Origin: Candidatus Desulfaltia bathyphila
GTDB lineage: Bacteria; Desulfobacterota; Desulfobacteria; Desulfobacterales; ETH-SRB1
Assembly (NCBI GenBank): GCA_014381545.1
Contig: JACNLL010000064.1
Span: 1 to 34,898 of the forward strand
Direction: 5' to 3'
DNA length: 34,898 bases
The notes beneath the pieces are model-generated. The model did no database searches. It had not been told where the DNA came from and saw only the letters and a list, made by a program, of their open reading frames with translations. Positions 1 through 34,898 of this stretch are shown piece after piece (the first letter of the stretch is position 1; each line of letters starts with the position of its first letter). The position numbers and the translations under genes are program-made.

Positions 1-131
1 TCAGAGTACTCTAATTGCACCGCTCTGATCTGTGCAGCTTATGGGGGGCAGTCCAAAATTAATCTCTAACAATATAAATTAAGTGAATATACAAGTCAAT
101 TTAATTTGTTAGGAAACAGGGGGACGTATTG

Positions 132-226
132 AAGAACCCTGTAGCAAGCTACAGGGAATGCTCTGCCTGACGGCAGTGCTTCGCAACGACCGTAAGGAAG
201 TTAGCCATTTTTAGATTCGCTCGCTA
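132..226. repeat. Palindromic dispersed element, copy 1 (long form)
   Basis: The core CCCTGTAGC-AA-GCTACAGGG at 137-156 is a perfect 9-bp inverted repeat with a two-base centre. After about 60 variable bases follows ATTCGCTCGCTA at 215-226, which also ends copy 4 at 30141-30152. A small second hairpin (CTGCC...GGCAG) lies between. Related copies are at 228-271, 11126-11173 and 30059-30158. It resembles a REP or small MITE-like element, but no transposase is nearby and the family is not one I can name. Confidence 0.65.
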
Positions 227-227
227 A

Positions 228-271
228 CCCCGCAGCAAGCTACGGGGAATGCGCTCGCTATTGCGGTTCAA
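228..271. repeat. Palindromic dispersed element, copy 2 (short form)
   Basis: CCCCGCAGC-AA-GCTACGGGG at 228-247 is a 9-bp inverted repeat with one mismatch. The following bases to 271 (GAATGCGCTCGCTATTGCGG then TTCAA) are identical to copy 3. The stretch 239-271 matches 11141-11173 over 33 bases without a difference. It directly abuts copy 1, so the two may be a nested or tandem insertion. Confidence 0.7.
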
Positions 272-476
272 CTTTTAAACTTAATTCATGCATAGAGATA
301 TGTTATTCGAAATAGGTCTATCCAATTTAGAACATTTGTAGTTTTGCGGCAGCTTATCACTTTTTTGATAGTTTTTAGGATAGCGTCTGCGTCAAGTGAG
401 CAGTACGAGAGCTCCAAGTATTTCAATTTGAAGAATGTTCCAATCTATTTACAGAGCATTTTCTTTAAAAAACATG

Positions 477-504
477 TTGCGTATTGCGCAATATAGAGTA
501 TAAT
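477..504 (+). promoter_or_regulatory. Candidate higBA promoter with operator palindrome
   Basis: A TATAAT -10 box at 499-504 is preceded, with 16 bases between, by TTGCGT at 477-482 as a weak -35. The spacer holds the perfect 12-base palindrome TATTGCGCAATA at 482-493, placed where a repressor would block RNA polymerase. HigA-type antitoxins commonly repress their own promoter through such palindromes, so autoregulation is likely but inferred. With this -10 box the transcript would start at about 510-512, at or beside the GTG start of higB. Confidence 0.6.
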
Positions 505-511
505 ATAAAAT

Positions 512-790
512 GTGATTAAATCATTCAAGCATAAAGGTTTGGAAAAATTTTACAATATCGGCAGCGTAGCAGGAATTCAGCCATATCACAAACAAAAGCT
601 CAGAATGCGTTTAATCGCCATGGATACTGCAACTAACATTGAAGACATCAACTTGCCAGGCTTTCGCTTGCATCCCTTGAAGGGTGATAGAGTGGGTTTA
701 TGGGCAATAGATATAAGCAAAAACTGGCGTATCACATTTAAATTTCAAGATGGCAATGTACATGTTGTCGATTATGAGGATTATCACTAA
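512..790 (+). CDS. higB: HigB-type toxin, RelE/ParE superfamily
   Basis: This 92-residue protein has the usual HigB length and family pattern: MIKSFKHKGL at the N-terminus, LHPLKGD near residue 54, NWRITF around 71-76 and DYEDYH at the C-terminus. HigB toxins are ribosome-dependent mRNA endonucleases; the basic and aromatic residues of the HPLKGD and NWRITF segments are those expected in the active region. The start is GTG at 512, chosen because MIKSFKHKGL is the conserved start. An ATG at 510 runs straight into TGA and cannot serve. No Shine-Dalgarno sequence is visible, which fits a leaderless or weakly translated mRNA. The stop codon overlaps the start of higA by one base, giving toxin-first order. 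Confidence 0.92.
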   Translation: MIKSFKHKGLEKFYNIGSVAGIQPYHKQKLRMRLIAMDTATNIEDINLPGFRLHPLKGDRVGLWAIDISKNWRITFKFQDGNVHVVDYEDYH

Positions 791-1080
791 TGGGTATGTA
801 CAATCCACCTCATCCCGGAGAGTTTATCCGGGAAGTATATTTGGAGCCACTAAACATAAGCTATCGCAGAGTTGCCCTTAAATTCAAGGTATCACCTTCC
901 ACCTTTTTACGTTTGATTAAAGGTCAGAGTAATGTGAGCCCTGAAATGGCCTTGCGGCTTTCTAAGGGGCTGGGGCGTAGTCCTGAAAGTTGGTTGGCGA
1001 TGCAGGATAGTTACAACCTGTGGCATGCTAAAAAAATCATAAATCTGGATGAGGTAGAGCCATTGGCAGTTTCAGTATAA
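790..1080 (+). CDS. higA: HigA-type antitoxin, XRE-family HTH protein
   Basis: This 96-residue protein opens with the HigA signature HPGEFIREVYLEPLNIS, followed by a helix-turn-helix of the XRE type at about residues 25-62 (VALKFKVSPSTFLRLIKGQS) and the usual SPESWLAMQDSYNLW segment. HigA binds and neutralises HigB and represses the shared promoter. The ATG shares its A with the TAA of higB, so translation is probably coupled. The palindrome at 482-493 is the obvious candidate operator. The family call is firm; that this copy is active is inferred from both genes being full length. Confidence 0.92.
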   Translation: MGMYNPPHPGEFIREVYLEPLNISYRRVALKFKVSPSTFLRLIKGQSNVSPEMALRLSKGLGRSPESWLAMQDSYNLWHAKKIINLDEVEPLAVSV

Positions 1081-1274
1081 AAGCCATCCAAAACTCTAAC
1101 CACATACTGGTGTGTGACAGCAAGGGGCGGCGCATTTTTTCTTTGGTTACTTTTACTCCAGCAGATTCAACTCCTGCTCCTCGGCGATTTTCTGTCCTCT
1201 CATGACTGATTGACTCACTGTGTGTTGGGCTAAATGGCGTCCCCAAGTAACACAGTAAACTGCTGATTATTCCT

Positions 1275-1958
1275 TTATGTGGAGAGGTTTGGATAGATGA
1301 ATCCCAGATAATTTTCCCGATGTATGACCTCGAAACCTGCGTCCGGATAGTTTTCTCGCCAGTCCTTAGGAACCTTTACAGGAACACTTTTCCACTTTAT
1401 CTCGTAACCGTACAGGTTTCCCTTCCGTTCTTCCACCATGTCGATTTCCTTTTTATCATAAGTTCTCCAGAAGTAAAAATTTGTCGTTTGACGAAGATAT
1501 TCCTGCCTTTTCAAGCGTTCGGTTACAATGTAGTTTTCCCAGAGGTCACCAATATCATTCCGGAGATCAACAGGATTAAAATTTCCAATTAGTGCATTTC
1601 GAATCCCGTTATCGAAAAAATACCACCTCTGGTTTTTTGTAACTTCCTTACACAGATTTCGACTGAATCCGCTCCTTTTGTATATTACAAAGGCTTTTTC
1701 CAATAAATCCAGATACCGATCAACCGTATTTTTGCTCATTCCCAGTTGCCTTCCCAATTCGCTTACGGACACATTCTTGCCGATTTGAAAGGTCAGAAGC
1801 TGCAGCAGACGCACAAGTTTATTGGCATAACGAACGCCTTCCAGTACAAGTATATCCTTAAAGAGATAGGAACTGATAATTTCACGCAGATACTCCTCGC
1901 GGCGCGACATAGAAGTTGGACTTTTTACAAGGCTGTCGAACATTTTCCTTGCAATCAA
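1275..1958 (-). pseudogene. N-terminally truncated DUF4143-type ATPase remnant
   Basis: The 227 residues match the C-terminal half of AAA_14/DUF4143 proteins: EYLREIISSYLFKDIL, a winged-helix part (VSVSELGRQLGMSKNTVDRY, about residues 64-83), FSRNLCKE, YFFDNGIRNALIGNFN, and a PD-(D/E)xK-like end with KKEIDMV and YGYEIKWK. Family members are usually about 380 residues and begin with a Walker A/B ATPase domain, which is absent. The best start is TTG at 1958 and an in-frame TGA lies immediately upstream at 1959-1961. No ATPase fragment appears before the divergent gene at 2017. It is therefore most likely a decayed copy, though a stand-alone C-terminal protein is possible. Function of the family is poorly known. 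Confidence 0.75.
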
Positions 1959-2016
1959 TCAATGTTGCCATTATCATGCCAAAAAAAATGGCAAACCATA
2001 TAAAAAGGATTAACCC

Positions 2017-2439
2017 ATGGCTAAAATATTCCGGCCAAGCAGCCGCGAAGCAACCATCTTATCAAAAATAGAGTCTTCAAGGGAATTTGAGCGCAAAAAG
2101 GCAATAAACAGTATAAGAGACTGTATTGAACCTCTTTCCAATGCAATTGCCACAAAGCTTATTGAAAACAATCTCGTTGAAACCACCAATAAAAATGCCC
2201 TCGAAGAGCAGATAATGCAATGTCTTAATAAATTAACCAGAGCTGAAGATTTTGATGTTGACTTTCAGATAGCGCCATTCAGACACATCACACGGAATCC
2301 TAATATTGTAAGCATTTATACTACAGCCTTTGTTGTTGAACAGCTTTTAAAGCACAAGGATGTAGTTGATATTTTCGGTTCCGACGAAGATATATATATC
2401 TGTATAAACCGTCAGGTTGCAAAATTTCTTTCCAAATAA
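2017..2439 (+). CDS. Hypothetical protein coupled to RNase Z-like gene
   Basis: I do not recognise this 140-residue protein. It is soluble-looking, without a signal peptide or membrane segment, rich in Ile, Asn and charged residues, and probably mostly helical. It begins MAKIFRPSSREATILSKIES and ends INRQVAKFLSK. The ATG at 2017 follows AAGGA at a normal distance. Its TAA overlaps the ATG of the downstream metallo-hydrolase by one base, so the two are probably made together and may act together. An inverted repeat TTGCCATT...AATGGCAA (1965-1972 and 1987-1994) precedes it and could be regulatory. Confident as a gene because of the coupling; function unknown. Confidence 0.75.
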   Translation: MAKIFRPSSREATILSKIESSREFERKKAINSIRDCIEPLSNAIATKLIENNLVETTNKNALEEQIMQCLNKLTRAEDFDVDFQIAPFRHITRNPNIVSIYTTAFVVEQLLKHKDVVDIFGSDEDIYICINRQVAKFLSK

Positions 2440-3449
2440 TGCGCTCCTTATTCCATCCCAGGCTAATAAACGGCCCCTTTGAGGACCCTGGCCTGTTCAT
2501 ACCCCTTTTTTTTGAGAAACGCGCCGTAATTTTCGATCTGGGCGACATCTATTCTCTTTCAGCAAAGGATCTTCTCAAAATTAGTCATGTTTTTATATCT
2601 CATACCCATATGGATCATTTTGTGGGCTTTGACAGGCTGCTGCGTCTGTTTTTGGGGCGTGAAAAAAAACTTTATGCGTACGGCCCCAAAGGCTTTTTAA
2701 AAAATGTTGAGGGAAAACTTGCCGGATATTCATGGAACCTTGTAGAAAACTTCTACAATAGATTCTCTCTGCATATTACCGAAGTACATGCCGAGCAGCT
2801 TATAATCAGAGAGTACCAGTGTAAAAATAGATTTACAGCTTCTGGAAAGGCTGTAAAACAGTCGTTTAACGGCATCCTCTTTAAAGAACCTGCGCTGACC
2901 TTCTCTGCAGTAGTGCTTAATCATAAAATTCCGTGCCTTGGGTTTACAATTAAGGAAAGGTTTCACGTTAATATAATAAAAGAGAGGCTGATCGATCTCG
3001 GGCTTGAAATTGGCCCATGGCTTAGAGAATTTAAACAGGCTCTCTTTAATTATCAAGAGCCTGATTCAAAATTTGAGGTTAAACTGGGAGGGGAAAATAT
3101 AAGAAAAAAGGAATTTATATTAGGGGATCTTACGAATCGGATTGCAATAATAACTCCCGGCCAGAAGATTACCTATATTACCGACATGTTATATTGCAAA
3201 CCCAATATTGAAAAGGCGGTGGAATTCGCAAAGGATGCGGACCATCTTTTTATTGAGGCTGCATTTCTCGAAAAAGACAAAGATATCGCCGAAAAAAAAT
3301 TTCATCTCACAGCCAGGAATGCCGGAATGATAGCAGGCATGGCAGGGGTAAAACAGTTCACACTTTTCCATTTTTCACCAAGGTACTCAGGTCAGGAAGA
3401 TCTTTTTCAGGAAGAAGCGCTTGCTGCATATAAAAAGATTAAGGATTAA
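2439..3449 (+). CDS. RNase Z-like metallo-beta-lactamase-fold hydrolase
   Basis: This 336-residue protein has the full metal-binding set of the tRNase Z branch: SHTHMDH (His55, His57, Asp59, His60), His162 in [10 protein letters not shown], Asp249 in YITDMLY, His289 in HLTARNAG and His311 in FHFSPRY. In E. coli RNase Z the matching residues bind two zinc ions and cut the 3' trailer of pre-tRNAs. A tRNA-processing role is likely, but the first motif is SHTHMDH and not the more common SHLHGDH, and the segment between His60 and His162 is divergent, so another phosphodiesterase substrate is possible. It is coupled to the gene before it, and its 3' end overlaps that of rplQ by 4 bases. Confidence 0.8.
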
Positions 3450-4027
3450 ACAGACTTATCCTCTTTTTTATCAACAGCCTGCTTTTTCTCTGCAGTTTTC
3501 TTCTTTCCTGTTTCTACTACCTTTTTCTCTGCAGTTTTCTTCTTTCCTGCTTCTGCTACCTTTTTCTCTGCAGTTTTCTTCTTTCCTGCTCCTGCTGCCT
3601 TTTTCTCTGTTGTTTTCTTCTTTCCTGCACCTGCTGCCTTTTTGTCCTTAGTTTTCTTCTTTTCACTCTTTTCAGCACCTACAAGTTCAATCATAGATAC
3701 AGGAGCGGCATCTCCGGAACGTCTTCCCATCTTAATAATTCTGGTATAGCCTCCGGATATAGAGCCAAATCGCTCAGCAGCTTCATCGAACAGTTTATAA
3801 ACGACCTTCTTTTCTCTTACAATCGAAAGGGCCTGACGTCTGGCATGCAAATCTCCACGTTTGGCCAGAGTAATCAAATGGTCTGCCCAGTGCCTCAAGC
3901 CCTTTGCCTTAGTATCTGTAGTGCGGATTCGCTCATGCTTAAAAAGTGAGGTAACCATATTTCTAAACATGGCATTCCTGTGACTGCTTGTCCTGTTTAA
4001 TTTTAAACCAGCCTTTCGATGTCTCAT
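3446..4027 (-). CDS. rplQ: Ribosomal protein bL17 with repeat tail
   Basis: Residues 1 to about 118 form a normal L17 ([20 protein letters not shown], then [12 protein letters not shown] and GGYTRI), a 50S protein near the tunnel exit. Family members are usually 115-130 residues; this one is 193. The extra 75 residues are almost only Lys, Ala, Glu, Gly and Thr, built from about four copies of a 13-residue unit of the type KKxAxxGKKKTAE. The tail resembles histone H1-like or other basic nucleic-acid-binding tails and may contact rRNA; this is inference. Last gene of the alpha cluster, 9 bases after rpoA, ending tail to tail with the RNase Z-like gene. Confidence 0.95.
3470..3643. repeat. 39-bp tandem repeat in rplQ
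   Basis: Five units of 39 bases lie end to end, read on the + strand as TTTTTCTCTGCAGTTTTCTT followed by a CTTTCCTGCTTCTGCTACC-type half. The unit length is a multiple of three, so copy-number change would leave rplQ in frame. Units nearest the gene body (high coordinates) are the most diverged. This is a coding minisatellite and a candidate for length variation between strains. Confidence 0.85.
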
Positions 4028-4036
4028 AGGATCCCT

Positions 4037-5059
4037 TTACTCCCCTTCCTCTGCGTCTTCCTCAGGAGGCACAAATCCATCAAGCTTCATCCCAAGAGAA
4101 AGGCTCATTTCATTTAAAACTTCCTTGATCTCATTCAACGACTTTCTTCCAAAGTTTTTGGTTTTAAGCATCTCTGCTTCGGTCTTGACAACCAACTGAT
4201 ATATCTTATGTATTCCGGCATTTTTAAGGCAATTGGCGCTTCTAACGGAAAGCTCAAGCTCTTCAACACTTCTATAAAGATTTTCATTAAACTGCGGTTT
4301 CTGCGTCTCTTCCGGCTTTTCCCCCAGCTCCGGCTCAAGCTCTTCGTCAAAATTTATAAAGACTTCCATTTGCTCTTTTAATATCTTGGAGGCATATGCA
4401 ACAGCATCTTCCGGAAGAACGCTTCCATCCGTCCACACCTCTAATGTCAGCTTGTCATAGTCGGTCCTCTGGCCAACACGGGCATTACCCACAACATAGT
4501 TTACCCGTTTAATAGGTGAAAATATAGCATCTATAGGAATTGTGCCTACAGGCGCATCTTCATCCTTATTTGCTTCAGACAACGCATATCCCTTGCCGAC
4601 TTTAACGGTCATGGTCATTTTTAACTTTGCCTTTTTGGAAAGCGTTGCGATATGCAGCTCCGGATTAAGAACCTCACACCTTCCGTCATCGCTGATAATA
4701 TCGCCGGCTTTGACTTCGCCCTCTCCTTTAGCATCAATATGTATTGTTTTCGGTTCAGCATCATCCGGTTTTAAGCGCACACCCTTTAAGTTAAGAATAA
4801 TTTCGGATACATCTTCAAGTATAGCTGGAATAGTACTAAACTCATGCATAACATCATTAAATTTGACAGATACAATAGCCGCACCATATAAGGAAGAAAG
4901 TATTATACGCCTTAAAGAATTTCCGATCGTTATTCCAAATCCTCTTTCCAGAGGTTCACAAACGAACTTGCCATAGGAAGGCGTGCTGGTAGTTGCCTGC
5001 ACCTTCTCCGGCTTTATCATTTCTCGCCAGTTCATAAACATTAGTTCATTTAATGACAT
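4037..5059 (-). CDS. rpoA: RNA polymerase subunit alpha
   Basis: At 340 residues this is standard RpoA. The N-terminal domain, which dimerises and nucleates beta and beta', shows FGITIGNSLRRIILSSLYGA near residue 40. The C-terminal domain (about 265-330: LSVRSANCLKNAGI, LLKTKNFGRKSLNEI-type helix) contacts UP elements and activators. An acidic linker (EELEPELGEKPEE) joins them. It sits 48 bases after rpsD and 9 before rplQ in the alpha cluster. Nothing unusual was seen. Confidence 0.97.
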   Translation of the reverse strand: MSLNELMFMNWREMIKPEKVQATTSTPSYGKFVCEPLERGFGITIGNSLRRIILSSLYGAAIVSVKFNDVMHEFSTIPAILEDVSEIILNLKGVRLKPDDAEPKTIHIDAKGEGEVKAGDIISDDGRCEVLNPELHIATLSKKAKLKMTMTVKVGKGYALSEANKDEDAPVGTIPIDAIFSPIKRVNYVVGNARVGQRTDYDKLTLEVWTDGSVLPEDAVAYASKILKEQMEVFINFDEELEPELGEKPEETQKPQFNENLYRSVEELELSVRSANCLKNAGIHKIYQLVVKTEAEMLKTKNFGRKSLNEIKEVLNEMSLSLGMKLDGFVPPEEDAEEGE

Positions 5060-5107
5060 TGTTATAACTCCAATTTTTGAGAGCTTTGGATCCGCTCACT
5101 TTGTCTG

Positions 5108-5737
5108 TTACTTGGAATAAAGTTCAACTACAAGCTGCTCCTGCATAGGCATTGTAAGGTCTTCACGCACCGGAAATGCCTTTACTGTTCCTTTCAGCTC
5201 GTCTTTTTCCAGGTCAAGCCATTGAGGAATGCCTCTACGAACCACAGCATCCAGCGAATTAACTATTGCCTGCATTTTACGGCTTTTTTCCCGGGTTTCA
5301 ATTACATCACCAATTTTTATTAAGAACGATGGTATATTAACCTTTTTGCCGTTAATTAGAAAATGATTATGTCTTACAAAGTGACGGCCCTGAGCGCGTG
5401 AGTTCACAAAACCCAAGCGATAAACAATATTATCAAACCGGCGTTCCAATAATGTAAGCAGATTTATGCCTGTAATGCCTCTTTGTCGCTCAGCCCTTTC
5501 AAAAAACAGGTGGAATTGTTTTTCAGAAAGACCATACATACGTTTTATCTTTTGCTTTTCACGAAGCTGTATACCATAGTCTGAGCTTTTTCTTCCGCGA
5601 CGCTGACCATGCTGGCCAGGCGGATAACTACGTCGATCAAAAGCACACTTATCAGAATAGCATCGATCCCCTTTAAGAAATAACTTCAAATTTTCGCGGC
5701 GGCAAAGCCGACAAACCGAACCTATAAATCGTGCCAA
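5108..5737 (-). CDS. rpsD: Ribosomal protein uS4, zinc-binding form
   Basis: The 209 residues match S4, a primary 16S rRNA binder that helps start 30S assembly and, in many bacteria, represses the alpha operon. Cys9, Cys12, Cys26 and Cys31 form a C-x2-C-x13-C-x4-C zinc knuckle as in Thermus and other C+ S4 proteins; E. coli lacks it. The S4 RNA-binding domain ([20 protein letters not shown]) follows at about residues 96-160. It starts 12 bases after rpsK. No S4-binding leader structure was identified here. Confidence 0.97.
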
Positions 5738-5749
5738 ATTATCCTCCTT

Positions 5750-6136
5750 TTATATTCTGCGCCTTTTCGGCGGTCGGCAGCCATTATGTGGAATAGGGGT
5801 AACATCTTTTATCATAACAACGTTAAGTCCCGCTATCTGCAATGACCTAAGCGCCGATTCACGACCAGCTCCAGGACCCTTGACATATACCTCCACAGTC
5901 CTCATTCCCTGTTCCATTGCCTTTTTAGCAGCATCTTCGGCTGCCAGTTGGGCGGCAAACGGAGTGCTCTTTCGAGAACCCTTAAATCCCTGGACGCCGG
6001 AGCTTGACCAGGCCACAACATTACCGGCAGAATCTGTTATGGTAACAATTGTATTGTTGAAAGTAGACTGGATATGTACCACTCCATTTGGAATATTTCT
6101 CTTTTCTTTCTTTTTTGTACCGGTTCTTTTTGCCAT
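5750..6136 (-). CDS. rpsK: Ribosomal protein uS11
   Basis: A 128-residue S11 with the conserved [18 protein letters not shown] near residue 30, the [13 protein letters not shown] segment, and the invariant end [16 protein letters not shown]11 lies on the 30S platform close to the mRNA exit path and the 3' end of 16S rRNA. It lies 49 bases after rpsM and 12 before rpsD. The C-terminal HNGCRPPK is intact. Confidence 0.97.
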
Positions 6137-6185
6137 TTATAACATCCCTGTAATTATGAGTTATTAAGAGCTTTATATCTCAGCA

Positions 6186-6569
6186 TTACTTCTTTGTAGC
6201 TCCACCTCTCTTCTTAACCGCCGATCTTCTTGGCCCCTTGCGGGTACGTGCATTCGTGCTTGTCCTCTGGCCTCGCACAGGAAGCGATTTGCGATGGCGA
6301 AGACCGCGATATGATCCAAGATCCATCAATCGTTTGATATTCATCGAAACTTCTGTGCGAAGTTCACCCTCTACCTTGACTTCACTGTCAATAATTTTAC
6401 GAATGCCATTGATCTCGGACTCTGATAGTTGATCCGTTTTAATATCATAACTAATGCCAAGTTTATCCAGTATACGCCTTGATATGGTTCTGCCAATACC
6501 GTAAATATATGTTAAACCAATCTCAATCCGTTTATCCCTGGGTAGGTCTACGCCCGCAATTCTTGCCAA
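6186..6569 (-). CDS. rpsM: Ribosomal protein uS13
   Basis: The 127 residues show [20 protein letters not shown], the helix-two-turn-helix region with [13 protein letters not shown], and the basic C-terminal tail ([20 protein letters not shown], then RKGPRR) that reaches the P-site tRNA. S13 forms bridges from the 30S head to the 50S subunit. It lies 13 bases after rpmJ, the usual start of the alpha cluster. Confidence 0.97.
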
Positions 6570-6582
6570 ACCAACTCCTCCT

Positions 6583-6696
6583 CTATCCTTGCCTTTGTTT
6601 GTGCCGTTTATTTTCGCAGAGTATTCTTATAACCCTTTTTCTACGGACTATTTTACACTTGCTGCACATTTTCTTCACCGATGCTCTGACCTTCAT
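6583..6696 (-). CDS. rpmJ: Ribosomal protein bL36, zinc-binding form
   Basis: A 37-residue gene reading [20 protein letters not shown], then a basic half ending KRHKQRQG. Cys11, Cys14, Cys27 and His32 are the zinc ligands of the C+ form of L36, a small 50S protein at the base of the stalk region. ATG at 6694-6696 is preceded by AAAGGAG. It lies between infA and rpsM, the normal place, but with a 260-base repeat-filled gap on the infA side. Confidence 0.96.
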
Positions 6697-6718
6697 ATTA
6701 TACTCCTTTTATCGTAAT

Positions 6719-6905
6719 GGTTCAGCCACAAAGACACTAAGACACCAAGATTATAATATAATTCTTTTAAAATTCATAATTCATAATTTAGGAATTGCGA
6801 ATTTAGGAATTTAGGAATTAAAGGTATTCTATTGATTTTAATTCCTCAATCCCTTAATTCCTCAATTCCTCAATCATATGTGCCTTTGTGACTTAGTGGC
6901 TGAAC
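6719..6905. repeat. AT-rich inverted-repeat element, copy A, nested in outer inverted repeat
   Basis: The inner element (6771-6875) has GGAATTTAGGAATT-type units on the left and AATTCCTCAATTCCTCAA-type units on the right, which are complementary, around the constant centre AAGGTATTCTATTGATTTTA (6821-6840). Outside it lies a second inverted repeat: GTTCAGCCAC at 6720-6729 pairs exactly with GTGGCTGAAC at 6896-6905, and the pairing continues imperfectly inward through ACACTAAG-type sequence. The whole can fold into one long hairpin in the infA-rpmJ spacer. Confidence 0.75.
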
Positions 6906-6956
6906 TTTTACCTTTTATCTTGAAGCCGAATAATGACATTTTATACAGGTATCCGG

Positions 6957-7175
6957 CTATTTTGCCCTGTAAGTTATTCGGCCACGAGTAAGGTCATATG
7001 GTGAAAGCTCAACAGTAACCTTGTCACCGGGCAAAATTTTGATAAAATGCATACGCATCTTTCCGGAAATATGCGCCAGCACCTGGTGCTTATTCTCCAA
7101 TTCAACTTTAAACATCGCATTGGGCAGCGTCTCAAGCACTTTGCCCTCAACCTTTATGGCCTCTTCTTTCGGCAT
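6957..7175 (-). CDS. infA: Translation initiation factor IF-1
   Basis: The 72 residues form a single S1-like OB fold: [20 protein letters not shown], then [20 protein letters not shown] and [19 protein letters not shown]-1 sits in the 30S A site during initiation and assists IF-2 and IF-3. It begins 3 bases after the map stop codon, so translation is probably coupled. The 260-base spacer after it carries repeat copy A. Confidence 0.97.
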
Positions 7176-7178
7176 GTC

Positions 7179-7934
7179 TTAACCTCTGTCAATTTCACTT
7201 AAGATAACTGGGCCGTCTTCTGTAATTGCAATTGTATGCTCAAAATGAGCCGACAAAGAACCATCTTTTGTTACAGCAGTCCATCCATCTTCAAGTATTT
7301 CAACATCATAATCTTTTTCATTAACCATAGGCTCTATGGCAAAAGTCATACCCGCTTTTAAGCGGACCCCCATGCCGGATTCTCCAAAATTAGGTATCTG
7401 AGGCTCTTCGTGTAATTTGCTGCCAATACCATGACCGACAAATTTACGAACAACCGAAAAACCGGCAGCCTCCACATGCAATTGAACTGCATGTGAAATA
7501 TCTGAAAGCCTGCCGTCTGGAACCGCTTTTTCAATCCCTTTGTAAAGAGACTCTTTTGTAACTCTGGACAGCCGTGCCGCAGCCTCTGATATTTTCCCAA
7601 CATCCACTGTAATAGCTGCATCACCGTAATATCCTTCCTTAAGAATTCCAAAGTCCAGGCTCAATATATCCCCTTCAACAAGAGGCTTTTTAGAAGGAAA
7701 TCCATGCACAACCACATTGTTTACTGAAGCGCATATCGAATATGGAAATCCTCTGTATCCTTTAAAGGCCGGAATTGCTTTTCTCTCACGCGCCAATCTT
7801 TCCGAAAGATCGTTTAAATAAAGTGTATCAACTCCTGGCCTGACCTCTGGTTCAAGTGTGGAAAGAATTTCCGCAACAATCTGATTGCTTATGTATATCT
7901 TTTCAATTTCCTTGGGTGATTTTAAAATCACCAT
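7179..7934 (-). CDS. map: Methionine aminopeptidase, type I
   Basis: The 251-residue enzyme removes the initiator methionine from nascent proteins. The type I active site is complete: His77 (VVVHGFP), Asp94 and Asp105 (SLDFGILKEGYYGDAAITV), His168 (GHGIGSKLHEEP), Glu201 (FAIEPM) and Glu232 (HFEHTI), matching the two-metal site of the E. coli enzyme. It lies 9 bases after secY and 3 before infA. adk, which often sits between secY and map, is absent here. Confidence 0.97.
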   Translation of the reverse strand: MVILKSPKEIEKIYISNQIVAEILSTLEPEVRPGVDTLYLNDLSERLARERKAIPAFKGYRGFPYSICASVNNVVVHGFPSKKPLVEGDILSLDFGILKEGYYGDAAITVDVGKISEAAARLSRVTKESLYKGIEKAVPDGRLSDISHAVQLHVEAAGFSVVRKFVGHGIGSKLHEEPQIPNFGESGMGVRLKAGMTFAIEPMVNEKDYDVEILEDGWTAVTKDGSLSAHFEHTIAITEDGPVILSEIDRG

Positions 7935-7943
7935 ATCAGCACC

Positions 7944-9260
7944 CTAAAACCGTCCCTTCATCTTTGCCCCGCCCTTCTTTAAAAACCCTTCGTAATGGCG
8001 GGATAGCATATGAGATTCCATTTGCGAAATAGTATCAATCGCAACTCCAACAACTATTAGAAGAGCAGTGCCTCCAAAGTAAAAAGGAACATTAAATTTA
8101 GATATCAAAATCGATGGAAGTACACATACTGCAGAAACATATATCGCGCCTCCCAGGGTAATCCGTGTTAAAACCCTGTCAATATGATCCGCCGTGCGCT
8201 TGCCCGGACGAATGCCCGGAATATAACCACCCTGTTTTTTCATATTATCGGCGACATCAACAGGATTAAAGGTAACGGCAGTGTAGAAGTAACAGAAAAA
8301 GAATATAAAGCCTACAAACATCAATTCATACACAACATTACCCGGTGTAATTGAAGAAGCAATGCTCTGTATCCACGGAATCGCTATAAAACTGGCTATA
8401 GTGGCAGGAAACATGATTATTGAAGAAGCAAAAATAGGCGGTATTACACCGGAAGTATTAATCTTAAGCGGAAGATATGTGCTCTGACCGCCATACATCT
8501 TCCTGCCGACGACCCTTTTGGCATATTGAACCGGTATTCGACGCTGTCCCTGCTCAACAAATATAATGAATCCGACAACAAGAACCATCAGTACAGCCAG
8601 CATTACTATCACAAATATTCCCATTTCCCCTGTTGAAAGAAGGCGGAATGAATTCCCTATCGCGCTTGGAATGTTGGCCACAATACCGGCAAATATAATA
8701 AGAGAAATACCGTTGCCGATGCCACGCTCTGTAATCTGTTCGCCCAACCACATAATAAATGCCGTTCCTGCTGTCAGAGTTATAATCGTTATAAGCCTGA
8801 ATGCCCAGCCCGGGTGTATAACTACCGGAGCGCCGCCCGGCGAAGTCATGCTTTCAAGACCGACACTGATGCCAAGGCCTTGTATGATGCTTAATACAAC
8901 AGTGCCGTATCTTGTATACTGTGTAATCTTTTTGCGCCCCTGTTCACCCTCTTTTTTTAACCGCTCAAGATGCGGTACCGCCACAGTCAATAACTGCAGG
9001 ATAATGGATGCGCTGATATATGGCATTATCCCCAGGGCAAAAACCGACAGTCTTTCTAAGGCTCCACCCGAAAACATATTAAAAATCCCGAAGATAGTCC
9101 CTTCCATCTTTGCAAAAAATGAAGCGAGCGCGACTCCGTCTATACCAGGAGTTGGGACATGCACACCAATGCGGTAAACAATCAAAAGGGCCAGTGTATA
9201 AATGATCCTTTTCTTTAGTTCGGGTATTTTGAAGATATTTTGGAAACCACCGCCAACCAT
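7944..9260 (-). CDS. secY: Preprotein translocase subunit SecY
   Basis: This 438-residue membrane protein is the pore of the Sec translocon. About ten hydrophobic segments are visible, including [20 protein letters not shown] at the start, the plug region after it, and the conserved cytoplasmic loop with [17 protein letters not shown] that meets SecA or the ribosome. [13 protein letters not shown] marks the loop before the last helices. The ATG overlaps the rplO stop codon by one base. Its partner SecE is encoded at 33193-33579. Confidence 0.97.
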
Positions 9261-9703
9261 TATTTTAAGACCTCTACCTTCCCGCCGACAGCTTCGATTT
9301 TATCTCTGGCTCCTTTGCTGATATCGCTGACTCTAATTATTAGCGGATATTTCATATCTCCCTGACCCAGAAGCTTAATTCCATCATTTCTGCCCTTAAT
9401 AAGCCCGCAACGAACAAGGGCCGCCTCATCCACCACACTGCCTGTTTCAAATCTTGATAAATCACGTATATTAACTGTAGCAATATGTTTTCTAAAAATA
9501 TTTGTAAAACCACGTTTGGGTAAACGTCGATGAAGAGGCATCTGACCGCCTTCAAAACCGGGCCTCACTCCTCCTCCGGAACGGCTGTTGTGTCCCTTTG
9601 TTCCTCTTCCGGCAGTTTTTCCCGTTCCTGATCCAACGCCACGCCCCAAACGCTTGGGCGGCTTCCGTGAACCCTTTGGCGGTGACAATTCATTTAGCTT
9701 CAT
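9260..9703 (-). CDS. rplO: Ribosomal protein uL15
   Basis: A 147-residue L15 with the glycine/arginine-rich N-terminal extension ([20 protein letters not shown]) that threads into 23S rRNA and a globular C-terminal domain. Involved in late 50S assembly. Its ATG overlaps the rpmD stop by 4 bases and its stop overlaps secY by one, so rpmD, rplO and secY form a tightly coupled group. Confidence 0.97.
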
Positions 9704-9888
9704 CGATCTTCTCCTTGAGCTTTCACCAGATGTGATACCTGATTGATCATTCCACGGACCGAGGGCATATCTTTAAGCTCAACGGTTTTGTTGAGTTTTG
9801 TCAGCCCCATTCCACGCAAAACTCTGCGGTGCTTTTCCGGCCTTCCAATCATGCTCTTAACAAGAGTTACTTTCAATATGCCAGCCAT
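9700..9888 (-). CDS. rpmD: Ribosomal protein uL30
   Basis: At 62 residues this is the short bacterial L30: [20 protein letters not shown], then [13 protein letters not shown] and [15 protein letters not shown] small 50S protein. It overlaps rplO by 4 bases downstream. A 184-base spacer holding repeat copy B separates it from rpsE; in most genomes rpsE and rpmD are almost adjacent. Confidence 0.96.
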
Positions 9889-9901
9889 TTACTGTTCCCT
9901 T

Positions 9902-10070
9902 TACGGGTTATTGGTCATTAGTCATTGGTCATAAAATTGAATATTGTCGATTGAATATTTATGGAATCGCTTCGCTTAATTGCGAATTTAGGAATTTGGG
10001 AATTTAGGAATTAAAGGTATTCTATTGATTTTAATCCCTCAATCCCTCAATTCCTTAATCCCTCAATTCC
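9902..10070. repeat. AT-rich inverted-repeat element, copy B, with short direct repeats
   Basis: Between rpmD and rpsE. Left arm from about 9977 with GAATTTAGGAATT-type units, constant centre AAGGTATTCTATTGATTTTA at 10014-10033, right arm of CCCTCAATTCCTTAATCC-type units to 10070. The bases before it (9902-9933) hold ATTGGTCATTAGTCATTGGT, a separate short direct repeat. Family match to copies A, D and E is by the identical 20-base centre. Confidence 0.75.
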
Positions 10071-10072
10071 TT

Positions 10073-10585
10073 TTACAAATCCTCTAATCTTATGCCGCGC
10101 CTTGAAGCTACCTGTTCACGGCTTTGAAGCTGTTGAAGCCCGGCAATAGTAGCTTTAACCAGATTATGAGGGTTGTTTGACCCCAAACACTTCGTCAAAA
10201 TATTTTGAACTCCTACGACCTCGAGCACAGCCCTGACAGCGCCGCCCGCAATGACTCCGGTGCCCATGGAAGCAGGCTTCAATAAAACCCTTCCTGCGCC
10301 AAATTTGCCGATAATTTCGTAGGGGATTGTGCTGTTAACCAAAGGCACTTTAGTCATGCTCCTTTTTGCCTTTTCTACTCCTTTACGAATCGCTTCAGGC
10401 ACCTCGCCTGCTTTTCCCAATCCAAACCCGACACTTCCCTTGCCGTCACCAACTACAACTATAGCGCTAAAACTGAACCTTCGACCACCTTTGACGACTT
10501 TTGCCACACGGTTAATATGAACTACCTTGTCAATTAACTGATTCTCGCCTGTATCCTGTTTAATCAAGGAATCTGCCTCCTCCAT
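10073..10585 (-). CDS. rpsE: Ribosomal protein uS5
   Basis: The 170 residues show the dsRBD-like N-terminal fold ([20 protein letters not shown], about 22-41) and the C-terminal GHGxG-type domain ([20 protein letters not shown]). S5 contributes to decoding fidelity and the mRNA entry helicase; the loop VKGGRR where spectinomycin-resistance changes arise looks wild type. It starts 15 bases after rplR. Confidence 0.97.
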
Positions 10586-10600
10586 TCTTCATAAAATTGG

Positions 10601-10978
10601 CTAAAAATTCAAACCAGTTTCACGCGCACCCTCAGAAACAGCCTTGACCCGCCCGTGAAACAGAAAACCATTTCTGTCAAATACCACTCTCTGAATTCCT
10701 TTCTCGGCAGCACGCTCTGCTATAAGTTTCCCAACATAGGTTGCCGCAACAAGCTTCCCTTTACTTGATTCGGCCGCGAAATGCTCTTTTACATCCTTTT
10801 CAACAGTTGATGCGGCAACAACAGTATGTCCGGATGTATCATCGATTATCTGCGCGTAAACATGCTTTGCACTTCGAAACACACTCAACCTCGGTCGCTG
10901 CGTAGAACCAACCAAATTCTTTCTAATCCTTTTCTTTCTCTTTAAACGCGCCTGCTTTTTTATATTTAACGGACCCAT
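10601..10978 (-). CDS. rplR: Ribosomal protein uL18
   Basis: L18 binds 5S rRNA and joins it to the 50S subunit. From the ATG at 10978 the protein is 125 residues ([40 protein letters not shown], then the end [11 protein letters not shown]), close to the usual 117-122. A longer frame from a TTG at 11011 adds 11 residues without family similarity, so I prefer the ATG; the Shine-Dalgarno signal is weak for both. Start certainty is moderate, identity high. A 228-base spacer with a palindromic element lies upstream. Confidence 0.93.
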
Positions 10979-11027
10979 CCTTTTTACATTCCCATCATGA
11001 GACCTTTGCAAAACACCACATTTTGCC

Positions 11028-11044
11028 TCCCGCCCGTGGCGGGA
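11028..11044. repeat. GC-rich hairpin in the rplF-rplR spacer
   Basis: TCCCGCC-CGT-GGCGGGA is a perfect 7-bp stem with a three-base loop. No T-tract follows on the - strand, so it is not a standard intrinsic terminator. It may be part of a longer repeat or protect mRNA ends. Confidence 0.6.
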
Positions 11045-11125
11045 TCAGGTTCAAGTATAATTTTGAGTTTTTAGTTTTAAATTGTGAATGAAGAATAAAA
11101 ATTCGTTTTTAATTCAACATTTGAA

Positions 11126-11173
11126 GATTCCCTGTAGCAAGCTACGGGGAATGCGCTCGCTATTGCGGTTCAA
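11126..11173. repeat. Palindromic dispersed element, copy 3 (short form)
   Basis: GATTCCCTGTAGC-AA-GCTACGGGG (11126-11149) is an inverted repeat with one wobble position. The stretch 11141-11173 is identical over 33 bases to 239-271 near the other end of the cluster. It lies in the 228-base rplF-rplR spacer. Confidence 0.7.
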
Positions 11174-11206
11174 AATTAACAATTTTCTATATAATCCTTA
11201 GATATG

Positions 11207-11761
11207 CTATCTATTTAGTTCCTGTTTAGTTCCTGTCTTTCCAGCTTTCCTCTGAATTCGTTCCTCTGCATATTTGATACCCTTGCCTTTATATGGCTCT
11301 GGGGGTCTTAATCGTCTAATTGCCGCAGACACAAGACCCACCTTCTCCTTGTCAATACCGAAGAGTTTAATAACATTATTTTTTTCAACAGATGCTGAAA
11401 TACCATCAGGCAGATCAAATTTGATTGGATGTGAATATCCAAGATTTAAAACAATGGAATTACCCTGCATTGCAGCATGATACCCAATGCCGTTAATTTC
11501 AAGCCTGCGTTCAAATCCCTCATTCACTCCGCTGACCATATTAGCTATAAGGCTGCGTGTAAGACCATGTAAGGAGCGGCTGCTCCTGTCATCCTTGTCA
11601 ATGCTTACACTTACAGTCCCCTTTTCTATCTTCAGATTCACAGCAGGATGTATCGGTCTTTCAAGTGTGCCGTTTTTACCCTGTATAGTAATTACCCTGT
11701 TTTTAAATAATATTTTTGTATTATCAGGTATCGGAATCGGTTTTTTACCTACTCGAGACAT
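11207..11761 (-). CDS. rplF: Ribosomal protein uL6
   Basis: The 184 residues contain the two duplicated L6 domains and the signature PEPYKGKGIKYAEERIQRKA near the C-terminus. L6 lies near the sarcin-ricin loop and the factor-binding site. Slightly longer than the usual 177 because of a short C-terminal tail (GKTGTKQELNR). It starts 14 bases after rpsH. Confidence 0.97.
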   Translation of the reverse strand: MSRVGKKPIPIPDNTKILFKNRVITIQGKNGTLERPIHPAVNLKIEKGTVSVSIDKDDRSSRSLHGLTRSLIANMVSGVNEGFERRLEINGIGYHAAMQGNSIVLNLGYSHPIKFDLPDGISASVEKNNVIKLFGIDKEKVGLVSAAIRRLRPPEPYKGKGIKYAEERIQRKAGKTGTKQELNR

Positions 11762-11775
11762 TTATACCCCTCTAT

Positions 11776-12174
11776 CTACCATACATTGCAGAGAATTTCT
11801 CCTCCAAGATTTTCACGCCTGGCTGTTTTGTCTGTTACTATCCCTTTGGATGTGGATAAAATTGATATGCCCATACCGTTTAATACAGGCTTAATATGAT
11901 TACCCTTAACATAAACACGTCTACCCGGCTTGCTGACACGTTCAATTCCAAGGATTACACTTGATCGTCCCTGGCCGTATTTAAGGTATACACGCAAAAC
12001 ACCTTGCTTGGAATCCTTAACAAATTTATAGTTTCTGATAAATCCTTCATTCTTTAAAACCTTGGCCAACTCTGTTTTTAGCTTTGACCCTGGAATATCA
12101 ACACTATTGAATTTTGCCTTTTCAGCATTCCTGATCCGGGTCAGCATGTCAGCAATTGAATCACTCATCGACAT
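11776..12174 (-). CDS. rpsH: Ribosomal protein uS8
   Basis: A 132-residue S8 (DSIADMLTRIRNAEKAKFNS at the N-terminus; GMGISILSTSKGIVTDKTAR at the C-terminus). S8 binds the central domain of 16S rRNA and in E. coli represses the spc operon at the L5 region. The STSKG loop is intact. Separated from rpsN by a 133-base spacer with repeat copy C. Confidence 0.97.
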   Translation of the reverse strand: MSMSDSIADMLTRIRNAEKAKFNSVDIPGSKLKTELAKVLKNEGFIRNYKFVKDSKQGVLRVYLKYGQGRSSVILGIERVSKPGRRVYVKGNHIKPVLNGMGISILSTSKGIVTDKTARRENLGGEILCNVW

Positions 12175-12202
12175 TTTCTTCTCCGTAACATAATATCGTA
12201 AA

Positions 12203-12300
12203 ATTTATAATTTAGGGATTGAGGAATTAAGGGATTGAAGGATGTTGTCACTTTTAATTCCTTAAATTCCTTAATCCCTCAATCCCTAAATCCCTCAATC
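12203..12300. repeat. AT-rich inverted-repeat element, copy C (variant centre)
   Basis: Between rpsN and rpsH. TTTAGGGATTGAGGAATTAA (starting 12211) pairs with the segment ending at 12290; arms of about 32 bases match with few mismatches, the best pairing of the family. The centre is different from copies A, B, D and E (GATGTTGTCACTTTT in place of GTATTCTATTGATTTT), so the arms and not the centre define the family. Confidence 0.75.
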
Positions 12301-12307
12301 ATATATA

Positions 12308-12493
12308 CTACCAGCTGGATTTAGTTACTCCGGGAAGCATCCCATGTGAAGCGAGATTACGAAAACATATACGACAAATCCCAAATCTCCTCAAAAATCC
12401 CCTCGGCCTGCCGCAAATCGGGCACCTGTTGTATGCCCTTACCTTGAACTTAGGTTCTTTAATTCCCTTCATTCTAAGAGCCTTTTTTGCCAA
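12308..12493 (-). CDS. rpsN: Ribosomal protein uS14, zinc-binding type Z
   Basis: The 61 residues are the short zinc form of S14: Cys24, Cys27, Cys40 and Cys43 in [20 protein letters not shown], and the end [10 protein letters not shown]14 sits in the 30S head. The long zinc-free form of E. coli is about 101 residues. Lies 21 bases before rplE in reverse order, i.e. directly after it in transcription. Confidence 0.97.
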
Positions 12494-12514
12494 TTCATCC
12501 TCCTTGTTTAAAAA

Positions 12515-13054
12515 TCAATCTCTAAACGGCATGCCTAACAGTTTAAGAAGCTCTTTCCCCTCTTCATCAGTCTGCGCCGTGGTAACGATGGTTATATTAA
12601 GACCTTTGATTTTATCGATTTTATCGAAATCAATCTCTGGAAAAATGATATGTTCCTTTATCCCCAGAGTATGGTTTCCGTTTCCATCAAGAGCCTTTCC
12701 TGAAAGGCCTCTAAAGTCACGAACACGAGGGAGAGCAATATTTACCAGTTTACAATAAAAATCGTACATCTGTTTGCGACGAAGTGTCACCATACAGCCA
12801 ATCGGCATTCCTTCCCTTAGCTTGAATGCTGCAATCGATTTTTTAGCGCGGGTTACAACCGGACGTTGCCCTGTGATCAGTTTAAGTTCTTTGGCGGAAG
12901 AATCAAGCAGTTTGATATTATGAATCGCTTCCCCAAGACCCACATTCAACACGATTTTACTAAGCTTAGGAACCTGCATTATGCTTTTGTATTTAAATCT
13001 TTCGATTAATCTTGGAACAACGTCTTTCTCATAAAAAAGTTTTAACTGCGACAT
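12515..13054 (-). CDS. rplE: Ribosomal protein uL5
   Basis: A 179-residue L5 with [12 protein letters not shown] near residue 30, [20 protein letters not shown] and the P-site-facing loop [20 protein letters not shown]. Binds 5S rRNA and contacts the P-site tRNA and S13. Starts 20 bases after rplX. Confidence 0.97.
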
Positions 13055-13074
13055 TATTATTCTCCGACACGATC

Positions 13075-13404
13075 TTAAGAGTCTATTATCTCATTACATT
13101 TCACGCAAACACGAACCTTTTTCCCATCCTCAAGACTCTTCATCTTGATACGTGCCGGCGATACGCACTTGCCGCACATCAACATGACATTAGACCAGCT
13201 GATTGGAGACTCACCCTCAACAATCCCTCCCTGCCGGTTCTGAGCACTGGGCTTTACATGCCTTTTAACAAGATTCGCTTTCTCTACAAGAACCCGTTTA
13301 TCCTTTTTGATTACCTTGAGGACCTTTCCGATTTTGCCGTTATCCTTGCCGGCAATAATTTTAATCTTATCGTCCTTCTTTATAAGACATTTATTTCTTA
13401 TCAT
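13075..13404 (-). CDS. rplX: Ribosomal protein uL24 with zinc ribbon
   Basis: The 109 residues show the KOW motif ([20 protein letters not shown], about 12-31) and the VKRHVKPS segment. Two cysteine pairs, CGKC (about 79-82) and CVKC near the end, make a probable zinc ribbon in the C-terminal part. L24 is an assembly initiator of the 50S subunit. Followed on the upstream side by a 118-base spacer with repeat copy D. Confidence 0.97.
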
Positions 13405-13420
13405 AAGCCGTTTCTCATAT

Positions 13421-13519
13421 AATTCATAATTTAGGAATTGCGAATTTAGGAATTTAGGAATTGAAGGTATTCTATTGATTTTAATCCCTCAATCCCTTAA
13501 TTCCTTAATTCCTCAATTC
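13421..13519. repeat. AT-rich inverted-repeat element, copy D
   Basis: Between rplX and rplN. Left arm GGAATTGCGAATTTAGGAAT continued by further TTTAGGAATT units, centre AAGGTATTCTATTGATTTTA at 13464-13483 identical to copies A and B, right arm CCTTAATTCCTTAATTCCTC ending at 13519. Arms are complementary for roughly 25 bases with scattered mismatches. Confidence 0.78.
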
Positions 13520-13522
13520 ATT

Positions 13523-13891
13523 TTATAAAACCTCCGGAGCCAGAGAAATGATTTTCATAAACCTTTTGGCTCTGAGCTCTCTTGCAACAGGGCCAAAAAT
13601 ACGTGTGCCTATAGGCTCCAGATTCACATTAATTAAAACAGCTGAATTGTCATCAAATCTGATATATGATCCATCCGGCCTTCTGATTTCCTTTTTGGTT
13701 CGAACCACAACAGCCTTTAACACATCTCCCTTTTTAACTTTTGCATTAGGGATTGCTTCTTTCACACTTACAACAATTATATCGCCAATACTTGCATACC
13801 GTCTTCTGGAGCCTCCAAGAACCTTTATGCAATACAATATCTTAGCTCCCGAATTATCAGCTGCTGTTAATCTCGTCTCTGCCTGAATCAT
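13523..13891 (-). CDS. rplN: Ribosomal protein uL14
   Basis: The 122 residues are standard for L14 ([56 protein letters not shown]). L14 forms an intersubunit bridge and is where the silencing factor RsfS docks. Starts 18 bases after rpsQ. Confidence 0.97.
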
Positions 13892-13909
13892 TTTTGCGAA
13901 TTTCCTTAA

Positions 13910-14167
13910 TTATACAACCTTCTTAAGAATCTTGCTTACGCGCCATTTTTTTGTCCTGCTGATAGGTCTTGACTCTGTTATTAGCACCTTATCACCAATC
14001 TGGCAGGCATTACCTTCATCATGAGATGAAAACCTGGAGCGTCTCTTTATATATTTATGATAAAGTGGATATTTAACCATTCTCTCAACCTGGACAATTA
14101 CGGTCTTATCTATCTTGTCACTTACAACTGTCCCGACCACCTGTCTTTTATTGCTTATTTTTTTCAT
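13910..14167 (-). CDS. rpsQ: Ribosomal protein uS17
   Basis: An 85-residue OB-fold S17 (GTVVSDKIDKTVIVQVERMV; the signature GDKVLITESRPISRTKKWRV). It binds the 5' and central domains of 16S rRNA early in assembly. Lies 38 bases after rpmC. Confidence 0.97.
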   Translation of the reverse strand: MKKISNKRQVVGTVVSDKIDKTVIVQVERMVKYPLYHKYIKRRSRFSSHDEGNACQIGDKVLITESRPISRTKKWRVSKILKKVV

Positions 14168-14205
14168 GGCATTTATTGCTTGTCCGTATGAAAATTATAT
14201 GTTCC

Positions 14206-14388
14206 TCAAGCTTCCTTTATTATGGTTTTAATCCTTGCAATATCACATTTGATCTGCTTCATCTTTTTAGGATTTTCGAGCTGACCTATTTCATGCTGAA
14301 AATACAGATTAAACAACTCCTCTTTAAGGTCAACCAATTTCCGTTGTCTCTCTTCAAGACTCAGCTCTCTAATCTCACCTGCTTTCAT
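14206..14388 (-). CDS. rpmC: Ribosomal protein uL29
   Basis: The true protein is 60 residues, starting [20 protein letters not shown] at the ATG in 14386-14388; a longer frame upstream only overlaps rplP. The two-helix hairpin with KEELFNLYFQHEIGQLENP is typical. L29 lies at the tunnel exit near L23. Its ATG shares one base with the rplP stop codon (TAATG), implying coupling. Confidence 0.96.
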   Translation of the reverse strand: MKAGEIRELSLEERQRKLVDLKEELFNLYFQHEIGQLENPKKMKQIKCDIARIKTIIKEA

Positions 14389-14801
14389 TATATATTGCTC
14401 CTTTCCACAAACCTTGTCTTTACCGAAAGCTTGTGTGAAGCAAGTCGGAACGCCTCCCTTGCCATATTCCTCGGGACGCCTTGCATTTCGTAAAGAATTC
14501 TTCCCGGACGAACTATTGCATTCCAACCTTCAGGCGCACCCTTTCCCTTTCCCATTCTTACTTCAGCCGGTTTTTTGGTAAACGGCTTATCGGGAAATAT
14601 CCTTATCCACATCTTGCCGCCCCTTTTTACATGCCGTGTCATGGCGATTCGGGCGGCCTCAATCTGTTTTGAGCTAATTGCGCCGCATTCTATTGCCTGC
14701 AATCCAAATTCACCAAAATTCAAATTACAACCACGTGTGGCTAAGCCCCTCATTCTGCCCCTTTGCTGCTTTCTAAATTTGACCTTCTTTGGACTCAGCA
14801 T
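14388..14801 (-). CDS. rplP: Ribosomal protein uL16
   Basis: A 137-residue L16 ([59 protein letters not shown]). L16 supports the A-site tRNA and the peptidyl-transferase region. Overlaps rpmC by one base. An 88-base spacer with a 15-bp tandem duplication and a hairpin separates it from rpsC. Confidence 0.97.
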
Positions 14802-14825
14802 AAATTATATCTCCTAATATTATCT

Positions 14826-14889
14826 ATCCATCGGCGATTAATCCATCGGCGATTATTTGTTTAAACAGATAATGCCGGATAATCGATGG
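14826..14889. repeat. Tandem duplication and hairpin in rplP-rpsC spacer
   Basis: ATCCATCGGCGATTA occurs twice back to back (14826-14840 and 14841-14855). The second copy's CCATCG (14843-14848) pairs with CGATGG (14884-14889), and between them ATTATTTGTTTAAACAGATAAT is itself close to a palindrome, giving one interrupted hairpin that ends one base before the rpsC stop codon. Confidence 0.7.
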
Positions 14890-15552
14890 CTATTGACTCT
14901 CAATCAGGTCCTTCTTTAAAATTTCGCCTTTAAAAATAAAGACCTTTACGCCAATAATTCCATATGTTGTATTAGCCTCAATAAAACCGTAATCAATATC
15001 TGCCCTTAAGGTATGTAACGGCACACGGCCTTCCCTATACCATTCAGTTCTGGCCATCTCGGCTCCACCCAGACGCCCTGAACAGATAATTTTCACACCC
15101 TTGGCGCCAAACCTCATGGCCGATGAAACCCCACGCTTCATGGCACGCCTAAATGCAACCCTTCTCTCAATCTGAAGAGCGACATTCTCGGCAACAAGCT
15201 GAGCATCGATCTCCGGCTTTCTTATCTCCTGAATATCTATAAGGATTTCCTTCGGTATTTTATTGTGGCCAAGCATATTTTCAATGCCTTTTTTAAGCAG
15301 GGCTATTTCAGATCCTTTTTTTCCAATAACAATGCCCGGTCTGGATGTATAGATTCGGAGTTTTGCACGCTCAGATGACCTCTCGATTTCAATCCTGCTT
15401 ATCCCTGCATGATAAAGCCTCTTTTTAATAAACTTTCTGATATTATAATCTTCCAGAATATAATCGGAGTAATTCTTTCCAGCATACCACTTTGATTCCC
15501 AGGTTTTAACGATCCCCAACCTAAATCCTATCGGGTTTACTTTCTGGCCCAA
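14890..15552 (-). CDS. rpsC: Ribosomal protein uS3
   Basis: The 220 residues begin [20 protein letters not shown] and carry the KH domain with [14 protein letters not shown]-type loop (residues about 55-75) and the C-terminal domain with [21 protein letters not shown]3 lines the mRNA entry channel. Follows rplV after 16 bases, as in the S10 operon. Confidence 0.97.
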
Positions 15553-15568
15553 GCTTTTACCTCCTTTT

Positions 15569-15916
15569 TTACACCAAATCTTCAGCTAAAATAACAGTAA
15601 TATGTGTGGTCCTTTTCAATATTCTTGTACCTCTGCCACGTGCTCTTGCTTTGAAACGTTTCAACGTGGGTCCCTGATTTGCAATTATATTGCGAATAAC
15701 GAGCGAATCTACATCAATATCCGGATTTTGATCGGCGTTTGCTACGGCGCTTCGGATAATTTTTTCAATTATATTCGCCGCCTTTTGCGGCATAAATTGA
15801 AGAATGTCCAGACCGGCCTGAACCGGCTTTCCCTTGACAGCTTCAATCAATCTCCGAACCTTCAGTGAAGAAATTCGTACATATTTTAATACAGCTTTTA
15901 CCTCTCTTGCAGCCAT
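15569..15916 (-). CDS. rplV: Ribosomal protein uL22
   Basis: A 115-residue L22 with the tunnel-lining loop near the end ([20 protein letters not shown]) whose tip, with L4, forms the exit-tunnel constriction; macrolide-resistance changes arise here and none is apparent. Lies 46 bases after rpsS. Confidence 0.97.
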
Positions 15917-15962
15917 TACCCTCTCTCCACGAACCTAAATCTATTAATAAAAATCAGACAAC

Positions 15963-16244
15963 TTATTTTTTTAATTTCGATCTCTTATCTCCGGCATGAC
16001 CATAAAAAAGCCGTGTCGGAGAAAACTCTCCCAGTTTATGTCCTACCATATTCTCCGATATGAAAACAGGAATAAATTTTCTTCCATTGTGAACCGCTAA
16101 AGTAATACCAACCATCTCCGGAATAATCGTCGAGCGCCTTGACCAAGTTTTAATAACTCTGGCACTTCGAGTCTCCTGGGATACCATTACCTTGTTTAAT
16201 AATTTTGGCTCAACATATGGACCTTTTTTTAACGAGCGTGGCAT
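15963..16244 (-). CDS. rpsS: Ribosomal protein uS19
   Basis: A 93-residue S19 ([19 protein letters not shown]; the signature [20 protein letters not shown]). With S13 it forms the 30S head bridge. A 117-base spacer with repeat copy E separates it from rplB; this pair is usually nearly adjacent. Confidence 0.97.
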
Positions 16245-16283
16245 AAAACTTTCTCCTGATATCTTGCTTGTTATTCGTTATCA

Positions 16284-16357
16284 TTGCGAATTTAGGAATT
16301 CAGGAATTTAGGAATTGAAGGTATTCTATTAATTTTAATCCCTCAATCCCTCAATTT
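16284..16357. repeat. AT-rich inverted-repeat element, copy E
   Basis: Between rpsS and rplB. Left arm of GCGAATTTAGGAATTCAGGA-type units, centre at 16318-16337 differing from copies A, B and D at one base (ATTAATTTTA for ATTGATTTTA), and a shorter right arm of CCCTCAATCCCTCAATTT that ends 5 bases from the rplB stop codon. Confidence 0.75.
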
Positions 16358-16361
16358 ATAA

Positions 16362-17189
16362 TTATCTTTTTGTACGTTTTTTTACAATATATCGATTGCT
16401 TTTCTTTTTATTACGAGTCTTATAACCCTTTGCAGGTATGCCCCATGGACTGCATGGATGCCGTCCTCCTGATGATCGCCCCTCACCGCCTCCCATTGGA
16501 TGATCAACAGGGTTCATCGCAACTCCTCGCACCTTTGGTCGTCTTCCAAGCCAACGCTTGCGGCCTGCTTTACCCAGAGATATATTTTCATGAACGACAT
16601 TGCCCAGACGCCCTATAGTTGCTTTGCAATTCAACAAAACCATCCGAACTTCGCCTGATGGAAGTTTTATCAGGGCATATCTATCTTCCTTTGCCATTAA
16701 CTGCGCAAATGTTCCGGCGCTTCTTACGATCTGGCCGCCTTTTCCCAAACGCAACTCAATGTTATGAACATGAGTGCCGAGCGGAATGTTTATCAAAGGG
16801 AGAGTATTACCTGGTTTAATATCGGCTTTTGGTCCCGACATAACAGTGTCGCCGACCGAAAGATCGAGCGGCGCCAGAATATACCGTTTTTCACCATCTG
16901 CATAATGCAGAAGAGCAATCCTGGCGCTACGGTTCGGATCATATTCTATTGATGCTACCTTTGCAGGTATTTCCGTTTTATCGCGTTTAAAGTCAATAAT
17001 TCTGTAATGCCGGTTGTGCCCGCCACCACGGTGTCTGCATGTAATACGTCCGTTTGCATTACGCCCGCCTGAATTCCTGATCGGTTTAAGCAGACTTTTT
17101 TCAGGTGTCGTAGTGGTAATCTCATCAAATGTTGAATACACTTGACCTCGTCGTCCAGGAGATGTTGGTTTTACTTTCTTAACCCCCAT
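16362..17189 (-). CDS. rplB: Ribosomal protein uL2
   Basis: L2 supports the peptidyl-transferase centre and subunit joining. From the ATG at 17189, preceded by GAGG at a normal distance, the protein is 275 residues ([20 protein letters not shown]). A GTG four codons earlier overlaps this Shine-Dalgarno and is less likely. The signature region reads [20 protein letters not shown], with the key His kept and Met in place of the second His of the common DHPHGGG. Confidence 0.96.
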
Positions 17190-17213
17190 TATAAGCCTCA
17201 CTTATCAAGTTAT

Positions 17214-17501
17214 CTAAGCCCCTTCAAAAAAATCAATACGTTCACCAGGCATCAATGTCACAATCGCCTTCTTCCAGTCCCTGCGTTTCCCGACAATGCG
17301 GCCCCTTTGTTTGGCTTTCCCTTTAACCTGCATTGTCCGGATATCTCTTACCTTGACATTGAATATTTTTTCAATTGCCCTTCTGATCTCAATCCTGTTC
17401 GCCCTTTGATTCACCTCAAATGAGAACTGGTGAAACCTCTCCTTTTGAATATTAGTTTTTTCCGTATCTAAAGGACGTTTAATAATATCATACTGGATCA
17501 T
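17214..17501 (-). CDS. rplW: Ribosomal protein uL23
   Basis: A 95-residue L23 ([40 protein letters not shown]). It lies at the tunnel exit and is the docking site for trigger factor and the signal recognition particle. Overlaps rplD by 4 bases (ATGA). Confidence 0.97.
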
Positions 17502-18121
17502 TCGATCAGCCTCCCTTCAATAACCTTTATAGAAGACTCAGCCAGGATCAAATTCTTGTATTTGAGAATGTCGTATACGTTCAATCCCTCGGTTCTTAAA
17601 ACCTTTACGCCGGGCACGTTCCTGGACGAAAGCTCCAGGTTCTCATTTTTTTTATCTGTTACAATCAATGCATTTTTCACATTTAAGCCATTTAAAACCT
17701 CTACGAATTTCTTTGTCTCAATCTTTTCAAGCTCAAACCGGTCAAGAACTAAAATGGCGTTTTCCTGAAATTTACTGGTCAGCGCCATTTTAAGGGCCTG
17801 TTTTCTGACCTTTTTTGGAACATTGTAAGAATATGACTTAGGGTCGGGGCCAAAAGCAACGCCTCCACCTCTAAGCAAGGGGGACTTGATATTACCACGA
17901 CGTGCCCGGCCTGTTCCTTTCTGACGAAAAAGCTTCCTTCCACTACCCTTAATGTCGCTGCGATGCTTTACAGATGCTGATCCCGAACGCCTGCGGGCTA
18001 GCTGCATTGTCACAACTTCATGCAGGACGCTTCCTTTCAAAGGCACATTAAATATACTGTCCGCAAGATCCATCTGCGAAACCTTTTCTCCATTTATATT
18101 TTGAACATCAACAACAGCCAT
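17498..18121 (-). CDS. rplD: Ribosomal protein uL4
   Basis: A 207-residue L4 with the long tunnel loop [20 protein letters not shown] followed by [20 protein letters not shown]. In enterobacteria L4 represses the S10 operon through a leader; no such leader was recognised here. Overlaps rplW and starts 59 bases after rplC. Confidence 0.97.
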
Positions 18122-18180
18122 ATCTCTCTTATTTCCTTCTGCAGCCTCTGCTGCTAAACCTTTACAAAATGCCCTTTATT

Positions 18181-18825
18181 TCACTCCGCCAACGCACTCT
18201 GGCGGATCCGTTTCTTTATTGAAACCAATCCGGATCTAAAACCCGGCACAGCTCCCTTTACAAATATAAGATTCTGTTGGGGCCTTATGTCAACTATCTC
18301 CAGGTTTTTGATTGTCTTTTGTTCATTCCCGTAGTGACCAGGCATTTTTTTCCCCTTAATAACCTTTGCAGGCCAAGCGCTACATCCAATAGAACCGGGG
18401 ACCCTATGGCTGTGGCTTCCATGGGTTTCACCTCCGCCATGGAATCCATGCCTCTTTATAACGCCCGCAAAACCTCTTCCTTTGGAACTTGCGGTAATAT
18501 CAATCCGTTCGCCTATCTTGAACATATCCGGACTCAATATCTGGCCAGGCTCGTAATCTCCGGGATTATCCACAGAAAATTCACGAAGCAGCTCAAAACA
18601 ACCCTCTCCACTCCTTTTGAGATGCCCTTTGATCGGCTTGTTTATGCGAGATTTCTTTTTTTCGCCAAAACCCAATTGAAGAGCGTTGTATCCGTCAGTA
18701 GCAACCGTCTTAACCTGGATTACAACACACGGGCCGACCCGCAATACCGTTACCGGAAAGTATTTGCCTTCAGGAGAAAAAAGGCCTGTCATTCCTAATT
18801 TTTTCCCTATTAATCCTTTACACAT
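18181..18825 (-). CDS. rplC: Ribosomal protein uL3
   Basis: A 214-residue L3 (MCKGLIGKKLGMTGLFSPEG; the central loop HGFHGGGETHGSHSHRVPGS near the peptidyl-transferase centre). L3 starts 50S assembly with L24. An in-frame methionine start with one extra Cys compared with the common MKGLIG. A 74-base spacer with a GTCGAG inverted repeat precedes it. Confidence 0.97.
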   Translation of the reverse strand: MCKGLIGKKLGMTGLFSPEGKYFPVTVLRVGPCVVIQVKTVATDGYNALQLGFGEKKKSRINKPIKGHLKRSGEGCFELLREFSVDNPGDYEPGQILSPDMFKIGERIDITASSKGRGFAGVIKRHGFHGGGETHGSHSHRVPGSIGCSAWPAKVIKGKKMPGHYGNEQKTIKNLEIVDIRPQQNLIFVKGAVPGFRSGLVSIKKRIRQSALAE

Positions 18826-18859
18826 GGCTTTTGCATTTCCCTATGGGCATCCTAAAGTA

Positions 18860-18903
18860 TTAGTCGAGTAGTTAACAACTCGACCAATTTCCTACTCGAC
18901 TAA
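18860..18903. repeat. GTCGAGT inverted repeat at the rpsJ stop
   Basis: TTAGTCGAGTAG (18860-18871) and CTACTCGACTAA (18892-18903) are perfect 12-bp inverted arms. Read on the - strand the element contains GTCGAGTAGGAAATTGGTCG, found again on the + strand near 32583-32602 between nusG and rplK. The right arm includes the TAG stop of rpsJ (18900-18902). Confidence 0.8.
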
Positions 18904-19205
18904 AGTTTTATCTCTACATCGACTCCCGGAGAAAGATCCAGTTTCATTAAAGCATCCACTGTCTGCTGGGTTGGCTCAAGAATATCTAAAAGCCGTTTAT
19001 GTGTTCTAACTTCAAACTGTTCTCGAGATTTCTTGTCTATATGGGGAGAACGCAACACACAATATTTGTTGATGCTTGTCGGTAGCGGGATAGGCCCAAC
19101 TACCTTTGCTCCTGTTTTATTGGCAGTATCGACAATATCTAATGTCGACTGATCCAGAAGTTTATGATCATATGCCTTGAGTCTAATCCTTATTTTTGAG
19201 TTCAT
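18900..19205 (-). CDS. rpsJ: Ribosomal protein uS10 (NusE)
   Basis: A 101-residue S10 ([40 protein letters not shown]; the C-terminal [10 protein letters not shown]). Besides its 30S role it is NusE, the NusB/NusG partner in antitermination and coupling. It begins 13 bases after tuf. The 3' end lies in an inverted repeat. Confidence 0.97.
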
Positions 19206-19218
19206 TATCTATTTCTCT

Positions 19219-20412
19219 TTATTCAATTATTTCACTTACCACTCCGGCGCCGACAGTCCGACCGCCTTCCCTTATCGCAAACCTCAGCTCCTTCTCCATA
19301 GCTATCGGTGTTATCAAGTCAGCCGTAATGGTTACATTGTCTCCAGGCATAACCATCTCTACTCCCTCCGGCAAAGTTAATATCCCTGTAACATCGGTCG
19401 TCCTGAAATAAAACTGAGGCCGGTATCCATTGAAAAACGGGGTGTGACGACCTCCCTCCTCCTTGCTTAATATATATACCTCAGCCTTAAACTTCGTGTG
19501 CGGCGTTATCGAGCCGGGTATGGCTACTACCTGACCACGCTCAACTTCCTCGCGCTTTGTCCCACGCAATAAAAGCCCTACATTGTCTCCGGCACGACCT
19601 TCATCAAGCAGTTTCCTGAACATCTCAACACCGGTGCAGACCGTCTTCATCGTCGGACGGATACCTATTAGCTCTATTTCATCTCCTACACGAATTATAC
19701 CACGATCAACTCGACCGGTCACAACAGTGCCACGACCCGATATGCTGAATACATCCTCTACAGGCATCAAAAACGGCTTGTCTATATCCCGCTTGGGCTC
19801 AGGTATAAATGTGTCTATGGCTTCCATTAACTCAAATATACACTTGGCCTCATCACTGCCGGGATCATCGCTCTCAAGAGCCTTTAAAGCGCTGCCACGA
19901 ATTATCGGGGTTTCGTCCCCGGGAAACTCATACTTGTCCAATAACTCCCGAAGCTCTAACTCCACAAGCTCTATAAGCTCCTCATCATCCACCATGTCAC
20001 ATTTGTTTAAAAATACTACTATGCTCGGAACACCTACCTGACGAGCTAATAATATGTGCTCACGCGTCTGAGGCATCGGACCATCATCCGCTCCTACCAC
20101 CAATATGGCCCCGTCCATCTGCGCAGCGCCGGTAATCATGTTCTTAATGTAATCCGCATGACCGGGACAATCTACATGCGCATAATGACGATTGTCAGTC
20201 TCATACTCAACATGCGCCGTCGCTATCGTTATGCCACGCTCCTTCTCCTCCGGCGCCTTGTCTATCTGATCAAAGGGCACAAAATCTGCCATGCCCTTTA
20301 ATCCGAGATGCTTCGTTATCGCCGCTGTTAACGTCGTCTTGCCATGATCTATATGACCTATCGTTCCTACATTTACATGCGGCTTAGTCCGATCAAACTT
20401 CTCCTTAGCCAT
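19219..20412 (-). CDS. tuf: Elongation factor Tu, copy 1
   Basis: The 397-residue GTPase delivers aminoacyl-tRNA to the ribosome. G1 is GHIDHGKT (about 19-26), G3 [12 protein letters not shown] (about 81-92), G4 NKCD (about 136-139), and the C-terminal domain has [20 protein letters not shown]. It follows rpsG after 86 bases where fusA normally lies, and precedes rpsJ by 13. The sequence from 19219 to 20225 is the same as the second copy at 33892-34898 at all positions I compared. Confidence 0.98.
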
Positions 20413-20443
20413 GTCATTGCCCTCCCGTACTTTAGCACAACAG

Positions 20444-20493
20444 TTAAAAGCTCAAACCTGGTTATTGCCATCTCTTTAGTTTTGAGCTTTTAA
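20444..20493 (-). repeat. Inverted repeat where fusA is expected
   Basis: TTAAAAGCTCAAA (20444-20456) and TTTGAGCTTTTAA (20481-20493) are perfectly complementary over 13 bp with a 24-base loop. On the - strand the second arm is followed by CTGTTGTGC and not a T-tract, so it is not a clear terminator. It fills most of the 86-base rpsG-tuf spacer and may mark the junction left by loss or relocation of fusA. Confidence 0.75.
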
Positions 20494-20498
20494 AATTT

Positions 20499-20969
20499 CT
20501 ACCACCGATAATGAGCAAACGCCTTGTTTGCCTCGGCCATCTTGTGTGTATCTTCCTTTTTCTTAACAGAAGCCCCTTTCTTGCCAAAGGCATCTAAAAA
20601 CTCGCCCGCAAGTTTGCCGGCCATGCTCTTTTCCGACCTGTTACGCGCATAACTTATAATCCATCTAATACCTAAAGCGGTTCGACGTGACTGACGAATT
20701 TCAGTTGGAACCTGATAAGTTGAACCACCGACACGCCGTGACTTTACTTCAATGAGCGGTTTCACATTATCAACGGCTTTTTCGAAAATTTTCAGCGGGA
20801 CTTCATTTGTTTTTTTCTCAACGATATCAAATGCATCGTAGAGTATTGACTCCGCCAGACTTTTTTTCCCGTCTCGCATTATAGCTTTTATGAATTTTGC
20901 CACCAGTTTGCTGTTATACTTTGAATCAGAAACAATAATACGTTCAGGTATTTCTCTTCTTCTCGGCAT
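20499..20969 (-). CDS. rpsG: Ribosomal protein uS7
   Basis: A 156-residue S7 ([60 protein letters not shown]). It starts assembly of the 30S head and lines the E site. It follows rpsL after 30 bases. The 30-base gap contains a one-armed fragment of the AT-rich repeat. Confidence 0.97.
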
Positions 20970-20978
20970 ATATTACAC

Positions 20979-20998
20979 CTCAATCCCTCAATCCCTTT
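20979..20998. repeat. Remnant of the AT-rich repeat family
   Basis: CCTCAATCCCTCAATCCCTT in the rpsL-rpsG spacer matches the right arm of copies B, D and E but has no complementary left arm. It may be a deleted or nascent copy. Confidence 0.5.
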
Positions 20999-20999
20999 T

Positions 21000-21371
21000 C
21001 TACTTTAGCCTTTTTGCACCGTACTTTGATCTGCCTTGTTTTCGGCCCTCAACCCCAAGAGTATCAAGGATTCCCCTGACTATATGATATCTTACACCAG
21101 GCAAGTCCTTTACACGCCCCCCACGAACAAGAACTACGGAATGCTCTTGAAGATTATGGCCTATACCGGGGATATAAGCTGTAACCTCAACACCGGTAGT
21201 CAGCCTGACCCTGGCAACCTTTCGCAAAGCAGAATTAGGTTTCTTTGGAGTCGAAGTATACACACGCGTACATACTCCTCTCTTTTGTGGGGCCTTCTTT
21301 AGCGCCGGTGTGCCGGTTTTCTTCTTTATCCTCTTTCTGCCCTGTCTAACTAACTGGTTAATAGTCGGCAT
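21000..21371 (-). CDS. rpsL: Ribosomal protein uS12
   Basis: A 123-residue S12 ([20 protein letters not shown]). S12 acts in decoding. The streptomycin-relevant residues are wild type: Lys43 in [11 protein letters not shown] and Lys88 in [16 protein letters not shown] at 21371 has a strong AAGGGGAG site upstream. First gene of the str cluster, behind a 295-base spacer with its own promoter. Confidence 0.97.
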
Positions 21372-21429
21372 ATTCTCCCCTTAAATAAAAGTTCAGTCAT
21401 TAAGTCGCAAAAGTCTGTAATGTAAATAG

Positions 21430-21444
21430 TTCGCGAAGCGAACC
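21430..21444. repeat. Small hairpin upstream of rpsL
   Basis: GTTCGC-GAA-GCGAAC is a perfect 6-bp stem with a three-base loop in the predicted 5' leader of the rpsL transcript. A related TTCGCTTCGC string occurs near 32555. No T-tract follows on the - strand, so it is unlikely to be a terminator. Confidence 0.5.
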
Positions 21445-21478
21445 CTAGCAAAGTTATCAAGTTTTGACAAAACATAAT

Positions 21479-21507
21479 TTTCTATATATATAGCACCTTA
21501 TTGTCAA
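21479..21507 (-). promoter_or_regulatory. Candidate str-operon promoter
   Basis: On the - strand a consensus TTGACA (21502-21507) is followed by an AT-only run containing TATAGA (21481-21486; 15-base spacer) or TAGAAA (21479-21484; 17-base spacer). It lies in the 295-base rpoC-rpsL spacer, the only long gap without coding sequence between the rpoBC and str clusters. It would give a leader of roughly 100 bases holding the hairpin at 21430-21444 and the palindrome GTTTTGTCAAAAC near 21463. Confidence 0.55.
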
Positions 21508-21666
21508 GTATTTTATACGATAATTTTAGGCTAAATATATTTAACTCAAGTTTCGCACCCTTGATTTCTATTAATGTCAAAGCAGTAAAGGGCTGAATTC
21601 AATTTTTAAAGCAAAATGATATGATCATCCTTTTTAACCAGCACCCCATGGGATGTATCAATGTGT

Positions 21667-24600
21667 TTACCCTGTAAGGCTGGTTTTCTGATCAACAGCC
21701 ACATCATGATATAAGTAAATACCCGTACCAGCAGGAATAATTCTCCCCATTATTACATTTTCCTTAAGGCCGTGTAAATAATCGACAGCGCCGGCAACGC
21801 TGGCATTCGTCAGGACTTTAGTCGTTTCCTGAAATGAAGCCGCAGAAATAAAACTATCTGTGCTAAGCGATGCTTTAGTAATTCCAAGAATAAGGGGCTC
21901 GGCAACAGCGGGTTTTCCGCCTTTTTCGATTACAGCCCTGTTAACATCCTCAAATTTGGTTTTTTCCATCTGCTCTTCAGTAACAAAATCTGTATCTCCT
22001 GCATCAACAACCTTAACACGTCTCATCATCTGCCGAACAATTACCTCTATATGTTTATCATTAATCCGGACGCCCTGCAAACGGTATACTTCCTGAACTT
22101 CATCAACAAGATAGCGAGCCAATGCTATCTCACCCTTGATATTTAAAATATCCTGTGGAATAGCTGCACCGCTAATAATAGGTTCGCCGGCTTTAATAAA
22201 ATCACCTTCAAAAACATTTATATGTTTGCCTCGTTGAATAAGATATTCCTTTTTATCGCCGGCATCTATAGGTGTTACGGTTACTTTCTGTTTATCCTTT
22301 TTTGTGCTTTTTGATATGGAAACATATCCGTCTATTTCGCTCAAAACAGCAATCTCTTTTGGCTTGCGTACCTCAAAAAGCTCGGCCACTCTTGGAAGAC
22401 CACCTGTAATATCCTTGGTTTTAGTTGTTGCACGCGGAAGTTTGGCAAGAACGTCGCCGGCCTTAACTTCATCTCCTTCATCAACCAGAAGGATAGCATT
22501 TACAGGCAGCAAATAGCGCGCAACCCCCTTTGATACCGAGAGTTTACCTGTTTTGCCGGATTTATCTTTAATGGAAATCCTTGGAACCTCATCAGCGGTT
22601 TTGCTTTCGATAATCATACGACTTGATTTGCCTGTAACAGGGTCTACCCTTTCCTCCATGGTCTTCCCGGATACAATGTCGCCAAATTTAATAATTCCGT
22701 CAATCTCTGTAATAATTGGTGTTGTATACGGGTCCCACTTTGCGAGAAGATCGCCGACCTTGACCTTCTGCCCATCACGCGCAACAAGATGAGCGCCATA
22801 TATAACAGGAAATCGCTCCATCTCTCGCCCTTTATCACCCATTATGGCTAATTCACCGCCACGGCGGTCCATAACCACAAATTCATTTTCATCATTTTTT
22901 GCAACATTAAGATCGACATACTTTATCTTTCCACCTACTCGAGCTTTTATATCCGCCTGTTCAGCTCGACGACTGGCTGTTCCTCCAATGTGAAAGGTCC
23001 GCATGGTCAATTGTGTTCCAGGCTCACCGATCGATTGAGCAGCCATAATTCCCACAGCCTGACCTATTTCAACCGTTCTCCCATTGGAAAGGTCCCGTCC
23101 ATAGCATTTAGCGCATACACCATATCTTGACTTGCATGTCAGAACCGACCTTATCTTTACTTTTGTCAGACCGGCATCTTCAACCCTCAGTACCAATGCT
23201 TCGTTGAACTCCTCTCCATTCTTTACAAGCACCTCATCCGTAAATGGATCACGGACATCCTCCATGGCAATACGGCCCAAAATACGTTCGCCTAAACGCT
23301 GGATAACTTCTCCTCCTTCCATCAATGATTCAACCTCAACCCCCAACATCGTCCCGCAATCCTCTTCAATTACCGTACAGTCTTGAGCAACGTCTGCAAG
23401 CCGCCTTGTAAGATATCCTGAGTTTGCCGTCTTCAACGCAGTATCTGCAAGGCCCTTCCTGGCGCCATGGGTTGAAATAAAATATTGAAGAACGGAAAGT
23501 CCTTCCCTGAAGTTAGCGGTAATAGGAGTTTCAATAATCTCACCAGAGGGTTTTGCCATAAGACCGCGCATGCCTGCCAACTGGCGCATCTGATCCCTGC
23601 TGCCTCTGGCGCCTGAATCAGCCATCATATATATTGAGTTGAAACTTTCCCTGACAAGGGGCTTTCCCTTCTTATCAAGAACCGGAGCGCCTTTCTTGTC
23701 GATTATCGGGGCCATCTTCATGGCTTCCATCATCTCATCGGCCACATCATCCGTCGCCTTTGTCCATATATCCACGACCTTATTATATTTTTCACCCTGG
23801 GTTATTAAACCTTCAGTATACTGCCTGCTCATTTCGCCGACCTGCTTTTCCGCTTTTTTTAGAATATTCCATTTGGCCTCTGGAATGATCATATCGTCAA
23901 TCGAAATGGAAAGACCCCCTTTTGTTGAGTATCTGTAACCAATATCTTTCAATCTGTCGGAAAGGATGACCGTGGCCTTCGGCCCGCAATTCCTGTACAC
24001 ATAATCAACAAGATCGCGCAGCATTTTTTTATTCATCACCTTGTTGACCGTATAAAAAGGTATCTCCGGACGTTTAATGTTATCTCGAGGCATGATTTCC
24101 CACAAAAGGATACGTCCCACCGTTGTATCTACCCTTTCGCCGTCTATTCGAACAATAATCCTGGCATGGAGATCAACCGCTTTTGAATCATATGCGGACC
24201 TGACCTCCTCAGGATCGGCAAAAATTTTGCCTTCCCCTTTAACTCCCTCTATCTCTCTAGTCATATAATAGATGCCTAAAACAATGTCCTGGCTTGGAAT
24301 AATAATCGGACTTCCACTTGCGGGAGAAAGAATATTATTACTGGACAGCATTAAAACTCTAGCCTCTATCTGTGCTTCTATAGAAAGAGGCACATGAACA
24401 GCCATTTGATCACCGTCAAAGTCGGCATTAAATGCAGTGCAAACCAAAGGATGCAGCTGAATAGCCTTACCTTCAATCAGGATAGGCTCAAAGGCCTGAA
24501 TACCCAACCGATGGAGCGTAGGGGCGCGGTTAAGCATAACCGGATACTCCTTAACCACCTCATCTAAGGTATCCCAAACTTCCGGAATCTCGCGTTCTAC

Positions 24601-25800
24601 CATCTTCTTAGCGCTCTTTACCGTGGAAACAAGCCCTTTCTGCTCAAGGCGACAATAAACAAAAGGCTTGAATAACTCGAGCGCCATCTTCTTTGGCAGG
24701 CCACACTGGTGAAGCCTGAGATTCGGCCCAATTGTTATAACGGTACGGCCGGAATAATCTACCCTCTTCCCAAGCAAATTCTGGCGAAAACGGCCCTGTT
24801 TTCCCTTTAAAGTATCGCTAAGAGATTTCAACGGCCGCTTGTTGGTCCCTGTAATAATTCTGCCATGCCGGCCGTTATCAAACAGGACATCAACCGATTC
24901 CTGAAGCATCCTTTTTTCATTTCTAACAATAATATCCGGAGCTTTTAAGTCGATCAGGCGTTTTAAACGATTATTTCGGTTAATGACCCTGCGATAAAGG
25001 TCATTTAGATCAGATGTAGCAAATCTACCTCCCTCAAGAGGAACCAATGGGCGCAAATCAGGTGGAAGAACGGGAATAACATCCATTATCATCCAAACAG
25101 GATCCAATCCTGATTGCCTGAACGCATCGATTATCTTGATCCGCTTGGCGAGTTTTTGACGCTTTGTCGCTGAATTCGTGGCACGAATATCTTTACTCAG
25201 TTTCTTATATTCTACATCAAGATCTATTCTTTTCAGAAGTTCCTTTACAGCCTCAGCCCCTATGCCTGCTTCAAATTTTGCCTCATAAGCCTCACGAGCT
25301 TCATGATATTTATCTTCCGACAAAAGCTGGCCACGGGTTAAATCTGTATCCTTTGGATCAATAACAATATAGTTGTCAAAGTAAAGAACCTTTTCAACAT
25401 CTTTAAGGGTAAGATCCAGCAGATTGCCGATCTTGCTTGGAAGACTTTTTAAAAACCATATGTGTGCGCAAGGGGTGGCAAGTTTAATATGTGCCATACG
25501 CTCTCTTCGCACCTTGGACTGAATGACTTCCACTCCGCACTTTTCACAAATGACCCCCCTGTGTTTCATGCGTTTATACTTGCCGCAGTTGCATTCATAG
25601 TCCTTGGTAGGACCAAAAATCTTTGCGCAGAAAAGACCATCTCGTTCCGGTTTAAATGTGCGATAATTGACTGTCTCCGGTTTTTTAATCTCTCCGTGCG
25701 ACCATTTTAGAATCTGCTCCGGCGATGCCAGCCCAATCCGAACACCTGAATAATGTTTTGGATTAACAGGCTTAGCAAAAAAATCGTATATTGTTTCCAT
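21667..25800 (-). CDS. rpoC: RNA polymerase subunit beta'
   Basis: At 1377 residues this is full-length RpoC. The N-terminal zinc ribbon uses Cys70, Cys72, Cys85 and Cys88 ([19 protein letters not shown]). The catalytic [12 protein letters not shown], which holds the Mg2+, is near residue 460. The second zinc site includes DCGT and [11 protein letters not shown], and the trigger-loop and bridge-helix region has [19 protein letters not shown]. It starts 81 bases after rpoB. No intein or split was seen. Confidence 0.98.
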
Positions 25801-25881
25801 GTTATATTTCCTGATTATGATGAACTCGTAAAAAGTTAAAAAATCATTTTTACAAAAGGTGTTAAGTGTTGGGTATCTGTT

Positions 25882-28800
25882 TTATTCCTTTTCTTCAATA
25901 AGGGCTACATCCAGACCCAAACTCTGCAACTCTTTTGTCAAAACCTTGAAAGACTCGGGCAGGCCGGGTTCCAGTACGTTTTGACCTTTTACAATCTTTT
26001 CATACATGCGTGTTCTCCCTGCCATGTCATCAGACTTGACCGTTAGAAACTCCTGCAGAGCATAAGCAGCCCCATAAGCCTCCATTGCCCAAACCTCCAT
26101 TTCACCAAGTCGCTGACCTCCAAACTGGGCCTTTCCTCCAAGAGGCTGCTGGGTCACAAGTGAATAAGGCCCGATGGATCTTGCATGCATCTTGTCATCA
26201 ACAAGATGATGAAGTTTCATCATATACATTATCCCAACAGTAATTTTTTTATTAAAAAGCTTGCCTGTACGGCCATCGTATAATGTAACCTGACCGGATG
26301 CACTTAGTCCGGCCTCATTCAGAAGAGCCTTGATTTCATCCTCGTTTGCGCCGTCAAAAACCGATGTTGCCATGTGAACGCCATCTTTATAATTCTCTGC
26401 AAAACAGCATAGTTCCTTATTGGACAAGCTTTCAATCATCTTCCATTCTGCCTGGGCCGAGAATATCCGTTTCATTTTTTCTCTAAGAGCTTTGATTTTT
26501 TGTTCCTTAACCAACTTGTTGATTTGATCACCAAGGCCCTGCGCGGCATAACCAAGGTGAATTTCCAATATCTGCCCGACATTCATCCTGGAGGGAACGC
26601 CCAACGGATTGAGCACCATGTCAACAGTAGTCCCGTCGCTAAAGTAAGGGGCGTCTTCCTGAGGAAGAGTTTTAGAAACAACCCCCTTGTTGCCGTGGCG
26701 ACCCGCCATCTTGTCACCAACCGAAAGCTTCCGTTTTATAGCCACATAAACCTTGACCATCTTAATAACACCCGGAAGAAGATCATCACCTTTTTCAAAT
26801 CGACCAACCCGCCGTTCAAAAGCCTCTCTGCAAAGTTCACGTTGATGTCTATACATCTCCAGAATATTATCTATCTGCTCGGTGCGTTTTGGATCCTTTA
26901 AAACAATCCCTTCAAGATGAGCCGCCGGTATCCCGGCAAGCATACCTGAATCTATCTTTGCATCCTTTGCAATCAACACCTTTCTGTTCTTCTTCAATTG
27001 TGATAAACATATCTGGCCTATCAGTAATTTTTCAAGACGACCACGAACCATATCATCAATCACTCTAAGTTCATCGTTTCTGTCTTTTTTAAGGGCGGCG
27101 ATTTCCGCATCTTCGATCATGGACGTACGCTCATCTTTTTCAGTGCCTCGCCTCGAAAACACCTTGGCATCAATAACTATTCCTTCGACTCCCGGCGGCA
27201 CCCTCAAAGAGGTATCCTTAACATCTCCGGCTTTTTCGCCAAAGATGGCGCGCAACAGCTTTTCCTCGGGAGAAAGCTGAGATTCACCCTTTGGAGTAAT
27301 CTTACCCGCCAGGATATCACCCTGACTGACTTCAGCGCCAAGCCTTATGATACCGCTTTCATCCAGGTTCTTTAGCGCTTCATCTCCAACATTAGGGATG
27401 TCACGTGTAATATCCTCTTTCCCAAGCTTGGTGTCCCTCGCTACAATTTCAAATTCTTCAATGTGAACCGATGTATATATTCCGTCCCTTACAAGTCTTT
27501 CATTAACAAGGATGGAATCTTCAAAATTATAACCGTCCCACGGCATAAAAGCCACCGTTACATTCTTGCCAAGCGCAAGCTCACCTTTATCTGTTGCGGG
27601 TCCGTCCGCAATTATGCCTCCGGCTTTTACTTTTTGACCTTTTCTGACAATCGGCCGGTGGTTAAAGCATGTATTCTGATTGGAACGTATAAATTTTGAA
27701 AGGTTATAAATCGTCACGGACTTTTGACAGCCGTTATCAGAAGAATCGGGATAATCGTGCTTTACAACTATACGAGAAGCATCCACGTCAACAACTATGC
27801 CGTCCCGCTGAGTAACTATTGTTACACCTGAATCCTTTGCAACCACCCCCTCAATTCCTGTCCCAACCAAAGGAGCCTGGCTAACAAGTAAAGGCACTGC
27901 CTGGCGCTGCATGTTTGACCCCATTAACGCTCTGTTTGCATCATCATTTTCCAAAAAAGGAATAAGAGATGCGGATACACTTACCAACTGGTTTGGAGAG
28001 ATATCCATCAACTCAATATCTTCCCGTTTAACCATCATAAACTCACCCGCCACACGTGATGTCACCAGTGGATTAATATACTTCCCTTTTTTATTAAGAG
28101 GAGCATTGCCCTGCGCAATCGAACGTTCCTTTTCTTCAAAGGCGGTAAGAAACCTGATATCATCAATTACAGTGGCCTCTTTAACTACGCTGTATGGTGT
28201 TTCAATAAATCCATATTCATTAACTCTGGCATAGGTGCTAAGAGAAACAATAAGGCCGATGTTGGGGCCTTCCGGGGTTTCAATAGGACAGATTCTCCCG
28301 TAATGGGATGGATGAACATCCCTAACTTCAAAACCGGCGCGTTCACGAGTCAGCCCGCCTGGTCCAAGAGCGCTAAGACGCCGTTTATGAGTCATTTCTG
28401 AAAGAAGGTTGGTCTGATCCATAAACTGGCTAAGCTGGCTTGTCCCGAAAAACTCTTTAACAACAGCGGAAACCGGTTTTGAATTGACAAGGTCATGAGG
28501 CATAAGAGCGTCGACCTCCTGCAGGCTCATCCTCTCTTTAATTGCCCGTTCCATACGGACCAGCCCGATACGATACTGATTTTCAAGAAGTTCGCCTACC
28601 GCTCGTACCCGTCGATTTCCAAGGTGATCGATATCATCAACAGCACCTTTGGTATCTCTGAGCTCTACAAGGGTTTTTGCCGTAAGAAGTATATCCTCTT
28701 TTCTTAATATCCTTAAATCGACTGAAGTATTAATGCCGAGGCGCAGATTAATCTTCATACGACCCACACCTGAAAGATCATAATAGGTTGATTTGAAAAA

Positions 28801-30006
28801 CAGATTGTCAAGAAAGTCCTGGGCCACCTCGGGGACAGGAGGGTTCCCAGGTCTAAGCCTTCTATATATTTCAATTAGCGCCTCCTCTCTTTTTTCAACC
28901 ATATCCAGCAAAAGTGTCCTGCATATGGAATCACTAGTGCGCACGCCATCAATAAAGAGCAACTCAAATTGATTTATACCGGCATCTTTCAACTTTTTCA
29001 AAGCTTCATCATCAACAGTTTCATTGCATTTGACAACAGGGCTTCCGGTATCTGGATTATGTATTGTCAATGCAAATACCCTACCTAAAATATATTTACC
29101 ATCTATCGGAATACTTTCTATGTTTAGCGATTTCATTCGCTTAACTGAACGCTGGGTAACTATTCGGCCTTTTTTTACAATAACCTCTCCGGTTTTAGGG
29201 CATTTGATATCCCGGACAGCACGCTGGCCCTTAAGGCTATCCTGAACAAATCTGCTTGCGCTCTTGAATTCCTTGAAATAGCTCCTGCCGCGCAAAATAA
29301 TTTTTTCAGTTTTATAGAAATAGGCAAGAATATCTTCGGAAGAATAGCCAAAGGCCTTGAAAAGCGTTGTAACAGGAAATTTACGTCGTCTGTCAATCCT
29401 GATATAAACTATACCTTTATGATCTATTTCCATATCAATCCAGGAACCACGCACAGGAATGATTCTGGAGGTATATATTATCTTACCGCTGGGATGGGTT
29501 TTGCCTTTGTCATGATCGAAAAAAACACCGGATGACCGGTGAAGCTGGCTTACTACAACCCGCTCAGTTCCATTAATGATAAATGTGCCCCTTTCCGTCA
29601 TCAAAGGAATAGTGCCGAAGTATATCTCCTGCTCCTTTATATCGCGGATATTGGAAGTTTGTGCCTCCTTATCAACATCATACACCACAAGCCTTACGGT
29701 AATACGTATGGGTATTTCGTAATTCATACCCCTGTGAACGCATTCCTCTATACTATGCTTAATCTCGCACAGCCTGTAAGATACAAATTCAAGGGAAGCG
29801 CTTCCGGTAAAGTCTTTTATCGGAAATACAGACTTGAATACGGACTGCAATCCAATATCTTTTCGTTTTTCAATTGGAACATCCTTTTGCAAAAAACGTC
29901 CGAACGATTCCATTTGCATACTTATAAGGTTTGGTATCTCAATGGTCTTCCGTATCTTGCTGAAGTTTTTCCTTATTCGCTTACTCGCCAGAGAGCTTTC
30001 CGACAT
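25882..30006 (-). CDS. rpoB: RNA polymerase subunit beta
   Basis: The 1374-residue beta subunit is complete, with the rifampicin pocket (about 525-550), [39 protein letters not shown] and the C-terminal [21 protein letters not shown] that meets beta'. In the pocket the sequence is [20 protein letters not shown]: residue 534, equivalent to E. coli Pro520, is Leu (codon at 28405-28407); the other main resistance positions (Asp516, His526, Ser531 equivalents) are wild type. It follows rplL after 143 bases that hold a strong hairpin. Confidence 0.98.
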
Positions 30007-30058
30007 AACATCTCCAAATATATTAGTGGTTAGGTAGTTGCAGTAGTTAATTTAATTA

Positions 30059-30158
30059 AAGATTCCCTGCAGCAAGCTGCAGGGAATCTTCGACTGTGAG
30101 GAATAGTGCTGTGCTTCACTTCGTGTCTGTCATTTTTTTGATTCGCTCGCTATTTCAG
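30059..30158. repeat. Palindromic dispersed element, copy 4, in rplL-rpoB spacer
   Basis: GATTCCCTGCAGC-AA-GCTGCAGGGAATC at 30061-30088 is a perfect 13-bp inverted repeat, 15 bp when the flanking AA/TT are counted, the strongest palindrome in the window. After about 50 bases comes ATTCGCTCGCTA (30141-30152) as in copy 1, then TTTCAGTTCAAC, similar to the end of copies 2 and 3. The last part covers the rplL stop codon (30150-30152). In E. coli this spacer carries an attenuator and an RNase III site; this hairpin could play a similar part. Confidence 0.75.
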
Positions 30159-30536
30159 TTCAACCTGGGCTCCGGCTTCTTCAAGCTGGGTCTTTATTTT
30201 TTCTGCATCATCTTTGGCAATACCTTCCTTAACCGGCGCAGGAACTCCGTCAACTAAAGTTTTGGCATCTTTAAGCCCGAGGCCGGTAATAGCTCTGACC
30301 TCCTTGATCACCTGAATTTTCTTGTCACCAAAACTAATTAGAATAACGTCAAACTCCGTCTTTTCTTCCGCCTTGGCAGCTGCGCCTGTATCAGCAGCAC
30401 CTCCGGCCATCATCGCAACAGGAGCTGCTGCGGAAACGCCGAATTTTTCCTCCATTTCCTTAACAAGTTCAGACAAGTCAAGTACTGACATGTTTGCTAT
30501 AAACTCAACAACATCCTCTTTAGTAATATCTGCCAT
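30150..30536 (-). CDS. rplL: Ribosomal protein bL12 (L7/L12)
   Basis: The 128 residues show the N-terminal dimer domain ([20 protein letters not shown]), an alanine-rich hinge (about 36-58) and the C-terminal factor-binding domain ([20 protein letters not shown]). L12 dimers form the stalk that recruits GTPase factors. GGAGGAAAAATAAA precedes the ATG. The stop codon lies in a dispersed repeat element. Confidence 0.97.
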
Positions 30537-30592
30537 TTTATTTTTCCTCCGGAAATATTATTTTAATATTATTTTGACTTTTTACGAAACTA

Positions 30593-31114
30593 TCAGACAG
30601 CCTCTTTTTGCTCCTTTACTGCCTGCAAAACATTTAACAACCTCTTGGGCATGTCGTTTAATGCTCTTACAAACGCAGTTGGAACGCCGCTCATAACTGA
30701 AAGCAGGCTGCTCAAAAGCACTTCCCGCGAAGGCAGAGCCGACAACTTTTTGATTGCACTAAGGTCAAGTATCTTGCCGTTCATTATGCCGATTTTAATC
30801 TCAAGCGCTTCGTGGTCCTCTGCAAACTCAGTCAATATCTTAGCTGGAGTTACAGGATCATCGCAACTTAAGGCAACAGCGCTTGGGCCTTTGAAACTAT
30901 CTTTTATCAATGAAATATCCGTCTCTTCAGAAGCTCTGACAAGAAGAGTGTTTTTGACCACCTTATATTCGACTCCTGATTCTTTAAGCTTTCCGCGTAA
31001 CTCATTAATTTTTTCAACATTAAGGCCCTTGTAATCTGTAAGAATTACGACCTTGGACTCTGAAAATTTTTTGTGAATATCTTCTACAATTTTTTTCTTT
31101 TCATCTATCTTCAA
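30593..31114 (-). CDS. rplJ: Ribosomal protein uL10
   Basis: A 173-residue L10 that anchors L12 dimers to the 50S stalk base (EDIHKKFSESKVVILTDYKG; YKVVKNTLLVRA; SLLSVMSGVPTAFVRALND; a helical C-terminus binding L12). The start is TTG at 31114, chosen by family alignment and because AAGGAGGTG, a near-perfect anti-16S match, lies about 9 bases upstream. L10 with L12 normally represses its own translation by binding the leader, which is present here. Confidence 0.96.
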   Translation of the reverse strand: MKIDEKKKIVEDIHKKFSESKVVILTDYKGLNVEKINELRGKLKESGVEYKVVKNTLLVRASEETDISLIKDSFKGPSAVALSCDDPVTPAKILTEFAEDHEALEIKIGIMNGKILDLSAIKKLSALPSREVLLSSLLSVMSGVPTAFVRALNDMPKRLLNVLQAVKEQKEAV

Positions 31115-31143
31115 AAATTACCACACCTCCTTTCCTAACCTGT

Positions 31144-31167
31144 AAAAAACCGGAGGAAACACTCCAA
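31144..31167 (-). terminator. Candidate attenuator before rplJ
   Basis: On the - strand TTGGAG pairs with CTCCGG (two wobble pairs at the base) around a TGTTTC loop and is followed by six T. The stem is short, so it would be a weak intrinsic terminator, but its place between the L10 leader core and the rplJ ribosome-binding site suits attenuation. Confidence 0.4.
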
Positions 31168-31175
31168 TCGCAAAT

Positions 31176-31236
31176 CTGTCTCGGCAGGCCGGCAATTCCG
31201 ATTAAACACAAAAAATACACCTACGGTCTTTGACAG
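31176..31236 (-). promoter_or_regulatory. Ribosomal protein L10 leader
   Basis: The - strand contains CTGTCAAAGACCGTAGGTGT and, after a loop with TTTAATCGG, GGCCTGCCGAGACAG. GACCGTAGGTG...CCTGCCGAGAC is the conserved core of the L10 leader family as I remember it, closed here by CTGTC/GACAG. In other bacteria L10(L12)4 binds this structure to shut off rplJL translation. Its place 62 bases before the rplJ start supports the call. Confidence 0.7.
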
Positions 31237-31305
31237 CAGTATTATGTCTCTTACAAAGTACTTCTATTATCTGCTCCGCTGAACAGAACCATCAAAAAAC
31301 TTCAT

Positions 31306-31362
31306 TAAAAAAGTGAAGGATAAAGAGCTAAAAACATTGTTTTTACTTCTTTATCCTTCACT
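31306..31362 (-). terminator. Terminator-like hairpin between rplA and rplJ
   Basis: AGTGAAGGATAAAGA (31312-31326) and TCTTTATCCTTCACT (31348-31362) form a perfect 15-bp stem; AAAAAC/GTTTTT inside can extend it. On the - strand the stem is followed at once by six T. It begins 17 bases after the rplA stop codon, so it probably ends part of the rplKA transcription before the L10 leader. The + strand also has a T-run after the stem, so it could be bidirectional. Confidence 0.7.
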
Positions 31363-31379
31363 CTATCATTTTTTTAATA

Positions 31380-32084
31380 TTATTTGGTTAAGTCCTTGAT
31401 ACTGGCTGTATCTAACTTTATTCCAGGCCCCATGGTCGTTGACATTACAATACTCCTCAGGTAGGTTCCCTTGCTGGAAGCAGGCTTGAGACGTATGATA
31501 GTCTCTAACAAGGCTGTTAAATTCTGAATAATCTTTTCCGCCCCAAAAGAAACCTTGCCCATGGGAGCATGGACTATTCCTGCTTTTTCAACCCTAAAAT
31601 CTATCTTACCCGCTTTAAGCTCGGCAACCGCCCTGGCAACATCAAAAGTAACTGTTCCTGTCTTTGCATTCGGCATAAGCCCTCTTGGTCCAAGAAGTCT
31701 CCCTATCTTTCCCACAGAACCCATCATATCCGGAGTAGCAACAGCCTTATCAAAGTTGAACCATCCGCTTTTAACTTTTTCAATCAGATCGTCACTTCCG
31801 GTAAAATCTGCGCCGGCATCAAGCGCCTCCTGTTCCTTCTCTCCTTTAGCAAACACAAGAACCTTAATCTTCTTGCCAAGGCCATTAGGGAAAACAACCG
31901 TCCCTCGAACCATCTGATCGGCATGTCTGGGATCAACGCTTAGACGAATTGCGATATCAACAGTTTCATCAAATTTGGCATACGATGAATCTATTATCAT
32001 CTTCACGGCCTCGGCAAAATGATACCTTGTCTCATTAATAACCTTTTTCCTGGATTCTAAATATTTTTTTCCCCTCTTTGGCAT
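31380..32084 (-). CDS. rplA: Ribosomal protein uL1
   Basis: L1 forms the mobile L1 stalk that helps release E-site tRNA. From the ATG at 32084 the protein is 234 residues ([59 protein letters not shown]). A GTG four codons earlier lies directly against the AAGGAG site, so the ATG with about 11 bases of spacing is preferred. Lies 20 bases after rplK. Confidence 0.96.
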
Positions 32085-32104
32085 TTTTTCACACACTCCT
32101 TATC

Positions 32105-32527
32105 TCAGACAACATCAATCCCCATACTTCTGGCCGTACCCGCAATTATTTTGCATGCAGCATCCAAATCATAAGCGTTCAAATCAATCATCTTCTGCCT
32201 GGCTATCTCTTCGACTTGTTGTCGGCTAACCTCACCGACTCTATCACGCTTTGGATCACCTGCGCCCTTGGCTATCTTTGCCGCCTGTTTCAAAAGGACG
32301 GCTGCGGGTGGTGTTTTGGTAATAAACGTAAATGTTCTATCCTGATAAACAGTTATAACAACCGGTATAACCATCCCCTCATCATTAGCTGTCCTGGCAT
32401 TAAAAGCTTTACAAAAATCCATTATATTTACTCCATGCTGCCCCAGGGCAGGACCGATTGGAGGAGATGGATTTGCCTGACCGGCTGTAACCTGAAGTTT
32501 TATCTGCGCAATAATCTTTTTTACCAT
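32105..32527 (-). CDS. rplK: Ribosomal protein uL11
   Basis: A 140-residue L11 ([38 protein letters not shown]; the C-terminal rRNA-binding domain with [12 protein letters not shown]). It forms the GTPase-associated centre with 23S rRNA and is the thiostrepton and RelA response site. Pro residues of the NPSPP region are intact. A 116-base spacer with a GTCGAG repeat lies between nusG and this gene. Confidence 0.97.
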
Positions 32528-32573
32528 TTTCTTTTTACTCCTAATATGAACTTAGTTCGCTTCGCTCACAATT

Positions 32574-32630
32574 GGTCGAGTTGTCGAGTAGGAAATTGGT
32601 CGGGTAGGGAAATGGTTGACCACTCGACTA
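32574..32630. repeat. GTCGAGT repeat between nusG and rplK
   Basis: GGTCGAGTT, GTCGAGTAGG and GGTCGGGTAGG follow one another on the + strand, then CACTCGACTA closes an imperfect inverted repeat. The 20 bases GTCGAGTAGGAAATTGGTCG (32583-32602) recur exactly, in the opposite orientation, in the rplC-rpsJ spacer at 18860-18903. Confidence 0.75.
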
Positions 32631-32643
32631 TTTACAGGCCTTT

Positions 32644-33174
32644 TTATAGCTTTGCAACTTGTACAAATTCCAATTCTACAGGAGTTGAACGACCGAATAT
32701 ACTTACCAGAACCTTTATCTTACCTTTTTCAGGATTAACTTCTTCTACTATTCCATTAAAATTAGTAAAAGGGCCGTCTATAACGCGAATTTCCTCTCCG
32801 GACTCAAAAAAGAATTTCGGCTTTGGCTTGAGTTTGCCGCTCTCCATATGGCTTAAAATTTGCTCGGCCTCCTCGTCGGAGATGGAACTCGGCTTTTTTC
32901 TCCCGCCTAAAAATCCGGTAACCTTTGCTGTATCATTTACTATATGCCATGTTTCATCATCGAGCTCCATTTTAACCAAAATATATCCAGGATAGAACTT
33001 ACGCGACGATTCCTTTCTTTTCCCTTTTACCAGTTCAACTATTTTCTCGGTCGGCACAACAATTTTGCCGAATTTTTCAGCATGAGAGGAGGAAGATACT
33101 CGCTCTTCCAGAGCTGCTTTAACTTTATTTTCAAAACCGGAATAAACGTGGACTATATACCATTTTAGAGCCAC
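32644..33174 (-). CDS. nusG: Transcription factor NusG
   Basis: A 176-residue NusG with the NGN domain (MALKWYIVHVYSGFENKVKA; FYPGYILVKMELDDETWHIV; VTGFLGGRKKPSSISDEE) and a C-terminal KOW domain (SGEEIRVIDGPFTNFNGIVE). It binds RNA polymerase and couples it to S10 or Rho. Lies 18 bases after secE, the standard pair. Confidence 0.97.
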   Translation of the reverse strand: MALKWYIVHVYSGFENKVKAALEERVSSSSHAEKFGKIVVPTEKIVELVKGKRKESSRKFYPGYILVKMELDDETWHIVNDTAKVTGFLGGRKKPSSISDEEAEQILSHMESGKLKPKPKFFFESGEEIRVIDGPFTNFNGIVEEVNPEKGKIKVLVSIFGRSTPVELEFVQVAKL

Positions 33175-33192
33175 TCTTTTCTTCTCCTCATA

Positions 33193-33579
33193 TTATTGAA
33201 TAAACACACGAACCAGACCCGACAGACCAATATCAACCATCCCGAGAAAAAGCGCTATTATCATGACAAGTATTATTACAACAAGGGTCGAGCCAAGTGT
33301 CTGCTTGCGTGTAGGCCATGCCACCTTCTTAAGCTCGACCTTAACTTCTCTGAGGAACTGCAATCCCTTGTTCAGGTAATTATTATCCTGCTTGGTCCAG
33401 CTTGCCGGTTTCTTCTGCGGTAAAGTTTGCTTTCTTTTTACAGTCCTGGAAGAGCCGACAATCAACGCGGCTTTCTCCATGGCAAGATTGCCTTTAGGTT
33501 GTAATGATGTTGTTACATCAACATTTTTTTTCTTGTCTTTCTTCTTGCTTACAGGTTTTTTCCTTTGTAACCGTCCCAT
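33193..33579 (-). CDS. secE: Preprotein translocase subunit SecE
   Basis: The C-terminal half is typical single-span SecE: FLREVKVELKKVAWPTRKQT, then one hydrophobic helix (STLVVIILVMIIALFLGMVD) and a short tail. At 128 residues it is longer than the minimal 60-65 because of a basic, probably disordered cytoplasmic N-terminus (GRLQRKKPVSKKKDKKKN). It clamps SecY. Lies between tRNA-Trp and nusG. Confidence 0.95.
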   Translation of the reverse strand: MGRLQRKKPVSKKKDKKKNVDVTTSLQPKGNLAMEKAALIVGSSRTVKRKQTLPQKKPASWTKQDNNYLNKGLQFLREVKVELKKVAWPTRKQTLGSTLVVIILVMIIALFLGMVDIGLSGLVRVFIQ

Positions 33580-33636
33580 TGTGCACCTAAATCAACTTAT
33601 CAGACCTTAAATAAATAAAACCTTTGCAAAATGATT

Positions 33637-33712
33637 TGGCAGGCCAGGAGGGATTCGAACCCCCAACACCCGGATTTGGAGTCCGACGCTCTACCGTTAG
33701 AGCTACTGGCCT
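33637..33712 (-). tRNA. tRNA-Trp (anticodon CCA)
   Basis: The 76 bases fold as a full cloverleaf: acceptor AGGCCAG/CTGGCCT, D arm with AGCTCTAACGGTAGAGC, anticodon stem TCGGA/TCCGG with loop CTCCAAA giving CCA, and T arm GGGGGTTCGAATCCCTC-type with GTTCGAATC. The 3' CCA is encoded. It lies between rpmG and secE, a common place in this group, and is likely cut out of the shared transcript. Confidence 0.97.
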
Positions 33713-33723
33713 GCATCATCATT

Positions 33724-33873
33724 TTATTTGGTCTCTTTATGCAAAGTATGTTTTCTGCAAAATTTACAATACTTGCTGAATTCCAGCTTATCCGGTGTTG
33801 TACGTTTATTTTTTGTTGTTGTATATTTTCTTCTTTTGCATTCAGAGCATGCAAGGGTAACGATTGTTCTCAC
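33724..33873 (-). CDS. rpmG: Ribosomal protein bL33, zinc-binding form
   Basis: A 49-residue gene starting GTG at 33871-33873 ([20 protein letters not shown]) and ending [14 protein letters not shown]. Cys9, Cys12, Cys36 and Cys39 are the zinc ligands of the C+ form of L33, a small 50S protein near the E site. AAGGAG about 8 bases upstream supports the start. It lies 18 bases after tuf copy 2 and 11 before tRNA-Trp. Confidence 0.95.
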
Positions 33874-33891
33874 GATTGGACTCCTTCGCCG

Positions 33892-34898
33892 TTATTCAAT
33901 TATTTCACTTACCACTCCGGCGCCGACAGTCCGACCGCCTTCCCTTATCGCAAACCTCAGCTCCTTCTCCATAGCTATCGGTGTTATCAAGTCAGCCGTA
34001 ATGGTTACATTGTCTCCAGGCATAACCATCTCTACTCCCTCCGGCAAAGTTAATATCCCTGTAACATCGGTCGTCCTGAAATAAAACTGAGGCCGGTATC
34101 CATTGAAAAACGGGGTGTGACGACCTCCCTCCTCCTTGCTTAATATATATACCTCAGCCTTAAACTTCGTGTGCGGCGTTATCGAGCCGGGTATGGCTAC
34201 TACCTGACCACGCTCAACTTCCTCGCGCTTTGTCCCACGCAATAAAAGCCCTACATTGTCTCCGGCACGACCTTCATCAAGCAGTTTCCTGAACATCTCA
34301 ACACCGGTGCAGACCGTCTTCATCGTCGGACGGATACCTATTAGCTCTATTTCATCTCCTACACGAATTATACCACGATCAACTCGACCGGTCACAACAG
34401 TGCCACGACCCGATATGCTGAATACATCCTCTACAGGCATCAAAAACGGCTTGTCTATATCCCGCTTGGGCTCAGGTATAAATGTGTCTATGGCTTCCAT
34501 TAACTCAAATATACACTTGGCCTCATCACTGCCGGGATCATCGCTCTCAAGAGCCTTTAAAGCGCTGCCACGAATTATCGGGGTTTCGTCCCCGGGAAAC
34601 TCATACTTGTCCAATAACTCCCGAAGCTCTAACTCCACAAGCTCTATAAGCTCCTCATCATCCACCATGTCACATTTGTTTAAAAATACTACTATGCTCG
34701 GAACACCTACCTGACGAGCTAATAATATGTGCTCACGCGTCTGAGGCATCGGACCATCATCCGCTCCTACCACCAATATGGCCCCGTCCATCTGCGCAGC
34801 GCCGGTAATCATGTTCTTAATGTAATCCGCATGACCGGGACAATCTACATGCGCATAATGACGATTGTCAGTCTCATACTCAACATGCGCCGTCGCTA
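33892..34898 (-). CDS. tuf: Elongation factor Tu, copy 2 (partial, cut by window edge)
   Basis: This covers roughly residues 63-397 of EF-Tu and runs off the right edge; the first ~62 residues lie outside. The visible protein is identical to copy 1, and the DNA matches 19219-20225 at every position compared (offset 14673). The match ends at the stop codon: the first base beyond differs (G at 33891, T at 19218). Two near-identical tuf genes kept alike by gene conversion are usual in proteobacteria. Here this copy leads the tuf-rpmG-tRNA-Trp-secE-nusG group. Confidence 0.97.

Follow-up and report, generated by a model that had tools for sequence, protein, structure and literature searches.

The bL17 gene (rplQ) in the window, by which we mean the whole stretch of 34,898 nucleotides that was analysed, encodes a conserved ribosomal protein core followed by a lysine-rich C-terminal tail of 77 residues, and most of this tail is written by a 39-bp unit repeated in frame. 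The extension has a conserved frame and is typical of the lineage, with a genus-specific 13-residue unit amplified in it. We consider it likely that the protein is an ordinary bL17 carrying a probably disordered extension found across the order, in which a basic proximal segment lies near rRNA and a loose distal end grows and shrinks in frame. The source genome is a 2.07-Mb draft, apparently a MAG, and the window is contig 14 of it. The gene, its two parts and its neighbours are laid out as follows.

2439..3449, plus strand: ribonuclease Z gene (rnz), convergent to rplQ; NF002558 match over the cut-off
3446..4027, minus strand: rplQ, ribosomal protein bL17, 193 aa; open reading frame with the stop codon inside the coordinates; TIGR00059 and PF01196 matches
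3449..3679, minus strand: C-terminal tail of bL17, residues 117-193, 77 aa, 30 Lys, net charge +18
3680..4027, minus strand: conserved bL17 core, residues 1-116; the family matches stop at residue 116
4037..5059, minus strand: rpoA, next gene upstream of rplQ, in the usual order of the alpha operon
5108..5737, minus strand: rpsD, same strand as rplQ

The product passes the curated cut-offs for bL17, with 136.8 bits to TIGR00059 over residues 9-116 (cut-off, 70.05) and 128.8 bits to the Pfam model PF01196 over residues 20-116 (cut-off, 27), and the gene closes the alpha operon, following rpsD and rpoA. The NCBIfam model NF051448, the L17 sunset domain variant, resembles the window protein in having a long C-terminal addition and aligns to its residues 5-184; with 150.3 bits the match stays below the cut-off (280), and membership in that variant was rejected. 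What follows the core is lysine-rich and of low complexity, with 39% Lys over tens of residues beyond position 117 or so. The 77 residues comprise 30 Lys, 12 Asp or Glu, 13 Ala, 7 Gly and 7 Thr, with neither Arg nor Pro. An added basic tail past the ordinary core, as described by an earlier sequence-only reading, is thus borne out, and residue 119, where that reading began it, is as defensible a starting point as the residue 117 that we prefer.

3482..3662, minus strand: tandem array with a 39-bp period, 4.6 copies at 92% matches and free of indels (Tandem Repeats Finder, whole window; a run restricted to the tail DNA gave the same period and copy number, with score 271)
3623..3661, minus strand: array unit 1, 13 aa (numbered from the start codon ATG at 4027)
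3584..3622, minus strand: array unit 2, 13 aa
3545..3583, minus strand: array unit 3, 13 aa
3506..3544, minus strand: array unit 4, 13 aa
3482..3505, minus strand: partial unit 5, KKKTAEKK (8 residues), followed by an 11-residue non-repeat end

Read in frame, the array gives four 13-residue units of the form KKKTxEKKxxxxG and a fifth of eight residues. Its score of 271 (3482-3662) compares with 66 for the next-best array that Tandem Repeats Finder reports in the window. The in-frame repeat of 39 bp had been recognized from the letters alone, and the unit is confirmed; the array had been placed at 3470-3643, and these limits are shifted by 12 and 19 bp. At the Rfam gathering threshold, the window has no match at the array and a single tRNA, at 33640-33712. 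When the tail was used as a query, it matched one place in its own genome and 4 of 193 genomes of the order, all from the same genus, which had four members in that sample. A mobile or dispersed coding repeat is not supported by this pattern of a single match in the source genome and otherwise matches in the same genus only.

Short reads resolve tandem arrays poorly, and the unit number is that of a draft assembly in 107 contigs, which could be taken to mean that the array is mis-assembled or that translation really stops around residue 120. Units 1-4 are, nevertheless, distinguishable, being mutually 77-95% identical, and because they differ from one another, a gross collapse of the array in assembly is argued against. 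At the base composition of the window, 77 successive codons would all escape being stops with a probability of about 0.02, so that the open frame is by itself weak evidence; stronger evidence comes from relatives, in that six congeners carry related tails in an open frame. We hold an artefact of assembly or annotation to be highly improbable.

To place the tail in its lineage, L17 was collected from 58 genomes of the order Desulfobacterales, the window's own included. A gene was found in 54 of these (none in G008, G011, G051 or G055), and all 54 sequences were read. A simple motif rule fixed where each tail starts, and the lengths, which range from 4 to 190 aa with a median of 71, may thus carry an error of one or two residues. 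Tails of at least 20 aa occur in 47 of the 54 genes and tails of at least 75 aa in 25; with one genome taken per family, 33 of 40 have at least 20 aa. In the family to which the window belongs, 17 genomes were searched and L17 was found in 15, each time with a tail of 24-108 aa. The tail is common across both order and family and is therefore a trait of the lineage, not an oddity of one genome. Lysine makes up at least 30% of 18 of the 47 order-sample tails that reach 20 aa; the lysine content of the window tail is high, although not unique.

The phylum was sampled evenly, with 148 genomes, 139 of which gave a match, and lengths were taken from 137 unfragmented sequences (G147, G150 and the second fragment of G141 were left out). 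Open frames in this set have a median of 163 aa, and 103 of the 137 reach at least 140 aa, values that were measured from stop to stop and may overstate the protein length by about 20 aa. Among the best-scoring 30 of the 139 phylum sequences, 16 have tails of at least 20 aa. A length far beyond the usual, as the sequence-only reading had it, does not hold for this lineage on any of these counts in order or phylum. A further set of 64 loci, for which peptide patterns taken from the tail itself served in part as the selection, overlaps the relatives set in some contigs; it was kept out of all frequencies and is used below for arrays only.

Within the genus, seven genomes, one per species and with the window included, have tails of 24, 59, 61, 62, 65, 77 and 108 aa. 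Length variation had been anticipated, between strains, for an in-frame unit, and is seen here between species; an alignment of relatives' genes, which had been proposed as a check, finds a tail of at least 20 aa in every one of the 15 family genes, with the number of units varying in the genus. None of the 15 has a frameshift that ends the protein near residue 120, an outcome that would have spoken against the tail. The shortest tail, 24 aa in G006, stops at residue 140. The intergenic distance on the distal side varies as well. The stop codons of the convergent rnz and rplQ genes have the TTAA at 3446-3449 in common in the window, and the rnz frame reaches the rplQ stop in G000, G004 and G006, three of the six genus members (window included) with a visible neighbour, since the contig of G001 ends too soon for this comparison. 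The two genes are separated by 214 bp in G002, 29 bp in G003 and 52 bp in G005. Small deletions that removed the distal end would be a simple reading, most clearly so for G006.

Copy number of the 39-bp array differs between these relatives, at 4.6 in G000, 3.7 in G003, 2.3 in G001 and 2.5 in G005, and the period is a multiple of three, as expected of an in-frame repeat of variable length. Tandem Repeats Finder detects no array in the genus members G002, G004 and G006, which carry one to three unit-like stretches. Other lineages have arrays of other kinds in the same part of the protein. For instance, the tail of L008, from a sister genus, contains an 87-bp array and that of L024, from another family, a 111-bp array, and the pattern-chosen set adds periods of 36 bp (L036 and L039), 60/63 bp (L046) and 48/63 bp (L089). 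In the case of L036 (Desulfobacteraceae bacterium S08.Bin136), a 36-bp unit encoding AAAGDGLAQKSE-like repeats is present in 4.1 copies with 98% matches; this array, quite different in composition, is probably separate and recent. Arrays with a period of at least 9 were found in 14 of the 54 tails of the relatives set and in none of its 54 cores, and none was found by Tandem Repeats Finder in any of the 64 cores of the pattern-chosen set. Since the unit types are distinct in separate lineages and the cores are free of arrays, the arrays arose separately and in the tail only. Judged by the order genomes searched, the 39-bp unit appears specific to the genus, and other lineages have built different arrays.

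All six arrays that score at least 100 in the relatives set (periods 39, 39, 39, 39, 87 and 111) are divisible by three, as are all eight in the pattern-chosen set, two of which are contigs shared with the relatives set. Taking arrays of all scores, the period is divisible by three in 21 of 28 (relatives set) and 29 of 35 (pattern-chosen set). The view that amplification is in frame is weakened, because the weak arrays are in part out of frame.

Sequence constraint weakens outward from the core. In the 21 pairwise comparisons among the seven congeners, the core has a pN/pS of 0.193 and the 19 residues that open the tail one of 0.485, and pairwise comparison of units 1-4 of the window gives a pS of 0.157, a pN of 0.137 and a pN/pS of 0.87, all from pooled, non-independent counts on little sequence. 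The core is thus the most constrained part, the proximal tail less so and the repeat units least. Units that differ mainly by replacements, tails of 24 to 108 aa inside one genus, and an rnz frame that runs up to the rplQ stop in three members, which fits loss of the distal end (yet one of these three, G004, has a tail of 65 aa), would all be expected if the distal tail were near-neutral filler, that is, slippage-prone low-complexity DNA drifting at a tolerant, exposed C-terminus. The units are, however, not uniformly free. Their KKKTxEKK half has changed less, with 10 replacement differences over 121 sites, than the linker, with 15 over 62, and pure drift would not give the recurring polarity of charge described below. 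We see near-neutral filler as a serious possibility that nonetheless falls short of probable. It overlaps the reading that we prefer, and may be right for the repeats, which are possibly nearly free to vary, and wrong for the proximal segment.

This polarity is the most regular feature of the long tails. In all 39 order-sample tails of at least 50 aa, the 25 residues next to the core have a net positive charge, and the last 25 residues are net negative in 29 and positive in 10. The mean difference between the proximal and distal segments is 8.9 charges, against 0 +/- 0.77 under 2000 shuffles of the residues. Restricting the set to one genome per family leaves 27 tails and a difference of 8.6 charges (shuffles, 0 +/- 0.93, never above 3.2); in 27 of 27 the proximal segment is positive, and more so than the distal one. 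The window tail itself lacks the usual acidic end; its distal end is basic (+4), which makes it one of the 10 of 39 with a positive end. Six long tails are present among the best-scoring 30 sequences of the phylum, and five of the six start basic and five end acidic, L137 being the one that starts acidic. Of the shorter tails, those of 20-49 aa start positive in seven of eight cases, with L117 acidic from the start (-7), and those below 20 aa, found in 7 of the 54 L17 genes, are net negative in five. Given these seven short tails, five of them net negative, and L117, both the tail and its basic start have exceptions. We take the polarity of charge as the best sign of selection on the proximal segment, and such selection would be most simply explained if this segment lay on rRNA.

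A more specific role would be docking, with the tail under selection as a platform at the tunnel exit where chaperones, processing enzymes, the translocon or the membrane could attach. The prevalence of tails of at least 20 aa in the order (47 of 54) is in keeping with such a role, as is the report that bL17 of E. coli makes transient contact with trigger factor near the tunnel (PMC12752688), although the contact described there is in the bL17 core. An alignment consensus has no shared residues past the proximal K-rich stretch, the distal sequence, its length and even the sign of its charge vary, and only 24 tail residues are left in G006, all of which disfavour such a platform. We rate a docking platform as rather unlikely.

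Long, low-complexity tails on bL17 are already in print. In Mycobacterium smegmatis, L17 is reported to have 199 aa, 72 of which form a C-terminal extension, and additional density was described around the tunnel exit (PMC3286452); a different path for the extension, there called an N-terminal segment, is given in PMC7804294. Low-complexity regions of bacterial ribosomal proteins have also been surveyed, and the passages of that survey on which we draw describe neither tandem units nor charge polarity in L17 (PMC6821194). The main texts of ribosome papers on C. acnes (PMC10085706) and M. smegmatis (PMC6133939) have no 'L17' at the start of a word, and the name L17 in PMC3130931 denotes the eukaryotic protein. 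A literature search combining L17, tandem repeat and lysine-rich found nothing, and we make no claim of absence from print. The chain 5o60_O (199 residues), which we take to be M. smegmatis bL17, was aligned for comparison and has a basic run, RARR, in its first 25 tail residues (net charge about +2) and a repeated acidic stretch distally. Like the window protein, it has a long low-complexity tail straight after the core, and its layout, basic first and acidic later, is much like that of most long tails in the Desulfobacterales. The distal part is where they differ, being acidic in the mycobacterial protein, whereas the window tail stays rich in lysine throughout and is built from a 13-aa unit.

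Another comparison is with the actinobacterial HupB and TopA, which, like the window bL17, have a lysine-rich repeated C-terminus on a nucleic-acid-binding protein (PMC5676037, PMC7398561). The C-terminal domain of HupB is reported as indispensable for nucleoid association (PMC5676037), and histone-like proteins and topoisomerases are reported to have lysine-rich regions of low complexity that bind DNA irrespective of its sequence (PMC6821194). On this analogy, bL17 would have a second job in the nucleoid or would tether the ribosome to it. The host protein is a different one, however, and PAKK and KAAK, given as characteristic of the H1/H5 family (PMC5676037), are lacking. A scan for these motifs found none in the 77 residues of the window tail, which has no proline, and found them in the tails of 6 of the 54 members of the relatives set. 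Membership among histone H1/H5-like tails was rejected on this ground, and the resemblance to histone H1 that the sequence-only reading had proposed is not upheld. The acidic end of most long order tails (29 of 39) also disfavours the coating of DNA as a general role. The entry 3j3v_N, presumably L17 of Bacillus subtilis, is a chain of 120 residues. A review relates that B. subtilis L17 binds curved DNA and that, when overproduced in E. coli, it alters nucleoids; the review adds that evidence of a role outside the ribosome has yet to be given (PMC10931766). Because that chain has only 120 residues, the reported binding is independent of a long tail. We find a DNA-binding tail of the HupB or topoisomerase I type very doubtful.

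In the reading that we prefer, the first ~25 residues past the core would form a lysine-rich segment lying, probably, on the rRNA backbone near the site of bL17 at the exit tunnel, and this segment would probably act as an electrostatic anchor next to the core. The distal stretch would be flexible, with a loose selection that acts on composition and not on sequence. In this genus, it would have been built from duplicated copies of the 39-bp (13-aa) unit, through in-frame slippage, which we presume to be the mutational process, or unequal recombination, and it is very short in at least one species. The tail would then also be present in mature ribosomes. As to its conformation, an AlphaFold2 model made with 27 sequences has a mean pLDDT of 55 and a pTM of 0.23, with a core that is poor too; residues 128-187 fall below a pLDDT of 50, and no helix or strand appears after residue 114. 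This low-confidence model is compatible with a disordered tail and no more, and the suggestion of disorder is a weak one. Our confidence in the preferred reading as a whole is slightly lowered, because L117, L137 and the out-of-frame weak arrays were counted against it.

A bolder version can be framed for the order at large, in which long bL17 tails would have a common design that pairs the basic segment with a length-variable brush, usually acidic or of mixed charge. In-frame slippage of units would tune the size and charge of this brush around the tunnel exit, and the brush would thereby regulate, in an evolvable way, access to the nascent chain. We offer this as speculation and believe it unlikely to be correct. 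The case presents a core ribosomal protein with a fast-changing appendage, composed of a conserved core, a charged adjoining segment and a repeat-driven end. If the tail is functional, the length series of 4-190 aa in the order would be a natural test series; if it has no function, it would mark an area on the surface of bacterial ribosomes where evolution is almost unrestrained.

Three other features of the window were observed. A dispersed intergenic element of ~100 bp occurs in the ribosomal protein operon at 6776-6874, 9969-10067, 13419-13517 and 16273-16371, with a diverged one near 12193-12299. It consists of facing runs of 8-bp units, of the type GAATTTAG / AATTCCTC, around a centre, GGAATTNAAGGTATTCTATTNATTTTAAT. 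This centre has 11 occurrences in the genome, four of them in the window, and was present in 6 of 20 genomes searched, all of the same or a sister genus; a reversed control pattern of the centre had 0 occurrences. At 512-1080, a HigB-like toxin gene (PF05015) is followed by that of a helix-turn-helix protein (PF01381), a pair that is likely a type II toxin-antitoxin system. Lastly, the stretches 19219-19518 and 33892-34191, 14.7 kb apart, are identical over 300 bp, and are perhaps, we assume, the two copies of tuf usual in such operons.
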